A DNA stretch of 64,000 bases from Lentilactobacillus diolivorans DSM 14421. Its GTDB lineage: Bacteria; Bacillota; Bacilli; Lactobacillales; Lactobacillaceae. The stretch lies in NCBI RefSeq assembly GCF_001434255.1, contig NZ_AZEY01000079.1, positions 50,292 to 114,291 of the forward strand, given 5' to 3'. Below, in pieces: positions 1 through 64,000 of the stretch (positions are counted from its first letter, which is position 1; every line of letters starts with the position of its first letter). Both the position numbers and the translations under genes were made by a program. Below the pieces are notes generated by a model. The model did no database searches. It was not told the origin of the DNA and saw only the letters and a program-made list of their open reading frames with translations.

Positions 1-110
1 ATGTAACCGAATTATCTAAATATTCAAGTTCAGAATATTCGGATAATTCAATTACACTCTGGAAGTTAAACGCCTTTTGTCCCGCTCTGTTTTAATCTGG
101 AAGTTCGTGC
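1..110. repeat. Right half of a composite palindromic intergenic repeat
   Basis: The window opens inside a repeat. The stretch holds the right arm of a long palindrome (ATTCGGATAATTCAATTACA, then CTCTGGAAGTT, then CGCCTTTTGTCCCGC) followed by the conserved CTCTGTTTT end. Complete relatives lie at 42062-42183 and 50932-51056. The left arm is outside the window. It sits 3' of the deacetylase gene on the opposite strand. Confidence 0.7.
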
Positions 111-142
111 TTAATTGTTTACCAGGTGATTTTAGTTAGCAT

Positions 143-1201
143 CTAAAAGCCTCTAAAATCATTTCTGCCAAAATATTGGAAACCGGAAAGTAGTGGTTTC
201 TGGTTTAATGTTGGCAGGGAGACAAATGTGTAACCACGTTTTTTCAACGTTCGAATAATTGTTGGAACAGCGGCAATGGAGGTTGGGTGGATATCATGCA
301 TCAAAATAATAGAACCATTCCGAGTTGTGGATAATACATGGCTTTCGGTTTTCTTGGCATTCAAATATGACCAATCACGTGAATCAACAGACCACTGGAT
401 AATCGGACGATCGAATAAGTTGGCAACTCTCGAATTAATTGCGCCATATGGTGGCCGAATATAAGCGGGGATAGTGCCTGTTGCCTTATAAACTGCTGCA
501 TCCGTTAACGCAATTTGGCGTTGTGCTTTCGCAGTTGTTAAGGTTGTTAGTTGTGGGTGATTCCATGAATGGTTACCGATTTGGTTTCCATATTTAAGAA
601 CATCACGACTAATGCTTGGATATTTGATAACACTGCTGCCAACTTCAAAAAATGTCGCATGAACATTGTAGCGCTTAAGAATCTTAAGCAATTTTGGCGT
701 TAATGTTGGGTCAGGTCCGTCGTCGAAAGTAAGTGAAACAACTTTTCGATTAGTTGTTTTCGGTTTAACATAGTCATATTTTTTAGGCATATAACGGTTT
801 AAGATAATGCCGGTTAACTTGCTTAGTGGAATGGCTACATCTTTAACGTTATATGCGTTTTTTGTCAGATGAATGGTTAAATACGCTTGACTTAAAGTGA
901 AGTTTTTGGCTGTTAATCGTTTAGGTAAGGGTAAATTGATTAACTGTTGAACTTGTTTACCCGTAAGCTTGTTAGATTCGGCGAGTTGACTGCGGGTTAA
1001 TTGACGGATTGTCCCAAGGCGGTGCAAATTATGATTTGTGATATCCCCATAGGTTAGCCGTTTAGCCGCTTTCTTGGTTGCTTTAGTGACAGTAGGTGTT
1101 GATGAATCAGCTGCTGAGACTTGATAATTAGTGCGAGTGGAAAAAGCTAAGAATGATAAAATCGCTATTCCTGCGATGATGAAAGATTTCTTTCGATTCA
1201 T
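143..1201 (-). CDS. Secreted polysaccharide deacetylase (NodB domain)
   Basis: The 352-residue protein has a signal peptide (KK at 4-5, hydrophobic 7-20, likely cleavage after VSA near 30). A linker of about 120 residues follows, then a carbohydrate esterase 4 (NodB) domain from about 150 to 335. All five family motifs are visible: TFDDGPD (158-164, catalytic Asp and metal Asp), HSWNH (metal His 211 and 215), RPPYG (249-253), the DSRDW region (273-277) and LMHDIH with His302. Family members remove N- or O-acetyl groups from peptidoglycan or other cell-surface glycans, outside the membrane. The substrate cannot be read from sequence. It is transcribed alone from a promoter just upstream. Confidence 0.9.
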   Translation of the reverse strand: MNRKKSFIIAGIAILSFLAFSTRTNYQVSAADSSTPTVTKATKKAAKRLTYGDITNHNLHRLGTIRQLTRSQLAESNKLTGKQVQQLINLPLPKRLTAKNFTLSQAYLTIHLTKNAYNVKDVAIPLSKLTGIILNRYMPKKYDYVKPKTTNRKVVSLTFDDGPDPTLTPKLLKILKRYNVHATFFEVGSSVIKYPSISRDVLKYGNQIGNHSWNHPQLTTLTTAKAQRQIALTDAAVYKATGTIPAYIRPPYGAINSRVANLFDRPIIQWSVDSRDWSYLNAKKTESHVLSTTRNGSIILMHDIHPTSIAAVPTIIRTLKKRGYTFVSLPTLNQKPLLSGFQYFGRNDFRGF

Positions 1202-1246
1202 TTTGATGCCCCCAATACAAAAGTTTATGGTTAAGATGTCATTTAC

Positions 1247-1275
1247 ATTTTCACATTCTCACATAAACGTGTCAA
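1247..1275 (-). promoter_or_regulatory. Promoter of the polysaccharide deacetylase gene
   Basis: On the minus strand TTGACA (1270-1275) is followed after 17 nt by GAAAAT (1247-1252). The spacer and -10 contain three close 8-nt repeats of the form ATGTGARA/ATGTAAAT, which could be a regulator site. Confidence 0.5.
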
Positions 1276-1403
1276 TGAAATGACAATTGATCAAATTATT
1301 CTGCTGAACTTAAGTAAATCATGAGAGCTCGTTAAATCACGGCTTCTAAGATCCTAATTTTTAATTTGAGAGGCTGTTTGAATAAATTATAATAAAGTTG
1401 GTG

Positions 1404-1432
1404 TTGACAAATGGCTATATTCGATTTAATGT
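1404..1432 (+). promoter_or_regulatory. Promoter of the T-box leader
   Basis: TTGACA (1404-1409), a 17-nt spacer and TAATGT (1427-1432) precede the T-box leader at the expected distance. Confidence 0.55.
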
Positions 1433-1439
1433 ACTTAAC

Positions 1440-1719
1440 ATTAGATATTGATGAGATTGTACTGAGAGAAATCGAAGAGTCAACATTAAGAGGTTTCAAG
1501 AGAGTGTTGCTATCTGCGAAGACACAACGTCTTAATGTCGAAAGTCGATTTTGAGTACAGTAATTCGTAAAGAGTTACTAGGGTGCGCCCATTATAGCGC
1601 CAACGTTATACCGAGTCGACCGGTCGTACGTGAGAGATGGAATTTTAGATTTCATAACTAAGGTGGTACCGCGCAAAAGCGTCCTTTTGGAAGTTTATCT
1701 TCTGATTGGGCGCTTTTTG
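1440..1719 (+). promoter_or_regulatory. T-box leader with intrinsic terminator
   Basis: The canonical T-box AAGGTGGTACCGCG lies at 1660-1673, followed by a terminator (AGCGTCC 1678-1684 pairing GGGCGCT 1708-1714, then a T run). Upstream, stem I can be drawn from TTGTACT/AGTACAG and AAATCGA/TCGATTT, with an ACATTAAG/CTTAATGT upper stem. T-boxes sense uncharged tRNA and read through on starvation. I could not assign the specifier codon safely, so the amino acid is open. It controls the binding-protein gene that follows. Confidence 0.92.
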
Positions 1720-1774
1720 TATTTCCTGGCCAGAAAAGCCCAAATCAATTCAAAAATAAAAGGGAGGAATTGCG

Positions 1775-3412
1775 ATGTTTAAGGAGAACCGATTGGCAGT
1801 TATTATTACGTTTGTTACTGGGGTTATGGCTGTCTTATTATTAAGTGGTTTTACATCAACTGCTGTTAATGGTGGCGCCGGTATTAGTAAGACCTTAAAG
1901 ATAACAATTCCGGGTGAGCCAATGACGGTCGATCCAACTAAGTCCATTGAAACTAATGGCGGTGCGGTTATTGATCAAATTAGTGAGGGAATTTATCGGC
2001 GAAATGCAAATAATAAAATTGCTGCCGGTGTTGTAGAGCGACTGGTTAGACCAACTGATAACGGGACTAAATATACATTTACGATTCGTCAAAATGCAAA
2101 GTGGCAGACTGGTCAGCCAATTACTTCCCGGGACTTCGTGAATGCCATTGAACGACAAGCAAATCCGAAAACCAAGTCACAACAAACCACTTCAATTTCA
2201 TACCTAAAGAATTTTCAAGCTGTAAATAGTGGTAAAGTGTCACCAAATAAACTGGGAATCCACGCGATTAATAAGCGAACATTTTATATTAAGCTAACCA
2301 AACCAGTACCGTTTATGAACTATGAGTTCACTAATTTTTATCCACTTAATACAGAAGCTGTAAAAAAATATGGTGGTCAATATGGTTCAACCGGTGATAA
2401 AACGGTTGCCAATGGCGCCTATGTTTTGAAAGGATGGAACGGCACCAATGATTCTTGGCATTACGAAAAAAATCAACATTACTGGGATGCCAAAAATGTT
2501 AAAATCCCTCAAATTGATGTTGCTGTTATTAAAGACGATAACACTGCTCAAAACATGTTTACTTCAGGTCAGATTGATCTAACGACTTTAACTGGTCAAT
2601 ATGTGAAGGCTAATCAGAACAATAAAAATTTGGTTGTAACTGAAACCGGACGAAATAATTATATTTACTTTAATAATAAAAAGAAAGCAACAGCAAATGA
2701 AAACTTACGACATGCGATTAGTTTGGTTATTGATCGTCAGTCGCTGGCTAAAAACGTTTTGCAGGATGGGTCAATAGGAGCAACCAACATTGTTCCTAAG
2801 AACTATGCCAAAGATCCTAGCAACGGAAAAGACTTTACTTCTGAAGTTGGTAACCAGGCGCCGACGAATTCTACAAAAGCAAAAAGCTATTGGAAAAAAG
2901 CCCAAAAGGAAATTGGATCAAAAAAAGTGTCACTTGATTTTCTTGTTGACGACACAGATACAGAAAAGAAACTTGCTGAATATGTCCAAGGGGCTGTCTC
3001 AAAAAATTTAAAGGGCTTATCAATTAATATTGTTTCGGTACCGCACGCGACTCACGTTACTCGTGATTTTCAAACTGAATTTGATATTTGCACAGTCGGA
3101 TGGGGACCGGATTATCCAGATGCTCAAAACTTCTTGGATGGCCTGCGCCATCGTAATGCGATCAATTTTTCACACTTTAGTGATCGGAAATATGATCGCT
3201 TGATGAATAAAGTCGATAACACTACCAAGTATGATGCCAAGCAACGGTGGAATTTTGAAAAACAAGCAGATAAACGGCTTATGAAAATTGCTGCAGTTGC
3301 CCCAACGTATCAAGCCTCACAGGCTCATTTAATTAATAGTAAACTAGGCGGTTTGAAATGGGATGCAATGTCAGGACAATCTGGTAAGCTGCAGTACGCT
3401 TACTGGAAATAA
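1775..3412 (+). CDS. OppA-like peptide-binding protein (SBP family 5), lipobox Cys missing
   Basis: The 545-residue protein resembles oligopeptide-binding proteins of ABC transporters along its whole length, including VDPTKSIETNGGAVI near the N-terminus, ANGAYVLKGW in the middle, and DFDICTVGWGPDYPDAQNFLD near the C-terminus. Such proteins capture peptides outside the membrane and pass them to OppBCDF. The leader (residues 1-24) is hydrophobic. Where a lipobox Cys is expected the sequence reads LLLSGFTSTA, with Phe (TTT) in place of Cys, so normal lipid anchoring looks impossible. No permease or ATPase genes lie nearby, so it would have to share another Opp system. The T-box upstream points to regulation by amino-acid starvation. 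Confidence 0.88.
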   Translation: MFKENRLAVIITFVTGVMAVLLLSGFTSTAVNGGAGISKTLKITIPGEPMTVDPTKSIETNGGAVIDQISEGIYRRNANNKIAAGVVERLVRPTDNGTKYTFTIRQNAKWQTGQPITSRDFVNAIERQANPKTKSQQTTSISYLKNFQAVNSGKVSPNKLGIHAINKRTFYIKLTKPVPFMNYEFTNFYPLNTEAVKKYGGQYGSTGDKTVANGAYVLKGWNGTNDSWHYEKNQHYWDAKNVKIPQIDVAVIKDDNTAQNMFTSGQIDLTTLTGQYVKANQNNKNLVVTETGRNNYIYFNNKKKATANENLRHAISLVIDRQSLAKNVLQDGSIGATNIVPKNYAKDPSNGKDFTSEVGNQAPTNSTKAKSYWKKAQKEIGSKKVSLDFLVDDTDTEKKLAEYVQGAVSKNLKGLSINIVSVPHATHVTRDFQTEFDICTVGWGPDYPDAQNFLDGLRHRNAINFSHFSDRKYDRLMNKVDNTTKYDAKQRWNFEKQADKRLMKIAAVAPTYQASQAHLINSKLGGLKWDAMSGQSGKLQYAYWK

Positions 3413-3508
3413 TCTTCGGGAAATTCAATCGAGTTAATACTCATTGGCGGCAAAGCGACTTAACAAATTTTAAAATGATTTGCAAATATCTTTAAGGAGG
3501 TGGTTGCG

Positions 3509-3637
3509 GTGGCATATCAGTTAGCGGGTACAGATGATGCTCCGTCACAGTTAGTCAGTAGGCAAAGGGTTTATATTGAAAGGAAGATATATTATGACAA
3601 AAATCAATTATACGAATGTCGCAATTTACAACCATGA
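3509..3637 (+). other. Possible small ORF overlapping the amidohydrolase start
   Basis: A strong ribosome binding site (AAGGAGG, 3494-3500) precedes a GTG codon and a 42-codon frame. The frame ends inside the next gene. The product has no recognised features. It may be a translational-coupling ORF or a gene remnant. The only support is the ribosome binding site. Confidence 0.2.
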
Positions 3638-4850
3638 GGAACAAAGCTTTATCAATAACCAACACATAGTGGTAGATACTGATTCTGGTAAAATTGTTGA
3701 AGTTGGGAGCGGAAACTCAACGGGCAAAGTTTGCGATCAGGTTGTCGATATGAAAAATGAGTATGTCATGCCGGGAATCATGAATGCCCATACTCATATT
3801 ACAAGTATTCCAACATACTGGTGGAATGATGGCAAGGAACAGCGCCATTCAGATTCACGTGAATTTAATACAATGTTTGCGATTCAAAATATGGCTGATG
3901 CAATCAATCACGGTATTACGTATATTCGTAATGTGGGGGCAGCGTTTGATATTGATATTGAAATTAAAAAGATGCAGCAACATGGCTGGATTAAGGGTCC
4001 TAAAGTAATGACCTCTGGTAAGGCATTTTCGATTACTGGTGGTCATGGATCTGCTGGCGGTTACGAAGTTGATGGTGTCGATGAGGTTCGTAAAGGCGTT
4101 CGCCAAGCAATGAAAAATGGTGTCGATAATATTAAAATGATGGTAACAGGCGGCGTTCTTAAAAACGGTGAGACACCGGATGATATTCAGTTCACCTCTG
4201 AGGAAGTTAGAGCAGCTGTCACGGAAGCTCATCATAAAGGAAAGACAATTGCTGCCCATGCACAAGGAAACGCTGGCGTTAAAGAAGCCGTTGAGGCAGG
4301 CTTTGACACAATTGAACATGCTTTTGATATTGATGATCAAACAATTACTATGATGAGAGCACACCATACTGTGATCGTTCCCACGATGAATGCGATGTAC
4401 GCGATTTATAAGTATGGAAAAAATACGGTTCCGGATTGGGCGCGTGAAAAAGTTATTATTAATATTGAAAAACATTTTGCAAGTATTACAAAAGCCGTTC
4501 AGTCAGGCATTCCAATTGCAATGGGAACAGATGCCGGGACGCCTTATAATGGTTTCCGAAATGAGAGTGCATATGAGATGCAATTATACGTGGAAAAAGC
4601 TGGAATGACTCCGGCTCAGGCAATTGATTCAGCAACGATCAATTGTGCTCGTGCCATGCATATTGACGATGAATATGGCCAAATTGTGGCAGGAAACTAT
4701 GCTGATTTCATCGCGATGACTGAGAATCCAATCGATGATATTTCAGTGATTCAACACGATAAGGATGTTTTCCAAAACGGGATTCGGGTTCATGCCCAAA
4801 TAGTTAATCAAGAATCGAGCAACCCACAAAAGGTCAGTTCCGTGGGGTAA
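3594..4850 (+). CDS. Metal-dependent amidohydrolase, prolidase/imidazolonepropionase-like
   Basis: I start at ATG 3594, 7 nt after GAAAGGAAG, giving 418 residues. It is an amidohydrolase-superfamily TIM barrel. Visible metal site residues are the HTH pair (66-68), Lys181 in NIKMMVTGG (the position of a carboxylated Lys), His222 (AAHAQG), His242 (IEHAFD) and Asp313 (MGTDAGTP). This pattern fits the COG1228 group, which includes cytoplasmic Xaa-Pro dipeptidases and imidazolonepropionase. No hut genes are nearby. Its position just after a peptide-binding protein favours a dipeptidase-like role, but that is inference. It could share the T-box transcript, since no terminator is obvious in the 181-nt gap. 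Confidence 0.82.
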   Translation: MTKINYTNVAIYNHEEQSFINNQHIVVDTDSGKIVEVGSGNSTGKVCDQVVDMKNEYVMPGIMNAHTHITSIPTYWWNDGKEQRHSDSREFNTMFAIQNMADAINHGITYIRNVGAAFDIDIEIKKMQQHGWIKGPKVMTSGKAFSITGGHGSAGGYEVDGVDEVRKGVRQAMKNGVDNIKMMVTGGVLKNGETPDDIQFTSEEVRAAVTEAHHKGKTIAAHAQGNAGVKEAVEAGFDTIEHAFDIDDQTITMMRAHHTVIVPTMNAMYAIYKYGKNTVPDWAREKVIINIEKHFASITKAVQSGIPIAMGTDAGTPYNGFRNESAYEMQLYVEKAGMTPAQAIDSATINCARAMHIDDEYGQIVAGNYADFIAMTENPIDDISVIQHDKDVFQNGIRVHAQIVNQESSNPQKVSSVG

Positions 4851-4963
4851 TCTGCTTGTTCTTATTTATAGTAGAGGATGACATTAATCTATACTCGGAT
4901 CACGTTATACGCCATTCAATTAGCTGATTGGTTTATTAAAATGAAATGAGTAACAGATTAGGG

Positions 4964-4992
4964 TTGACGGATAATTCCTAATGTGTTTTAAT
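4964..4992 (+). promoter_or_regulatory. Promoter of the aromatic operon
   Basis: TTGACG (4964-4969), a 17-nt spacer and TTTAAT (4987-4992) lie about 30 nt before the leader-peptide start. Confidence 0.65.
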
Positions 4993-5023
4993 AATAACAA
5001 CATTATGAGAGGGATTGATAAAT

Positions 5024-5083
5024 ATGACGAAGCTTACTCAACTTACAAATACTTATTATTTTGGCTATGCCTACTTTAGGTAG
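5024..5083 (+). CDS. Tyr/Phe-rich leader peptide of the aromatic operon
   Basis: A 19-codon ORF reads MTKLTQLTNTYYFGYAYFR. Four Tyr and two Phe codons fall within codons 11-18. It has its own ribosome binding site GAGAGGG (5007-5013), 10 nt before the ATG, and lies between a good promoter and an intrinsic terminator. Such peptides sense the charging of their cognate tRNAs by ribosome stalling. The downstream operon makes chorismate and prephenate-derived amino acids, which matches the codon content. Confidence 0.88.
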   Translation: MTKLTQLTNTYYFGYAYFR

Positions 5084-5084
5084 T

Positions 5085-5246
5085 GTCCGCAGCGATGCGG
5101 ACGCACATTACGCGTTCGCGTCCAAGTGGAGCAAAGTCAAAGCTTTGTTGTTGCCCGCTAGACGCAATAGTCTGGCTGGGTCAATTACCAATTCTTTACG
5201 AGTTTAGTAAACCAGCTGGATTAAACATCTAGCTGGCTTTTTTTAT
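5085..5246 (+). promoter_or_regulatory. Attenuator of the aromatic operon
   Basis: Just after the leader stop two hairpins exclude each other: GTCCGC (5085-5090) with GCGGAC (5097-5102), or GGACGC (5099-5104) with GCGTCC (5118-5123). Further on, CCCGCTAGAC can fold onto GTCTGGCTGGG (about 5153-5180). The GCTGG at 5175-5179 could instead pair with CCAGC (5212-5216), the 5' arm of the terminator. The terminator is CCAGCTGGA (5212-5220) with TCTAGCTGG (5228-5236) followed by a T run. The folding order is inferred by eye. Confidence 0.8.
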
Positions 5247-5317
5247 ACCAAATTAGTTAAGCCGTTTAAATGATAAGAATCCTTAACTAAATGGTCAATA
5301 CTAGGAGGAATCGATTT

Positions 5318-5641
5318 ATGAATAATAATCAGCGGAGTTCAGTTTGTGACCATAATGAAGAAATTCAATCAGCTCGTGAGCAAATTAACCAACTCGATCA
5401 GTCAATTGTTGAACTACTGGTTAAACGTTTTGAAACGTCTGCGCGAATTAGTCGAATTAAGCGAATGAGAAATTTACCGGTGCTGGATAGTGACCGGGAA
5501 GCACAGGTTCTTAAGCGAGTTGCCTCGTCAGATCCTGATCCGGACACGAGGGCGTATATTCAAGATGTTTATCGGGCAGTGATGGAAAATTCTCGGAAGT
5601 ATCAACATCAACTAATGAATCATCATCAAAGTAAAAAATAA
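5318..5641 (+). CDS. Chorismate mutase, AroQ class
   Basis: I start at ATG 5318 because AGGAGGA (5303-5309) is correctly placed for it. An in-frame ATG at 5291 lies upstream of that site. The 107-residue product carries an all-helical chorismate mutase type II domain. AREQINQLDQSIVELLVKR (19-37) holds the N-terminal active-site Arg, SRIKRMRNLPVLDSDRE (45-61) the central Lys/Arg and Asp-Arg pair, and the last helix lies at 79-99. It converts chorismate to prephenate in the cytoplasm, the branch to Tyr and Phe. It is the first gene of the operon, directly behind the Tyr/Phe attenuator. Confidence 0.9.
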   Translation: MNNNQRSSVCDHNEEIQSAREQINQLDQSIVELLVKRFETSARISRIKRMRNLPVLDSDREAQVLKRVASSDPDPDTRAYIQDVYRAVMENSRKYQHQLMNHHQSKK

Positions 5642-5670
5642 TAGACTGAGCAGATTAAAGGAGAATAACG

Positions 5671-6837
5671 ATGAATTACTTAACAGCAGGTGAATCCCAT
5701 GGGCCACAACTAACAGGAATTATTGAAGGCATTCCTTCTGGCCTCCATTTGGATATTGATCACATTAATGAACAGTTAAAAAAGCGTCAAGGTGGTTACG
5801 GGCGAGGCAATCGACAAAAGATTGAACATGATCAGGTAACGGTGGTTGGTGGTGTTCGTCACGGAATCACGCTAGGCTCACCGATTGCCCTTGTGGTAAA
5901 TAATCGGGATCATGCCCACTGGAATGAGATTATGAACCCGGTTAGCCCGGAGACTCCTGAAAATACGTTACGCAAGGTTGAAAGACCCAGACCGGGTCAT
6001 GCGGATTTAGTTGGTGGTATGAAATACCGTCACGAGGATTTACGAAACGTTTTAGAAAGATCATCGGCAAGAGAAACTGCAATTCGAGTAGCGGTCGGTG
6101 CAGTTTGCAAGCAATTGTTAGCGCAATTGGGTATCGAAATTGTTGGTTATGTTTCTCAAATTGGTCAAATTGCTACTGAAGATCAACCTGAACTGGATGT
6201 TGACAGGATTGAATCTGAAATTGAACAAAATGATTTGCGGGTTGTTGATCAATCGAAGGTTACGGAGATCCATAACCTAATTGATCAAGTTAAACGGGAT
6301 GGCGATACGCTCGGTGGCATCATTCGGGTGGTTGCAACCAATGTGCCAGCTGGGCTGGGTAGTTACATTAGTTGGGATACGAAGCTGGACGGTAAATTAG
6401 CAGCTGCTGTCATGGGGGTTAATGCTATGAAAGGTGTTGAAATTGGTGATGGATTTAAAGCCGCTACTAGTCTGGGCAGCCAGGTTATGGATGAAATTGA
6501 CTGGGACAAACAAGCCGGCTTTACGCGAAACACTGACCATCTAGGTGGTTTTGAAGGCGGAATGACTAATGGCATGCCAATTATCATTAAAGCTGCAATG
6601 AAACCAATTCCCACGTTATATAAGCCACTTCAAAGTGTTGATATTCAAACTAAAGAGGTTAAAAAAGCCAGCGTTGAACGCTCAGACACAACTGCCATTG
6701 TTCCGGCTTCGATTGTGATTGAAAGTGTTGTGGCAATTGAGTTGGCAAAAGCAATCACTGATAAATTTGATGGTGATAATCTTCAGCGACTTCAGGAGCA
6801 ACTGGCGGATTATCGAGAGGAATTAAAAAATTTTTAG
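5671..6837 (+). CDS. aroC: Chorismate synthase
   Basis: The 388-residue protein has full family length and begins MNYLTAGESHGPQLTGIIEG, the hallmark N-terminus. Other signatures are GRGNRQKIEHD (50-60), RPGHADLVG, RSSARETAIRVAVG and RSDTTAIVPASIVIE near the C-terminus. It converts EPSP to chorismate, needing reduced FMN. It lies 29 nt after chorismate mutase with a clear AAGGAG site, and 11 nt before aroA. Confidence 0.97.
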   Translation: MNYLTAGESHGPQLTGIIEGIPSGLHLDIDHINEQLKKRQGGYGRGNRQKIEHDQVTVVGGVRHGITLGSPIALVVNNRDHAHWNEIMNPVSPETPENTLRKVERPRPGHADLVGGMKYRHEDLRNVLERSSARETAIRVAVGAVCKQLLAQLGIEIVGYVSQIGQIATEDQPELDVDRIESEIEQNDLRVVDQSKVTEIHNLIDQVKRDGDTLGGIIRVVATNVPAGLGSYISWDTKLDGKLAAAVMGVNAMKGVEIGDGFKAATSLGSQVMDEIDWDKQAGFTRNTDHLGGFEGGMTNGMPIIIKAAMKPIPTLYKPLQSVDIQTKEVKKASVERSDTTAIVPASIVIESVVAIELAKAITDKFDGDNLQRLQEQLADYREELKNF

Positions 6838-6848
6838 GAGGTCGGCCA

Positions 6849-8156
6849 ATGAAAAAATTACAAATTAAACCGGAAACTGGTTTGCATGGGACATTATCAA
6901 TTCCAGGCGACAAGAGTATTTCTCATCGAGGCATCATGTTTGGGGCAATCAGTCAAGGAACAACGGTTCTCCACCACTTTTTAACGGCGGAAGATTGTTT
7001 ATCAACGTTACAAGCTTTTCGAAGCCTTGGCGTTCCCATTGAGCGAAACGGTGAAACGGTGACCATTCAAGGCGTGGGACTTAATGGTTTAGAAAAGCCG
7101 ACAGAAGCCTTGAATATGGGGAACTCCGGAACAACAACCCGATTAATAATGGGTTTATTGGCCGGTCAACAATTTACAACCCAGTTGACGGGAGATGCAT
7201 CGTTATCTAAACGACCGATGAGACGTGTAAGTGATCCTTTAGCATCGATGGGCGCCAAAGTTCAGGTAACTGATGGTCATTTACCTGCGACAATTATTGG
7301 TCAACACTTGCATGCAACTGACTATCATTTAAAGGTTGCGAGTGCTCAAGTAAAGAGTGCTCTGATTTTGGCAGCCATTCAGGCAGACAAGTCTTCGATC
7401 TTGGTTGAAAAGTTACCAACTAGAAACCACACCGAAATTATGTTAAATGCGTTTGGGGCTGATATTGAGACCGCAATAGATGATGTGACAATTACGATTC
7501 ATCCCAGACCGGAATTACATGGAATTGAAATGACAGTTCCCGGAGATATGTCATCGGCAGCATTTTTTCTAGCGGCAGCAAGTTTAGTTCCGGATTCTCA
7601 AGTAAAGTTGTTAAATGTTGGGATGAACGAAACCCGAACAGGCTTATTGTCAATTTTGAAACGGATGGGTGGCAATGTTAAATTGTCTAATCAGCATATT
7701 GATTGTGAACCAACGGCCGATTTAACCGTTACTTCGGCTGAGTTAAAAGCTGTTGAAGTTGGCGCCGATGAAATTCCAGATGTCATTGATGAATTACCAT
7801 TGGTGGCACTTTTAGCAGCTAAAGCGAATGGAATCAGCAAGATTACTGGAGCCGGTGAGTTACGCGTTAAGGAGACTGATCGGATTGCCGCAATTGTGAC
7901 GGAATTTAGCAAGCTGGGCATTGCAATTACTGAGTTGCCTGATGGTTTCATTATTGATGGCACCAAGCCTTGGCAAGTTAAGGATCCTCATCTAAGTAGC
8001 CATGGGGATCATCGCATTGGCATGGTGATGGCGATTGCTGCGTTGTTGATTTCACAGCCTTTGACACTCGATGGTGCTGACAGTATTAATATTTCCTACC
8101 CAGAATTCTTTGATGATTTAAATAGGATGGTGCCACAAGCAAAAGAGGTGGATTAG
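6849..8156 (+). CDS. aroA: 5-enolpyruvylshikimate-3-phosphate synthase
   Basis: The 435-residue protein has the two-domain EPSP synthase layout. Active-site motifs visible are DKSISHR (21-27), LNMGNSGTTTRLIMGLL (PEP-binding region) and RVKETDRI with SHGDHRIGMVMAIA in the C-terminal domain. It joins shikimate-3-phosphate and PEP to form EPSP. The Ala normally found at position 96 of the E. coli enzyme is here NSGTTTR, so it resembles class II (Gram-positive) enzymes. GGAGGTC overlaps the aroC stop region. tyrA starts 2 nt after its stop. Confidence 0.96.
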   Translation: MKKLQIKPETGLHGTLSIPGDKSISHRGIMFGAISQGTTVLHHFLTAEDCLSTLQAFRSLGVPIERNGETVTIQGVGLNGLEKPTEALNMGNSGTTTRLIMGLLAGQQFTTQLTGDASLSKRPMRRVSDPLASMGAKVQVTDGHLPATIIGQHLHATDYHLKVASAQVKSALILAAIQADKSSILVEKLPTRNHTEIMLNAFGADIETAIDDVTITIHPRPELHGIEMTVPGDMSSAAFFLAAASLVPDSQVKLLNVGMNETRTGLLSILKRMGGNVKLSNQHIDCEPTADLTVTSAELKAVEVGADEIPDVIDELPLVALLAAKANGISKITGAGELRVKETDRIAAIVTEFSKLGIAITELPDGFIIDGTKPWQVKDPHLSSHGDHRIGMVMAIAALLISQPLTLDGADSINISYPEFFDDLNRMVPQAKEVD

Positions 8157-8157
8157 T

Positions 8158-9009
8158 ATGACAACCGTTTTAATCAGTGGTTTGGGATTAATTGGAAGTT
8201 CGATTGCCAGAGTGATTCATCGGCAAAATCCTGCTAATGAAATGATTGGTGTTGATCCCGATGATGATTCATCCCAGTTTATGTTGCAACAGCACATTAT
8301 TAATCGAATTGATACATTTAATCATGCGGCCCAGAAAGCTGATGTGATTATTCTGGCTGGACCGGTTTCCGTTATTATTAGTCAAATTGAAGAGTTGGCT
8401 AATATCAAATTAAAGCCTAATGTGTTGATCACTGATACTGGTAGTACTAAGGCCAGTGTAATGAAAGCGGCACAGTCATTGATTAAAAAGGGAGTTGGCT
8501 TTCTAGGTGGCCATCCCATGGCGGGGTCACATTTAACGGGTAGCCGGTCGGGAAGCCTGAGATTATTAACCCAGTCAACTTATTTTTTAGTGAATGGTTC
8601 GCAAACCCAGCGACAACTTGATCAGTTTAAAGCCTTAATGAAGCCAGCGAAAATTAATTGGACATTAATCGGCGCTAAAGATCACGATCAATTAGTTAGC
8701 GAACTAAGTCATGTTCCCCATGTTGTAGCAACAACATTAGTGAACGCAGCTGCGGCACAATTGCAGGATAACCCAACTGGCCTTTCTGCGGCGGCTGGTG
8801 GGTTTAAAGATACTACTCGGATTGCCGCTGCCGATCCAACTATGTGGACGGCAATCATGTTAAACAACGCTGATGCAATCGATGAGGGGATTGAGGCTTT
8901 TAAAACTCAGTTAACGAAACTGCAGACAGCAATTCATAATCAAGACGAACAGACAATTCTAAGGACGTTTCAGCAGGCACAGGCGATTCGAGAGTCGCTT
9001 GATAAGTAA
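8158..9009 (+). CDS. tyrA: Prephenate dehydrogenase
   Basis: The 283-residue protein starts with a Rossmann fold (ISGLGLIGSSIA, residues 6-17). It then has GGHPMAGSH, the prephenate-site motif with catalytic His, and SHVPHVVATTLV in the helical domain. It converts prephenate to 4-hydroxyphenylpyruvate with NAD. It is short and has no C-terminal ACT domain, so Tyr feedback through ACT is unlikely in this copy. Tight coupling to aroA (AAAGAGGTGG before the start) places it in the operon. The leader peptide's Tyr codons match its end product. Confidence 0.94.
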   Translation: MTTVLISGLGLIGSSIARVIHRQNPANEMIGVDPDDDSSQFMLQQHIINRIDTFNHAAQKADVIILAGPVSVIISQIEELANIKLKPNVLITDTGSTKASVMKAAQSLIKKGVGFLGGHPMAGSHLTGSRSGSLRLLTQSTYFLVNGSQTQRQLDQFKALMKPAKINWTLIGAKDHDQLVSELSHVPHVVATTLVNAAAAQLQDNPTGLSAAAGGFKDTTRIAAADPTMWTAIMLNNADAIDEGIEAFKTQLTKLQTAIHNQDEQTILRTFQQAQAIRESLDK

Positions 9010-9020
9010 GGAGAATGCTT

Positions 9021-9548
9021 ATGAAAGCTATACTTGTAGGATTTATGGGAAGCGGAAAAACGACGGTTGGCAATTTGTTAGCGCAGCGGTTGGGAATGCC
9101 ATATCATGATCTGGATGATATTATTATTCAACGAGCGGGTAAGTCGATTCAGCAAATCTTTGATGATAACGGTGAAGCTGCCTTTCGACAGTTAGAGCAT
9201 GAAGCTTTAGTAGATTCAATGGCAGACAATGGTATTTTAGGGACGGGTGGTGGCACCCCAATTCAGTTAACGAACTTTGAAATTTTACGTCAAAGTCAGA
9301 TCCCGGTGGTCCTGTTGGATGTGCTGCCACAAACCATTATGGATCGACTAAAAGATGATACACAACGACCGCTAGCTCGCGAACTTGGATTAACTGGTTT
9401 GGTTGATTTAAAGGGACAACGGGATGATAAGTATGAGGCTGTGAGCGATTTTCGGATTGCCACTGATCGGTTAACACCACTTGAAGTCGTTGATGAAATT
9501 ACCAAAAAAACTATTTGTGAACCAGCAGAATGTGATCTAAGGAGATGA
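9021..9548 (+). CDS. aroK: Shikimate kinase
   Basis: I start at ATG 9021, 7 nt after AAGGAG (9008-9013). An ATG at 9015 is too close to that site. The 175-residue product has a Walker A loop GFMGSGKTT (7-15), the shikimate-binding DLDD, the GTGGG motif and a lid with RPLA. It phosphorylates shikimate using ATP. It follows tyrA by 11 nt and precedes aroE by 4 nt, so the genes are co-transcribed. Confidence 0.95.
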   Translation: MKAILVGFMGSGKTTVGNLLAQRLGMPYHDLDDIIIQRAGKSIQQIFDDNGEAAFRQLEHEALVDSMADNGILGTGGGTPIQLTNFEILRQSQIPVVLLDVLPQTIMDRLKDDTQRPLARELGLTGLVDLKGQRDDKYEAVSDFRIATDRLTPLEVVDEITKKTICEPAECDLRR

Positions 9549-9552
9549 GAAA

Positions 9553-10440
9553 ATGATTGATGGACATACCAAATTATTTGGCTTCTTGGCACACCCTGCT
9601 GCTCACAGCTTATCGCCATTGATTCATAACACTAGTTTTAAGGTTACCGGCATTAACGGGACCTATTTGGCGTTTGATGTCACTTCAGACGGCCTTGAGA
9701 ATACCATCACGGCGTTACGGTCCATGCATATTGGTGGGGTAAACTTATCGATGCCGTTAAAAACAGAGGTTATCCCATTATTAGATGAAATGACGCCACG
9801 TGCTAAGCGATTGCAAGCTGTTAATACGATTGTCAATCAAAACGGTAAGCTGATTGGTGACACAACGGATGGGCAAGGGTTTGTGGATGCATTAGCCCAG
9901 CAGGGGATCAGTGTTGCGGGGAAACAACTAACAGTACTTGGTGCTGGTGGTGCCGGCAGATCGATTATAGCGGCACTAATTGACGCGGGAGCAAGACAAA
10001 TTAACGTGTTTAAGCGGCAAAATGAGACTTTTGAAAAACGCAAACAGCAGCCTGAATCTTGGTCAGATGTAGTTTCCGTTATCCCTTATGAGAATTTGGA
10101 AAAGATGGCAGCATCAATTGAGGCTAGTCAAATTATTGTTAATACGACGAATGTGGGGATGAGTCATGATCATGCATTACCAATTTTACAAACGATGATT
10201 GATTTATTGAATTCTCAGCAGATCGTGGTTGATGTCATCTATTTTCCATTGACAACGCCCTTTCTTGAGGCGGCAAAGAAACAGGGCTGCCAGACTTTTA
10301 ACGGCGTTGGCATGTTGGTTCATCAAGCGGCCGGGTCGTTCTTAGAGTGGACGGGTAAGCAAATGCCGGTTAAAGAAGTTATTGCGGCTGTTAGACAAGA
10401 AGTCATGCGTCGTCAGGACGTTGTGAAATCTGTTGTATAA
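9553..10440 (+). CDS. aroE: Shikimate dehydrogenase
   Basis: The 295-residue protein shows the substrate motif HSLSPLIHN (17-25), the catalytic Lys in NLSMPLKTE, and the dinucleotide loop GAGGAGRS. The C-terminal GVGMLVHQAAGSFLEWTG is also typical. It reduces 3-dehydroshikimate with NADPH. It is the last gene of this operon. DAHP synthase, aroB, aroD and prephenate dehydratase are not in the window, so the cluster covers only part of the pathway. Confidence 0.95.
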   Translation: MIDGHTKLFGFLAHPAAHSLSPLIHNTSFKVTGINGTYLAFDVTSDGLENTITALRSMHIGGVNLSMPLKTEVIPLLDEMTPRAKRLQAVNTIVNQNGKLIGDTTDGQGFVDALAQQGISVAGKQLTVLGAGGAGRSIIAALIDAGARQINVFKRQNETFEKRKQQPESWSDVVSVIPYENLEKMAASIEASQIIVNTTNVGMSHDHALPILQTMIDLLNSQQIVVDVIYFPLTTPFLEAAKKQGCQTFNGVGMLVHQAAGSFLEWTGKQMPVKEVIAAVRQEVMRRQDVVKSVV

Positions 10441-10534
10441 TGAGCAGTTCCGAACCGTAAGCATGAACTTAATCATTTAAGATTGGCAGACATGGTCGGA
10501 TTATCATGGATTCAAGTCTTGGATTAAGTAAATG

Positions 10535-10543
10535 TGGTATAGT
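10535..10543 (+). promoter_or_regulatory. Extended -10 promoter of the thiW transcript
   Basis: TGG followed by TATAGT (10538-10543) forms an extended -10 about 30 nt before the TPP riboswitch. No good -35 is seen at standard spacing. Confidence 0.5.
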
Positions 10544-10572
10544 AAATGAGAACTGAATATGATTTGATAACA

Positions 10573-10650
10573 TTAGGGGAGCCATGTGGCTGAGACGTGA
10601 ATTTCACGGACCCTTGAACCTGATCTGGTTAACGCCAGCGTAGGAAAAAT
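10573..10650 (+). promoter_or_regulatory. TPP riboswitch aptamer
   Basis: The THI-box consensus is clear: GGGGAGCC, then GGCTGAGA, then ACCCTTGAACCTGATCTGG, then CCAGCGTAGGAAA. It directly precedes thiW. TPP binding is expected to lower thiW expression. Confidence 0.97.
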
Positions 10651-10665
10651 GTATCAGCTAAAAGT

Positions 10666-10703
10666 GCCCTCCCTTTGTTATCAAAACAAGTGGAGGGCTT
10701 TTG
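10666..10703 (+). promoter_or_regulatory. thiW expression platform (terminator and SD sequestration)
   Basis: GCCCTCC (10666-10672) pairs with GGAGGGC (10692-10698), with TTTGTT/AACAAG extending the stem, and a short TTTT follows. The 3' arm contains the only plausible ribosome binding site of thiW (GGAGGG), so the hairpin can hide the start region as well as terminate transcription. Confidence 0.75.
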
Positions 10704-10706
10704 AGT

Positions 10707-11222
10707 ATGAAAAAATCGGTTACATATAAGATGATTTTAACAGCAATTTTAGCTGCGATTGGTGTTGTCGGCGGTAGTTTATTTGAATTTCCAGTACTGG
10801 GTGCACGAGTCGCCCCGATGCAACATTTGATTAATTTGATTTCGGGGGTTCTGGTTGGCCCTTGGTGGGCAGTCACTCAAGCATTTATTACATCGTTAAT
10901 TCGCAATGTTCTGGGAACCGGAACGGTTTTGGCGTTTCCAGGTAGTATGATTGGGGCGTTTTGCGTGGGCTGGCTGTTTCAAAAAACGCAAAGTCTCATT
11001 GTGGCAGCCATGGGTGAATTAATTGGGACCGGTGTAATTGGCGCAATTGTAGCTTATCCATTGGCAGCCTGGTTAATGGGCACTACCGGCGCCGTTTTTC
11101 TGTTCATCCCAAGTTTCTTCCTGAGTGCGCTGGTTGGTGTCATTGTTGGTTATCTCATTTTGAAGAGTATTTGGAACCGAGTGATTGTCCCACAGCAAAA
11201 GAAGCTGGGAATGAAAAAGTAG
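10707..11222 (+). CDS. thiW: ThiW, thiazole-uptake S component
   Basis: I start at ATG 10707, 9 nt after GGAGGG (10692-10697). A TTG at 10701 is in frame but too close. The 171-residue protein is very hydrophobic with about five or six membrane segments, and matches the ThiW family of ECF-transporter substrate-binding subunits (ARVAPMQHLINLISGVLVGPWW, FPGSMIGAF). It is thought to import the thiazole moiety of thiamine with the shared EcfAA'T module, which is not here. Regulation by the TPP riboswitch supports the call. It is monocistronic. Confidence 0.92.
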   Translation: MKKSVTYKMILTAILAAIGVVGGSLFEFPVLGARVAPMQHLINLISGVLVGPWWAVTQAFITSLIRNVLGTGTVLAFPGSMIGAFCVGWLFQKTQSLIVAAMGELIGTGVIGAIVAYPLAAWLMGTTGAVFLFIPSFFLSALVGVIVGYLILKSIWNRVIVPQQKKLGMKK

Positions 11223-11337
11223 TTAGGATGGTTTAACTGAACCAAGTGCCCCACAGGAACTCTGATAGACCAATAATTATCTTGGTATCAATTAACAGTG
11301 TGGCAGAGGAGTTAACTTTCAATGTAATCGGGTTGGC

Positions 11338-11416
11338 ATAGTGGGATAATTCGAATACGCGGCACGAAGTTGCCTTTCGTCTCATGTTTCCGGTCGAGAA
11401 TAATCGTGATTACGCA
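11338..11416 (-). repeat. Composite intergenic repeat, inverted copy
   Basis: Read on the minus strand this contains GCGTAATCACGATTATT, then ATGAGACGAAAGGCAACTTC, then GAATTATCC. This matches the conserved linker and left arm of the copies at 42062 and 50932. The right arm is lost. Confidence 0.6.
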
Positions 11417-11452
11417 AAAAGAGACTGGGAAAAATAATTATTGCCCGTCTCC
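11415..11452 (-). terminator. Terminator of the lacI-type gene
   Basis: On the minus strand GAGACGGG and CCCAGTCTC form a stem around an AT-rich loop, followed by TTTTT. It lies 3' of the regulator at 11485. Confidence 0.75.
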
Positions 11453-11484
11453 AATTGACGTGGTTTTCGTTTCGGTTTCTGATC

Positions 11485-12507
11485 TTATTGTGGTAAAAAT
11501 GTCTCACGGTATTTAAAGCTACCGGGAATAATCGTTCGGACTGACCAATTTCGCTTTGTTTTTGCAAACATCTCGGCCTGTAACAGTGCCGTATAACCAA
11601 GCTCACTTTTTGGTAACCAGATACTTGTTAGCGAAGGCGTGAGGTAAGAAGTAAATTCCAAATCATCGAAACTGATTAAAGCAATGTCTTTGCCGGCAAT
11701 CAGATGGTTTTGACTCATTGCTTTCATTGCACCGATTGCTAGTGGGTCTGAAGCAACCAAAATGGCACGGAGTTTGTTGCCGTATTCAGTAATTAATTCC
11801 GTCGTGGCTTGCATGGCATCTTTGGTGGTCCAATCGATTTCTTTGAACGCAGTTTGACGGTGATGGGTTTGGACCCAGTTTTCGTAGGCCATTGTCCGGA
11901 CATCGGCAATTCCTTTGCTCAAACTACCATCTAAACTCATTTCTTTTCGATTGCCACCAATGAAAGCAATTAGTTCGTCATCGTTGGCTACTGTACTTAA
12001 CTGGTTTAATGCAGTTGTTGTTAGCTCAGCGAGATTACTATCGACTGCATCAACAAGGTTATGATAGTGGGTGCCGGCATCTACTAAAATAATGTGTTGA
12101 TTATACTTTTTTAATGATTTGACAGCTGATTCACTGACAGTGCCGGTGATAATAATGGCATCGTAATTTGCTAAATCCTGAGGGTGCAATCCAGCCTGCA
12201 TTCGAATAATCTTTGAAATATTAATTTCCTCAGTCCGAGCTGCTTCATAAATACCATGTCTGACAAATCGCCAATATTCGTCCCTGGTTTCTTCTTCCAG
12301 GGTAAGAGTCGTAATTACGGCAAAATTTAGCGTGTCTTTTGACTGCTTTGCTCGATCAGAGTAGTGATAGCCGAGCTGATCAGCAATTTGTTTAACTCTA
12401 TTTCGAGTTTCGTTGGCGACAAATTCACGTTTATCCGGATTTAATGCTCTTGAGACTGTTCCAGGTGATACGTTGGCTAATTTTGAAATTTCTTTGATCG
12501 TTGCCAA
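11485..12507 (-). CDS. LacI-family regulator of the alpha-galactoside locus
   Basis: The 340-residue protein begins with a LacI helix-turn-helix (MATIKEISKLANVSPGTVSRALN). The hinge follows (about residue 47-55), then a periplasmic-binding-like sugar domain with ILVASDPLAIGAMKAM and ISFDDLEF. The start codon is TTG with GGAGGAAA 8 nt upstream. It is divergent from lacS-melA, whose promoter carries a perfect palindrome of the LacI type, so it very likely represses those genes until an alpha-galactoside is present. The effector is inferred from context. Confidence 0.9.
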   Translation of the reverse strand: MATIKEISKLANVSPGTVSRALNPDKREFVANETRNRVKQIADQLGYHYSDRAKQSKDTLNFAVITTLTLEEETRDEYWRFVRHGIYEAARTEEINISKIIRMQAGLHPQDLANYDAIIITGTVSESAVKSLKKYNQHIILVDAGTHYHNLVDAVDSNLAELTTTALNQLSTVANDDELIAFIGGNRKEMSLDGSLSKGIADVRTMAYENWVQTHHRQTAFKEIDWTTKDAMQATTELITEYGNKLRAILVASDPLAIGAMKAMSQNHLIAGKDIALISFDDLEFTSYLTPSLTSIWLPKSELGYTALLQAEMFAKTKRNWSVRTIIPGSFKYRETFLPQ

Positions 12508-12757
12508 GGTGGCGTTTCCTCCAATAAAATTAGATGATCGGTTGTTAAATAGATATCTGAGTTGAATATTTAATAAAAAGGTGTTTATGTGTTTAAATCA
12601 TGCTTTTGCATTCTCAATAACCTTTAGACTAGCATATTTTGAAGGGAAGCGACAAATTAATTCACAATCTCAGGACTGTTTAAGTGCAAAGTCATTAAAA
12701 GTCTTCTAAAATTAAATTGAATGTTTAGTGAAAATTTTAGTGTTTTTAATAAAATTA

Positions 12758-12786
12758 TTGACATTTTCGCTGTAAACGTTTACATT
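12758..12786 (+). promoter_or_regulatory. Promoter and LacI-type operator of lacS-melA
   Basis: TTGACA (12758-12763), 17 nt, TACATT (12781-12786). A perfect 14-bp palindrome TGTAAACGTTTACA (12771-12784) overlaps the -10. It suits the divergent LacI protein. It also resembles a catabolite-responsive element for CcpA, so both could act here. Confidence 0.85.
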
Positions 12787-12838
12787 CATGGTAGCAATTA
12801 TTTTATCTATTTTTTTATAACCGTTAGGAGGGTTATAT

Positions 12839-14806
12839 ATGGCAGAAAAGTCGCATAAGTTGGTTTCAAGGCTATCGTACTCATTCGGTGCCTTTGGCCA
12901 TGATATGTTTTACGCTACGTTATCAACGTACTTTATTATGTTTGTTACCTCACATCTGTTTAGTAAAGATAGTGGTGGTCAAAGTGCGAAGATGATTGCT
13001 TATATTGGTGTCATGATTATGGTGCTTCGGTTTGTTGAGTTAGCGATTGATCCCTTTATCGGAAATACAATCGATAACACCAACACAAAATGGGGGCATT
13101 TTAAACCTTGGATTATTGCAGGTGGAACTGTTGGGTCAATTACGTTGACCATTCTATTCACCGATATGGGTGGTTTAAATGTTTCCAGTCCATGGTTATA
13201 CTTGGTTATTTTCATGCTGCTATATATCACAATGGATATTTTCTATTCATTTAAGGACGTTGGTTTCTGGTCAATGATTCCTGCAATTTCGTTTTCATCA
13301 AAAGAACGTGAAAAAACCGCTGCCTATGCCCGGGTTGGTTCTAACATTGGTGCCAACATTGTTGGGGTTATCGTTATGCCACTGGTTGTTTTCTTCTCCG
13401 TTAATACAAATAACGGCCAAGGTGATAACCGTGGATGGTTAGGATTTGCAGCAGTTATTGCTTTAATCTCTTGGGTATCGGCAATTATTGTTGGTATGGG
13501 AACTAAAGAAGTTGATTCTGATTTACGGAAAAATGTTGAAAAAACGACCTTTAAAGATGTTTTAAAAGTTTTGGCTCGGAATGATCAGTTAATGTGGCTT
13601 TCGTTAATGTATGCGCTTTATACTGCCGGCATGCAATTAACTAATGCGTTGGAGCTTTATTACTTCACGTATATTCTTGGTAAGCCAGGCGAATTTAGTA
13701 TTTTAGCTGGAATTAATACAGTCATTGGTGTTATTACTGTGCTGCTTTTCCCACCAATGGCACAAAAGTTCAGTCGTCGAAAAGTCTTCTTCGCTGCAAT
13801 TGCAATTATGATCGTTGCGCTATTCGTCTTCCTAATTGCTGGGCAATCATTGCCACTTGTTCTTTTGGCAGCGGCTTTGTTCTATATTCCGCAACCACTT
13901 GTTTTCTTGGTTGTTTTGATGATTTTAAGTGACTCGGTTGAATATGGACAGTTGAAGTTTGGTCATCGTGATGAATCGCTAACACTTTCGGTTCGACCGC
14001 TACTTGATAAATTTGGTGGTGCACTTTCAAATGGTGTCGTTATTGTCACGGCTGCCTGGGCTGGGATGACGTCTGGAAAAACTGCCAGTGATATTTCAAC
14101 AAGTGGTCAGTTTATCTTTAAGGGCATGATGTTCGGTGTTCCAGCCATCCTTATCTTATTGGGGACATTTGTGTTCTATAAGAAAGTGACATTGGATGAA
14201 AAAGAACACGCACGGATTGTTAATGAGTTGGAAAAAACATGGCATAAGCGTCTTGATACAGAAGGTAAAGAATCTATGCAGGACATTGAGAAAGAAGTTG
14301 CTCAAGCAACAACAACTTTCCAATCACCAATTACCGGAACAATGGAGAATTTGGCAGATGTTTCTGATGAAAACTTTGCTTCTGGAAAAATGGGGAAAGG
14401 GTTTGCGATTAAGCCAACAGACGGCAAAGTCTTTGCACCGTTTGATGGGACCATTGAAGCAACCTTCCCAACTCGCCATGCAATTGGAATCAAGTCTGAT
14501 GAAGGTATCTTAACACTCATTCATATTGGAATTGGTACCGTTAAAATGGATGGGACCGGGTTTGTTCAGTATGTTGAGCAAGGACAACACGTTAAACAAG
14601 GTGAAGAATTAATTGAATTCTGGCAGCCTGCCATTAAAAAAGCTAACTTAGATGATACTGTAATGGTGGTTGTTCCTAATTACAAAGACATCCAAGATTT
14701 CAATTATTTGAAAGACTCTGGTGACGTAACGCATGGGGATCAAATCTTGGATCTATCTAAGCCAACAAAACGGCCATTAGGAAACGAAAGTGATTCTAAA
14801 AAATAA
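12839..14806 (+). CDS. lacS: LacS-type galactoside:cation symporter with EIIA domain
   Basis: The 655-residue protein has two parts. Residues 1-465 form a 12-segment glycoside-pentoside-hexuronide transporter (SFGAFGHDMFYATL, ELAIDPFIGNTIDNTNTKWGHFKPWI). Residues 490-640 form a PTS EIIA-glucose-like domain with the phosphorylatable His562 in LIHIGIGTV and a second His at 546. Family members import lactose, melibiose or raffinose-type sugars with a proton or sodium, and the EIIA domain tunes activity through HPr phosphorylation. Position between a LacI gene and an alpha-galactosidase indicates melibiose or raffinose as likely substrates. GGAGGG precedes the ATG. Confidence 0.92.
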   Translation: MAEKSHKLVSRLSYSFGAFGHDMFYATLSTYFIMFVTSHLFSKDSGGQSAKMIAYIGVMIMVLRFVELAIDPFIGNTIDNTNTKWGHFKPWIIAGGTVGSITLTILFTDMGGLNVSSPWLYLVIFMLLYITMDIFYSFKDVGFWSMIPAISFSSKEREKTAAYARVGSNIGANIVGVIVMPLVVFFSVNTNNGQGDNRGWLGFAAVIALISWVSAIIVGMGTKEVDSDLRKNVEKTTFKDVLKVLARNDQLMWLSLMYALYTAGMQLTNALELYYFTYILGKPGEFSILAGINTVIGVITVLLFPPMAQKFSRRKVFFAAIAIMIVALFVFLIAGQSLPLVLLAAALFYIPQPLVFLVVLMILSDSVEYGQLKFGHRDESLTLSVRPLLDKFGGALSNGVVIVTAAWAGMTSGKTASDISTSGQFIFKGMMFGVPAILILLGTFVFYKKVTLDEKEHARIVNELEKTWHKRLDTEGKESMQDIEKEVAQATTTFQSPITGTMENLADVSDENFASGKMGKGFAIKPTDGKVFAPFDGTIEATFPTRHAIGIKSDEGILTLIHIGIGTVKMDGTGFVQYVEQGQHVKQGEELIEFWQPAIKKANLDDTVMVVVPNYKDIQDFNYLKDSGDVTHGDQILDLSKPTKRPLGNESDSKK

Positions 14807-14837
14807 GGCATTTAGAAACTAGAAAAGGATGGATAAA

Positions 14838-17063
14838 ATGGCGATTCATATTAACGAACAGGATCAGTTATTTCACTTACAAACGGATCATACGAGTTAT
14901 GTTTTTCAAGTGATGGAAAATGGCGAACTGGGTCAATTATATTATGGCAAGCGAATGCATGTCCGCTCGGCATATTCAAATTTAGCAACCCGTGAACAAC
15001 ATGATGCCACACCTGCTTGGAAACTTGATAAGCCTGATTTTCAACCAGAGTTACTAAAGCAGGAATATGCCAGCTTTGGTAAAGGTGATTTCCGTTACCC
15101 GGCTTTTCAAGTTGAACAGGAAAATGGGAGTCGGGTCACTGAATTTGTTTATGAGGGTTATCAACTAACCGACGGTAAGAAGCGATTGGATGATTTACCA
15201 TCAACTTTTGATGACAATAATGATGATTCTCAGACGCTAACGATTCAATTAAGAGACCGGCTGCTTGATTTAAAATTAGAGCTAAATTACACCATTTTTC
15301 CACATCAAGATGTCATCGTTAGAAGTGCGACCTTTATTAATTCAGGATCAGAAGAAACGGTTCTTAATCGAGCATTAAGTGCGGAATTGGATCTTCCAGA
15401 TCCAGATTACGATTTAATCCAATTCTCAGGGACTTGGGCAAGGGAACGTCATTTGATTCGCACACCACTACGCTCAGGTGTTCAGAGTATCAGCAGCTTG
15501 CGTGCCGCTTCCAGTGCGCAACAAAATCCCTTCTTTATGATTGCCCGGCCACAAACGACCGATGAGCATGGTGGGGTGTTTGGATTTAATCTGGTCTATT
15601 CCGGGAACTTTTTAGATCAGGTTGAAGTTGATCAATTTAATACCAGCCGCATTTTGGTTGGAATTAACCCAAGTGAATTTGCCTGGAAATTGGCACCTGG
15701 TGATACCTTCCAGACACCAGAAGCAATTATTAGTTATACAGACGAAGGTATGAATCAATTGAGCCAGCAGATGAGTGCCTGCTATATGAAGCATCTAGTC
15801 AGTCCCCGTTTTGCGACGCAAGAACGACCAATTCTGATTAATAATTGGGAAGCCACTTACTTTGATTTTGATGAAGATAAAATATTTAAAATTGCGAAAA
15901 AAGCTAAGACCCTTGGAATTGAAATGTTTGTTCTTGACGATGGTTGGTTTGGCCATCGGGATGATGACACAACCTCATTGGGAGATTGGTTCATTGACAA
16001 AAAGAAATTGCCGAGTGGCTTAGGAAACCTCGTCGAAAAAATTCACAAACTTGGACTTAAATTTGGTTTGTGGTTTGAACCGGAAATGATCTCGATGGAT
16101 AGTGAGTTATATCAGAATCATCCAGACTGGTTAATTAAAGCACCTGGTCGACAGGTCACGCCTGGTAGAAATCAGTTCGTTCTTGACATGACACGATCCG
16201 ACGTCATTGATTATCTTGTTGACGTGATGAGTCGAATTATTAAAGAGAGTCGACTTGACTACATTAAATGGGATATGAACCGCAACATCACCGAGATGTT
16301 TGGGAATCAATTGGCGCCAGATCAGCAATTGGAGTTTGCTCACCGTTACATTCTAGGTGTCTATCAGTTATATGCCAGATTGACCAAAGCCTATCCAGAT
16401 GTTTTATTTGAATCTTGTGCGTCCGGTGGTGGTCGGTTTGACCTTGGCATGATGTATTATGCGCCTCAGGCTTGGACCAGTGACGATACGGATGCTGTGG
16501 AAAGAATGAAGATTCAGTTTGGCACGTCCTATGGTTATCCCCAATCAATGATGGGGGCTCATGTGTCAGCAGTTCCTAATGATCAAACTGGTCGGATTAC
16601 ACCGTTACAAACCCGGGCAGATGTCGCTTATTTCGGCGACCTTGGCTATGAATTAGATGTCACCAAAATGTCTGCAGAAGAGCAGGCGCAGGTTCAACAA
16701 CAAACGACATTTTATAAACAACATCGGCGTCTTTTCCAATTCGGAAAATTTTATCGGATTGAAAGTCCGTTTGAAAATGATGGTAATGTTATTAGTTGGG
16801 AAGTCGTGAGCGAGGATAAATCGCACGCAATTGGTTGTCGTTATCAGATTTTAAATCAGCCTAATCCGTCATACTTACGTTTGTACTTTAAAGGGCTGGA
16901 TCCTGATCGAAAGTATACGATCAATGGTGGTTCGGAAGTATTTTATGGAGACGAATTGATGAATGCGGGATTATTCATTAACCGGTTACTTGGCCGAACA
17001 ATGGGGGTTGATTCATCAGCCGACTTCAGTTCGCGATTGTTTTTGATCGATGCTGTTGAATAA
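14838..17063 (+). CDS. melA: Alpha-galactosidase, glycoside hydrolase family 36
   Basis: I start at ATG 14838, giving 741 residues, because the ribosome binding site AAAGGATGG overlaps an earlier ATG at 14829. It has the GH36 layout: N-terminal beta-sandwich, a TIM barrel from about 325 to 640, and a small C-terminal beta domain. The nucleophile Asp lies in YIKWDMNR (about 479) and the acid/base Asp in TSDDTDA (about 549). FVLDDGWFG, CASGGGRFD and WFEPEM line the active site. It hydrolyses terminal alpha-1,6-galactose from melibiose or raffinose inside the cell, since no signal peptide is seen. It follows lacS by 31 nt in one operon. Confidence 0.96.
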   Translation: MAIHINEQDQLFHLQTDHTSYVFQVMENGELGQLYYGKRMHVRSAYSNLATREQHDATPAWKLDKPDFQPELLKQEYASFGKGDFRYPAFQVEQENGSRVTEFVYEGYQLTDGKKRLDDLPSTFDDNNDDSQTLTIQLRDRLLDLKLELNYTIFPHQDVIVRSATFINSGSEETVLNRALSAELDLPDPDYDLIQFSGTWARERHLIRTPLRSGVQSISSLRAASSAQQNPFFMIARPQTTDEHGGVFGFNLVYSGNFLDQVEVDQFNTSRILVGINPSEFAWKLAPGDTFQTPEAIISYTDEGMNQLSQQMSACYMKHLVSPRFATQERPILINNWEATYFDFDEDKIFKIAKKAKTLGIEMFVLDDGWFGHRDDDTTSLGDWFIDKKKLPSGLGNLVEKIHKLGLKFGLWFEPEMISMDSELYQNHPDWLIKAPGRQVTPGRNQFVLDMTRSDVIDYLVDVMSRIIKESRLDYIKWDMNRNITEMFGNQLAPDQQLEFAHRYILGVYQLYARLTKAYPDVLFESCASGGGRFDLGMMYYAPQAWTSDDTDAVERMKIQFGTSYGYPQSMMGAHVSAVPNDQTGRITPLQTRADVAYFGDLGYELDVTKMSAEEQAQVQQQTTFYKQHRRLFQFGKFYRIESPFENDGNVISWEVVSEDKSHAIGCRYQILNQPNPSYLRLYFKGLDPDRKYTINGGSEVFYGDELMNAGLFINRLLGRTMGVDSSADFSSRLFLIDAVE

Positions 17064-17152
17064 CGAAATTTTTTGTTAGATTAATCGTGAGTAAAATAAG
17101 TTATCTATTTCCATAATCGGGTATCTTAAGTCGTCATGATTCTTGACTAAAG

Positions 17153-17197
17153 AAACAGAGCTGAGACAAACATAAATTTGTCTTAGCTCTGTTTTTG
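17153..17197 (+). terminator. Terminator after the alpha-galactosidase gene
   Basis: ACAGAGCTGAGACAAA pairs with TTTGTCTTAGCTCTGT around CATAAA, followed by TTTT. It is the terminator part of the composite repeat that continues to 17333. Confidence 0.85.
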
Positions 17198-17225
17198 TAG
17201 TTTATGACTGTTACTTGTTCGTAAC

Positions 17226-17333
17226 GTGTGGCAGCCAGCAGCCCCCGGTCATATAAGCACCATCATCAGATACTCCAAAATCAGGAGTATCTGATGGTGG
17301 TGCTTATATTCTGGGGGCTGCTGGCTGCCACAC
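17226..17333. repeat. Long variable-arm hairpin repeat (copy B1)
   Basis: A 108-bp palindrome. The outer arms are 21 bp and perfect (17226-17246 with 17313-17333). The inner arms are 26 nt (17251-17276 with 17284-17309) with a single G-T pair. An asymmetric internal loop of GGTC against TCT separates them. The tip loop is seven nt. It is preceded by the linker GACTGTTACTTGTTCGTAAC and followed by CTCTTTGTT, as in related copies at 45616 and 31522. Confidence 0.85.
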
Positions 17334-17401
17334 TCTTTGTTAATTACACCAATAGTTGTAATATAGAAAGGTACCCTAATTTGAGGAAAGAAGAGAATAC
17401 T

Positions 17402-18907
17402 TTGTCAAAACGCGATATCGTGATCGTTACTTTTGCCTTGCTGTTATCCAACGCAATGAGTGGGATCGACAATACGATCATTAATACTGCATTACCAGCA
17501 ATTATTTCAGATTTACATGGGATTGAATTTATGGGGTGGATTGTTGCCGTCTTTCTTTTGGGAACAGCGGTTAGCACACCATTATGGAGTAAACTTGGGG
17601 AACATATTGGTAATAAACGAAGTTACCAACTCGCAGCAATGTTCTTTGTCATTGGTTCGTTGTTGGAAGGGATGTCATCAAATATTGTTTTCTTGATTAT
17701 TTCAAGAACCATCGCCGGAATCGGAAATGGTGGCGTGGTTTCTCTGCCGTACATCATTTATGCAAGGATGTATGCGAATCCACGAAAACGGATGCAGGTG
17801 TTGGGATTTGTATCAGCTAGTTATAGTATGGCAACCATCATTGGGCCAATTGTGGGTGGGTACATCGTTGATACCTTTAGTTGGCATTGGGTATTTTATT
17901 TGAATGTTCCAATTGGTTTGGTTTCAGCAATTTTAGTTCAGATTTATTATCGGGTGGAAAAAGAAACTCGCAAAACCAGCGCTGTTGATTATCTTGGAGC
18001 CACGTTAATGACCCTTGGCTTGATCAGTCTACTTTCCGCAATTGAAATGATTGGAAATACCAAATTAATATTTATAGCTGCTGGGTTTGTGGTTTCAGCG
18101 ATTCTATTAGGGCTGATGTTTCGTCACGAAGAACGGGTTGAGGATCCCATCATTCCAAGCCGGTTATTTAGAAATCGACCATTGATGATAGATTTTGCGC
18201 TATTTACATTAATTTGGGGTGCTTTTATCGGGTTTCTAATTTATAGTCCGATGTGGGCCCAGGGATTGCTGGGAACTTCTGCTTTAATTGGTGGTGCAAC
18301 CCAGATTCCAAGCTCAATTACTGATTTTATTGGTTCTGGTTCAGTGGCACCCTTACGGAAATACTTTACACCTCAAAAAGTTGTCGCATTGGGAATTATT
18401 ACGTTAACGATTTCCTTTGTATTGTTGGTTGTGATGGGGGTGAAAACTCCTTATTGGGTCTTGTTGCTTGCCGCAGCATTCGAAGGGTTTGGCAATGGTG
18501 CCTGTTTCAACGAGTTACAAGTAAAAGTCCAACAGGATGCAGAAATGAAAGATGTACCAATTGCCACGTCCTTTAGTTTTTTGATCCGCATGCTGAGTCA
18601 AACCTTCACGGCATCAATATTTGGGATTATCATGAATCATGCACTCAAGAATGGCGTAATTCAGTCTGGTGGCCGAATTACCATGCAAATGATGAATAAG
18701 CTGAGCGATGCGTCAAATATCGGGTCGTTACCTAAGCGATTAATTCCCCAAATGCGGATCATTCTACATAATGGGTTGCATAATATTATGATTTTAGCGT
18801 TAATTTTAATGTTAGTTGCCTTGGGAATAAACATCTGGGCTCAGCAGTTGGAAAAGCAAAAAATGTTAAGGTCCCAGCATGCTTCCGAAATTAAGGGGAC
18901 CAATTAA
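17402..18907 (+). CDS. MFS drug exporter, DHA2 (EmrB/QacA) type
   Basis: I start at TTG 17402, preceded by GAGGAAAGAAGAG, giving 501 residues (MSKRDIVIVTFALLL). An upstream in-frame ATG at 17228 lies inside the long hairpin and would add a non-homologous tail. The protein has about 14 hydrophobic segments. GIDNTIINTALPAI is the DHA2-family D1 motif, and LWSKLGEHIGNKRSYQLA is motif A. The family exports drugs or other amphipathic compounds with proton exchange. The substrate is unknown. It is monocistronic and ends at a strong bidirectional terminator. Confidence 0.88.
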   Translation: MSKRDIVIVTFALLLSNAMSGIDNTIINTALPAIISDLHGIEFMGWIVAVFLLGTAVSTPLWSKLGEHIGNKRSYQLAAMFFVIGSLLEGMSSNIVFLIISRTIAGIGNGGVVSLPYIIYARMYANPRKRMQVLGFVSASYSMATIIGPIVGGYIVDTFSWHWVFYLNVPIGLVSAILVQIYYRVEKETRKTSAVDYLGATLMTLGLISLLSAIEMIGNTKLIFIAAGFVVSAILLGLMFRHEERVEDPIIPSRLFRNRPLMIDFALFTLIWGAFIGFLIYSPMWAQGLLGTSALIGGATQIPSSITDFIGSGSVAPLRKYFTPQKVVALGIITLTISFVLLVVMGVKTPYWVLLLAAAFEGFGNGACFNELQVKVQQDAEMKDVPIATSFSFLIRMLSQTFTASIFGIIMNHALKNGVIQSGGRITMQMMNKLSDASNIGSLPKRLIPQMRIILHNGLHNIMILALILMLVALGINIWAQQLEKQKMLRSQHASEIKGTN

Positions 18908-18949
18908 CAGATTAGTGATTCTTGAATAAATCGATGTGAAAACAGTCAT

Positions 18950-19011
18950 AAAAAAGATTCCAGTCCATGAACTCGCTCAGTTTTGAGAGGTCATGGACTG
19001 GAATCTTTTTT
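18950..19011. terminator. Bidirectional terminator
   Basis: A 20-bp stem (AAAAAGATTCCAGTCCATGA with its complement, 18951-18970 and 18991-19011) has A and T runs on both sides. It serves the converging genes at 17402 and 19099. Confidence 0.9.
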
Positions 19012-19098
19012 ATTGAGATAAAGTGGCAATGATCAGGCAAAATAGATTTGATAATTTTTCTTATCGGCTGGCGATTTTAATCTATAGGCCTAATCGTC

Positions 19099-20952
19099 TT
19101 ATTTGCTTTGCTGAAGTGATTGATCCTTAAACGTTGATAATGAGACGTTTGCGGTTGCCAATCCGGTTTGACTGGCTGCCTCTGCTTTAAAGCTGACTTT
19201 ATCACCTTCAGAAATGAATTGATAGATTGGCTTAAAGTTCTTGGCACTGGTGTCAAGCTTATAAACTTGATTGTTGTTCTTCATGATAAACAGTAGTTTG
19301 TTATCGCTGGTTCGAACAATTCGATAAATTGTGCCGGAAATTGTTTTACCGGTTGGCTGAGTAGGCGCAACGCCGGTTTTAGCTTCTAATCGTTGTTCGA
19401 AGATAGCGAGCGTACTCTGCGCATCGTCACCGATTGCATACGTACCACTTTGGTTATTTCCATCGGCTAACAGATAGACAAATTTCATAAATGAATTGTT
19501 GTCTCGATCCAACATCGAAACAACCCAGCTTGGTTCACCGTTAATCCGGTAAAGTAGCGGTAACGTTCCTTTGTAGTTTTGAGGGTTGATATCTTGTTGT
19601 GCATATGAAATTGCCCGTTCAGGTGTCATAACATTGCCATGTTCACGGTAATAGTGAAGGGTGTTGGTTCGCGCGTCAACGAAAGTATATCCTAAGATTG
19701 AGCTCTGATGCTCGTTCACACTGGTCATACCAGTAAAGTAGTAAACGCGTCCTTTGTAGGCATAAGGTGTTAAATGATCACCGCCCTCGGTTCCGGCAGT
19801 TGTTGGCTTCATAACGCCACTGTGACCACCAAAGCTGGTTGCGTTCCAGAAACCCTTTCGGTAACGGCCAAACAAGTTAACTTCTTGAGATACAAATTCG
19901 GGTGCAACTGCAATGTCCACAAACTTAGGAACATTATTTGGTGAGTAAACGTTGACTTTTCCTGTAATTGTATTTAAGACGGCAACTTTGTAATCACGAT
20001 AATTATAATTACGGTTGATGTAGGAGATCGGCTTGGCTAATGTTCTGACATAATAAGGGGTTCCGTTGTCGTCAATTTCCAATTGTGAAGTTGAACCAAC
20101 CATTGAATAACCTAGACTATGGGCACTGATTCGTCGATCAGCATCACGATTAAAGTAGGCACTTGGTGTATAACGCATTGGTTTGCTGACGAATTTTGGA
20201 TCCGCGTTCTTATCTGTCGCGTTGGTTCTGAAGTATCCAGGAACCTTTTGATAATGGATGTAACGCCAGAAACCACCGGAAAATTCAACGGGTGCAACAT
20301 AAACCATCTTTTTGCGATACATTTGAACCCGCATATGATTTAGATCGTAGACGTTTGAGTTTTTAAAGCTGTTCAGCGAGTTGTTCATATCCGTTGAAAC
20401 AGTTTGTGGGGCGTTGACAACGGGCGTTTCAGCACTGTTCTTGATAACGGGCATTGGTGCATTTTTAGTGTCATCGTTCATGTCCGTCTTAATGGACTCA
20501 ACGGCCGGCCGTGGGTTCATCTTGGTTACTAAACTAGAAACGCTTCCTAGAATAACGAAAACGACAATGGCTAAAATGAAAACCAAGGCAAGTTTTCCTA
20601 ACCAGCCAAAGGCACCCGTTAATCGTTGAATACCTTGGCTGATAATGCCATCACCGGCTTCGGTTTGTGATGACCGTGCCGGGGTTGCGCTTGTTGAGTA
20701 AACGAACCGTTTTAAAACGGCAACTAAAATTAATCCGCCAATAAACCACATTAACCAACCATCAATTAGTGATGGATAAGCTAAATCCGGCAGATTGAAG
20801 TAAGTATTGATGTAACTGATGATAAATAGAACGACAATTGCCCCTGTCGCAAGTAGTCGTCCTCTGCGATCAGCGATAATTAAGAACCAGATATACGGGA
20901 TGAGTAGACCTGATAGCTTAACCAGCGTGATCAACGCAAAATAACTAAGCAT
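19099..20952 (-). CDS. Multi-pass membrane protein with large extracellular-type domain, unknown
   Basis: I start at ATG 20952 with AAGGGAGA just upstream, giving 617 residues. Four hydrophobic segments occur in the first 90 residues and a fifth at about 125-145. The rest, about 440 residues, is hydrophilic and rich in Tyr and Asn (for example YQKVPGYFRTNATDK, YAYKGRVYYFTGMTSVNEH). The C-terminal 100 residues look like a small beta domain. The likely topology is an N-terminal membrane anchor with the large domain outside. I do not recognise the family. It is a single gene between terminators. Confidence 0.75.
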   Translation of the reverse strand: MLSYFALITLVKLSGLLIPYIWFLIIADRRGRLLATGAIVVLFIISYINTYFNLPDLAYPSLIDGWLMWFIGGLILVAVLKRFVYSTSATPARSSQTEAGDGIISQGIQRLTGAFGWLGKLALVFILAIVVFVILGSVSSLVTKMNPRPAVESIKTDMNDDTKNAPMPVIKNSAETPVVNAPQTVSTDMNNSLNSFKNSNVYDLNHMRVQMYRKKMVYVAPVEFSGGFWRYIHYQKVPGYFRTNATDKNADPKFVSKPMRYTPSAYFNRDADRRISAHSLGYSMVGSTSQLEIDDNGTPYYVRTLAKPISYINRNYNYRDYKVAVLNTITGKVNVYSPNNVPKFVDIAVAPEFVSQEVNLFGRYRKGFWNATSFGGHSGVMKPTTAGTEGGDHLTPYAYKGRVYYFTGMTSVNEHQSSILGYTFVDARTNTLHYYREHGNVMTPERAISYAQQDINPQNYKGTLPLLYRINGEPSWVVSMLDRDNNSFMKFVYLLADGNNQSGTYAIGDDAQSTLAIFEQRLEAKTGVAPTQPTGKTISGTIYRIVRTSDNKLLFIMKNNNQVYKLDTSAKNFKPIYQFISEGDKVSFKAEAASQTGLATANVSLSTFKDQSLQQSK

Positions 20953-21650
20953 AAGATGTTCTCCCTTCAAATAAATACCAACGATTGATATATCAAGACC
21001 ATTATACCGTAGCCATTAGCTAATACCTAAATAAACAGGTGCTAAATTGGATTTTTCTAAACTATTTATATTAGTTGAAAGATAAACAAGTGGAATATAG
21101 ATGCGTATGCTTAACGATGTTCTTGCTAATACGCTGTGTGTTACGTATTTCACTAAAGAAGTGTTGAAAAAAAGCCAAATTAAAAATTGGTAACCCTGAG
21201 GATGGATAATTAATGAATTTTTATTTCATAACAAAAGTAAAGAATGGGCTCAGGTTAACAGGGTGTTAAACAATGTATCAACGTGAAATAAACGAGGATA
21301 AGTGGTGATTGATAATCTATTGCCAGTGGATCATTTATGATAGATTGCTCAACTACGTGAAACACTTTTATATATATTAGTTTCTCAACCGGTATCAGGT
21401 AAAATATGATGCTATAAAATGAGAAATAAAGAGTGCATATCTAATTAAGTGGCATTAATATCATTCTTCTTGCAAAATTATTAGTTGACATGATTGTCAC
21501 TATTGATGGTATTTATTTAAAAAGAAAAAAATATTTTTTGAAATATGGTACTAGTGACCTTATCTATATTTTATTAGGGTTTTAACATGATGTTATAATA
21601 TTGGTATATGTTAAAAGTGAAGTTTTTACTAAAATTCTTTAAAAACGATA
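20953..21650. other. Long AT-rich intergenic stretch, no gene seen
   Basis: About 700 bp between divergent genes. I see no ORF with a ribosome binding site, no clear terminator and no long repeat. It is markedly AT-rich, especially 21360-21640. It may hold long-range regulatory sites or a decayed gene. Confidence 0.5.
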
Positions 21651-21679
21651 TTGACATGTCAATGTTAAGGTGGTTAGAT
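21651..21679 (+). promoter_or_regulatory. Promoter of the PTS-IIC-like gene
   Basis: TTGACA (21651-21656), 17 nt, TTAGAT (21674-21679). The -35 lies in a perfect 12-bp palindrome TTGACATGTCAA, which could be an operator. Confidence 0.6.
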
Positions 21680-21746
21680 TATATCAATTTCATTTTTATC
21701 ATTATTTTCTCATATTATTATAAAATAAAGAATTGAGGTTTTGCCA

Positions 21747-22835
21747 ATGGATACGGCTGTTGATAAGCCAACTGAAAAGTTGACTGTTAAAGATTATGTA
21801 TACTTAGTTTCTGCCGGTGTTTCTAATGCCGTCTTAGTTATGTTGGGGATTGGATTATTAACACAAGCCATTGCAAACTTTATTAACTGGCCGCAACTTC
21901 ATCAAGTTGGTTCAATTGCTCAATGGTTGTTGGCACCAGCGTTTGGAGCTGCTGTTGCATCACAATTAAAGACAAATACTTTGGTATTATTCAGTTCCAT
22001 GATTTCTGCAACCGTCGGTGCCAATGCGGTCTATTTCATTTCATCAGGCGTTCACGCTGCCACTGCGACTGGTAACCAGATGGCTCAAGCTGCTCAGTCG
22101 GGTGTCTTTACCACTGGCCAACCAATTAGTGCCGTTGCAGCTGGGTTAGTTGCCGCACTGGTTGGGAAATACTTAACCGGTAAAACACCGCTTGATATGA
22201 TGTTAGTACCACTTGCTGCCACTTTAGTTGGTTCAATTGCCGGGTTGGGACTTGCAAGTGTCACGACACCGGCCCTTAACTGGCTGAGTGCCTTCATCGC
22301 ACAATCAATGCAAATTAACCCATTGCTCGGATCGATGTGTGTGTCGCTTGCTTGGTCAATCTTTTTGATGACCCCTGCCTCATCAGCTGCATTAGCAGTG
22401 GCCGTTATGCTGGATCCACTGGCTTCTGGAGCAGCACTAATTGGAACCACAGCTCAATTTGTTGGTTTCACGATCATTTCATGGAAACAAAATGAATTAG
22501 GAGCTAATATTGCTCAGGGAATTATTACGCCTAAGGTTCAATTCCCCAATCTGTTAGCCAATCCTCGGCTGGCTTTACCATCTATGACCGCTGCGGTTGT
22601 TGCCGCACCGATTGCAACATTGTTCTTTGGTTTTAAAGTGCCATATACATTAGGTGGTTTAGGTCTCAACTCATTAATCGCTCCAATCACTTTAGCATCG
22701 ACCAGCACCAATATGCTGATTGCATACTTAGTAATGGGAATCGTTATTCCTGGTATTATTTCAGTTGTTATCTATCGAGTTTTGCTCGGTCTTCACTGGG
22801 TTAAGGATCAACAACTACATCTTGAAATCGTTTAA
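21747..22835 (+). CDS. PTS-EIIC-like membrane protein (PTS_EIIC_2 type)
   Basis: I start at ATG 21747, 9 nt after GAGG. A TTG at 21741 is too close to that site. The 362-residue protein has about 10 hydrophobic segments, rich in Ala and Gly (LGIGLLTQAIANFINW, MLVPLAATLVGSIAGLGLASV, LSLGSMCVSLAWSIFLMTPASSAA-like region). This matches a family of stand-alone EIIC-like proteins common in lactobacilli. No EIIA or EIIB gene is adjacent, so sugar phosphotransfer is unproven and the substrate is unknown. A terminator follows. Confidence 0.75.
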   Translation: MDTAVDKPTEKLTVKDYVYLVSAGVSNAVLVMLGIGLLTQAIANFINWPQLHQVGSIAQWLLAPAFGAAVASQLKTNTLVLFSSMISATVGANAVYFISSGVHAATATGNQMAQAAQSGVFTTGQPISAVAAGLVAALVGKYLTGKTPLDMMLVPLAATLVGSIAGLGLASVTTPALNWLSAFIAQSMQINPLLGSMCVSLAWSIFLMTPASSAALAVAVMLDPLASGAALIGTTAQFVGFTIISWKQNELGANIAQGIITPKVQFPNLLANPRLALPSMTAAVVAAPIATLFFGFKVPYTLGGLGLNSLIAPITLASTSTNMLIAYLVMGIVIPGIISVVIYRVLLGLHWVKDQQLHLEIV

Positions 22836-22871
22836 CGAATCAAACAAATAAACTAAAAAACAATAACAATA

Positions 22872-22920
22872 AAGAACGGGCTGTGACAAGTATAAAACTT
22901 GGTGCAGCCCGTTCTTCTTT
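22872..22920 (+). terminator. Terminator after the PTS-IIC-like gene
   Basis: AAGAACGGGCTG pairs with CAGCCCGTTCTT, with CAAGT/ACTTG in the upper stem, then TTT. Confidence 0.85.
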
Positions 22921-22991
22921 ATACTGATTAGTGAAAGCAGTTCTACTCTGAATAACTAAGATTAGGACAGGGGAATCAGATGACTTGCTGG

Positions 22992-23336
22992 TTACTCGAG
23001 TTCACGAACTTGGTCAATTAGACCTAATAGTTTGTCAGAGGCTGCTCGGTAATCTTCAATTTTATCACCGTACTTTTCATTAACCCCCTCTAGTCCGCCT
23101 GCCACAAATGCATATTCATAGTTATAAACGTCATCGTAAGCAGCTGTGAACTTAGCGAGGAGGTCATGGTGGTTACCATCGAGTTGTAAGGCCATTTGAA
23201 CAACGCGAAAATCAGTGTAGCCCATTTCAAATTGGATGGCCCAAGCTCGAATGAAATCGTGTTGAGCTTCAATATGAGCAAAATGATGTTGTGTATTCCA
23301 GGTTAAGCGATCTAATGCTTTAACGATATCTAACAT
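22992..23336 (-). CDS. Small conserved-looking cytoplasmic protein, unknown
   Basis: The 114-residue protein has a good ribosome binding site (GGGAGGAATT) and a complete frame. It is soluble, acidic and predicted mostly helical, with aromatic-rich motifs (LTWNTQHHFAHIEAQHDF, YDDVYNYEYAFVAGGLEG). No signal peptide, membrane segment or known motif is visible. I do not recognise it. It is monocistronic. Confidence 0.65.
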   Translation of the reverse strand: MLDIVKALDRLTWNTQHHFAHIEAQHDFIRAWAIQFEMGYTDFRVVQMALQLDGNHHDLLAKFTAAYDDVYNYEYAFVAGGLEGVNEKYGDKIEDYRAASDKLLGLIDQVRELE

Positions 23337-23598
23337 AATAATTCCTCCCGATAATTTTTAGTGTAGGCCAACTTCATTAGTTCCCCGTTAAAATTGGACT
23401 ATTTACACTTACATTCAACTCCATTTGGTAATGAATCACAATTATAATGACTTTCTTTTCATTGTTGAGCATTAATTTGAGTTTGATTTGCTTATTTTTA
23501 TGATGATTTGTTAGCTATTTAAGTATCAATCGACTTATTGATGGCAAAAACGATGACAAATCAGGCGATTCTTTTGGAAAAAGGAGTGCCAAAACTTT

Positions 23599-23630
23599 GC
23601 GTTGTGTTTCACAACGCGGCGTCATATAAT
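23599..23630 (+). promoter_or_regulatory. Promoter with palindromic site before the acetoin reductase gene
   Basis: TATAAT (23625-23630) has a weak TTGTGT (23602-23607) 17 nt upstream. An 8+8 bp inverted repeat GCGTTGTG-TTT-CACAACGC (23599-23617) covers the -35, so it may be a repressor or redox-regulator site. Confidence 0.5.
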
Positions 23631-23684
23631 CATTGCCATAAGATGTTATCAAATTCACAAGAGAGTTAATGGAGGATTATCAGT

Positions 23685-24458
23685 ATGTCAAACAAAGTTG
23701 CGTTAGTGACCGGTGCCGGTCAAGGAATTGGTGAAGGAATTGCTCGTCAACTCGCAAAGGATGGCTTTGCTGTTGCATTATCCGGTCGTCATTTGGATAA
23801 GGTTCAACGAGTAGCAGATGATATTAATAAAGATGGCGGTGATGCCTTCGCAATTAAGTCGGATGTTCAATATCGAGACCAGGTTTTTGATTCTGTTAAG
23901 CAAACGGCAGATCATTTCGGCCATTTGGATGTGTTTGTTAATAACGCTGGAGTTGCCCACGTTGCTCAGATTTGCAATACAAAGGAAGAAGATCTTGACC
24001 GTTTACTAGATATTAACGTAAAAGGAACTTTCTTCGGTATTCAAGCTGCTGCGCAACAATTCAAGAAGCAAAAGACGCCTGGCAAGATTATCAATGCTTC
24101 ATCGATTGCCGGACATGAAGGATTTGAATTACTTGGCGCGTATTCAGCAACCAAGTTTGCGATTCGCGGATTAACCCAGGCAGCTGCTAAAGAACTTGCT
24201 CGCGATCAAATTACCGTTAATGCTTATTGCCCAGGAATTGTGTTAACACCGATGTGGGATCAAATCGATGAAGAAATGGGTCAAGTAAACCATGTTGCTA
24301 AAGGCGAATCATTGAAGCAATATCTATCGGGCATTGCGCTGGGACGCGGTGAAGAACCTCAAGATGTTGCTAATCTGGTGTCATTTTTGGCAAGTGACAA
24401 ATCAAGTTATATTACCGGCCAAGCAATTATGGTTGATGGTGGTATTAAATACGTTTAA
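23685..24458 (+). CDS. butA: Acetoin/diacetyl reductase (short-chain dehydrogenase)
   Basis: The 257-residue classical SDR begins [20 protein letters not shown] (NAD-binding TGxxxGIG). It has NNAG, catalytic Ser in [12 protein letters not shown], Tyr-Lys in [10 protein letters not shown], and the C-terminal VDGG. The sequence around [12 protein letters not shown] and [14 protein letters not shown] is typical of (S)-acetoin-forming diacetyl reductases, which reduce diacetyl to acetoin and on to 2,3-butanediol with NADH. It is monocistronic with its own promoter and terminator. Other SDR substrates are possible but the match is good. Confidence 0.85.
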
Positions 24459-24481
24459 TTTAATGATGAAATGTTAATAAT

Positions 24482-24520
24482 AAAAACGTCTTCGAGAATT
24501 TTTTTCTCGAAGACGTTTTT
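24482..24520. terminator. Bidirectional terminator between the reductase gene and carB
   Basis: AAAAACGTCTTCGAGAA pairs with TTCTCGAAGACGTTTTT around a short T loop, with A/T tracts on both sides. The genes converge here. Confidence 0.92.
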
Positions 24521-24569
24521 ATTTAGGAAATTTATTAAGTTGATTCGGATATGTGAACCATTATGACAA

Positions 24570-27500
24570 TTATTTGATTAATTGTGGTTGAAAGATTCCT
24601 AATACGGTATCTTGGGCGGTGAAGACTGGGACTTGGTGACTTAAGGCTTTCGCCACGAGCTGCTTTTCGTCGTCGGTTTCGTCTGATGATGAAAGGGCGA
24701 ATGCCAACTTGTCAGGCCATGGCATATCCTTCTTATAAGGAACAACGTTAAAGCCACTGCTCTGGAGCTTATCCTTCAAATCATCGTCATTGGCATCAAA
24801 TTGCGAAATTAAGACGGTTCCACTGATTGTATCGGTATTGATGTGGTAACTGTCAAATAGGGCGTTATGCAAAGCCTCATGAAGCGTATCGCCATCGCCA
24901 ATATCTTCGCCGGTTGATTTCATTTCAGGGCTTAATGCAGTTGGGGCACCTGGTAATTTGGCGAATGAGAAGACTGGTGCTTTTACGTAAACTTTGGTTG
25001 GTTCGGGATATAGGCCGGGTTTTAAGCCAATTTCAGTCAATGATTTACCAAGGATAAGTTGAGTCGCAAGTTGAGCCAGGTGCATCTTGGTAATCTTGCT
25101 CATGAATGGAACTGTTCGGGAAGCCCGGGGATTAACTTCGATGACGTACACAGTATTATTAGCAACAATGAATTGAATATTCATCATCCCAACAGCATGG
25201 ACCTTTTTACCAATTTTGGTGGCAATTGCCACAATCCGATCTTTTTGACTGTCAGTTAATGTCTGTGGCGGATACATTGCGATTGAATCCCCTGAATGAA
25301 TACCGGCACCTTCGAGATGTTCCATAATGCCCGGAACAAAAACTTCTTGGCCGTCACTAAGAATATCAACTTCACATTCAGTTCCTGGGATATATTGGTC
25401 GATTAAGATTGGTTGGCCAGCACTTGCTTTTAATGCTGGAATCAGATATTCATCTAATTCGTTATCGTTATGGACGATTGCCATTCCTTTACCACCGAGG
25501 ACAAAACTTGGCCGAACAAGAACTGGGAAGCCAAGTTTGTTAGCAATCTTATGGGCTTCTTGCGCGTTCATTGCAGTGTCACCCTTAGGATGATCAATTT
25601 CTTGATCAATTAAGAGATCTTCGAAATCATGACGGTTTTCAGTTTGCTCGATGCCGTGCATGGACGTCCCAAGAATTGCGACACCGCGTTCAGTTAATTT
25701 TTCAGTCAGGTTGATGGCTGTTTGACCACCAAATTCAACAATGACACCAATTGGATTTTCCAAGTTGATAACGTTCATGACGCTATCGATATCCAGTGGT
25801 TCGAAATAAAGTTTATCGGAAATCGAGAAGTCGGTTGAAACCGTTTCAGGATTATTATTGATGATGATGGCGTTGTAGCCAGCTGCTTGAATCGCTTTAA
25901 CACAGTGAACAGTAGCGTAATCAAATTCAACCCCTTGGCCGATTCTGATTGGACCGGCACCGATAACAACAATACTATTTCCGAGTGGTTTGCTTTCATT
26001 CTCGTTACCAATCGTGCTATAGAAGTAAGGCGTTGTACTTTCGAATTCAGCGGCACAAGTATCAACCATTTTATATACTAAATGCTGATCTTCCATGTTA
26101 TCGAATTTCTCTAGATCATGGTCGGAAATTGGATGAACAGTTTTGATCATGGTGTTGTTGAAGCCCATTTTACGAGCCTTCAAAATGAGATCTGCATTAA
26201 CAATGCCACTCATCAGTTTCTGTTGCATATGCATGATGTTTTCCAATTTGGATAAGAAGTAAAGATCAATTTTAGTTGATTGATGAATTTGTTGAATGGT
26301 TGCTCCTTTACCGAGTGCAGCAAAGAGTTCAAAAATTCGGTAATCAGTTGGTGTCTTAATCTTCTCCAGTAAATCGCCCATTGACATGTTTTTTGTATAG
26401 GCTGGAATTAAGTTGTTTTGAGCCTGTTTATCAAGTTCAAGTGATTGAACCGCTTTTAATAAGGCTTCCTCAATTGTGCCGCCAATTGCCATCACTTCAC
26501 CGGTGGCTTTCATTTGAGTTCCCAGTTTGCGATCTGCGTTCGTGAACTTATCAAACGCGAAACGTGGGATTTTGGCAACCACATAATCCAGAGCAGGTTC
26601 AAACATCGCGAAGGTAGTTTGAGTAATTGGGTTGATAATTTCATCCAGGTTTAAACCGACTGCGATTTTTGCAGCAATTTTTGCAATTGGATAACCAGTC
26701 GCTTTAGAAGCCAATGCTGATGACCGACTAACCCGTGGATTAACTTCGATCACGTCGTACTTTTCGCTGTTGGGATCTTGAGCAAGCTGAACATTACAGC
26801 CACCCTCGATTTTAAGGGCATCTACGATTGTAAGTGATGCGTCCCGTAACCGTTGGTATTCTTTGTCCGTTAAGGTCTGAGTCGGGGTGAACACAATTGA
26901 ATCACCGGTGTGGACACCAACTGGATCAAAGTTTTCCATACCAGCAACAATAATTGAATTGCCATGGTGATCACGCATGACTTCAAATTCAATTTCTTTA
27001 AAGCCGGCGATACTCTTTTCAACCAAACATTCGGTTGAAGGAGACATTGTTAGTCCCCGACTAAGGACAGCTTTCATTTCATCGTCATCATGCGCGATAC
27101 CGCCACCAGTCCCCCCAAGGGTATAAGCTGGCCGAATGATAACCGGATAGTCAATTTGATGGGCAAATTGGAGGCCGGTTTCCAAGTCGTAAACCGTTTT
27201 TGATTCCGGAATTGGTTGATGAAGCTCTTCCATTAAATCTTTAAATTGTTCGCGATCTTCGGCTTGATTGATCGTTTTTAGGTTTGTCCCTAATAGTTCA
27301 ATATGCAGTTTGTCGAGGATGCCATCTTTACTTAATTCAACAGCCAGGTTTAACCCTGTTTGGCCACCCAAAGTAGGTAGAATTGCGTCTGGATGTTCCT
27401 TTTCAAGGATTTTCTTTAAACTAGGAACAGTTAATGGATCCATATAAACGCGATCCGCAATTTCATCGTCAGTCATGATTGTGGCTGGATTAGAATTGAC

Positions 27501-27638
27501 AAGGATGACTTCATAACCTTCTTCACGTAAACTAAGACAAGCCTGACTACCGGAATAGTCGAACTCTGCGGCCTGACCAATGACAATTGGTCCAGAACCG
27601 ATAATCAAAATCTTCTTAATATCTTTTCGTTTTGGCAT
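24570..27638 (-). CDS. carB: Carbamoyl-phosphate synthase large subunit
   Basis: The 1022-residue protein holds two homologous ATP-grasp halves ([22 protein letters not shown] at 11-32, and [22 protein letters not shown] near 560) and a C-terminal MGS-like allosteric domain. It makes carbamoyl phosphate from ammonia, bicarbonate and two ATP. Common enzymes have 1055-1075 residues. The shortfall is at the C-terminus, in the allosteric domain. Some lactobacilli carry a shorter arginine-linked enzyme beside the pyrimidine one. This copy could be either, since pyrBC lies next door but diverges. Its ATG overlaps the carA stop by one base. Confidence 0.95.
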
Positions 27639-28699
27639 TAGTGAACCCCTCCGTTAACGTGCATTAAATCAATAAAGTCGTCGAATAATTTTGTGGCATC
27701 ATGTGGCCCTGGCGCAGCCTCGGGATGGTATTGAACCGAGAAGATTGGGCGGCCAGGATAACGCAGCCCCTCACAGGTTTTGTCGTTAACTTCAACCGCA
27801 GTCACTTCCAATGGAGTTGGTTTTACAGAATCAATGTCAACCGCATAACCGTGGTTTTGAGATGTAATGAAAACGTCTTGGGTCATTAAATTTTTAACAG
27901 GATGATTAATACCACGGTGACCAAATGTCATTTTGTAAGTCTTAGCACCGTTTGCAAGTGCAAGTAGCTGATGTCCTAAGCAAATGCCCATCAATGGATA
28001 GTTGTCTTGCAATTTTTGAATGGTAGGTAGAAATGCTGAGTAGTCTTGCGGATCACCGGGTCCGTTGGATAAAAGAATACCAGTTGGATGTAGGTTTTCG
28101 ATATCTTCAAACGTTGAATCAGGTGTAACAACTGTAACATCTACCCCTGGGCGTTGTAGTGATTTTACGATGTTATCTTTAACACCAAAATCAACAACCA
28201 CAACGTGTTCAACATCTTTGTCGTCTGTAACAGAAAGAGTTGCTGACTTAACAAATGAAGGTTTGCTTTGCGCCTCAACCGAAGTTTGATTAATTGGTTG
28301 ATTAGTTAAGCTTGCCTTCATCGTTCCGTACTGACGAATAATCTTCGTTAACTGTCGTGTATCGATACCACTGATGCCTGGTACTTTGGCTTGTTTTAAA
28401 AACGCATCAAGTGACATGACGCTTTGATAATGAAAAACTTGATCGGTCATCTCGCGAACAACAACCGCTGCTGCTTTAACTGAATCCGACTGGTTGGTTC
28501 CGAGTGAAATCCCGTAATTACCAATTAACGGATACGTAAACGTGATAATCTGGTTTTCGTAGGATGGATCAGTCAAGGTTTCCTGATAGCCGGTCATACT
28601 GGTAGTGAAAACTAATTCACCATCAATTTCGGCAGCTAAGTCCCCACAGGCTTCACCAACGAAGACGTCTCCATTCTCCAAAGTTAAATACTTTTTCAT
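27638..28699 (-). CDS. carA: Carbamoyl-phosphate synthase small subunit
   Basis: The 353-residue protein has the N-terminal CPSase small-chain domain ([19 protein letters not shown]) and a C-terminal class I glutamine amidotransferase domain. The nucleophile Cys is in [14 protein letters not shown], and the His-Glu pair in [12 protein letters not shown]. It supplies ammonia from glutamine to CarB. AGGAGG precedes the ATG. carA and carB form one operon with overlapping stop and start (TAATG). Confidence 0.96.
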
Positions 28700-28764
28700 T
28701 TCCGAACCTCCTAATAATTTCCTAACATCGACATGATATTAGCAGTTAACGCTTTTGATAAATT

Positions 28765-28793
28765 AAGATAGAAGTATTTTCAGCAAATGTCAA
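28765..28793 (-). promoter_or_regulatory. Promoter of carAB
   Basis: On the minus strand TTGACA (28788-28793), 17 nt, TATCTT (28765-28770). No PyrR-type leader or terminator lies between it and carA, unlike pyrB. About 60 bp upstream, TGAATATTTATTAA (28852-28865) resembles an ArgR box with mismatches. Confidence 0.7.
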
Positions 28794-28977
28794 GTCGTTT
28801 TATACAAAAAAAGACGATATATGGATTTTTATGTACAATAAATTTCAAAAATGAATATTTATTAAAACAAGAAATGTCCTTCCAAGTACGTCTTGTATAC
28901 ATAGTTAAGGCATCTAATTCTGACACTGCAAAAATTTGGATAAATAATCATTTCCAAAATTATTTTTTAAAAGAGGC

Positions 28978-29006
28978 TTGTTTTTTTGAGGAAAAAGGCA
29001 TATGAT
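28978..29006 (+). promoter_or_regulatory. Promoter of pyrBC
   Basis: TTGTTT (28978-28983), 17 nt, TATGAT (29001-29006), about 15 nt before the PyrR-type leader. Confidence 0.65.
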
Positions 29007-29020
29007 TCAAATAACAAAAA

Positions 29021-29130
29021 AAGAACCTTTAAGATTAACCCCGTGAGGTTAAGAAGGAATCGTTGAACCTGGGATATTCTCAGGAATAACTACAACCTCT
29101 TTACCCAACGGCGGTAAAGAGGTTTTTTCA
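29021..29130 (+). promoter_or_regulatory. PyrR-type attenuator of pyrBC
   Basis: The leader starts with CCTTTAAGATTAACC, CCGTGAGGTT and AAGAAGG. This fits the PyrR-binding anti-antiterminator loop (consensus around CC-GAGAGG-TT). The terminator follows: AACCTCTTTACC (29094-29105) pairs with GGTAAAGAGGTT (29113-29124), then a T run. In this system PyrR with UMP favours termination. The pyrR gene is not in the window. Confidence 0.85.
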
Positions 29131-29219
29131 TGCAGATATTGATTTGATTGACGATTTAATTGTTCCCGTGAGAGCAAAACGTCCCCTAAACACTGTGGCA
29201 AAAGACCACTTAATCAAGG

Positions 29220-29250
29220 AGCGCTTTGCGAACATGGCAAAGCGCTTTTA
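29220..29250 (+). terminator. Second terminator-like hairpin before pyrB
   Basis: AGCGCTTTGC (29220-29229) pairs perfectly with GCAAAGCGCT (29237-29246), followed by TTTATTTAT. It lies 10 nt before the pyrB ribosome binding site, so it is a second obstacle in the same leader. Confidence 0.75.
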
Positions 29251-29273
29251 TTTATATTTAGGAGGAATTGACA

Positions 29274-30221
29274 ATGATGCAGATCACTAAACCAGCAAGC
29301 TTTGAAAACGTAGTAAGTATGGAAGACCTTTCAGTTGAGGATGTTTTATCATTTGTCCATGACGCCACCGAGTTTAAAGCTGGCAAACAAATTGAATTAA
29401 AGCGACCAGTCTATGCCGCAAACCTTTTCTTTGAGAATAGCACCCGAACCCATACTAGTTTTGAAATGGCTGAACGTAAATTAGGATTACAAGTTGTTAA
29501 CTTTGACCCAGCCTGCAGCTCGGTTAATAAAGGTGAAACAATGGGGGATACAATCAAAACCCTTCAAGCAATCGGGGTTGATGTGATGGCCATTCGTCAT
29601 AAGAAGAACGAGTATTATAAAGATTTGGTCTCAGATCCTAATATTCATGTTGGAATTGCCAATGCTGGTGATGGATCAGGTCAACATCCATCACAATCAT
29701 TACTTGATTTGATGACAATTTACGAAGAGTTTGGTCATTTTGAAGGATTAAAAATTGCGATCGTTGGTGATTTAACTCATTCCCGGGTCGCTCATTCAAA
29801 CATGGAAGCTCTGACCATGCTGGGTGCCCACGTTTACTTTGGTGGGCCAAAAAAGTGGTATACCGATGAGTTTGCCAACTACGGCGAATGGTTACCAATG
29901 GATGAATTAGTATCGCAAATGGATGTTATGATGCTGCTTCGGGTTCAACATGAACGGATCGATGCAAATGAAAATGGGGCCTTCTCAGCAGCAGATTATC
30001 ACGAAAAGTATGGTTTGACGCTTAAACGTGAAGCAATGATGCCTGATCAATCAATTATTATGCATCCGGCTCCGGTTAACCGCGGAGTTGAGATTGCGGA
30101 TGAATTGGTTGAATGTGACAAATCACGGATCTTCCGTCAAATGGAAAATGGTGTTTTTGTCCGCATGGCAATTATGACCAGTATGCTGCGTAACCGTGAT
30201 CTTGTGAAAGCAGAATATTAA
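29274..30221 (+). CDS. pyrB: Aspartate carbamoyltransferase catalytic subunit
   Basis: I start at ATG 29274, 8 nt after AGGAGG (29260-29265). A second ATG follows directly. The 315-residue protein has the carbamoyl-phosphate site FFENSTRTHTSFE, the HPSQSLLDL motif, and HPAPVNRGVEIADELV near the C-terminus. It condenses carbamoyl phosphate with aspartate, the committed pyrimidine step. No regulatory subunit gene is present, as usual in Firmicutes. pyrC follows by 24 nt. Confidence 0.97.
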   Translation: MMQITKPASFENVVSMEDLSVEDVLSFVHDATEFKAGKQIELKRPVYAANLFFENSTRTHTSFEMAERKLGLQVVNFDPACSSVNKGETMGDTIKTLQAIGVDVMAIRHKKNEYYKDLVSDPNIHVGIANAGDGSGQHPSQSLLDLMTIYEEFGHFEGLKIAIVGDLTHSRVAHSNMEALTMLGAHVYFGGPKKWYTDEFANYGEWLPMDELVSQMDVMMLLRVQHERIDANENGAFSAADYHEKYGLTLKREAMMPDQSIIMHPAPVNRGVEIADELVECDKSRIFRQMENGVFVRMAIMTSMLRNRDLVKAEY

Positions 30222-30245
30222 TACCAGACGAGGAAAATTTACCCG

Positions 30246-31520
30246 ATGAAACGTGTAATTGTGAATGGCCGCCTGTTGGAAAATGGAAAATTAGTGAGTC
30301 GAGATATCTTAATTGATGATGGCACAGTAATTGCGATTGAGCCTAAAGTTAACACTGAAGATGCTGATGATGTGGTTGACGCAAAGGGGAATTTTGTTAG
30401 TCCGGGATTGATTGACGTTCACGTTCATTATCGACAACCAGGGCAAGAAGAAAAAGAAACAATCAAGACGGGCAGTTTGGCAGCGGCTCATGGTGGCTTT
30501 ACAACTGTTTGTGCAATGCCCAATGTCACCCCGGCACCGGATAGCCCCCATAATATGGAAAGTTTAATTAAATTAAACCGAGAAAATGGAGTTGTTCATA
30601 TTAAACAATATGCCACGATTACAACGAATCGTGGTGGTGATCAATTAGTTGATTTTCCTGCTTTAAAGAGCGCCGGTGCCTTTGCATTTAGTAATGACGG
30701 TAACGGTATCCAAAAAAGTAGTACGATGTATGAAGCAATGAATCAGGCTGCTGACTTGGACATGGCGATTGTTGAACACGTTCAAGATGATGACCTTACA
30801 TATCATGGCGTGCTTAATGACGGGGCTGCTAAGCGACTTAACATGAAGGCAATGCCATGGGTTAGTGAAACTGCTCAAGCTGCTCGGGATGTTATCTTAG
30901 CAGAAGCAACGGGTGTTCACTATCACGTTTGCCACGTTTCATCCAAGCATACGGTTAATGTGATCCGAGCTGCTAAAAAAGCCGGCATTCACGTGACTGC
31001 TGAGGTAACGCCTCATCATTTATTATTGTCAGATGAAGATATCAAGGAAGACAATTCTTACTATAAAATGAACCCACCTTTACGTGGGAAAGATGACCAA
31101 CAGGCTTTAATCGAAGGATTGCTTGATGGGACGATTGATATGATTGCAACTGATCATGCACCGCATACAAAGGAAGAAAAAAATCAATCAATTCGGACGG
31201 CACCGTTTGGGATTACTGGTAGTGAAACGGCCTTTAGTATGCTCTATACCAAGTTCGTCAAAACTGGGCGTTTTACTTTGGATCAGTTAATCAATTGGAT
31301 GGTTCGCAAACCTGCTGCTGTCTTTAATATGTCGAATGCTGGTTCTCTTGAGACGGGGCAACCCGCTGACATCGCAATTTTTGATATTGATGAGCAAAAT
31401 ATGATCCAAGAAAGTGATTATTTGTCTAAGGGAAAGAACTCTCCATTCACTGGCGAAACAGTCTATGGGGATACGGTTATGACACTTGTGAGTGGAAAGA
31501 TTGTGTATCAAAGAAAATAG
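30246..31520 (+). CDS. pyrC: Dihydroorotase, class I
   Basis: The 424-residue amidohydrolase has the metal motif DVHVHYRQPGQEEKE (His59/61 region), substrate-binding Asn in CAMPNVTP, HVCHVSSKHTV, and the catalytic Asp in IATDHAPHTKEEK. It closes carbamoyl aspartate to dihydroorotate. It is co-transcribed with pyrB. Later pyrimidine genes (pyrD, E, F) are not in the window. A long palindromic repeat follows at once and probably ends the transcript. Confidence 0.96.
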   Translation: MKRVIVNGRLLENGKLVSRDILIDDGTVIAIEPKVNTEDADDVVDAKGNFVSPGLIDVHVHYRQPGQEEKETIKTGSLAAAHGGFTTVCAMPNVTPAPDSPHNMESLIKLNRENGVVHIKQYATITTNRGGDQLVDFPALKSAGAFAFSNDGNGIQKSSTMYEAMNQAADLDMAIVEHVQDDDLTYHGVLNDGAAKRLNMKAMPWVSETAQAARDVILAEATGVHYHVCHVSSKHTVNVIRAAKKAGIHVTAEVTPHHLLLSDEDIKEDNSYYKMNPPLRGKDDQQALIEGLLDGTIDMIATDHAPHTKEEKNQSIRTAPFGITGSETAFSMLYTKFVKTGRFTLDQLINWMVRKPAAVFNMSNAGSLETGQPADIAIFDIDEQNMIQESDYLSKGKNSPFTGETVYGDTVMTLVSGKIVYQRK

Positions 31521-31521
31521 A

Positions 31522-31635
31522 GTGGCACAACAAGCGGTTAGCCTCCAGAATATAAGTAACTTCAGCCGATATCCCTGGTTTTTAGGGATATCGGCTGAAG
31601 TTATTTATATGGCAGGAGGCTGCTTGTTGTGCCAC
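31522..31635. repeat. Long variable-arm hairpin repeat (copy B3, inverted)
   Basis: Outer arms GTGGCACAACAAGC (31522-31535) and its complement (31622-31635) are perfect. The inner arms include a perfect 19 bp (31557-31575 with 31585-31603). On the minus strand the order is AAAACGTGG, outer arm, TGCC, 26-nt arm, 9-nt loop, 26-nt arm, TCT, outer arm, CTCTATTTT. This is the same skeleton as at 17226 with unrelated arm sequence. Confidence 0.85.
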
Positions 31636-31663
31636 GTTTTAGCATGGTAGAAAGGAACGCCTA

Positions 31664-31746
31664 TCCTGTTTTTAGGGATATCGGCTGAAGTTATTTATAT
31701 GGCGGAAGGCTGCTTGTTGCGCCACGTTTTACATGGTAGAAAAGAA
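31664..31746. repeat. Tandem duplication of half of the B3 hairpin
   Basis: About 80 bp (CCTGTTTTTAGGGATATCGG through GGCTGCTTGTTG to CATGGTAGAAAAG) repeats 31574-31656 with few changes, but without the partner arm. A weaker trace (GTGATTTATATGGC) lies near 31783. No gene is seen in 31521-31914. Confidence 0.8.
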
Positions 31747-31914
31747 AATTTGCATTCTCAGTTTTGTGGAATATGAGCCAGGGTGATTTATATGGCCGAG
31801 GACTGGTACATATCCTGACGAAGTAGTTTTAAGCTTGGGTCTATATAACTAAACCTTCTTTGAAAAAGTTGCTGATCAGTGTAAAATACCATTAATAGTT
31901 TTAGAAGGGATAGA

Positions 31915-32916
31915 TTGTCGTTGAGAATTAAAGTGAAACATTTTGTTTTCGTCGTAATTTTGTTGGTTGCTGTTTCACTAACAAGTCCAGTTCAAGCCAA
32001 ATCAATAAAAAAAGAAGTTCAGGGCAACACAACTACAACAATTGTTACCAGTAATATCATTCATACATCCAATGTTGGCAAACGGGTCTTTTTAACCCGG
32101 ATACCCGTTAAACTTCATGCTATTACAAACGAGGAACCTGATCCACAAAAAATTGTAGCAGTACCTAAAAATACACCATTAATTGTGCAAAAAAAGTTGG
32201 CGGAAGATAAAGGCTATTTGGTTTCGATGCCACATTCGAAGGCAAAACTGGTGATTAGTCACCCGGCAAAATTAATTTATTCGACTAAGACAGCCAAACT
32301 TAATTCTAAGGAAATGAAAGCACTTCGATTATCCGCTGATAGGTGGGCTAAAAAGCTAACTAATCGGGAAATTAAGGCAATTCGTTACTATACAAACAAT
32401 GGTTATGGAAAGATTAATGACACACTTCGTAATCCTCATAAAAGGGCTACTAGTAAAGTAAAAACAAGTATTAAACAAATTAATCGGGCGATCGACCAAT
32501 ATCAACTTAAACAACCATTAACTGTTTTTCGAGGGACAACTCCGCTCGGGTTAACCAAATCACTTGGTAGTCAGTCTGTAAAAGTCGGCGGTCAGTATCA
32601 TGACCCCGCTTATTCATCAACGACGTTGAGTCAGATGATTGCACTGGGATTCTCAAGATCAAAACAACATGTCGTCCTAAAGATTAATTTGCCTAAGGGC
32701 CGCTATGGTGCTTATATTGATCCAATTTCAACTAATGTCGGCGAGAGGGAATATTTGTTACATCATGGTACAAAATTGATCGTAACCAAAATTCAAAAAG
32801 TCCATTTAACGGTCCACACGGTAACAACCGTTGAACAGAAGGGGAAAAAGCCGGTTAAGAAAGCAACCAATGCGCCAATCAATTATCGATTAGTAACGCT
32901 TAGCCTGATGAAATAG
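31915..32916 (+). CDS. Secreted ADP-ribosyltransferase-like protein (R-S-E type)
   Basis: The 333-residue protein has a signal peptide (hydrophobic 9-22, cleavage near VQA-K at 28). A region of about 100 residues follows, then an ADP-ribosyltransferase exoenzyme fold from about 130 to 300. Family motifs are in order: WAKKLTNREIKAIRYYTNNGYGKIN (144-168), Arg206 in VFRG, SST (234-236) in AYSSTTL, and E277-R-E279 in GEREYLLHHGTKL. The ExE form is that of arginine-specific mono-ADP-ribosyltransferases. Such enzymes transfer ADP-ribose from NAD to proteins. Target and host are unknown. The start is TTG 31915 or TTG 31921, after AGAAGGGA. It is monocistronic with a terminator. Confidence 0.88.
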   Translation: MSLRIKVKHFVFVVILLVAVSLTSPVQAKSIKKEVQGNTTTTIVTSNIIHTSNVGKRVFLTRIPVKLHAITNEEPDPQKIVAVPKNTPLIVQKKLAEDKGYLVSMPHSKAKLVISHPAKLIYSTKTAKLNSKEMKALRLSADRWAKKLTNREIKAIRYYTNNGYGKINDTLRNPHKRATSKVKTSIKQINRAIDQYQLKQPLTVFRGTTPLGLTKSLGSQSVKVGGQYHDPAYSSTTLSQMIALGFSRSKQHVVLKINLPKGRYGAYIDPISTNVGEREYLLHHGTKLIVTKIQKVHLTVHTVTTVEQKGKKPVKKATNAPINYRLVTLSLMK

Positions 32917-32969
32917 TGCTTACTGTGGTGGATCTTATATCAGTAATAATTATTTGAAAAACGAGTGAC

Positions 32970-33096
32970 TGGGCTGGGACAAAAGCAATTTTGTCCCAGT
33001 CCTGTTTTTTGTGTAATCAAGATTGTTACCAAGCGAAAACGTGAGATAAAGGGCAACTTTCAGAGCGTAGCCGCCTTTCGTGCCACTCTTTTGTTT
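32970..33096 (+). repeat. Terminator plus composite intergenic repeat
   Basis: GGCTGGGACAAAA pairs with TTTTGTCCCAGTCC, then TTTTTT (terminator of the preceding gene). The linker TGTAATCAAGATTGTTACC, the sequence GCGAAAACGTGAG, a reduced hairpin (AAGGGCAACTTTC with GCCTTTCGTGCCA) and the CACTCTTTTG end follow. Confidence 0.8.
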
Positions 33097-33148
33097 TTTG
33101 AATAATTAAAGGATTAGGTTAAGGATAGTGTAAACAAGAGATTGTTTG

Positions 33149-33760
33149 TTAGCGCTTGTTTTCAGTTTGCGATTTTTGGTTCATGTTTAATGGTGACTGT
33201 TTATCTGAAAGTTTGCTAAGTGCTTTTTCATAGTCGGAAACCTTAATGATTGTCGATGTGGTAAATTGATGGTTTCTAAACTTCTTTAGTATCTTATAAC
33301 TTTGAAAACCGCTCATCGCAATAATAGCCAAACAAGTTAACACAACTAACTTATAGGCGCAGTGCGACTTGTTGCATTTGAACAAGATAATTAGTGGTAG
33401 TAAACAGCCAATTAGTGGTATGACGGCACTAACGTAAGCAACGAGAACTAGGATTACCAGCAAATTAATATCTTCTGATTGACCTTGAATCCGGTGCTGG
33501 GTGAACTCTACCACCCGTTGCTTTCGAGTGATATGATCTTTGACCAGCTGATTCTTTAGTTCTGGATCATCCATCAAGAAATCCTCCATCGATCGTTTAT
33601 AAGTAACACAAAGCAGAACTAAGTTATCAATATCTGGATACCCTCTATTATTTTCCCAACGACTGATTGCTTGACGTGAAATTTTCAACTTTCGGGCAAC
33701 ATATTCTTGTGAAAAGCTGTTTTCAATTCGAGCGTCCCTTAATTTTTCTCCTAATGCCAT
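33149..33760 (-). CDS. XRE-family regulator with membrane segments
   Basis: The 203-residue protein opens with a helix-turn-helix of the XRE type (GEKLRDARIENSFSQEYVARK, then LKISRQAISRWENNRGYPDID). A middle linker follows, and then two or three hydrophobic segments at about 98-150, ending in a charged tail. Membrane-bound XRE proteins of this form often act as sensors, but the signal and targets are not known. The tiny membrane-protein genes at 34138-35024 diverge from it and are possible targets. Confidence 0.82.
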   Translation of the reverse strand: MALGEKLRDARIENSFSQEYVARKLKISRQAISRWENNRGYPDIDNLVLLCVTYKRSMEDFLMDDPELKNQLVKDHITRKQRVVEFTQHRIQGQSEDINLLVILVLVAYVSAVIPLIGCLLPLIILFKCNKSHCAYKLVVLTCLAIIAMSGFQSYKILKKFRNHQFTTSTIIKVSDYEKALSKLSDKQSPLNMNQKSQTENKR

Positions 33761-34038
33761 TACTAATCACACGCCTTTATTAGTGAGTTGGTTGATAGAT
33801 GTATCACAACTAAATTCTCATATTAATTGGCTCATCGCAAGGTGTTTGAAGATAACATGCTATGGTTGCGACAGAAAAGTTGCAACTATTACAACAATAA
33901 ATACTGATATCACTGAGTTTTATCGAAAACACTAGAAATCAAATGTCTAATTTTGACTATTCTCATTATTTTTTAATTTCAAAAAAATGTCATCATTTAC
34001 AGAGATGTTACAAATTAACCAATTAGCAATTTTTTTAG

Positions 34039-34068
34039 AATGTAACCCAATGTAAAACAATCGTTGCT
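34039..34068 (+). promoter_or_regulatory. Conserved upstream block shared with 50227-50256
   Basis: The block AATGTAACCC, then ATGTAAAAC, ATCGTT, CTT shares about 25 of 30 bases with the sequence upstream of the secreted-protein gene at 50320. In both it ends about 65-70 nt before the start codon. TGTAAC and TGTAAA are direct repeats with a 10-nt period, like sites of OmpR-family regulators such as WalR. Confidence 0.5.
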
Positions 34069-34137
34069 TTTTTGCCAACGAATTTATTGGTACATTAACC
34101 CTATGGCTTTGAAATCGATAAATGTGGGAGGGCAATC

Positions 34138-34419
34138 ATGATGAAAAAGCGAGATACACAAGTTAGCCATGGTTTAGAGATCAAAGGGCAGTTGGCGACA
34201 ATTAAATTTGGTGTTGTGACTGCACTGGCTACATTATTAATTGCGTTTCTAATAATTGGTGGCATTAGTGTGTATCAGGGACAGTTGGTAATGAGTTATC
34301 AGTTTCTAATTGGCATGACGGCAGTTGGCTTTTTCGAAGGCGAATATTTTAAAACATCCTGTATTTGGTGGCTGGTTATTGGTTCGTTGCTGTGTGGCAT
34401 TAGCAGCTTATTTCTATAA
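34138..34419 (+). CDS. Small membrane protein, unknown (93 aa)
   Basis: The 93-residue protein has a charged N-terminus (MMKKRDTQVSHGLEIKGQ) and three hydrophobic segments (about 25-45, 50-66 and 74-92). A GGGAGGG site lies just before the ATG. It may belong with the two genes after it. No family is recognised. The conserved promoter block upstream suggests a specific regulator. Confidence 0.65.
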   Translation: MMKKRDTQVSHGLEIKGQLATIKFGVVTALATLLIAFLIIGGISVYQGQLVMSYQFLIGMTAVGFFEGEYFKTSCIWWLVIGSLLCGISSLFL

Positions 34420-34454
34420 CGGCTAATATTTTGTTGGAGTGGTGGGTGAAACTA

Positions 34455-34658
34455 ATGAAGAAGCTGAAGAAAAGGCCGAGGATGTTCTTTTGGTTAATGA
34501 TTGTCTTGTTGACCATCTGGGAAGTCTTACTTATCGGTTATTTATTGTGGATTGATCGAGAAGAATTGATGTACCGCAAACTACAAATATTTGTGGTTTT
34601 CACTACAAGTGTTGTATTTGGCTGGTTAATTGTAAAAAGCTGGCGATCTGATCGATAA
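34455..34658 (+). CDS. Small membrane protein, unknown (67 aa)
   Basis: I start at ATG 34455 with GGTGGGTG 7 nt upstream. Earlier TTG or GTG starts are possible. The product has a Lys-rich N-terminus (MKKLKKRPRM), then two hydrophobic segments separated by WIDREELMYRK. It lies 35 nt after the preceding gene, so co-transcription is likely. No known function. Confidence 0.55.
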   Translation: MKKLKKRPRMFFWLMIVLLTIWEVLLIGYLLWIDREELMYRKLQIFVVFTTSVVFGWLIVKSWRSDR

Positions 34659-34775
34659 CCATGAAAAAACTATTTTCAATTGAAGCTCGTTGATGATTCT
34701 CCTGGTTAGGCAAAAGCCACTATTTTTTTGAGGCGCAAACTATTCTACCAGACCTGAAAGGAAGCTTAAAAGCAA

Positions 34776-35024
34776 ATGAAATCAAATAACAATCAAGATA
34801 TCACCCAATATCCAAAGTGGTTTCAACGGTTCATGAAAATCAATAATAGTTGGACATTACTTACCGTTGCCATCATTTCTGGAGCGATCGGCTATGTTTT
34901 TAACAATGCCTATTTCTATATTATTGCGTTTATTGCCGGAATGGTTGATTTTGTTACGGGAGTTGCAATACTGGTTGAAATGCCAGTCCACATTTTCAGA
35001 AACCGCAATCGGAAACATAGGTAA
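34776..35024 (+). CDS. Small membrane protein, unknown (82 aa)
   Basis: The 82-residue protein has a hydrophilic N-terminus (MKSNNNQDITQYPKWFQRF), two hydrophobic segments (about 28-45 and 47-68) and a basic C-terminal tail (RNRNRKHR). GAAAGGAAG gives a good ribosome binding site. It is the third small membrane-protein gene in a row, all on the same strand. No family is recognised. Confidence 0.6.
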   Translation: MKSNNNQDITQYPKWFQRFMKINNSWTLLTVAIISGAIGYVFNNAYFYIIAFIAGMVDFVTGVAILVEMPVHIFRNRNRKHR

Positions 35025-35071
35025 ATAAATTGGGTCTAATAATTAGACGCGTGGATTACAAGTGTTTGTAA

Positions 35072-35115
35072 TAAAAAACGAGACTGGGACAACTCTTTAA
35101 TTCCCGTCTCGTATA
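35072..35115 (-). terminator. Terminator of the SMR gene
   Basis: On the minus strand ACGAGACGGGA pairs with TCCCAGTCTCGT, followed by TTTTTT. Confidence 0.85.
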
Positions 35116-35118
35116 TGG

Positions 35119-35433
35119 TTAACTTGTCATTTTAATGCCGACGATGCTTACCAGAAGCAATATCACGAATAGCCAAGTTACTAGTGATAATTTATCACCA
35201 AATAATATAATCCCGGCAATCACTGTTCCCACAGCCCCAATGCCAGTCCAAACCGGGTACGCGATCCCAATTGGCAAAGTTTTCGTTGCATGGGCCAGCA
35301 ACAGGAAACTAATGATCATGCCCACAATTGTGACAATGGTAGCGCTGGGTTGTGTGAATCCATGACTGAATTTCATGGCGATGGCCCAAACAACCTCAAA
35401 TAATCCTGCAATAATTAAATATATCCAATTCAT
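35119..35433 (-). CDS. Small multidrug resistance (SMR) family transporter
   Basis: The 104-residue protein has four membrane segments. Its first helix carries the essential Glu in MNWIYLIIAGLFEVVWAIAMK (Glu13), and AYPVWTGIGAVGTVIAG is the SMR GYAVW-like motif. The sequence MKFSHGFTQP is typical of the SugE/Gdx branch, which exports guanidinium-type cations, or of close relatives that export quaternary ammonium compounds. It works as a dimer. A second SMR gene is not adjacent. Expression is probably attenuated by the hairpin in its leader. Confidence 0.9.
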   Translation of the reverse strand: MNWIYLIIAGLFEVVWAIAMKFSHGFTQPSATIVTIVGMIISFLLLAHATKTLPIGIAYPVWTGIGAVGTVIAGIILFGDKLSLVTWLFVILLLVSIVGIKMTS

Positions 35434-35453
35434 AAAAAAATCCTCCTAGTACG

Positions 35454-35511
35454 CAAAAAGAGTACCCCCAACAATCCCTTCTAAGACCTAACGGAATTGT
35501 CAAAAGTACTC
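35454..35511 (-). promoter_or_regulatory. Terminator-like attenuator in the SMR leader
   Basis: On the minus strand GAGTAC (35506-35511) pairs with GTACTC (35460-35465), and GACAATTCC pairs with GGGATTGTT inside, followed by TTTTT. It sits between the promoter and the SMR ribosome binding site, so transcription would stop unless it is opened. I could not match a known guanidine or other aptamer. Confidence 0.65.
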
Positions 35512-35550
35512 AAAGTTTCTACCCGGTGGCAGTTGTATTAATTTCAATTT

Positions 35551-35578
35551 ATCATAGCACATTTGGGAGAGAAAACAA
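35551..35578 (-). promoter_or_regulatory. Promoter of the SMR gene
   Basis: On the minus strand TTGTTT (35573-35578), 16 nt, and the extended -10 TGC-TATGAT (-10 at 35551-35556). Confidence 0.6.
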
Positions 35579-35624
35579 ATTAGTGTGAACTGATTGGGGT
35601 AGGCTTGACTGTCCATAAGCACCA

Positions 35625-36077
35625 TTAAGATTGATTTTTTAATTTTCGATTAATTGATTTAACTTCGTTTTTGGCAATTAGCATGTTAATTGAAAATACA
35701 ATAGCGTAAACGACTAAAAATGTTCCTGTAAATCCGATAATTTGACCGATATTTAGTGGAAACCAGCCGCTTAGGATTGCCAAGGGAAGAAACCCAAAGT
35801 ATGAGATTGTTAAATGAACAATTGTCATTTTGGCAATACTCCAATCAGTTCGTGTGAAGACTAAGGCACCTACAGAGAAAACAATCCCAATTAGTGACCA
35901 AATGAACACAGAAATACAGGTTGCACTTAATGTTCCGCTAAATTGTGCTGTCCATGCCGGTGAAGAAGGGTAGTAATTCTTTGCACCGTTTAAGTATGAA
36001 AATACTAATGATAGAATTAATCCAATAAATGTGCCAAGAATGATGCCAATTAGTGCTTGAATGCTAATTCGTTTCAT
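35625..36077 (-). CDS. DUF3021 membrane protein, partner of the LytTR regulator
   Basis: The 150-residue protein has four hydrophobic segments (about 8-28, 52-72, 85-103 and 112-132), fitting DUF3021. Members are usually encoded directly after a LytTR regulator and hold it inactive at the membrane. Its ATG overlaps the stop of the LytTR gene by 4 nt (ATGA), which shows translational coupling. Signal unknown. Confidence 0.85.
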   Translation of the reverse strand: MKRISIQALIGIILGTFIGLILSLVFSYLNGAKNYYPSSPAWTAQFSGTLSATCISVFIWSLIGIVFSVGALVFTRTDWSIAKMTIVHLTISYFGFLPLAILSGWFPLNIGQIIGFTGTFLVVYAIVFSINMLIAKNEVKSINRKLKNQS

Positions 36078-36511
36078 TGCAATCGCTCCTTTACTTTTTT
36101 GAGATACCTTCTAGAAGAGCTGGTTTGATAACCATTCTTAAAATATATTATGATAATGCCGGTCTTGTTAATTTGAAATTCTTTAACAAAGTTGAGATTA
36201 ATGATTTCAGTGTTGGAAATCCTGATAAAAGCTTCTGGCAATGTTTCTTCCAACTCGTATAGTCGTTTACTAACTAATAGTTCTTTTTGATCTTGTGTCA
36301 GCGTGTAAACCTTCTTTTTAGCTGTGTAAAATGTAATGCAGGTTCCAAGTGAGATCATGTAGTGTCGCCGGTTATGGTTTGCAATAATGGTTTCTTCGTC
36401 TTGTCCCCGAATGAAATCAATAATTTTGTTAATCAGCGTTGTTCGTTTGTTTATTCCAAGTAGAAGGGTGTTGTCATCTAGTGTGTGAATAATTTTAACT
36501 TCAATCTTCAT
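36074..36511 (-). CDS. LytTR-domain transcription regulator
   Basis: The 145-residue protein is a stand-alone LytTR DNA-binding protein without a receiver domain. The N-terminal 40 residues are a small lead, and the LytTR domain spans about 45-143 (ISLGTCITFYTAKKKVYTLT, FIRISNTEIINLNFVKEF, SSRRYLKKVKE). It forms a regulatory pair with the DUF3021 protein. A pair of direct repeats upstream of its start is the probable autoregulatory site. Confidence 0.9.
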   Translation of the reverse strand: MKIEVKIIHTLDDNTLLLGINKRTTLINKIIDFIRGQDEETIIANHNRRHYMISLGTCITFYTAKKKVYTLTQDQKELLVSKRLYELEETLPEAFIRISNTEIINLNFVKEFQINKTGIIIIYFKNGYQTSSSRRYLKKVKERLQ

Positions 36512-36576
36512 GTGGTCGGGCCTCCTCTCTTCACTTTCATTTTATGGGTTTTTATTAATAAAGGATATGTCTAAGA

Positions 36577-36606
36577 GATAAGTGGTCGTTATTTGTGATA
36601 AGTGGT
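36577..36606 (-). promoter_or_regulatory. Direct repeats upstream of lytTR, likely LytTR operator
   Basis: The decamer GATAAGTGGT occurs at 36577-36586 and 36597-36606, a 20-nt period (two helical turns). On the minus strand it reads ACCACTTATC, near the LytTR half-site consensus. It lies about 65 nt upstream of the regulator's start. Confidence 0.7.
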
Positions 36607-36712
36607 TAAAATAATTTCCTTTCATAGGTGATGGTTGGCACAAAAAAGATGACCTCTAGCAATTATTCTTTGCTTCAGTCACCTTTTTATCAAATGTTGG
36701 ATAAAATAAAAA

Positions 36713-37879
36713 TTATTTTTTCAAAACTCGCACACGGAATACTGCATCGATTTTGCTTAATCGGGCGATCAACGCATTGTCTTCCTCATTTTTCAAATTC
36801 TCTAAGTCAATAATGGTATAAGCCACGTTTTCACGAGCAGCGTTACTCATTCCCTCAATGTTGATTCCGGCATTTGCAAGGGCAGTCGCAATTTGACCCA
36901 CCATATTAGGGATGTTTTTATGAATTAAAGTTACACGATAGGGTGTTTGAAACGGTACTTGAAGATTGGGTAAATTGACTGAGTTCGTAATATTCCCAGT
37001 TTCTAAATAGGTCATAATTGTCCGAGCACCCTGAGTCGCACCATTGACCTCAGCTTCTTGAGTAGAACCCCCAATGTGTGGTGTGACAATAACGTCATCA
37101 CGATTGAGGAGGATGTTATCGCCAAAGTCAGTCATATAGGTTTGCACACGATGGGCGTCTAAAGCTTTGATGACGGCTTGGTTGTCAACAATGCCGCCAC
37201 GCGAGTAATTAAATAGCCGAACGCCATCCTTCATAATCGCAAGTTGTTCTTTGCCAATTAGACCGGTTGTTTCCTCGTTCTTAGGGACATGAACAGTAAC
37301 GTAATCGGCGTTGCTGATAGCTTCAGCCAAAGTTCGCGCTCTGGTAATTGTTGTTGAGATATGCCAGGCAGCATCAGCTGATAGATAGGGATCGTAACCA
37401 ATAACATTCATGCCAAGTGCACTAGCTGCATTGGCGACAAGCGAACCAACGTGACCAACGCCAATGACTGCTAAGGTTCGGCCCGTTAGCTCGGTGCCCT
37501 TAAATTTGGTCTTATCATGTTCTGTTCGTAACGAAATATCTGCCCCGCTATTTTGAGCAGCATAAGCAGCCGCCGCAAATAGATTTCGTGACGACGCAAC
37601 CAAGAGTGAAACGATTAATTCTTTAACAGCGTTGGCATTACTCCCAGGGGTGTTGAAAACGGCTGTTCCATTTTCAGTTGCCCGGTCTAATGGAATATTG
37701 TTGAAGCCAGCGCCAGCCCGTGCAATGACTTTCAAAGTTTTCGGTAAGGTTTCCTTGTGTAAATTTACGGAACGAATCAGATAGGCATCAGCATCATCTG
37801 TTTGGTTAATTTGATACTGATCAGTAAATTGATCTAATCCGGCTTGAGCGATTGCGTTATATGTTTTTACTTGATACAT
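36713..37879 (-). CDS. serA: D-3-phosphoglycerate dehydrogenase
   Basis: I start at ATG 37879 with AGAGGGGG upstream, giving 388 residues (MYQVKTYNAIAQ). The protein has the substrate and NAD domains of the 2-hydroxyacid dehydrogenase family (ARAGAGFNNIP, GVGHVGSLVANAASALGMNVIGYDP, FNYSRGGIVDN, TPHIGGSTQEAEVNGA with the catalytic His) and a C-terminal ACT domain (about 315-388). It oxidises 3-phosphoglycerate in the first step of serine synthesis. The ACT domain suggests feedback by serine. It follows serC by 13 nt. Confidence 0.95.
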   Translation of the reverse strand: MYQVKTYNAIAQAGLDQFTDQYQINQTDDADAYLIRSVNLHKETLPKTLKVIARAGAGFNNIPLDRATENGTAVFNTPGSNANAVKELIVSLLVASSRNLFAAAAYAAQNSGADISLRTEHDKTKFKGTELTGRTLAVIGVGHVGSLVANAASALGMNVIGYDPYLSADAAWHISTTITRARTLAEAISNADYVTVHVPKNEETTGLIGKEQLAIMKDGVRLFNYSRGGIVDNQAVIKALDAHRVQTYMTDFGDNILLNRDDVIVTPHIGGSTQEAEVNGATQGARTIMTYLETGNITNSVNLPNLQVPFQTPYRVTLIHKNIPNMVGQIATALANAGINIEGMSNAARENVAYTIIDLENLKNEEDNALIARLSKIDAVFRVRVLKK

Positions 37880-37892
37880 CTTATTTCCCCCT

Positions 37893-38969
37893 CTAATGTT
37901 GTCTTTCAAAATTGTGCAAGAAATCGACCAGTGCTTGAACACCTGCTAATGGCATTGCATTATATAAACTGGCTCGCAGACCACCAACACTACGATGTCC
38001 CTTTAAGTTCATTAAGCCGGCATCGGTTGTTGCTTGGATGACTTGTTTATCCAGATCGGCATCACCAGTTGTGAACGGGATGTTTGTAAGCGAACGGTCA
38101 GTTTTCTTAATGTGATTGCTAAACAATTTGGAGTCGTCTAAGAAATCATATAGTAATGCTGATTTTTGACGATTGATTCTTTCAATTTCGGCGATACCGC
38201 CTTGCTGTTTTAACCACTTGAGGACTAATCCTGATGCGTAAATTGCGAAGACAGGTGGCGTATTGAACATCGAGTTCTTTTTAACAAATAAGTTGTAATT
38301 AAGAATGCTGGGGATGTGTTCAACTGGTTTAACCAGATCATCCCGGATAATGGCAATTGTGACACCGGCTGGGCCGACATTTTTTTGAACACCCGCAAAA
38401 ATAAGGCCAAAATCAGTAACCTTGTATTCCTCAGCTAAAAAGTTTGAGGATAGATCACCGACCAACGTGACATTCCCATGTTCTGGAAGTTGATGGTAAG
38501 CTGTTCCTTCAATGGTATTATTCGTTGTAATGTGCAGGTAATCGTAATCCTTGTTGGAAATGGGATTAGGCATCTGCGGCAATTCTTGATAATGGTCATC
38601 TTTAGTTGAAGCCAAAACATCAACTTGAACGCCTAAGTTGGCTGCTTCGTCGCCAGCCCGGGTTGCCCAATGACCACTGTCTAGGAGTGCAATCCGTTTG
38701 TGATTGGTGGCAAGATTTAGAGGAGCAGCTGCAAACTGACCGGTACCGCCACCTTGGAAGAAGAGAATATGGTAATTATCAGGAATATGCATAAGGTCTC
38801 TCAGATCTTGTTCAGCAGTGTTGATGATATTATCGAAAAGTGAAGACCGATGTGAGATCTCCAGAATGCCCATTCCCGTGCCATCAAGCGATGGTAGTTC
38901 TTCTTGGATCTGTTTGATGACCGGATCAGGAAGGGTTGCCGGACCAGCTGCAAAATTATAAACTGTCAT
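37893..38969 (-). CDS. serC: Phosphoserine aminotransferase
   Basis: I start at ATG 38969 after AAGGGAG, giving 358 residues (MTVYNFAAGPATLPDPVIKQ). Family motifs: GMGILEISHRS, FFQGGGTGQFAAAPLNL, DLSSNFLAEEYKVTDFGLIFAGVQKNVGPAG with the PLP Lys in QKN. The C-terminus SVGGLRASLYNAMPLAGVQALVDF is typical. It converts 3-phosphohydroxypyruvate to phosphoserine. It leads the serC-serA operon, which is preceded by a Ser/Thr-rich leader peptide. No serB of the classical HAD type is nearby. Confidence 0.96.
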   Translation of the reverse strand: MTVYNFAAGPATLPDPVIKQIQEELPSLDGTGMGILEISHRSSLFDNIINTAEQDLRDLMHIPDNYHILFFQGGGTGQFAAAPLNLATNHKRIALLDSGHWATRAGDEAANLGVQVDVLASTKDDHYQELPQMPNPISNKDYDYLHITTNNTIEGTAYHQLPEHGNVTLVGDLSSNFLAEEYKVTDFGLIFAGVQKNVGPAGVTIAIIRDDLVKPVEHIPSILNYNLFVKKNSMFNTPPVFAIYASGLVLKWLKQQGGIAEIERINRQKSALLYDFLDDSKLFSNHIKKTDRSLTNIPFTTGDADLDKQVIQATTDAGLMNLKGHRSVGGLRASLYNAMPLAGVQALVDFLHNFERQH

Positions 38970-38990
38970 AAATAAAAACTCCCTTATCAA

Positions 38991-39121
38991 AAATTAAAAG
39001 CTCTCACGGATTTAATAATCACCATGAGAGCTTGTTCGCTACGTTATTAGCGGTCTCACAGTGATGAAAAGTTCATCCATGTCAGGCCTTTTGTTTAATA
39101 ATTCACACCAAAAGATGGCCT
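38991..39121 (-). promoter_or_regulatory. Attenuator of serC-serA
   Basis: The terminator on the minus strand is a 12-bp stem (38998-39009 with 39022-39033, AGCTCTCA core) followed by TTTTAATTTTTG. A competing fold pairs GTGAGA (39054-39059) with TCTCAT (39024-39029) around a CGCTA/TAGCG stem (39037-39052), which removes the terminator's 5' arm. A further hairpin, AGGCC and CTTTTG (39084-39121), begins at the leader stop codon. Confidence 0.78.
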
Positions 39122-39185
39122 ACACAGATGTCACCGTAGACCAGGAGGAAGATGTAGTTGTTAGCTTGATTAAATTAACGTTCAT
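39120..39185 (-). CDS. Ser/Thr-rich leader peptide of serC-serA
   Basis: A 21-codon ORF on the minus strand contains the run TTTSSSWSTVTS: five Ser and five Thr codons in its last 13. The ribosome binding site GGAGGT (39193-39198) lies 7 nt before ATG 39185. ATG 39188 is also in frame. It sits between a promoter and a terminator hairpin, so stalling at Ser codons on serine shortage would open the serC-serA genes. Thr may be sensed too. Confidence 0.85.
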   Translation of the reverse strand: MNVNLIKLTTTSSSWSTVTSV

Positions 39186-39213
39186 CATTCTGACCTCCAT
39201 TTCTTATAACTAA

Positions 39214-39242
39214 AATCTAACAGAACTCTCAGAGAAAAGCAA
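39214..39242 (-). promoter_or_regulatory. Promoter of the serine leader
   Basis: On the minus strand TTGCTT (39237-39242), 17 nt, TAGATT (39214-39219), with a TGT just before the -10. Confidence 0.6.
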
Positions 39243-39356
39243 CCAGAATTATTGAATATTATTTTTTGTCAGGTGAAATATGTAGCCAAATTAGGTCAAA
39301 GAGTGCATAATAATTCCTAACACATTCATTTTAAGATGAACAATGGAGGAACGTTA

Positions 39357-39986
39357 ATGACCGATTTTTACTTTATTCGACATGGCAAGACGCCAGCAAA
39401 TGCAGACGGAATCAAGCAGGGAACTATTAATACCACTGAAACTTATCTTTCGGAAACCGGCAGGAAGCAAGCGCAAACGCTACACGAACACTTTGATATT
39501 TCATTTGCCGATCGAATCATTTCAAGCCCACTGCAGCGGACTAAAGAGACGACGAAGATTCTTAATCAAACCGCAAACTTACCGGTAACTTATGATAAAC
39601 GATTGTTGGAAATCTCCTACGGAAAATGGGATGGTCAGAAAAATAAAGACTTGGAAGCTGTTTATCCAGATGTATTTGATCATGTTTTACATGATGTTTT
39701 ACCGACATACGCACCATTAGCTAATGGTGAAACATTTGAGGATGTTATCTCGCGAGCAGGTCAGTTTATGGTTGATACTGCTCAGCAATATCCCCAAGAC
39801 AGGATTATTGTTGTGACTCATGGTTTTACAGTCAAAGCGGCAGTATTAACTGCATTGGGAGATCCAGATAAAAAGATGGCTGTAGAAGAGCCTGATAATA
39901 CCAGCGTTACTAAAATTACAAAGGATATTAATTCGGGAACCTACTACTTAAGATATTTCAATCGAATGGTTAATTCGGAATTTTAA
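39357..39986 (+). CDS. Histidine phosphatase (phosphoglycerate mutase-like)
   Basis: I start at ATG 39357 with GGAGGA 7 nt upstream, giving 209 residues. The catalytic motif FIRHGKTPAN (5-14) holds the phosphorylated His. Other residues are Arg in SSPLQRTKET, Glu in LLEISYGKWDG, and VVTHGFTVKAA with the second His. Members hydrolyse various phosphate esters. Because it diverges from serC-serA and no HAD-type serB is present, it could supply the phosphoserine phosphatase step, as known for some metal-independent enzymes of this family. That is inference. Confidence 0.85.
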   Translation: MTDFYFIRHGKTPANADGIKQGTINTTETYLSETGRKQAQTLHEHFDISFADRIISSPLQRTKETTKILNQTANLPVTYDKRLLEISYGKWDGQKNKDLEAVYPDVFDHVLHDVLPTYAPLANGETFEDVISRAGQFMVDTAQQYPQDRIIVVTHGFTVKAAVLTALGDPDKKMAVEEPDNTSVTKITKDINSGTYYLRYFNRMVNSEF

Positions 39987-39987
39987 T

Positions 39988-40016
39988 TTGACAAATAATT
40001 CACCATCCGTTATAGT
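39988..40016 (+). promoter_or_regulatory. Promoter of the Cys leader and oppA-like gene
   Basis: TTGACA (39988-39993), 17 nt, TATAGT (40011-40016): a near-consensus promoter immediately after the phosphatase stop. Confidence 0.8.
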
Positions 40017-40050
40017 TTGACTCAGTAAATAACGAAGGAGGAAGCCACCA

Positions 40051-40143
40051 ATGCAATTATCAGCTGCTCAACTTATGTGTTGCTCAATGTGTCAAGTTCA
40101 GGTTAGCACTGATCGTGGCTTCTTTGGTAAAACCATCATTTAG
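40051..40143 (+). CDS. Cys-rich leader peptide
   Basis: A 30-codon ORF with an excellent ribosome binding site (AAGGAGG, 40035-40041). It contains LMCCSMC at residues 8-14, three Cys and two Met codons in a row of six. A strong promoter precedes it and a 19-bp terminator follows. This is the form of a leader peptide that senses Cys-tRNA (possibly Met). The gene behind it is a peptide-binding lipoprotein. Confidence 0.85.
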   Translation: MQLSAAQLMCCSMCQVQVSTDRGFFGKTII

Positions 40144-40240
40144 TTGGGCATTTAAATGGACTCGGGTGAGTTTAGCAAACTAATGATGACCCAAAAGTGT
40201 CGCAGTTTCAGTGTTAACACTGAAGCTGCGGCACTTTTTC
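40102..40240 (+). promoter_or_regulatory. Attenuator of the oppA-like gene
   Basis: The terminator is a 19-bp stem with a TTAA loop (40195-40213 with 40218-40236) and a T run. GTTAGCACTGA (40102-40112), inside the leader ORF just after the Cys codons, can pair over 11 bp, one of them G-U, with TCAGTGTTAAC (40208-40218). That covers part of the terminator's 5' arm and loop. A ribosome held at the Cys codons leaves this segment free and termination fails. A ribosome moving on covers it. Confidence 0.82.
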
Positions 40241-40341
40241 TTTGTTTAAATTTTTGAATAAGGTGGCGGTGGATTTGGATTCTTGTTGTCCGATGCAAAG
40301 TGAAGTGAAAAAATTAAGCAATTATTCTGGAGGAATTTAAA

Positions 40342-41988
40342 ATGCGAAAGTTTAGATCGATTCTATTAGTGGCCGTTCTTGGGTTAGTTGTAATTGGACT
40401 TGCGGCTTGCCAAAAATCACCGGCTAAAAAGTCGACTTCAAGTGACAAAGCTGTTTTGAATCTTAGCACCACCGCACCACTTGATACAATTGATATTTCT
40501 AAGGCGACTGGTTATGGTCAAACCGGAAATGTGTTTGAGAGCTTTTATCGATTAGGTAAGAATGGCAAACCAACGGCCGGTTTAGCAAAAAGCAGTCAGG
40601 TTTCCAAAGATGGTAAAACGTGGACATTCACGTTGCGTAACGCTAAGTGGAGCAACGGCGATAAAATTACTGCTCAAGATTTTGTTTATTCATGGCGACG
40701 AACAGTAACACCAAAGACTAAATCAACTTATGCATATTTATTCAGTGGGATTAAAAACGCCGATCAAATTGCAGCTGGGAAGGTTTCACCAAGCAAGATT
40801 GGAATTAAAGCCTTGAATAACAAGACTGTTCAAATTCAACTGGATAAACCAATCGCTTACTTTAAGGTTTTAATGGCTTACCCACTATTTGGACCCCAGA
40901 ATCAAAAAGTGGTTGATAAATACGGTAAAAAGTATGGGACTCGTTCAAAATATATGGTTTACTCCGGCCCATTCAAAATCCAGAACTGGAATGGGACTGG
41001 TAATAAATGGCAGTTTGTTAAGAACAACCAGTATTGGGATAAGTCTGTTGTTAAGCTGAAGAAAATTAATTATACCGTGGTTGAAAGCCCAACCACCGGC
41101 TTAGAACTCTATCAGCAGGGCAAACTTGATTTAACACCACTTTCAAATACCCAAATTAAAAATTATAAAAACAATTCGCAATTTAAGCAATATCCATATT
41201 CAGTTGTCGGTTACTTGAAATATAATTTTAAGGATGCCAATCCAACGAAGCGGAAGATATTAAATAACCGTAACATCCGACTCGCAATGTCGTTATCGAT
41301 TAATCGGAAACAGTTAACTCAGAAAGTTCTCGGTGATGGGTCAGCAACCCCAACTGGATTTGTTGCTTCTGATCTTGCTAAGAATCCTAAAACCGGTGAA
41401 GACTTTTCAAAAGAACAGGCGGTTCCTAATGCGGTCGATCACAATGAGAAGTTAGCACGGCAATATTGGAAAAGGGGATTAAAACAACTTGGGATTAAGA
41501 AAGTAAATCTAACAATTTTGGGTGCCAATGATGATCCAACAACCAGCCCAATTTCACAATATTTAAAAGCTCAATTTGCCAAGGTGTTGCCAGGATTTAC
41601 GTTAAATATTAGAAATATTCCCTCTAAGGCCTCTAATGAACAAGAATTAAAGGGCGATTTTGATATTAGTTTGTCGGGATGGGGCGCTGACTTTAATGAT
41701 CCAATTTCATTCCTACAGATTCCGTTGACGGGAACATCGTATAATAGCGGAAAATATAGTAATGCGAAATTTGATTCGTTGGTAAAGCGTGCTCAAAATC
41801 AAGATGCCAATAATCCAGAGAAACGCTGGGATGATTTGGTTCAAGCAAGTCGATTATTTAGTAAGGATCAGGGAATGACACCACTGTACCAACAAGTTAC
41901 TTCGTATTTGCAGAAACCAGGCTTGAAGGGTGTCATTCATAATACTGCTGGTACGCAGTGGAATTACAAATACGCAACCGTTAAGTAA
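40342..41988 (+). CDS. Oligopeptide ABC transporter substrate-binding lipoprotein (OppA-like)
   Basis: The 548-residue protein has a typical lipoprotein signal (lipobox LAAC, Cys at 23) and the SBP family 5 fold (TAPLDTIDISKATGYGQTGNV, YSGPFKIQNWNGTGNKW, DFDISLSGWGADFNDPISFLQ). It would be tethered outside the membrane and deliver peptides to an Opp permease encoded elsewhere. It is related to the binding protein at 1775, which lacks the Cys. The Cys leader upstream suggests it takes up a Cys-containing peptide or serves as a sulfur-amino-acid source, which is inference. Confidence 0.93.
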   Translation: MRKFRSILLVAVLGLVVIGLAACQKSPAKKSTSSDKAVLNLSTTAPLDTIDISKATGYGQTGNVFESFYRLGKNGKPTAGLAKSSQVSKDGKTWTFTLRNAKWSNGDKITAQDFVYSWRRTVTPKTKSTYAYLFSGIKNADQIAAGKVSPSKIGIKALNNKTVQIQLDKPIAYFKVLMAYPLFGPQNQKVVDKYGKKYGTRSKYMVYSGPFKIQNWNGTGNKWQFVKNNQYWDKSVVKLKKINYTVVESPTTGLELYQQGKLDLTPLSNTQIKNYKNNSQFKQYPYSVVGYLKYNFKDANPTKRKILNNRNIRLAMSLSINRKQLTQKVLGDGSATPTGFVASDLAKNPKTGEDFSKEQAVPNAVDHNEKLARQYWKRGLKQLGIKKVNLTILGANDDPTTSPISQYLKAQFAKVLPGFTLNIRNIPSKASNEQELKGDFDISLSGWGADFNDPISFLQIPLTGTSYNSGKYSNAKFDSLVKRAQNQDANNPEKRWDDLVQASRLFSKDQGMTPLYQQVTSYLQKPGLKGVIHNTAGTQWNYKYATVK

Positions 41989-42061
41989 CATCAACAAGAT
42001 CGTTAAAAAGGTTAGTTGATAGGAAGTCAGCTCATTTAAATATCTGAATAGTGAAATCAAA

Positions 42062-42183
42062 GGAAGCCAGAGCGGGACAAAAGGCGGTTAACTTCCAGAG
42101 TGTAATTGGATTATCCGAATATTCTGAACTTGAATATTTGGATAATTCGGTTACACTCTGGAAGTTGCCTTTTGTCCCGCGTT
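42062..42183. repeat. Composite repeat with long palindrome (type A)
   Basis: GCGGGACAAAAGGC, then AACTTCCAGAGTGTAA, ATTATCC and GAATATTC meet their complements in mirror order around TGAACTT, a near-perfect palindrome of about 110 bp. On the minus strand it is preceded by the conserved linker (CACGATTGTTATCGAGCGAA at about 42185-42205). Confidence 0.88.
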
Positions 42184-42211
42184 TTCGCTCGATAACAATC
42201 GTGTTTACATG

Positions 42212-42322
42212 AATAGAGGCTGGGATAAATGACTTTTGTCCCAGCCCATTTGTGTCATCATGATTATTACCGAGTGGAAATGTGAGGAAACTAAGCGTTT
42301 TTTACCTCACTCTTTATTTTGA
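42212..42322 (+). repeat. Composite repeat with short hairpin
   Basis: GGCTGGGATAAA and TTTGTCCCAGCC form the terminator-like part. The linker TGATTATTACCGAGTGGAAA follows, then GTGAGG with CCTCAC as a small hairpin, then TCTTTATTTT. It abuts the inverted copy at 42062. Confidence 0.75.
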
Positions 42323-42331
42323 TTTCATTGG

Positions 42332-43339
42332 CTATAGAGAATGGCCACTAATTCTTTTTGCTGGAATAATAATCGGTGGCAACTGAATGCGCGGCTGATT
42401 GGCTTTTATCGCTTCTAATAACAAACTAGCGGCATTTTGCCCCATTTTAAGTGGATCTTGCTGGATTAAATCAATTCCATTGCCAACAAATTGGGCCCAA
42501 TTCCAGTCATCAAAGCTGGTTAATCCAATATCGTCAGGAAAACTTAAATGTAGCATATTGATGGCCGACAATGTTTTGAATAGTAACGGCCCCATTAATG
42601 AGACTAAGGCGGTCTTTTGAGGCTTTTTAGTAACATGTTTGCGGATTTGGTTTGCGATCCATTCGTTTGTGTGATTGGTCACATTAACGTTAATGATAGG
42701 AATTGCGTTGTGATGGGCAACTTTTGTAAATCCGTCGATTCTTGGAATTTGAGCAGAGGTTTCTACCGTTGAGCTGCTAATCAGAATCATTTTTTGATAA
42801 CCCAACTTAATTAGTTCTGTTGCCATGGCCTCACTTGCTTGACCATTATTAGTGGTTACTTTGCCAATAAATTTTGGTTGATCTTTAATATAACGATCCA
42901 CGGTTACAAACGGGACGTTAGCGTCAAGAACAAACTGGTAATTTTGAAAATAATTCTGGCTTGGTTGAATAATCAAACCATCAATTTGTTGTTCCAGCAG
43001 GCGGTTAATTCCTTTGTGTTCTTCGTCTGAGGAGTTGTTTGCGTTTAATAGGAGCACGCTGTAATTAAGTGGTTGGAGAATTTCATAAATGCCGCTAAAT
43101 AACAACGAGGAAAAGACATTAGAAATATCCCCAACGATAACACCAATCATTTTTGATTCATGCGTTCGCATTCGCCGAGCAGAAGCAGACGGTCGATAAT
43201 TAAGCTGCTTAATAACAGTTTCAATTTTTTCCTTTGTGACATCACTCATCTTGCCGTAATTCTGATTAATAAATCGTGAAACGGTTGTAACGGACACACC
43301 CGCAGCTTTTGCGACGTCTGATATGGTTATATTTTTCAT
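42332..43339 (-). CDS. LacI-family regulator
   Basis: The 335-residue protein has a LacI helix-turn-helix (MKNITISDVAKAAGVSVTTVSRFIN), hinge (YRPSASARRMRT) and a sugar-binding domain (GVIVGDISNVFSSLLFSGIYE, FVTVDRYIKDQPKF). AGAGGTTT precedes the ATG. It diverges from the two dehydrogenase genes at 43525 and 44553, and a perfect 18-bp palindrome in the gap is its likely operator. By context the inducer may be idonate, gluconate or a related sugar acid. Confidence 0.9.
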   Translation of the reverse strand: MKNITISDVAKAAGVSVTTVSRFINQNYGKMSDVTKEKIETVIKQLNYRPSASARRMRTHESKMIGVIVGDISNVFSSLLFSGIYEILQPLNYSVLLLNANNSSDEEHKGINRLLEQQIDGLIIQPSQNYFQNYQFVLDANVPFVTVDRYIKDQPKFIGKVTTNNGQASEAMATELIKLGYQKMILISSSTVETSAQIPRIDGFTKVAHHNAIPIINVNVTNHTNEWIANQIRKHVTKKPQKTALVSLMGPLLFKTLSAINMLHLSFPDDIGLTSFDDWNWAQFVGNGIDLIQQDPLKMGQNAASLLLEAIKANQPRIQLPPIIIPAKRISGHSL

Positions 43340-43439
43340 TTGGAAACCTCTTATTATTAGATAAGCTAATTTTAGGGCAAAACGTGACCTAATACAATTA
43401 GCTGATAAACCTCAATGAAGGTGTCTCAGATTGAATATG

Positions 43440-43488
43440 TTGACAAGGTTAAAGAGAGGGGGTATATTTTTGGTGTATCGATACACCA
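43440..43488 (+). promoter_or_regulatory. Promoter and operator of the idonate-type operon
   Basis: TTGACA (43440-43445), 17 nt, TATATT (43463-43468). The perfect palindrome TGGTGTATCGATACACCA (43471-43488) starts 2 nt after the -10 and would cover the transcription start. This position suits repression by the divergent LacI protein. Confidence 0.88.
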
Positions 43489-43524
43489 TTTTTAGTAAGC
43501 GATTTCATCTAAGGAGAATGAGCT

Positions 43525-44538
43525 ATGAAAGCGATTGTTATTTCTGGTAAAGGAAAGATTGATTTAACGAATGTTACTGATCTTGTTAAGCAAGCCAACC
43601 AAGTAATTTTTAGTCCGAAATTTGTTGGTATTTGCGGTTCTGATCTTCACTATCTAGCAGATGGGTCGGTTGGCCAATCGGTGATTCGAGAGCCCTTAAT
43701 TCCGGGGCATGAAGTCAGTGGGACATTGGATGAATCGGTTGTCATTGATGGTAAGACAATTCCCCAGGGAACTAAAATTACGGTTCATCCAGCAACATTT
43801 GGTGATAAGCAGGATAGGATTGCTGCGTATCCAGAAATTTGGCCAAACGGTCGTTATTTAGGATCCGCGCAATACTTACCACATACTCAAGGCGGAATGG
43901 TTGAACAAATGGCTGTACGACCAGATCAAGTTCGAGTTGTTCCTGATAACGTTTCATTGGAGTCTGCTGCATTAGCTGAACCGTTATCAGTGGGTTTACA
44001 TGCAATTCAACTAGCAGGTGGCGTAAAAGGTAAAAAAGTTTTGGTTTCAGGTGCGGGGCCGATTGGACTACTCGCCGCGGGTGGTGCTGTTACGCTTGGA
44101 GCAAATAGTGTCACCGTTTCGGATGTTTTGGATGAACCTTTAGCCCGGGCTAAAAAATTAGGCGTTCAAAGAAGAATTAATGTTGCCAAGGAATCATTAC
44201 CAACTAATGAGTTTGATTTGATTCTTGAATGTTCTGGTGCGGCACCGGCTATCAGTGCATCATTTAAGGCGGCGGCTTTAGGTGCGACAATTATGCAAGT
44301 GGGAATGATGATTGATCAGAGTATCCCTTTAAATATTTCATCAATTAATGGCAAAGAATTAACCTATCGAGGAAGTTTCAGGTTCAAAAATGAAATTGAT
44401 CAGGCATTGCAGATTCTTAGTAAAAATCCGGTAATCAGCACCGTTATCACACAAATATTTAAGGCTGGCAACTATCGGAAAGCCTTTGAGGTTGCCAAGG
44501 ACGCAAAGCAATCCGCTAAAGTACTCATTGAAATGTAA
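43525..44538 (+). CDS. Zinc-type alcohol dehydrogenase, L-idonate 5-dehydrogenase-like
   Basis: The 337-residue medium-chain dehydrogenase has the catalytic zinc region GICGSDLHYLADG and GHEVSG (GHE motif), an NAD site VSGAGPIGLLAAGGA, and a strand near the C-terminus (YRGSFRF) as in IdnD. SVGQSVIREPLIPGHEVSG and YLGSAQYLPHTQGGM match L-idonate dehydrogenases. The lobe that normally carries four structural-zinc Cys reads HPATFGDKQDRIAAYPEIW and has none. With the next gene it could interconvert L-idonate, 5-ketogluconate and gluconate. Another polyol is possible. Confidence 0.78.
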   Translation: MKAIVISGKGKIDLTNVTDLVKQANQVIFSPKFVGICGSDLHYLADGSVGQSVIREPLIPGHEVSGTLDESVVIDGKTIPQGTKITVHPATFGDKQDRIAAYPEIWPNGRYLGSAQYLPHTQGGMVEQMAVRPDQVRVVPDNVSLESAALAEPLSVGLHAIQLAGGVKGKKVLVSGAGPIGLLAAGGAVTLGANSVTVSDVLDEPLARAKKLGVQRRINVAKESLPTNEFDLILECSGAAPAISASFKAAALGATIMQVGMMIDQSIPLNISSINGKELTYRGSFRFKNEIDQALQILSKNPVISTVITQIFKAGNYRKAFEVAKDAKQSAKVLIEM

Positions 44539-44552
44539 CGGAGGGATTTATA

Positions 44553-45326
44553 ATGGCAAAATTTGATCGTAATAGTTTTTCGCTAAAAGGCAAAGTGGCA
44601 TTAGTTACCGGCGGCGCTCGTGGATTAGGAAAATATTATTCAATTGCGTTGTCGATGTATGGTGCGAATGTGTTCGTTGTCAGCCGAAAACAGGATGGTT
44701 GGGCTGAGTTGAAACAAATCGTTGAGAAGAATGGTCAACAAATTGACTTTCTGAGCCAAGATATTACTGTATCAGGAGCAGCAGAAAAAGTTATTCAAGC
44801 GGTTATTGAGCGATTTGGTAAGTTGGATATCTTGGTAAATAACGCCGGGATGCAGCTCCGAAATGATGTCTTGGATTTCAAAGATGACGATTGGCTGAAA
44901 GTAATTGATTTAAATTTAAACGCCAGTTATTTTTTGGCACATGCTGCCGCAAAGGTAATGGCTGAACAAAAGTCTGGTAAGATTATCAATATTGGCTCCA
45001 TGCAATCATATCGGGCTGGCAAACGCATTTTTCCATATGCAGCAAGTAAGCACGGTATTTTGGGCTTGACGAGAGCATATGCTGATGCTTTAGCGCCTTA
45101 TCATATTCAAGTTAACGGGTTAGCTCCCGGATACATTACGACTGATATGACCAAAGCACTTCAAACCGATCCGGTTAGAGGGCCAGAAATTAAGGCGCAC
45201 ATTCCATCAGGTGAATGGGGCGTTCCCGAAGAATTGATGGGACCCATGGTGTTCCTGGCAAGTTCGGCCTCAGACTATGTGACTGGTGTGATGTTGCCTG
45301 TGGATGGCGGTTATTTATTAAGGTAG
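44553..45326 (+). CDS. Short-chain dehydrogenase, gluconate 5-dehydrogenase-like
   Basis: The 257-residue SDR has TGGARGLGKYYS (NAD site), NNAGMQLRND, catalytic Ser in NIGSMQSYRAGKRIFPYAASKHG with Tyr-x-x-x-Lys, and PVDGGYLLR at the C-terminus. AAPYHIQVNGLAPGYITTDMT-type sequence is usual in IdnO and 2-deoxygluconate dehydrogenases. It starts 14 nt after the previous gene with GGAGGG, so they are one operon. No gluconate kinase or permease is adjacent. Confidence 0.82.
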   Translation: MAKFDRNSFSLKGKVALVTGGARGLGKYYSIALSMYGANVFVVSRKQDGWAELKQIVEKNGQQIDFLSQDITVSGAAEKVIQAVIERFGKLDILVNNAGMQLRNDVLDFKDDDWLKVIDLNLNASYFLAHAAAKVMAEQKSGKIINIGSMQSYRAGKRIFPYAASKHGILGLTRAYADALAPYHIQVNGLAPGYITTDMTKALQTDPVRGPEIKAHIPSGEWGVPEELMGPMVFLASSASDYVTGVMLPVDGGYLLR

Positions 45327-45375
45327 TTTGTTTTTATTATTCAAATAAATAAATGGCGATTTATTTTCTCAAAAT

Positions 45376-45443
45376 GCAACAAATCAGAGTGCACCAAAAG
45401 TTGTCTTTGGGCGCACATTTCCACTCGGTAATAATCGTGATTA
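45376..45443 (-). repeat. Composite repeat, inverted copy with a small unique hairpin
   Basis: On the minus strand: TGTAATCACGATTATTACC, GAGTGGAAAT, then the hairpin GTGCGCCCAAAG with CTTTTGGTGCAC, then TCTGATTTG. The linker and end are conserved and the hairpin is unique. Confidence 0.7.
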
Positions 45444-45492
45444 CACAAAACGGCAGGATGGGGCAATAGTCTTTTTTCACAGTCTCTGTTAG

Positions 45493-45730
45493 TGTCAACA
45501 CGATTGTTACTAAGCAAAAACGCGGGACAAGAGGCAACTTCCGGCCGTGTAACCGAATTATCCAAATATTCAAATTTAGGATATCTCACTGAACTTGTTA
45601 CTTAGTTAAAAAACGTGGACCGGCAAACGGACCCCGGTCATAGAAGCCCCCTAACTTAACATTCCAAAATTGGGAATATCAAGTTAGGGGGGCTTCTATT
45701 CTGGGGCCTAATCACTTGCTGGTCCGCTCT
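45493..45730. repeat. Composite repeat fused to long hairpin copy B2
   Basis: The linker ACGATTGTTACTAAGC and the left arm of the type A palindrome (45518-45575) run into a second linker (TTGTTACTTAG, AAAACGTGG). Hairpin B2 follows: CCCC, GGTC, an arm of 26 nt (45640-45665), a 7-nt loop, the partner arm (45673-45699), TCT, GGGG, with outer GGACC/GGTCC and the end CGCTCTGTTT. The inner arms are unrelated to those of B1 and B3. Confidence 0.82.
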
Positions 45731-45783
45731 GTTTATTTAGTGGGTGGTAGATAGGTTAAACATCAGGAAAAAATGATTCAAAG

Positions 45784-46695
45784 TTAGGCAAAAAATGAAT
45801 AGATCCAGTAAATCAGAAACCCAAGGCATAGTCCTAATGAACCACTAATTAGGATTTTAACAGAGCAAACAAATGTTTTAACTTTAATTTGTTCGTGAGT
45901 AAATAATTTCATCTGTTTAATGATAAACGGTAAAGGCAACAGAATTGAAATTAGCGTGATTGGATAAACGTTGATGTAAATTGCCAAGAAGACTAATAAA
46001 ATTGCTAGAATATTGGCGATGTTCCATAAGAGAACGGAATGCTTTACACCAAGATAGTGAACAATGGTGTGCCGATGATTTTTCTCATCTTCTTGAGCAT
46101 CACAGATGTTATTAGCAAACATAATATTACCAATCCAAACGAACTCAGGCGAAGCGGCTAAAAAAATATGCCATAATAAATGTGGGGTCCAAGTGAAGAT
46201 TTGATACGAGTTGATATAAACCGAAATAACGACAATCATGACACCCATTGTGAAGCCGGAAGCCAGTTCACCGAAAGGCGTGTTGGATATCGGCAATGGA
46301 CCGGCGGCGTATAATAAACCAATTAGAAAGCAAAAAAGTCCCATCCATAATAGTGGCAAGCCAACTTCGTAGGTAAGGTAAATGCCAATTAGTGCTGAGG
46401 GGATAAACATTAATGACATGATTGTTCGAAGCAGGTTTAACGAGATATGCTTGCGGCCGATAACGTTTGTCCCTTTTTTAAAATCTTCCTGATCAGAGTG
46501 TTGATAGTCGTTATAATTATCCCAAATATCAACGAACATATTGAACAGGAACATCGCTATAAAGAATAAAATGGCATAAATCGGATTGGTTGAATTTAGG
46601 AAATACCAGCTGAAAAAAAGCCCAACAATAAACGGAAAGACGCTGGCAGATTTGGCCTTAAATTCAACTAATTCTAAGAAAGTTGATAAACTCAT
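45784..46695 (-). CDS. menA: 1,4-dihydroxy-2-naphthoate prenyltransferase (UbiA family)
   Basis: The 303-residue protein has eight or nine membrane segments and both Asp-rich motifs of UbiA enzymes (NMFVDIWDNYNDYQH with FKKGTNVIGRKHIS, and NNICDAQEDEKNHRHT). The GTNVIGRK region and the pairing with menG support DHNA prenylation over other UbiA substrates. It attaches a polyprenyl tail to DHNA at the membrane. It is divergent from menG. Genes to make DHNA are not in the window. Confidence 0.88.
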   Translation of the reverse strand: MSLSTFLELVEFKAKSASVFPFIVGLFFSWYFLNSTNPIYAILFFIAMFLFNMFVDIWDNYNDYQHSDQEDFKKGTNVIGRKHISLNLLRTIMSLMFIPSALIGIYLTYEVGLPLLWMGLFCFLIGLLYAAGPLPISNTPFGELASGFTMGVMIVVISVYINSYQIFTWTPHLLWHIFLAASPEFVWIGNIMFANNICDAQEDEKNHRHTIVHYLGVKHSVLLWNIANILAILLVFLAIYINVYPITLISILLPLPFIIKQMKLFTHEQIKVKTFVCSVKILISGSLGLCLGFLIYWIYSFFA

Positions 46696-46802
46696 GTAAA
46701 GCCTCCATAATTATCATATATATGTGAAGCTGAATGATTCTAAAAATTGGCAGTTCAGCTCACAGTTTGTTGCTAAATAAATTATACCAAAGGAGTTGGC
46801 TT

Positions 46803-47522
46803 ATGGGCCTGACAAATCGTACCCCGGAACAAAAAGTCGCATCCATGTTTGATAAAATTGCGCCTAACTATGATGCCATGAATTCGTTGATTAGTCTTGG
46901 TGGACATCGTCACTGGCGCAAAATTACGATGAAAGAATTAAACATTCAGCGGGGAAGTTTCGCAATTGATGTGTGTTGTGGAACCGGAGATTGGACGATT
47001 GCATTGGCGAAAGCTGTTGGTCCGGCTGGACAGGTTGTTGGCTTGGACTTTAGTGACGAAATGTTAAAAATTGCTCAAAAGAAAGTTTATCAACAAGGCT
47101 TGCAGGATCGAATCACTTTGGTGAAGGGGGATGCCATGCAGCTACCTTATCATGATGGGATATTTAACGTTGCGACAATCGGGTTTGGATTACGGAACGT
47201 TCCAGATGCCAATCAGGTTCTTCATGAAATGGCGCGGGTGGTTATCCCTGGAGGAACCGTTGCCTGCCTTGAAACATCACAACCGACCAATCCAGTCATT
47301 AAGCTGGGTTGGCGGGCTTATTTTAGCCTGGTACCGTTAATGGCAAAAATTGTCGTTAATAAATATCATGAATATGATTATTTACAGCGAACAACCGATG
47401 AATTTGTTTCGGCAAAAGAATTAGTTAAGATGTTCCAAAAAGCTGGATTAATAAATGTTTCCTATCAGACGTTTACGTTTGGTGCTGCTGCTCTGCATTT
47501 GGGAAAACGGCTAAGACCATAG
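46803..47522 (+). CDS. menG: Demethylmenaquinone methyltransferase
   Basis: I start at ATG 46803 with AAAGGAG 7 nt upstream, giving 239 residues. It is a UbiE/MenG SAM methyltransferase: VASMFDKIAPNYDAMNSLISLGGHRHWRK at the N-terminus, the SAM motif DVCCGTGDWTIALAKAVG, VVGLDFSDEML, FGLRNVPD and YEYDYLQRT-like sequence near 195. It methylates demethylmenaquinone, the last step of menaquinone synthesis. It sits head to head with menA. Confidence 0.94.
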   Translation: MGLTNRTPEQKVASMFDKIAPNYDAMNSLISLGGHRHWRKITMKELNIQRGSFAIDVCCGTGDWTIALAKAVGPAGQVVGLDFSDEMLKIAQKKVYQQGLQDRITLVKGDAMQLPYHDGIFNVATIGFGLRNVPDANQVLHEMARVVIPGGTVACLETSQPTNPVIKLGWRAYFSLVPLMAKIVVNKYHEYDYLQRTTDEFVSAKELVKMFQKAGLINVSYQTFTFGAAALHLGKRLRP

Positions 47523-47549
47523 GAGAATGGCGATTATTCAGATTTTGTC

Positions 47550-47578
47550 TTGCTTCACAAGATTAAAACGGTTATCAT
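47550..47578 (+). promoter_or_regulatory. Promoter of the second aromatic leader
   Basis: TTGCTT (47550-47555), 17 nt, TATCAT (47573-47578), about 30 nt before the leader ATG. Confidence 0.65.
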
Positions 47579-47609
47579 ATACGTAACTTATTCTTAGGAG
47601 TTTTTAATT

Positions 47610-47675
47610 ATGGAAAATAATTGTCGAACTCAGTTGAATAGTTGTCGTTATTACTTTTGGTTTTTCCAGATCTGA
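47610..47675 (+). CDS. Aromatic leader peptide of the aminotransferase gene
   Basis: A 21-codon ORF ends CRYYFWFFQI. Two Tyr, three Phe and one Trp codon follow each other at codons 14-19. TTAGGAG (47594-47600) is 9 nt before the ATG. It lies between a promoter and a terminator, upstream of an aromatic aminotransferase, matching a peptide that senses aromatic aminoacyl-tRNA. Confidence 0.87.
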   Translation: MENNCRTQLNSCRYYFWFFQI

Positions 47676-47802
47676 TCTGTGATAAGCCAAGAGGTTTTCG
47701 TAATGGAAATTAAAAGGCCGCGCAGATCAGCAATTGACTGTGCGGGATTAAACCAATGGTGGGTCCTTTCAGTCAATCAATGACTGGGAGGACCCTATTT
47801 TT
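47672..47802 (+). promoter_or_regulatory. Attenuator of the aromatic aminotransferase gene
   Basis: Three competing folds can be drawn. CTGATCTG (47672-47679, covering the leader stop) pairs perfectly with CAGATCAG (47723-47730). ATTGACTG (47733-47740) pairs perfectly with CAGTCAAT (47770-47777), an antiterminator. The terminator itself is GGGTCCT (47761-47767) with AGGACCC (47789-47795), with CAGTCA/TGACTG inside, then TATTTTTG. CGCGCA (47719-47724) with TGTGCG (47739-47744) could block the antiterminator. Confidence 0.85.
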
Positions 47803-47821
47803 GAGAGGAGATTTACCAAGT

Positions 47822-49000
47822 ATGAGTAAATTATCAGAAAGAATGAATAAGCGGGTCGCAGCATTGTCACCGTCATCAATTTTGACGTTTAATCAAAAGA
47901 TCTCAACAATTCCAGACATTGTGAAGTTAACGTTGGGGGAACCGGATTTTAACACGCCTGAACATGTTAAGCAGGCGGCAATTACGAGCATTGAAAATAA
48001 TGAAAGTCATTATACCAATTCACGGGGAACAATTGGTCTCCGAAAAGCGGCGACTGGTTTTTTAAAGCAAAAATATGGATTGAATTATGATCCGGAAACC
48101 CAAATTTTGATTACTGCTGGAGCAACTGGAGCTATTTATTCAGCACTAACAGCGATGCTTAATCCTGGTGATACCGTCATTATTCCAACTCCGATTTTTC
48201 CACTATACATCCCGATTGCGATGCTGGGTGGTGCCAAACCAATCTTTGTTGATACTTCGGATAACGGATTCATCCTATCTCCCGAAAAATTGCAGGCAGC
48301 GATTGAAGAAAATAAGGATACCGTCAAGGCAGTTATTTTAAACTTCCCAACTAATCCAACCGGTGTAACATATCATAAGGACGATTTGCAAAAATTAGCT
48401 GATGTTATTTCGCAGTATGATATTTTCTGCATCAGTGATGAAATATACAGTGAATTGACCTATGATGGTACGCATGTATCGATGGGATCCATCCTGCCAG
48501 AGCAGACATTAGTGATGAACGGTGTTTCCAAATCTCATGCGATGACTGGCTGGCGGATTGGCATGATCTGCGGACCAGCTGATGTTATCACTGAAATTGG
48601 TAAGGTAAGTGAATTCACAATTACGTCATGCACGGCGAATGCGCAAGCTGCTGCACAAGAAGCTTTCACTAATGGATTAAATGATGCTGCCCCAATGAGA
48701 GCTGAATACTTGAAGCGGCGCGATTTATTGACTGCCGGTCTGAAAAAAGCAGGCTTTACTTGTCCCAATCCCAATGGTGCCTTCTACATTTTCGCCAAGA
48801 TTCCGGCAGAATTGAATCAAAACAGTGTTGAATTTTGTTACGAATTAGCTGAAAAAGCTAAAGTTGCTGTTATTCCCGGTGCTTCATTTGGTCCTGGTGG
48901 TGAAGGATACGTTCGGATTAGTTATGCGGCCAGTGAAGCAGATCTTAAAAAAGCTGTTGAAAGGATTCAAAAGTTTGTTGGTGAAAAGGCAAGCGTTTAA
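47822..49000 (+). CDS. Aromatic aminotransferase (class I PLP enzyme)
   Basis: I start at ATG 47822 with GAGAGGAG upstream, giving 392 residues. Fold-type I motifs are present: TLGEPDFNTPEHV, ITAGATGAIYSAL, NFPTNPTGVTY, SDEIYSELTYDG, the PLP Lys in VMNGVSKSHAMTGWRIG, and YVRISYAASE near the C-terminus. It belongs to the PatA/AraT branch, which transaminates aromatic amino acids and some others. The aromatic leader peptide favours a role in the last step of Tyr and Phe synthesis. It may also serve catabolism. The next gene is a hydroxyacid dehydrogenase on the same strand. Confidence 0.88.
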   Translation: MSKLSERMNKRVAALSPSSILTFNQKISTIPDIVKLTLGEPDFNTPEHVKQAAITSIENNESHYTNSRGTIGLRKAATGFLKQKYGLNYDPETQILITAGATGAIYSALTAMLNPGDTVIIPTPIFPLYIPIAMLGGAKPIFVDTSDNGFILSPEKLQAAIEENKDTVKAVILNFPTNPTGVTYHKDDLQKLADVISQYDIFCISDEIYSELTYDGTHVSMGSILPEQTLVMNGVSKSHAMTGWRIGMICGPADVITEIGKVSEFTITSCTANAQAAAQEAFTNGLNDAAPMRAEYLKRRDLLTAGLKKAGFTCPNPNGAFYIFAKIPAELNQNSVEFCYELAEKAKVAVIPGASFGPGGEGYVRISYAASEADLKKAVERIQKFVGEKASV

Positions 49001-49099
49001 TTTGGAAACCAGTTTGCGCTTGGTAGAGTGGCTACGGCTAACAAACCAACACAATAAATCTTGAATAAAAACATTTAAAAATCGAGGCAATTAATTCTC

Positions 49100-50101
49100 A
49101 TGAAAATTTTAATGTACACGGTACGACCAGATGAACAGGGACCAATCAGTGATTGGAATAAGCAACATACTGAATATCAAATCGATACGAATTCCTTGCC
49201 ATTGAACGCGAAAACTGTTGATCTTGCCAAGGGGTATGACGGAATTGCGATTTTACAACATGCATCAGTTGATGAGCCGATTGTTTATAAAACACTCAAA
49301 GAGTTTGGCATCAAACAAATTTCCCTTAGAAGTACCGGCTATGAGATTATCGACTTAAAGGAAGCAGCCCAAAATGGATTAGCCGTTACCAACGTACCGG
49401 GCTATTCTCCTCGATCAGTAAGTGAATTGGTGCTTGCTCATGTTATGTGGTTACTCCGGCATCTTGGCGAGGTTCGCGAACGTGAACAACATGGTGATTT
49501 TACGTGGACCAATACAGAAGCTAAGGAAATTCACACATTAACTGTTGGAATTATTGGCGCAGGTAAAATTGGGAGTGCGGTTGCGCGGATTTTTAGAGCC
49601 TTGGGTGCAACCGTCATTGCAGCGGATCCAATTCATCGACCAGATTTGAATGATACGTTAACTTACGTGAATCATGAAACGGTTTATAAAACAGCAGATA
49701 TTGTCACCATGCATACCCCGTTAACTGAAGAAACACATCATATGATTAACGCTCAGGTCTTTAAAGAAATGAAGTCATCGGCTATCTTTATCAATGCTTC
49801 CAGAGGACCTGTTGTGAATACCAGTGATCTTGTGAAAGCTCTGGAAGATAAAGAAATTGCGGCTGCGGCAATTGACACATTTGAAGGTGAAACGTCAATC
49901 GTTAACCATGATTTAACAGGTAAACCACTGCATAACGAAAATCTCGAGAAACTTTTGGCAATGCCGAATGTTAATGTGAGTCCACATATTGGTTTTTACA
50001 CAGAAGTCGCTGTTCAAAATATGGTTGAGATTACTTTGAATGATGTTGATGCGATTCTTCATGGTAAGAAAAGCCCACATCAAGTTAGTAGCAATGCTTA
50101 A
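49100..50101 (+). CDS. D-2-hydroxyacid dehydrogenase (D-lactate or D-phenyllactate type)
   Basis: The 333-residue protein resembles D-lactate dehydrogenases: SLRSTGYEIIDLKEAAQNGL, NVPGYSPRSVSELVLAH, VGIIGAGKIGSAVARIFRALGA (NAD site), INASRGPVVNTSDLVKAL with active Arg, and NVSPHIGFYTEVAV with His. It reduces a 2-oxo acid with NADH. The spacing of 98 nt from the aminotransferase without a visible terminator suggests a shared transcript. Together they could turn Phe into phenyllactate, which is inference. The ribosome binding site is weak (GAGG, 13 nt away). Confidence 0.85.
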   Translation: MKILMYTVRPDEQGPISDWNKQHTEYQIDTNSLPLNAKTVDLAKGYDGIAILQHASVDEPIVYKTLKEFGIKQISLRSTGYEIIDLKEAAQNGLAVTNVPGYSPRSVSELVLAHVMWLLRHLGEVREREQHGDFTWTNTEAKEIHTLTVGIIGAGKIGSAVARIFRALGATVIAADPIHRPDLNDTLTYVNHETVYKTADIVTMHTPLTEETHHMINAQVFKEMKSSAIFINASRGPVVNTSDLVKALEDKEIAAAAIDTFEGETSIVNHDLTGKPLHNENLEKLLAMPNVNVSPHIGFYTEVAVQNMVEITLNDVDAILHGKKSPHQVSSNA

Positions 50102-50130
50102 ACAGAAAATTAAAGAATCGTAAATATGAG

Positions 50131-50172
50131 GCGATTGGGACAAATAAATGTAGTCCTGATTGCCTCATTTTA
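50131..50172 (+). terminator. Terminator after the hydroxyacid dehydrogenase gene
   Basis: GAGGCGATTGGGAC pairs with GTCCTGATTGCCTC around AAATAAATGTA, then ATTTTAT. Confidence 0.85.
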
Positions 50173-50226
50173 TAAAATCGAAAACCACAAACCCTCAATT
50201 ATCATCAATTATTGATTAATTTAGCG

Positions 50227-50256
50227 AATGTAACCCTACGTAAAATGATCGTTTCT
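50227..50256 (+). promoter_or_regulatory. Conserved upstream block shared with 34039-34068
   Basis: AATGTAACCC, TACGTAAAA, ATCGTT, CTT aligns with the block before the gene at 34138. Repeats TGTAAC and CGTAAA have a 10-nt period. It lies 64 nt upstream of the start at 50320. Confidence 0.5.
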
Positions 50257-50319
50257 TGTTGTGAGCTTGAATTTGCGCTAGTTTGAAAGTAATTCAAATG
50301 CAAAAGAAGGTAAATTCTA

Positions 50320-50781
50320 ATGAAAGTGACTAAATCTGTTTTGTTGGCAGTCGCAACGATGGGGGTTGGTGTTGTTTGTTTGACATCAAGTAATACCCAT
50401 GCTGCAACCAAAGTTAACCCAATCCCCCGGGTTCTCCAAGGTTCTTGGGTCGGAACATATCAGCATCGGCCATTTATGTACAAGTTAACCAAGTACAAAG
50501 TGCAATCAGGTTTAACGGTTAATGGTCACTGGAAATCCAAACCAATGACATTCTATGTAAAAACAGCTCAATCCACTGTTAGTCATAGCAAGTATTCGCT
50601 ATTTACAGTCTCCAAGCAGACAAATAAGCGTGGTTACTGGAAGCTAAGACTTCTAAACTCCAGAGATAATTTGTATTTCAAGCCCGTTAAACATAATGGT
50701 AAGGCAGCACTATATAAATATCATATTGATAAGGAATATAGTACACCAAAACTGGATAATGGCTATTTTTATAGAAAATAG
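50320..50781 (+). CDS. Small secreted protein, unknown
   Basis: The 153-residue protein has a signal peptide (hydrophobic 7-21, cleavage near THA-A at 28). The mature part is basic and rich in Lys, Tyr, Ser and Trp, with beta-like repeats (GSWVGTYQHRPFMYKLTKYK, GYWKLRLLNSRDNLYFKPVKHN). No membrane anchor or LPXTG motif is seen. I do not recognise the family. It is monocistronic, with the conserved upstream block noted at 50227. Confidence 0.8.
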   Translation: MKVTKSVLLAVATMGVGVVCLTSSNTHAATKVNPIPRVLQGSWVGTYQHRPFMYKLTKYKVQSGLTVNGHWKSKPMTFYVKTAQSTVSHSKYSLFTVSKQTNKRGYWKLRLLNSRDNLYFKPVKHNGKAALYKYHIDKEYSTPKLDNGYFYRK

Positions 50782-50868
50782 TTGAGTCCTTGTGAGTTCC
50801 CTCCTTAAGATACAGTTCAGCACATTTCGATTTGATTAAATACCCCGATTAAAAACAAAGCCATGTAT

Positions 50869-51056
50869 ACAAAGAGGCTGGGACAAAAGTAATTTTGTCC
50901 CAGTCCCTATTTGTGTAATCACGATTATTACCAAGTGGAAATGTGAGATAAAAGGCAACTTCCAGAGTACAACCGAATTATCCCATTATTCTACCCGGAG
51001 CATATTCGGATAATCCAGTTATAACTCTGGAAGTTAACTGCCTTTTGTCTCACTCT
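50869..51056 (+). repeat. Composite repeat, complete copy (type A)
   Basis: It has the full set of parts: terminator GGCTGGGACAAAA/TTTTGTCCCAGTCCC, linker TGTAATCACGATTATTACC, AAGTGGAAATGTGAG, the palindrome AAAAGGCAACTTCCAGAGT with ACTCTGGAAGTTAACTGCC, and the end CTCACTCTATTT. The terminator serves the gene at 50320, and the palindrome lies next to the 3' end of the gene at 51108. Confidence 0.88.
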
Positions 51057-51107
51057 ATTTAAAGTTTGGATGATCAATTTATTGGTTAGAATCAATTAAT
51101 ATCAAAA

Positions 51108-52445
51108 TTACAGTTGGCCTAATGTATCAGCACCAATGGTTGGGAACAGCGGGACAAGTCGTTCTAATTCGGCTGGACCAAATTTGAACTCAATGGCGGG
51201 AAGTAAGGTGTTAATGGCATCTTCGGCCTGATCACTCATTTCGGTCGCGCCAACTAAATGATGGTTTTTATCATAAACCAGTGCGTTATCACCCAGGCCT
51301 TCTTTGGTGACCTGTCGATACCAGTCGTCTGGTAAATGGTTGGTTTTAACTTCATATTGTCCGTTTTGCTGTGCGTCTTCAATTGAAACACCTGCTTTTG
51401 CGATTCGAGGTGATGTGAAAACCACGGATGGGATGACAGGGTAGTTAATTGGATCGGCACTATCGCCTGCAAATTGATGCATTAAGTAGGTTGATTCAAA
51501 AATAGCCGTTGGGGTTAACTTGGGCTGGTCTTTATCAAGCACGTCACCTGAAGCATAAATATTATCAATACTGGTTTGGAGATGATCATTTACCTCAATC
51601 CCACGGGCATTGTAGTTAATGCCAATTTCATCCAAACCAATTCCTTGAGTATTTGGAATCCTACCGGTTGCATCTAAAATCCAATCCGTTGTGATTGTTT
51701 GATTGTCATTGTATTCAATATTGTAATGACGATCAGTTTGACCAAATTTGGTAACTTTAGCATTGTTAATGAATACAACGCCGCGTTTTTCCAAATCAGC
51801 GACAACTTGTTTGACAAATGGTTGATAGAATTTTCGCAAAACATGATCGCCATGCGTCAATACGGTAACGTTGGATCCAGCCGCATTTGCGATTGTCGCA
51901 AACTCCAAGCTAATATAGCCGGCACCGATAATCGTGATATTTTTAGGTAATGTGGTTAGGTTCATGAAGTCTTCACTGTCATGAGCTAAGTCAGTTCCCG
52001 GAATATCTAATCGGTGTGGGTGTTGACCAGTTGAGATAACAATCTTTTCGGCGGTCTTTGAATCATTACCAACCGTTACGGTGTGACGATCTTTAAGAAC
52101 ACCATGACCTGATATGAGATCAATGTTAACTGATTTCATTAGACCGCCAATCATGTTGGGTAACCCATCGATCACAGCGTGTTTATGCTGCTCATTGGCT
52201 TTCCAGTCAATTGACAAATTTCCATTTACAACGCCGTTTAAGTTTTCGGCGAGCCGGGTAAGTGCAACCGGTGCATCTAGCGTGATTTTGGCGTTGCAGC
52301 CTCGATTGGGACACGTACCGCCGATCAGTCCAGATTCAATAACGCCAACTTTGACGCCGCGTGCAGCCAATGGAATTGCGCCATCAAAGGTACCATGGCC
52401 ACTACCAATGTATAAGACATCATAATCGTATTCTGTGTTTGCCAT
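51108..52445 (-). CDS. Glutathione reductase-like FAD disulfide oxidoreductase, atypical
   Basis: The 445-residue protein has the FAD motif VLYIGSGHGTFDGAIPLA, a redox pair in GGTCPNRGCNAK, the NAD(P) motif IIGAGYISLEFATI, and IYASGDV. The dimerisation domain occupies the C-terminal 110 residues. The usual HPTxxE motif that completes the active site reads FPTIGAD, so the catalytic His is replaced by Phe and Glu by Asp. It may not reduce a classical disulfide. The substrate is unknown. GGAGGG precedes the ATG and it is monocistronic. Confidence 0.85.
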   Translation of the reverse strand: MANTEYDYDVLYIGSGHGTFDGAIPLAARGVKVGVIESGLIGGTCPNRGCNAKITLDAPVALTRLAENLNGVVNGNLSIDWKANEQHKHAVIDGLPNMIGGLMKSVNIDLISGHGVLKDRHTVTVGNDSKTAEKIVISTGQHPHRLDIPGTDLAHDSEDFMNLTTLPKNITIIGAGYISLEFATIANAAGSNVTVLTHGDHVLRKFYQPFVKQVVADLEKRGVVFINNAKVTKFGQTDRHYNIEYNDNQTITTDWILDATGRIPNTQGIGLDEIGINYNARGIEVNDHLQTSIDNIYASGDVLDKDQPKLTPTAIFESTYLMHQFAGDSADPINYPVIPSVVFTSPRIAKAGVSIEDAQQNGQYEVKTNHLPDDWYRQVTKEGLGDNALVYDKNHHLVGATEMSDQAEDAINTLLPAIEFKFGPAELERLVPLFPTIGADTLGQL

Positions 52446-52621
52446 AAAGTTTATCCCTCCATTAGAATGTGTCTGAGACGTTTACTGCCTTAAGACTACT
52501 CTTCTCACGGTAGTCCACGCAAAGAATTTGGCTGACTTTTTCATTCCGATTACGAAACATGTAGCTTAATGGGTTGAGTCTGCGTATACTTTACTAAAAG
52601 ATAAAATAGGAAGTGGTTTGA

Positions 52622-53128
52622 ATGCGAAGAACAGATCGGGAAGTAACTGATATCGATGAAATTAAGTCAATTTTGCGAGAGTGCCATATTATCAATAGTG
52701 GTTTTCGAACTGGTGACTATCCCTATGTTGTCCCCACAAATTATGGGTATGAGTTTAATGATGAACAGTTAGTGTTATATATTCATGGTGCACCCGTTGG
52801 CTATAAGCGGAAACTAATTGCGGCAGATTCACGAATGGGGTTTGCAATTCATGACGCAGGAAAATTAATGATGCCCAAAGATCCTTCCAAGAATACGCCC
52901 AGTATGGCCTATCAAAGCGTGATGGGGTATGGGGATGCCGAATTAATTGACGATCTTGATGCTAAGAAACACGCGCTGGTTCAGATTCTAAAGCACGAGA
53001 TAGGTGATCAGTGGGAGACAGTCAAGATTACTGATAAGGCGCTTCAGTATGTCGGTGTTATTAAAATTAACGTGAAGAAAATGACGGCGAAGGCTCATTC
53101 AGCTAATGATGCCGGGTTTGTTTCATGA
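52622..53128 (+). CDS. Pyridoxamine 5'-phosphate oxidase-like flavoprotein (NimA type)
   Basis: The 168-residue protein fits the split-barrel FMN family (DREVTDIDEIKSILREC at the N-terminus, GDYPYVVPTNYGYEF, LYIHGAPVGYKRKLIA, YQSVMGYGDAELIDD). Members bind flavin and reduce small molecules, including nitroimidazoles. The true substrate here is unknown. Its own promoter is likely in the 176-nt gap from the divergent oxidoreductase gene. Confidence 0.85.
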   Translation: MRRTDREVTDIDEIKSILRECHIINSGFRTGDYPYVVPTNYGYEFNDEQLVLYIHGAPVGYKRKLIAADSRMGFAIHDAGKLMMPKDPSKNTPSMAYQSVMGYGDAELIDDLDAKKHALVQILKHEIGDQWETVKITDKALQYVGVIKINVKKMTAKAHSANDAGFVS

Positions 53129-53212
53129 AAATCAACTTGTTGTGAGTATTAAAGAGATTTATCATGGTGTTAGCGGTTACAGATACAGTAAGTGCTTCAA
53201 GGAGGCCTTGTT

Positions 53213-54253
53213 ATGTTCTTTATTGATACATCACGTAATGGAAAACCGGTTTATGATCCAATTGTGAATCAGTCATTAGACAATTATTTAGTTAATGATT
53301 TAAAGTTGCCTGGTCACGGCTTGATCGTGTATGTCAATCAGCCGGCAGTGATTGTCGGGGTAAACCAAAATGCATATGCTGAAGTTAATATGCCCTATTT
53401 AAAGAAAAAAGGGATTAAGCTAGTGCGGCGAACATCCGGTGGTGGTGCCGTTTATCATGATTATGGCAACATTATTTTTGAGAATATTGTGATTAATGAT
53501 GACACTCATTTTGGCGACTTTCATTATTTTGCGCAGCCAATCATTGACGCCTTACATGACATGGGTGCCACGGATGCACAAGTGCGTGGTCGAAATGATA
53601 TGGTCATTGGCAAGAGTAAATTTTCTGGCATGACAATGTTCAAAGTTGGCAAGTCATACGCCGCTGGTGGGACACTAATGTTTGATTTGGATATGGATGT
53701 TGCAACCAAGGTGTTGACACCAGAAAAGGACAAGCTGGCATCCAAAGGTGTTAAATCAGTTGAAAGCCGAGTAACAAACGTTAAACCATATCTCAAACCT
53801 GAATTTCAAAAGCTGGACATTGAGGGCTTTAAGAAACAACTGTTGTTACGGTTATTTAAAGCTGATTCGCTTGATGATATTGAAACGTATCACTTAAACG
53901 ACCATGATTGGTCGATTATTGATGATCGACTTAAAGGCAAGTACGATACGGATGAGTGGAATTATGGCAAAAATCCGGGCTTTGATTATTATGTCTCTAA
54001 ACATTACGATATTGGAACCGTTAGTTTTAATTTTTCACTAATCGATAATAAAATCTCCGACATTAAAATTTATGGCGATTTCATTACTGGCGGTGACATC
54101 ACGGTTATTGAAAAAGCTTTAAGAGGTGCAGAGCTCAACCGAAATTCATTAGTTCAAACGCTGAGCGGAATCGATATTAAAAATAATTTGGGTGATATTT
54201 CACCGGAAACATTAGCTGATTTATTGCTCGAGAAAACAATCATTAATAAGTAG
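53213..54253 (+). CDS. lplA: Lipoate-protein ligase
   Basis: I start at ATG 53213 with AAGGAGG 7 nt upstream, giving 346 residues. The LplA signature is clear: NQPAVIVGVNQNAYAEVNMPYLKK, LVRRTSGGGAVYHDYGNI, GRNDMVIGKSKFSGMTMF, and the C-terminal accessory domain (about 240-346). It activates lipoate with ATP and attaches it to E2 and GcvH proteins, which lets the cell use scavenged lipoate. It is monocistronic. Confidence 0.95.
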   Translation: MFFIDTSRNGKPVYDPIVNQSLDNYLVNDLKLPGHGLIVYVNQPAVIVGVNQNAYAEVNMPYLKKKGIKLVRRTSGGGAVYHDYGNIIFENIVINDDTHFGDFHYFAQPIIDALHDMGATDAQVRGRNDMVIGKSKFSGMTMFKVGKSYAAGGTLMFDLDMDVATKVLTPEKDKLASKGVKSVESRVTNVKPYLKPEFQKLDIEGFKKQLLLRLFKADSLDDIETYHLNDHDWSIIDDRLKGKYDTDEWNYGKNPGFDYYVSKHYDIGTVSFNFSLIDNKISDIKIYGDFITGGDITVIEKALRGAELNRNSLVQTLSGIDIKNNLGDISPETLADLLLEKTIINK

Positions 54254-54343
54254 CCTTTGGCGATTGGATCATGTCGAAGCATGATGGCGTAATTGCTTTC
54301 TTCATATCTGATTGCTAGTTAAGAGGATCCAAATTAACAGTAG

Positions 54344-54386
54344 AAAGAAAAAGGTTTATGGTGACTTCCGTAAGCCTTTTTCTTTG
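54344..54386 (+). terminator. Terminator after lplA
   Basis: AAAGAAAAAGGTTTA pairs with TAAGCCTTTTTCTTT around TGGTGACTTCCG. It can act in both directions. The rest of 54254-54561 shows no gene. Confidence 0.85.
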
Positions 54387-54561
54387 ACTTCGAGTTTAAA
54401 AAATTTAATACTTAATGATCAATGCAACGCTACGACTGCAAAGCGAAGTCAAGATAGTTGAAGGATGTTAAAGAGACGTATATACTGACTATCGTTAGGT
54501 ACCTAAATAATTAGTTATTGAATTCTAAAAACAGGCATATTCGCAAAGGGAGGGGACTGCG

Positions 54562-56370
54562 ATGCAACAAACACAGGAGGATCGTAAATCGAAAACAACC
54601 AACGCTGATGAAACCCAAAGCAAAGTGACGATGACGGGGATGTTCAAGTTCGTGTTCGGAACCGTGCTGAAACGACCTTGGGTGCTAGTCTTAAATGTCG
54701 TTGTTCTGACAGTTTTGTCGTTAATGGACTTTTTACTACCGCAATTTAATCAATACATCATTGATCATGTGATCCCAAATAAAAGTGTTTCCCAGTTGGT
54801 GGTGGTTGTTGGTTTATTGCTTCTGACGGTTACGATTTCTGGCGTTTTTACCTATTTATCGACTTATTGGATGGGGATTATGAGTCAAGGGGCGATTACA
54901 AATTTGCGAAATCAATTGTATCGCTATCTCATTCGATTAGATACCCACTTCTTTGAATCAAGTAAAACAGGCGATCTAATGGTTCGATTAACTTCTGATA
55001 TTAATAACCTGCAAAACCTGATTTCGCCCAATATGTTGTCACTAATTGGCAGCTTATTTACTTTTGTTGGTGTCCTGTTCTTTGTTTATTTTGTAAACTG
55101 GGAAATGGCATTGGCTGTTAGTTTGACGTTTCCATTTATTTTCCTGGTAGTTCGCATTTTTAGAACCCGAATTCGGAATTCCTACCGAAAAGCGCGTCAA
55201 TCTCAGGCACTGATGACCAATCAGCTGCAAAATACACTCACGGAGATTCAATTGATTAAGAGCTACACGACTGAAGATTTGGAAACCAACCGTTTTAGTA
55301 AGTTAGCGAACATGAACAAAGATAATATTATCGAAGCAACTCGAAATCAAGCGATCTTTTCACCGTTAATTAATTTCATTGAGTATTTGGGAACTGCGAT
55401 TGTGTTGCTTTTAGGAACCCTATTTGTTTTTAAAAAGCAGTTAACCTTAGGAGAATTAGTTGCTTACTTAAGCTATGTTGGGATTCTTCAGAGCCCAATA
55501 AGTTCGTTTTCGAGATTGTTAAACCAGTTCCAACAATCACTGGTTTCTTATGGACGAATTATGGACATTATGGCGTTAAAACCACAAATTGTTGATACGC
55601 CTTCCGCAGTGAATTTCCCTAAAATTAAAGATGGGGTTCAGTTTGATCACGTTACGTTTACTTACGACGTTGACAGCCCAGAAGCATCTCAAAAGCCAGC
55701 AATTCGCGATGTGAGTTTCCGGATTCCGTTTGGAGAACAAACTGCGTTAGTTGGCCATTCGGGAGCTGGTAAGTCAACACTGACGGAATTGCTGGACCGA
55801 TTATATGATATTGACAGTGGTAAAATTACATTTGACGGCGTTTCAATTAAAGATATTAAGTTAAGATCACTTCGACAAAATATTGCGATTGTTTCCCAAG
55901 ACATTTTCATTATTGATGGGACGATTGGTGATAATATTAAATACGGGACTCCCGGCGCAACTCAGGACCAGCTGTGGGAAGTTGCCAAGTTAGCTGATAT
56001 CGATATATTTATTAAAGGATTACCCGATCAAATGAAAACCCAGGTTGGTGAACGTGGGATCAAGCTTTCAGGTGGTCAAAAGCAGCGGATTGCAATCGCC
56101 AGAGCCCTCCTAAAAGATGCCCAAATCGTTGTTCTAGATGAGGCGACGGCATCATTAGACAACGAATCTGAAAAGACCATTCAGCATGCACTGGAAAACT
56201 TAATGGAACAACGGACATCGTTGGTAATTGCTCACCGACTGTCGACCATTCATAATGCTAATCAAATTCTGGTAGTTGATGATGGTAAGATCGTTGAACA
56301 GGGAACTCATACCAGTTTGATGGCACAAGATGGCTACTATAAGCAATTATATGAAGCCCAATTTGAATAA
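54562..56370 (+). CDS. Type I ABC exporter (half-transporter, membrane plus ATPase)
   Basis: The 602-residue protein has a six-helix membrane domain (about 35-330) and an ATPase domain (about 355-600) with Walker A GHSGAGKST, signature LSGGQKQRIAIARALL, Walker B IVVLDEATASLD and the H-loop AHRLS. It is a BmrA/MsbA-like half-transporter that works as a dimer. The substrate may be a drug, lipid or peptide and is not decided by sequence. GGGAGGGG precedes the ATG. Confidence 0.93.
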   Translation: MQQTQEDRKSKTTNADETQSKVTMTGMFKFVFGTVLKRPWVLVLNVVVLTVLSLMDFLLPQFNQYIIDHVIPNKSVSQLVVVVGLLLLTVTISGVFTYLSTYWMGIMSQGAITNLRNQLYRYLIRLDTHFFESSKTGDLMVRLTSDINNLQNLISPNMLSLIGSLFTFVGVLFFVYFVNWEMALAVSLTFPFIFLVVRIFRTRIRNSYRKARQSQALMTNQLQNTLTEIQLIKSYTTEDLETNRFSKLANMNKDNIIEATRNQAIFSPLINFIEYLGTAIVLLLGTLFVFKKQLTLGELVAYLSYVGILQSPISSFSRLLNQFQQSLVSYGRIMDIMALKPQIVDTPSAVNFPKIKDGVQFDHVTFTYDVDSPEASQKPAIRDVSFRIPFGEQTALVGHSGAGKSTLTELLDRLYDIDSGKITFDGVSIKDIKLRSLRQNIAIVSQDIFIIDGTIGDNIKYGTPGATQDQLWEVAKLADIDIFIKGLPDQMKTQVGERGIKLSGGQKQRIAIARALLKDAQIVVLDEATASLDNESEKTIQHALENLMEQRTSLVIAHRLSTIHNANQILVVDDGKIVEQGTHTSLMAQDGYYKQLYEAQFE

Positions 56371-56425
56371 CCTACAAAAATTAGATAGCTGATTAAAGCT
56401 GTTTATCGTTTAGTGATGACAGTTT

Positions 56426-56474
56426 AGCCATTAATAAAACCGATTATGGGTAAGTTTTATTAATGGCTTTTTTG
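56426..56474 (+). terminator. Terminator after the ABC exporter
   Basis: A 15-bp perfect stem AGCCATTAATAAAAC with GTTTTATTAATGGCT, followed by TTTTTT. Confidence 0.9.
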
Positions 56475-56628
56475 ATATGGGGGCAAGGAAACACGTTCTT
56501 TTAAGGACGTGTTTCCTTGCCCCCCTTCTTGGCGTCCAACAGATGCTTATCCTGATTAATTGTCAAAAAACACCCCCTTTCTAAATTTGTGCGCATGGTG
56601 ACACTTTGGATATGATACAATGGTTGGT

Positions 56629-57057
56629 ATGAAAAATACAAACAGATTAACGTATGGTCGAACGTCGGTGTACAATCTGAATTACCATCTCATATGGGGA
56701 ACTAAGTACCGCAATCAGGTTTTAGCTGGACACGTTGAGGAGGTTTTCAAACGCTTGGTTGCCGAAATTGCCGCTGAATACGGTTTTGAAATCACCCATC
56801 TGGAAATCGGTCAAGATGATCAGGTCGACCTACTAGTTAGCGCACCACCTAAATTATCAGTCACAAACATTGTCCGCTGGTTAAAGGGCACTACTGCTTT
56901 TCAGCTATTCCGTCAGTGCCCAGAGTTACAGACCAGTGATGGGCAACAAAAGAATCGTCACTTGTGGTCACCTGGTTACTATGTTGAAAGCATCGGGGCT
57001 GTCAATGAACCGGCAGTGGCTAAATATATTGACGATCAACGCCAGCACGAAAAATAA
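56629..57057 (+). CDS. tnpA: IS200-type Y1 transposase, HUH motif altered
   Basis: The 142-residue protein is a Y1 HUH transposase by overall sequence ([50 protein letters not shown] with the catalytic Tyr). The metal-binding H-x-H that should read HVHLLVSAPP reads [10 protein letters not shown]: the first His is Gln and the second Asp. Each change needs one base. The enzyme is therefore probably inactive. I start at the first ATG with family sequence. The ribosome binding site is weak. Confidence 0.88.
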
Positions 57058-57073
57058 CAAGAGGAGGTCTCGG

Positions 57074-58234
57074 ATGACCACGGTGGTTAAAGGGGTTAAG
57101 CTGCGGTTATACCCAAACCAAAAACAAACCGGTCAGTTGTGGCAACTATTTGGCAACGATCGGTTTGTTTGGAATCAAATGTTAGCGATGGCTCAGAAAC
57201 GCTATGAGAATAACCCGAAAAGTCAGTTTGCTAACGAATACGATATGAATTACCTGCTTAAACCGCTTAAGCAAGAGTACCCATTCCTAAAAGCGAGTGA
57301 TGCTACCAGCTTATTGGTGGTTAATCATAACCTGGCGCTCGCTTTTAAGAACTTATTCCAACAACGGGGTGGTCATCCGCGGTTTAAGTCCCGGCATAAT
57401 GCTAAGCAGGCTTATACTGGGCGCTCAACTTGCGTCGTGGAGGCGAAGCGGCGTTTAAGATTACCGAAAATTGGGAGTATTCGGACCAGCAAGACCAGCC
57501 AATTAAGAGACGCTAAAATTAAGCGTTACACGATCAGTCATGATGCCACGGGTCGCTACTATCTTTCTTTGCAGGTCGAAACTGAAGTTCATGACTTACC
57601 GAAGACTCACCAATCGGTTGGGTTGGATATGGGCGTTGCCAATTTGGCAATTGGCTCCAACGGTGTTAAGCACGGGACGTTCAATGCGCGATGGCTGGAA
57701 AAACAAGCGACGCTATGGCAATCCAAGTTTAGTCGGCGTCGGCATCAAGCCACCGTTACGATGCGCCAATGGAATCATAACCATAAATTATCCAAGCTGG
57801 TACTTAACGATTATCAAAATTGGCAACGGGCAAGAATGGTTAAAGCGCGTTATCAAGCTAAAATTGCCAACCAGCGCAAGGACTATCTCCATAAATTGAC
57901 GACGGACTTAGTTAGCCAATACGATGTGATTGTGATTGAGGATTTGAAAACCAAAAATCTGATGCACAATCACCACCTCGCTAAGTCAATCGCTAACGCC
58001 AGCTGGTATCAATTCCGGACCATGCTTGAATATAAGTGTGCGTGGTACGGTAAGCAATTAGTGGTGGTGAGCGCCAAGAACACTTCTCGAATCTGTTCAG
58101 CGTGCGGGCATAATGACGGCGCTAAACCCTTAGCTATTCGGGAATGGACGTGTTCTGGATGCCGAACGCACCACGACCGCGATATTAATGCGGCAGTTAA
58201 TATCCTTAATCGCGGATTAAAAGCTATCGGTTAG
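57074..58234 (+). CDS. tnpB: TnpB RNA-guided nuclease of the IS605 element
   Basis: I start at ATG 57074 with GAGGAGG 7 nt upstream, giving 386 residues. The N-terminal helix-turn-helix ([21 protein letters not shown]) precedes a RuvC-like nuclease split over three motifs: Asp in [12 protein letters not shown] (about 183), Glu in [12 protein letters not shown] (about 281), and Asp in [11 protein letters not shown] (about 370). The zinc finger CSACG-CSGC lies before the last. All catalytic residues are present. TnpB proteins use an RNA from the element's right end to cut DNA next to a short motif. Confidence 0.93.
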
Positions 58235-58353
58235 GAACTAGCCATGGTAAAAGAGCGGAGTTCTGTAAGTTAGGTTTTCGGCATACCGATATAATATCCT
58301 AAATACTACTTTGTGTTCCCAGAAGCTCGGTCATTCATGGGCGAGTAGTTCAC
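58235..58353 (+). ncRNA. Probable right-end RNA of the IS605 element (omega RNA region)
   Basis: In this family the transcript of the tnpB 3' end and right end forms the guide RNA scaffold, and the guide is copied from the flank just after the element. The 120 bp after tnpB contain a hairpin (CTCG-TCAT/ATG-CGAG) next to the end. The first bases after 58353 (GTTATACTTAATTGAGAAC) would be the guide. This is by analogy. Confidence 0.45.
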
Positions 58354-58513
58354 GTTATACTTAATTGAGAACCAGAGCTGAGATGATGGCAAGTAAATAA
58401 AAATAAGCCGGACTTCATATTGATATTAACATGAAGACTTCTCATTAATAAGAATGATCAACTGGTTCACAAACACGAATTATTTGTTGTCTAAAAATGA
58501 AAGAGGGATTTTA

Positions 58514-59215
58514 ATGGCATTCATTAGTGTTCGTAACGAAACGAAACGTTATGAAATGGGAACTAATACAATTGTGGCCAACCACGATATTAGTTTTGAC
58601 ATTGATCAAGGGGAGCTGGTTGTCATTCTTGGCGCGTCAGGAGCTGGGAAATCAACGGTGTTAAATATTCTTGGCGGAATGGACAAACCAAGTGAAGGAA
58701 AAATCTTGATTGATGGTCAAGATATTGCTCAGTTTAACGACCGTCAGTTAACTGAATATCGACGGTCAACGGTCGGTTTTGTGTTTCAATTCTATAACCT
58801 AATTCCCAATCTAACCGCCAAGGAAAACGTTGAACTTGCCAGTCAAGTTGCACCAAATGCAAAAGACGTGGTGAAAACGTTAAGCCAAGTTGGGCTGGCT
58901 GGCCGCATTGATAATTTTCCGGCCCAACTGTCTGGTGGTGAGCAGCAACGGGTCGCGATTGCGCGGGCGTTAGCCAAAAACCCTAAAGTGCTGTTATGTG
59001 ATGAGCCAACTGGCGCTTTGGATTACGAAACTGGTAAGCAGATTTTGAAGCTGCTGCAGGATACTGCGCGTCAATCTGGGATGACGGTTATCATTGTGAC
59101 ACACAATTCAATGATTGCGCCAATGGCAGACAAAGTGATTCATATTAAGGATGCCCAGGTTCAAGAGATTACGTTAAATGAGTCTCCAGAACCGGTTGAG
59201 CAGATTGAATGGTAG
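58514..59215 (+). CDS. ABC transporter ATPase, MacB/LolD type
   Basis: I start at ATG 58514 with GAGGGA just upstream, giving 233 residues. It is a single ATPase domain: Walker [12 protein letters not shown]-loop [20 protein letters not shown], signature [16 protein letters not shown], Walker [13 protein letters not shown], and THN at the H-loop. The [10 protein letters not shown] sequence is typical of the LolCDE/MacB group. The next gene is the FtsX-type permease, only one base apart, so they form one complex. Confidence 0.93.
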
Positions 59216-61789
59216 GTGACTAACTTGAATTCAACCTATTTAAAAGCCACTTTACGAGAAATTACATATTCATGGGGAAAGTTTATTTCGATTGTCCTGA
59301 TTATTATGTTGGGGTCATTGCTTTACGTTGGTATTCGGGCTACGGGACCTAGTTTGGATAAGTCAGCGGATCACTACTTTGATCAGCACCAATTAAGTGA
59401 TATGACGATGAGTTCAACATTGGGGCTCACGAAAAGGGATCTCCAAGTTGTTCAGAATGACCCAAACGTTCAGATAGCTGAACCAAGTCATATGGTAACC
59501 GTTAAAAAGTCGCAAAACGAGGTTGCCGTTGTTTATTCGTTTATGAAAAACGCTAAATTGAATCGACTGGAACTGGTATCCGGACACTTTCCAAAAACGC
59601 AAACTGAGATTGTGTTAGACACGAAGGCTAAGAAAGATGGTTACCGGATCGGCCAAGATTACCATTTGCCAAAGACGGCAGGATTAAAGGGTCGAGAGTA
59701 TCGGATCGTCGGTTTTATTAATTCACCCTTGTTTGTGAGTTCAACGGATCGTGGGACAACTAATCTTGGTAGTGGTCAGGTTGACTATTTTGCGTATGTC
59801 TTAAACCAGGCTTTCAATCAAAAAGAAGCGGCTTTAATTGCTATCAAATTCAATGACACAAAGGGATTGGCAGCTGGCACCGGTCGCTATAACGATCGGG
59901 TGCAGCAGGATCAGGAACAACTCGAAAAAATGTTTCGTCGTCGACCAAAGCAACGTCGGAGTGAAGTGATTGCACCAGCGTTGGCTAAAATCAATTTGCA
60001 GTTAAGATCCTTACAAATTCAGGCCAAAGAATTAACCCAAGTCCCCCAAGATTATCGAACGCCGCGGGTAAAGTCGGCAATTAAGAAGATTCAGGTTAGC
60101 TCTGAAAAGTTGCGGGAAATGCGCAGTCAACTGATAAAAACGCCGGAAGCAACTTACATGTATAATGACAGAACGACCAACGTTGGGTATCAAGATTATT
60201 TTGATGAGTCAAAAAGTATTGCGGCAATCGCGGTTATCTTTCCCGGTTTCTTCTTATTCATTGCCGTTTTAATCACTTTTACGACAATTTCGCGAATGAT
60301 TGAAAAGAATCGACGAGAAATTGGATTGATGCGGGCACTTGGTTATACGAAGGGTGTTATTTCTATGAAATACATCGTTTACTCGTTATTAGCCGGACTA
60401 CTCGGGTCAGTCATTGGTGGGCTTGTTGGAACGCTGACATTACCGAAGTTTATTTTTGGGATGCTTAGTAATAATAATCTAACCCATTATGTAGGTGTTT
60501 TTCCGTGGATTTATCTAATTGAGGCAATCTTTGCCGGATTGATTGCTACCCTTGGGAGTTCAGCGGTTGTTCTGATTATTAATTTGCGTGAGAAGCCAAC
60601 TGAGTTAATGCGTGAGCGGGCACCTAAAGCTGGTAAGCGAATTTTACTTGAACGAGTTAAACCATTATGGAATCGCCTTAATTTCAATCAAAAGGTAAGT
60701 TATCGAAACTTGTTCCGCTACAAGGGCCGAATGATTATGACAATTGTCGGCATTGCCGGTTGTACAGGACTAATGCTGGCGGGCTTTGGCATTCGGGATT
60801 CTGTGAATGACTTGATTCCTGATCAATTTACGCAAGTTCAACATTATCAAGGTATTGTGACATTAGCGGATCCTAGTATAGCCATCCATGATAAAAATAT
60901 AACCGCTCAAAAAGCAGCAATGGTCAAATCAGTAACGGTTTCGCCAACAAAAGGGATCAAGCGAAACGCTACTGTTACGATGGTTGCACCCAAAACAACG
61001 AGACATCTGAATCAATATATTTCGCTTATTAACCCGGATAATTCCGAAACGGAAAGGTTGACCAACCACGGGGTTATTCTTACTGAAAAACTTGCTACTG
61101 ATATGAATGCCCGGAAAGGAACCAAATTATCGGTAAAAATTGGTAACCGCGCTGTTAAAGTGTCAGTTTCAGGTATTGTGAAAAATTACGCTGGCCATTA
61201 CCTCTACTTAACGCCTAAATATTATCAAAAAATAACGGGAACTAATTATCAGCCAACGTCACGATTAATTAAGGTCAAGCACACTAAGTCAGCGCAGCGA
61301 CAAAAGTTGAGCAAGGACCTTTTAAAACAATCGGGTGTCTTGAATGTGACTTATTCGCGCTATTCCAGTAATTCAATGGGAACGGTGGGACTGAGTTCGG
61401 TAGTCTTGATTTTCATTGGGCTTTCGGCTGCTTTAGGGTTGGTGGTGCTCTATAACCTCACAAATGTCAATATTTCTGAGCGAATGCGGGAACTCTCGAC
61501 CGTTAAGGTTCTGGGATTTTACGATCGCGAAGTGACGGCTTACGTTGCTCGGGAAAATGTAATTTTGACTCTTGCAGGAATTTTATTTGGTTGGGTAATC
61601 GGCATTGTCTTACATCATTTCATTATGATTAAGGCGCAAACCGGTGCAATCCTCTTTCCACTAACCATTCATTATCCAGGTTACATTTGGTCATCGTTGT
61701 TAACCATCCTGTTTAGCTTAATTGTTGGCGTGATTACCCACTATAAATTAAAAAATATCCGAATGCTTGATTCATTATCAAGTGAGTAG
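59216..61789 (+). CDS. FtsX-like permease of an ABC transporter
   Basis: The 857-residue protein has two FtsX domains. A membrane helix near 20-40 is followed by a large external domain, then helices at about 340-365, 390-415 and 430-460. A second helix and external domain (about 505-700) precede the last three helices (715-850). The first external domain has a Lys/Arg-rich helical insert (about 225-310). Family members move lipids or peptides, or act as mechanotransmitters. The start is GTG 59216, or TTG 59225 with AGGTGA upstream. Confidence 0.9.
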   Translation: MTNLNSTYLKATLREITYSWGKFISIVLIIMLGSLLYVGIRATGPSLDKSADHYFDQHQLSDMTMSSTLGLTKRDLQVVQNDPNVQIAEPSHMVTVKKSQNEVAVVYSFMKNAKLNRLELVSGHFPKTQTEIVLDTKAKKDGYRIGQDYHLPKTAGLKGREYRIVGFINSPLFVSSTDRGTTNLGSGQVDYFAYVLNQAFNQKEAALIAIKFNDTKGLAAGTGRYNDRVQQDQEQLEKMFRRRPKQRRSEVIAPALAKINLQLRSLQIQAKELTQVPQDYRTPRVKSAIKKIQVSSEKLREMRSQLIKTPEATYMYNDRTTNVGYQDYFDESKSIAAIAVIFPGFFLFIAVLITFTTISRMIEKNRREIGLMRALGYTKGVISMKYIVYSLLAGLLGSVIGGLVGTLTLPKFIFGMLSNNNLTHYVGVFPWIYLIEAIFAGLIATLGSSAVVLIINLREKPTELMRERAPKAGKRILLERVKPLWNRLNFNQKVSYRNLFRYKGRMIMTIVGIAGCTGLMLAGFGIRDSVNDLIPDQFTQVQHYQGIVTLADPSIAIHDKNITAQKAAMVKSVTVSPTKGIKRNATVTMVAPKTTRHLNQYISLINPDNSETERLTNHGVILTEKLATDMNARKGTKLSVKIGNRAVKVSVSGIVKNYAGHYLYLTPKYYQKITGTNYQPTSRLIKVKHTKSAQRQKLSKDLLKQSGVLNVTYSRYSSNSMGTVGLSSVVLIFIGLSAALGLVVLYNLTNVNISERMRELSTVKVLGFYDREVTAYVARENVILTLAGILFGWVIGIVLHHFIMIKAQTGAILFPLTIHYPGYIWSSLLTILFSLIVGVITHYKLKNIRMLDSLSSE

Positions 61790-61849
61790 AACAGCAATTA
61801 TAACGCCAGTTAGTATTTTTAGTAACTGATTTTAATAGTTGATGTACGG

Positions 61850-61912
61850 GAGACTGTGACAATTATCAATTTGTCTGGTCTTTTTTGATGTAATCACGAT
61901 GAGTATTAAATT
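61850..61912 (+). repeat. Terminator and truncated composite repeat
   Basis: AGACTGTGACAA pairs with TTTGTCTGGTCT, followed by TTTTTT, as terminator of the ABC genes. The linker start TGTAATCACGATGAG follows and then the repeat is lost. No gene is seen in 61913-62140. Confidence 0.65.
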
Positions 61913-62140
61913 GAACCATGTGACAAAAAATTTCCAACACAACAGAAAAGAAACCGAATGTTTAAAATTCAAATGTGCGAGTGATTTAAGAAACAGGTTA
62001 AAATCAGTGGTAAAAAGTATCTTTCTGTCGGACATAACCTTTTCCCACTTGTTTTTACGCCTTAAAAAGCTAGAATTGAATCTGCAGTTTAATTTTAACG
62101 ATTTAACAAGAATCGAATTGTTATCAAGGGAGGGGATTGC

Positions 62141-63244
62141 ATGAGATGGGTTAAAACTCTCTTATGCTTTGTTTTGGCAATGACGCTGGGGGCGCCGGTT
62201 GCTCAAGCTAAATATCATGTTTATCATCAAAAATCGTCAGGGCTTATCTACCACCGACGACATATGCGCTATCTTAATAATCATAAGGTTCATTATGTTA
62301 GAGTGCCTAAACGTTACTATCATGTTCATCATGTCGGAATTGAACATAAGATTCAGTCGCAGCGCGGAAAGAAAGTGACATTCACAACGCGATATATTTT
62401 ACCGTATCCCGGCAAAAATAGTCAGCATTGGGGGAATCCCCAATCAATTGCCATGGATGGCAAAAAATATATGTATATCGTATATTGCCCGACCAACCTG
62501 CGTAATAAAGGACGAATTGTTCGGTTCAATATCGCAAACCTTGATTCCATTGGTGTGCGACTTCACCCAAAGGAATTACGGGATGCCTACGTTAAAAGTC
62601 ACGGAAAATTTTCGTATATTCAAAAGCAAATTCATAAATGTATTAAAGCTGGGCCAATCTTTACTACGGGACATGGCCAGTCATTGGCATACAATTGGAA
62701 AAATCATGGTTTATACATGTGGCGTGATAAAGAACGGGCTCCGCGGATTCCGGTTAGCAATTGGGGATATATCCAACACATTAATTCGAAAAGTTTGCGA
62801 CCTGACTTCGCTATTCGATTTCGACTTAGCAGCCACGGTTTAACCGTTCCTGGTGGCCATGATTTAACATTTGATAAAAAGGGAAACGCTTATTTTTGGT
62901 CGTTTCCAGGATGGTGCGCGTATGTTTTCAAAGGCAAAATTCATCACCGTTCCGTTAAATTCAAATTGACTTATCAGAAACTACGCCATTGGCCTGGTAC
63001 GCGAATTCAAAGTATGGGGTATAACCCGATTCGCAAGCGGCTGTTATTGTTGTCAGATGCTTCAGTTGCCAGTTTCCCTGCTAAGAAGTTAAAGGGGCAT
63101 GGTCATTTAACAAATGGATCCTTTGAATGGACCCAATTTGGTCCCAAACGTGAATTCGAGGGAATCGCGTATGATGGCACTGCTAAAGGCAATTTACTAG
63201 TCAATCATTGTCCTGAAGTGTTGCAGGCAAATCATGCTTATTAG
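62141..63244 (+). CDS. Secreted protein, first of a paralogous pair
   Basis: The 367-residue protein has a signal peptide (hydrophobic 4-20, cleavage near AQA-K at 23). The mature protein is basic, His- and Tyr-rich at the start (KYHVYHQKSSGLIYHRRHMRY). It then has repeated beta-like motifs with GHGQSLAYNWKNHGLYMWRD (about 183-202) and VPGGHDLTFDKKGNAYFWS. This pattern hints at a propeller-like fold. No enzymatic motif or cell-wall anchor is seen. GGGAGGGG gives a strong start. It is related to the next gene. Confidence 0.78.
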   Translation: MRWVKTLLCFVLAMTLGAPVAQAKYHVYHQKSSGLIYHRRHMRYLNNHKVHYVRVPKRYYHVHHVGIEHKIQSQRGKKVTFTTRYILPYPGKNSQHWGNPQSIAMDGKKYMYIVYCPTNLRNKGRIVRFNIANLDSIGVRLHPKELRDAYVKSHGKFSYIQKQIHKCIKAGPIFTTGHGQSLAYNWKNHGLYMWRDKERAPRIPVSNWGYIQHINSKSLRPDFAIRFRLSSHGLTVPGGHDLTFDKKGNAYFWSFPGWCAYVFKGKIHHRSVKFKLTYQKLRHWPGTRIQSMGYNPIRKRLLLLSDASVASFPAKKLKGHGHLTNGSFEWTQFGPKREFEGIAYDGTAKGNLLVNHCPEVLQANHAY

Positions 63245-63386
63245 GTTAGTCTTATTAACTGGGATTGTGTTTGCAGTAAATGTAATTGCTTTGATTTGTT
63301 TGAAAAAGGCGTCGTAGTTCTAAGAAAATGCAGTACAATAAAGTTATCTTGTGATGCATATCGGCATCAGTTGGAGGGAATTAGAT

Positions 63387-64000
63387 ATGAAATTTAACAA
63401 ACTGTTGGTAGGGGTACTGGCTGGCTTGTCGTTGGGATTAATGACTGTTGCAACAGTTAATGCGGCTACATACGTTCAAAGGAGTAACGCGATTTATCAG
63501 TATTCCGGCTCAAGCTTACGCACGGTGAACAATCGGCAAGTTCACTTTGTCAAAGTAGGTTCGGATTACAACTGGTCAAATAATCCAACAGGGAAAGATT
63601 CGATTCATAGTGTAAGTGGCACTAAATGGACGCTGAAAACCAAATATTTATTGCCTAATAATCATGAGGCACTTGGTAAGACCGATTGGGATATGACAAA
63701 TCCACAAGCAGCGACGTTTGCAGGTAATTATTTATTTGTTTTATACGCGCCACATCAAAATCATGGCCGGGGATTTGTGGTCCGTTTTGACATGCACAAG
63801 TTGAACAGTTCAAGTCTATCAGCAATTCAAGGTGCCTTGGCACCCAAGCGGATGGCTGGGATAAAAGTCGGACCAATGTTTGAAGTTGGTCATGGGCAAT
63901 CTCTAGCCTATGATCGTAAACACCACTCAATTTGGACTTGGCGAGATCGTCCTGATATGAAGCCGACTGCTTGGTCAACTATCCAAAGAGTCAGTTCAAC
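63387..64000 (+). CDS. Secreted protein, second paralog, cut by window end
   Basis: ATG 63387 follows GGAGGGAA by about 7 nt. The visible 204 residues include a signal peptide (MKFNKLLVGVLAGLSLGLMT, cleavage near VNA-A) and a mature part that aligns with the previous protein: KYLLPNN-type motif, then VGHGQSLAYDRKHHSIWTWRD against GHGQSLAYNWKNHGLYMWRD. The C-terminus lies beyond the window. The two genes look like a tandem duplication. Confidence 0.8.
   Translation, partial: MKFNKLLVGVLAGLSLGLMTVATVNAATYVQRSNAIYQYSGSSLRTVNNRQVHFVKVGSDYNWSNNPTGKDSIHSVSGTKWTLKTKYLLPNNHEALGKTDWDMTNPQAATFAGNYLFVLYAPHQNHGRGFVVRFDMHKLNSSSLSAIQGALAPKRMAGIKVGPMFEVGHGQSLAYDRKHHSIWTWRDRPDMKPTAWSTIQRVSS

Follow-up and report, generated by a model that had tools for sequence, protein, structure and literature searches.

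We identified a short cysteine-rich leader ORF upstream of the OppA-type gene in the 64,000-nucleotide stretch of DNA analysed here (the window), which comes from a 3.26 Mb genome of the genus Lentilactobacillus. We interpret this leader, with a probability of roughly 0.87, as a ribosome-mediated transcription attenuator that would sense charged tRNA-Cys and control an oligopeptide-binding protein. Since a Cys leader and a switchable terminator precede oppA in a large part of the lactobacillus family, the gene is probably switched on only at cysteine shortage. Bacillota are usually described as controlling amino-acid genes by T-boxes and riboswitches, and leader peptides are regarded as exceptional. 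The Cys-codon leader is widespread among the food and gut bacteria of one large family, with a T-box as its substitute in one clade, and has a module in common with a second leader, which is located on a cysteine operon. For the peptide-binding protein, which is otherwise anonymous, it suggests a role connected with sulfur amino acids.

Layout and competing pairings of the oppA leader

The elements are arranged on the plus strand in the order promoter, ribosome-binding site, leader ORF, terminator and OppA-type gene. The promoter proposed in an earlier note on this DNA was recovered by a consensus scan as TTGACA-17-TATAGT (positions 39988-40016), with 11 of the 12 consensus bases, and the 30-codon ORF with a strong ribosome-binding site and the motif CCSMC, described in the same note, is found at 40051-40143 (MQLSAAQLMCCSMCQVQVSTDRGFFGKTII) behind the Shine-Dalgarno sequence AGGAGG (40036-40041). 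The Cys codons are the tandem codons 10 and 11 (TGT TGC, 40078-40083) and codon 14 (TGT, 40090-40092). Hairpin detection and folding placed the intrinsic terminator at 40193-40238; the hairpin announced previously is thus present, but its stem is longer than the 19 bp given for it, as at least 20 pairs were counted; a T tract comes after the stem. The gene for the OppA-type substrate-binding lipoprotein (40342-41988) has orthologs in 17 genomes of the genus and at 80 named loci. Its product is a family-5 substrate-binding protein (SBP_bac_5) whose best-scoring solved relatives are the peptide-binding proteins 5kzt, 6npo and PrgZ (4faj), and it scored far under the curated cut-off of all nine NCBIfam families listed. 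No T-box was detected within the element in the window, and a comparison of the element to Rfam gave no meaningful family, the matches being microRNA models far below their thresholds.

Putative genes for the synthesis of serine, a precursor of cysteine, adjoin the element. Directly upstream, at 36713-39986, are minus-strand genes which we take, from their sequences, to be phosphoglycerate dehydrogenase-like and phosphoserine aminotransferase-like, together with a presumed phosphoglycerate-mutase-like gene. Elsewhere in the window, a TPP riboswitch (10565-10664) and a PyrR binding site (29022-29131) were detected, both with scores over the Rfam gathering score. A long imperfect palindrome (GCGGGACAAAAGGC...GCCTTTTGTCCCGC) is located 3' of oppA at 42080-42190, and a similar-looking sequence is present at 45341-45589 (near 45.4-45.6 kb); the two are perhaps copies of a repeated hairpin element.

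The leader contains the 1:2:3:4 architecture of an attenuator. Segment 1 consists of an outer part, the ribosome-binding site GAAGCCAC (40041-40048), which pairs with GTGGCTTC (40115-40122) and shows covariation in 17 genomes, and of an inner part in codons 4-7 (40060-40070), which can pair with 40103-40112 (8 of 10 pairs in the window). Segment 2 (40102-40126) is the antiterminator arm, which in the pairing tests competes for segments 1 and 3, and segment 3 (40194-40217), delimited by the terminator scan and the pairing tests, is the 5' arm and loop of the terminator formed by segments 3 and 4. The 11-bp pairing with the terminator 5' arm and loop that had been claimed earlier was found between GTTAGCACTGA (40102-40112) and TCAGTGTTAAC (40208-40218), with 11 pairs including one G-U, and it extends to about 25 nt (40102-40126 with 40194-40217) with a duplex energy of -19.0 kcal/mol, a value that 2% of 150 shuffled versions of region 2 also reached (p = 0.02). 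The second helix, in which the ribosome-binding site and codons 4-7 pair with segment 2, was not mentioned in the earlier note; the 1:2 pairing of the window alone is not significant (p = 0.07). The leader RNA folds with an energy of -81.4 kcal/mol, as compared to -54.25 +/- 4.49 kcal/mol for shuffled sequences (z = -6.05; none of 200 equal), with much of the energy coming from the terminator. In the window, segment 2 starts 24 nt past the first Cys codon; at the 29 loci with significant 2:3 pairing, the median of this distance is 27 nt (range 16-52). By the size of the ribosome footprint, the start of segment 2 clears a ribosome stalled at the Cys codons.

According to the proposed mechanism, a ribosome provided with plentiful Cys-tRNA would pass codons 10, 11 and 14 and cover segment 2, upon which the terminator would form and oppA would be off. 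With scarce Cys-tRNA, the ribosome would halt on the Cys codons and mask segment 1, and the freed segment 2 would pair with the terminator 5' arm, so that the RNA polymerase would continue into oppA. In an untranslated leader, segment 1, including the ribosome-binding site, would pair with segment 2, and termination would be the default. For oppA, we infer the stalling, the direction of the regulation and cysteine as the signal.

Conservation in Lentilactobacillus and recurrence in the Lactobacillaceae

The leader peptide was identified in 17 of the 24 genomes of the genus, the window's own counted. Each of these 17 leaders is followed, as the next long ORF, by the OppA ortholog, in agreement with the gene that the earlier note had placed there. 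The ortholog in one other genome (G021) has just 215 nt upstream, which is too short to score a leader, and the remaining six genomes have no OppA match or only relatives with 42-46% identity. When the relatives were compared for their Cys codons and pairing, C10, C11 and C14 were invariant in the 17 leaders and, together with G23, the sole unchanging residues after the start; codons 10 and 11 swap synonymously between TGT and TGC, and variation is free at codons 3, 7 and 8. Pairs are formed in 156 of 170 cells of the 2:3 core, a value reached by 12 of 2000 partner shuffles, and in 133 of 136 cells of the ribosome-binding-site helix, a value reached by none of 2000, figures that we treat as supports and not as probabilities, because the register of the ribosome-binding-site segment was picked for the best pairing and the shuffles exchange partners among genomes with no regard to their relatedness. 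Compensatory changes in the ribosome-binding-site helix include a change from G-C to A-T at one pair in five genomes and two changes in a single genome (G004). The inner 1:2 helix is conserved without a covariation signal, with 146 of 170 cells paired, a value reached by 1171 of 2000 shuffles.

The attenuation proposed in the earlier note is supported by the invariant Cys codons and the conserved 2:3 and ribosome-binding-site helices, and also by leaders found outside of the genus. The idea of an element restricted to Lentilactobacillus was abandoned when such leaders appeared upstream of OppA orthologs in other genera. The OppA ortholog group has scores of at least 895 bits, and no other match exceeded 635 bits when 246 genomes of the order were searched. 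The 80 ortholog loci studied are the best 80 of 232 confirmed relatives from one scan of named genomes; among these, a contig end truncates one, T-boxes are present at 8, and 71 have a Cys-rich leader ORF (L130, with 284 nt before oppA, and the 8 T-box loci being removed from the 80). All 71 listed leaders, one of which (L145) is doubtful, contain CC, with a mean of 4.5 Cys per 32 residues. A strict rule, by which a leader has a ribosome-binding site and at least three Cys, two of them close together, selected 65 of the 71 listed orthologs. Among dinucleotide shuffles it selected 119 of 2840, and among the distinct paralog regions 2 of 37. The 71, unlike the 65, include six hand-added leaders whose ribosome-binding sites are weaker (L121, L136, L167, L176, L180, L182), and the paralog control excludes L095 (short upstream region), L235 (a duplicate) and L087, the earlier tally having been 2 of 39.

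The leaders of other genera differ from one another, as exemplified by MQMLMSMCCECNCMPCAQLADVNAGVDLLFVS in Secundilactobacillus oryzae, MSKFINTQCCCLVTCCPVGNMEFDMQKIRLTLPRLD in Ligilactobacillus salivarius and MSLKQFCCCQNCLSTKSMTMVNNVC in Furfurilactobacillus milii, with clustered Cys codons as their common property when read by eye. A family-wide search with the leader-peptide profile yielded strong matches in the 17 members of the genus only; all others had E >= 0.0098, and the 13 weak matches that were opened were dismissed as chance.

A hairpin of -8 kcal/mol or lower was detected at all 71 listed leader loci, with a doubtful or wrong pick in at least four of them (L119, L121, L145, L147). 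This wider detector was adopted because a stricter first version had found a terminator at 39 of 65 leader loci and folding revealed hairpins at most of the missed loci that were inspected. Pairing was tested at 68 loci, which are the window and 67 others, with the same four left out; at p <= 0.05, 2:3 pairing was obtained at 29 and 1:2 pairing at 44 of the 68, the 2:3 test being not significant at the remaining 39, and the independent cases are fewer than the loci since many are closely related (at least 23 of the 68 belong to Levilactobacillus). A leader is also present at 9 of 11 additional orthologs from outside the named loci (L077-L087), some of which belong to the same species as named loci. 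In this group, the upstream region of L077 is too short to score a leader, and L087, which is 54% identical and bears the ortholog signature, lacks both a strict Cys leader and a T-box upstream.

A few loci deviate from the common pattern. Levilactobacillus cerevisiae (L147) has kept the Cys leader and has apparently lost the terminator hairpin of its relatives; this is a natural variant in which the loss would make oppA constitutive. Behind the leader of Ligilactobacillus saerimneri, no clear terminator was found. A match to a group II intron (47 bits, over the gathering score) is located before oppA in Candidatus Ligilactobacillus excrementavium (L130, 59-128), the leader region of which may be interrupted by the intron. 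ROOL RNA (135 bits, over the gathering score) was identified upstream of an oppA ortholog in Ligilactobacillus salivarius (L129, 294-842), and the Rfam comparison of the other loci matched only unrelated or neighbouring elements. One record (L178) is titled Faecalicatena absiana (Lachnospiraceae), with an OppA and leader that group with Lactobacillus in the tree; a wrong record title or a transfer of the locus may account for this.

T-boxes, the cysteine synthase leader and a second ORF before oppA

In the Liquorilactobacillus clade, a T-box is located upstream of the same oppA gene at all 8 loci listed (65.8-94.1 bits, one of the eight exceeding the gathering score). The specifier of these T-boxes reads ATG, in the contexts GAAGATGA, GAAGATGG or GAAAATGG, and the first of these contexts recurs in T-boxes of the window's own genome before genes that we take by eye to be MetQ-, MetA- and MetE-like. 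T-boxes before the genes presumed to encode leucyl-, phenylalanyl- and valyl-tRNA synthetases and a HisZ-like protein contain CTC, TTC, GTA and CAC, respectively. By this reading of the specifier, in which the distance from GAA varies by at least one base and some T-boxes are unreadable, the T-boxes of the clade read as specific for Met, not Cys. When the OppA proteins were placed in a quick tree, two changes were needed for the T-box label, which was nested inside leader-bearing lineages. Short ORFs with two Cys codons in Liquorilactobacillus were rejected as leaders, one (L124) being inside the T-box span and two others (L120, L132) being discarded on position. As one and the same gene bears either a Cys leader or a Met T-box, a sulfur amino-acid role is suggested for the OppA protein, and the control of oppA may be linked to sulfur amino acids rather than only to cysteine.

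The genome from which the window is taken has 54 T-box matches. Of its 18 SBP_bac_5 genes, oppA alone is preceded by a Cys leader, and a T-box match is located shortly before 7 of them. A T-box match of 85.0 bits, below the gathering score, is located in the window at 1455-1689 before another SBP_bac_5 gene.

We also scanned 30 upstream regions of this genome, belonging to 17 further SBP_bac_5 genes, 8 of 9 SBP_bac_3 matches, 4 PALP genes and oppA itself; L266 was left out as the same ORF as L265. Besides oppA, the strict rule selected a single gene, which is cysteine synthase or cystathionine beta-synthase-like, with scores below the NCBIfam cut-offs, and has a presumed cystathionine lyase gene next to it downstream. 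Its leader, MTYFMSNAINSCCRTTRFWRCSAC, is accompanied by a promoter-like sequence and a terminator, and was found upstream of such genes in 29 of the 30 matches listed from 397 genomes of the family, the window's own included; it has no meaningful match in Rfam. The simple test for a 2:3 antiterminator was significant at 0 of 26 of these leaders (25 of the 30 loci plus L308; L283, L289, L292 and L300, at contig ends, and L303 were not included), and the switch at these loci may for this reason be built differently. We still classify this element as a Cys leader with a terminator. The oppA leaders of Ligilactobacillus acidipiscis, L. salitolerans and L. pabuli share the end RCSxC and the DNA around GCGATGTTC...GTTA with the cysteine synthase leader, which suggests that the module has moved between oppA and cysteine synthase genes.

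The cysteine synthase leader is also present in 32 plasmid records of Lacticaseibacillus, including pFAM18149.25 of L. paracasei FAM18149, where it precedes genes for cysteine synthase, a PLP enzyme and EpsC (cysK2-ctl1-cysE2), the operon for methionine-to-cysteine conversion of a cheese bacterium. The terminator of this leader is exactly the palindrome printed for strain FAM18149 in a previous study (PMC6004538), in which RNA-seq data gave higher levels of cysK2, ctl1 and cysE2 in cysteine-deficient than in methionine-deficient medium, and in which heavy coverage of the 5'-UTR and a terminator were described and premature termination was proposed. The mechanism was there called "yet to be discovered"; in the main text of that study the string "attenuat" does not occur, and all six mentions of "leader" refer to T-box or S-box leader sequences. 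Attenuation by a Cys leader is a direct candidate answer to the question that this study left open, namely how the operon is induced without cysteine. On the mobilizable plasmid pFAM18149.25 (L308, 3218-4572), the leader adjoins an IS30-like element, and it is absent from the gene table of the plasmid, which is incomplete. In NZ_CP017266.1 of strain FAM18149, the leader is found at 16624-16695 on the minus strand, and the palindrome is located 3' of it.

A second small ORF with Cys codons, MDSCCPMQSEVKKLSNYSGGI (40275-40340, plus strand), with a TTG start behind AAGGTGG, lies between the terminator and oppA in the window and runs through the ribosome-binding site of oppA. Equivalents led by a ribosome-binding site are located after the terminator and 55-68 nt before oppA in 15 of the 17 Lentilactobacillus genomes; they have Cys among codons 2-6, begin with ATG, GTG or TTG, and in 9 of the 15 read exactly MCSxM. 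Such equivalents appeared in 105 of 1700 shuffled regions, scored with the identical list of ribosome-binding-site words, which was made after viewing the real sequences. Similar second ORFs were seen, without statistics, in two other genera (MAKSCCCWMMTKN, MESECSDCRVFPS). With low confidence, we suggest that the second ORF extends the cysteine control to translation, such that stalled or running ribosomes on this ORF would set the translation of oppA. It is possible, although we are inclined to doubt it, that movable Cys leader attenuators constitute a cysteine regulon of the Lactobacillaceae, consisting of oppA and the methionine-to-cysteine operon, where relatives use T-boxes, with oppA of Lentilactobacillus controlled in two layers by way of the second ORF. 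If so, one amino acid would be read twice on one transcript.

Alternative explanations and comparison to known systems

The 3:4 and 2:3 geometry would serve equally well if the sensor were the Cys-rich nascent peptide, with metal binding or the thiol or oxidative state in the tunnel stalling the ribosome before the same terminator, and clusters such as CCSMC and CCECNC could indeed bind metals or become oxidised. Arrest peptides are usually constrained in sequence, which counts against such a sensor, as does the finding that the spacing and context of the Cys codons differ between most genera, with clustered Cys codons recurring when read by eye. A further argument against it is that the sibling leader belongs to an operon for cysteine biosynthesis whose expression responds to the omission of cysteine (PMC6004538), and we consider a nascent-peptide sensor to be unlikely. 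Any stall within the leader would release segment 2, and the leader could for this reason answer any slowdown of translation, caused for example by antibiotics, like BmrB-type or macrolide leaders, and not cysteine. Such a general response is very improbable, given that Cys accounts for 14.4% of the residues beyond the start codon in the 71 listed leaders and that the genes downstream encode a peptide-binding protein or, for the sibling leader, cysteine synthesis, and not resistance.

The peptide is conserved inside the genus, as might be expected of a functional Cys-rich microprotein for which the terminator merely fixes the ratio of leader RNA to oppA RNA. However, much of the conservation outside of the Cys codons falls in codons 18-25, a stretch that overlies segment 2 and must pair, and the peptides at the same place in other genera are mostly unrelated in appearance and are missed by the genus profile; we assign only a minute probability to this explanation. 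A ribosome-mediated attenuator responding to charged tRNA-Cys is the reading that we prefer.

The trp and his attenuators of Proteobacteria consist of a short ORF led by a Shine-Dalgarno sequence, with codons for the sensed amino acid, 1:2, 2:3 and 3:4 pairings and an intrinsic terminator. The oppA leader has the same Shine-Dalgarno-led ORF, sensed-amino-acid codons, competing 1:2, 2:3 and 3:4 pairings and terminator, but would sense Cys and control a transport protein, and its segment 1 contains its own ribosome-binding site. The polycysteine short ORFs of mycobacteria reported by Canestrari in 2020 are said to be leaderless, whereas the oppA leader is led by a Shine-Dalgarno sequence. T-box riboswitches (RF00230), like the proposed attenuator, sense the charging of tRNA and control a terminator, and a T-box replaces the leader in the Liquorilactobacillus clade; unlike the leader, they bind the tRNA directly and contain no ORF.

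In Rhodobacterales, attenuation by Cys-tRNA has been proposed for the uORFC-8-2 motif that precedes cysS (PMC8632094); as described there, the motif has tandem Cys codons in an upstream ORF and a terminator stem with a U run, as in the oppA leader; the two are set apart by host and gene, with cysS in Alphaproteobacteria and an OppA-type gene in Lactobacillaceae. The leader ORFs of actinobacterial cys operons have clustered Cys codons upstream of cysteine genes (PMC1262725), but are described there without conserved terminator hairpins, in contrast to the Shine-Dalgarno-led oppA leader with its intrinsic terminator. Histidine leader peptides before hisS and hisZ in bacilli (PMC2965389) are, like the oppA leader, classical leader peptides in Firmicutes, which are mostly users of T-boxes, but they differ in amino acid and genes. 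In Listeria, the OppA-like cysteine transport-associated protein CtaP is described as needed at low cysteine (PMC10269559), and it is comparable to the OppA of the window by analogy only. We recognised no description of a Cys leader peptide in lactobacilli in a limited set of open-access literature. Cys leader attenuators are already known or proposed in Rhodobacterales and Actinobacteria, and the candidate in lactobacilli appears to be new, with an unusual distribution.
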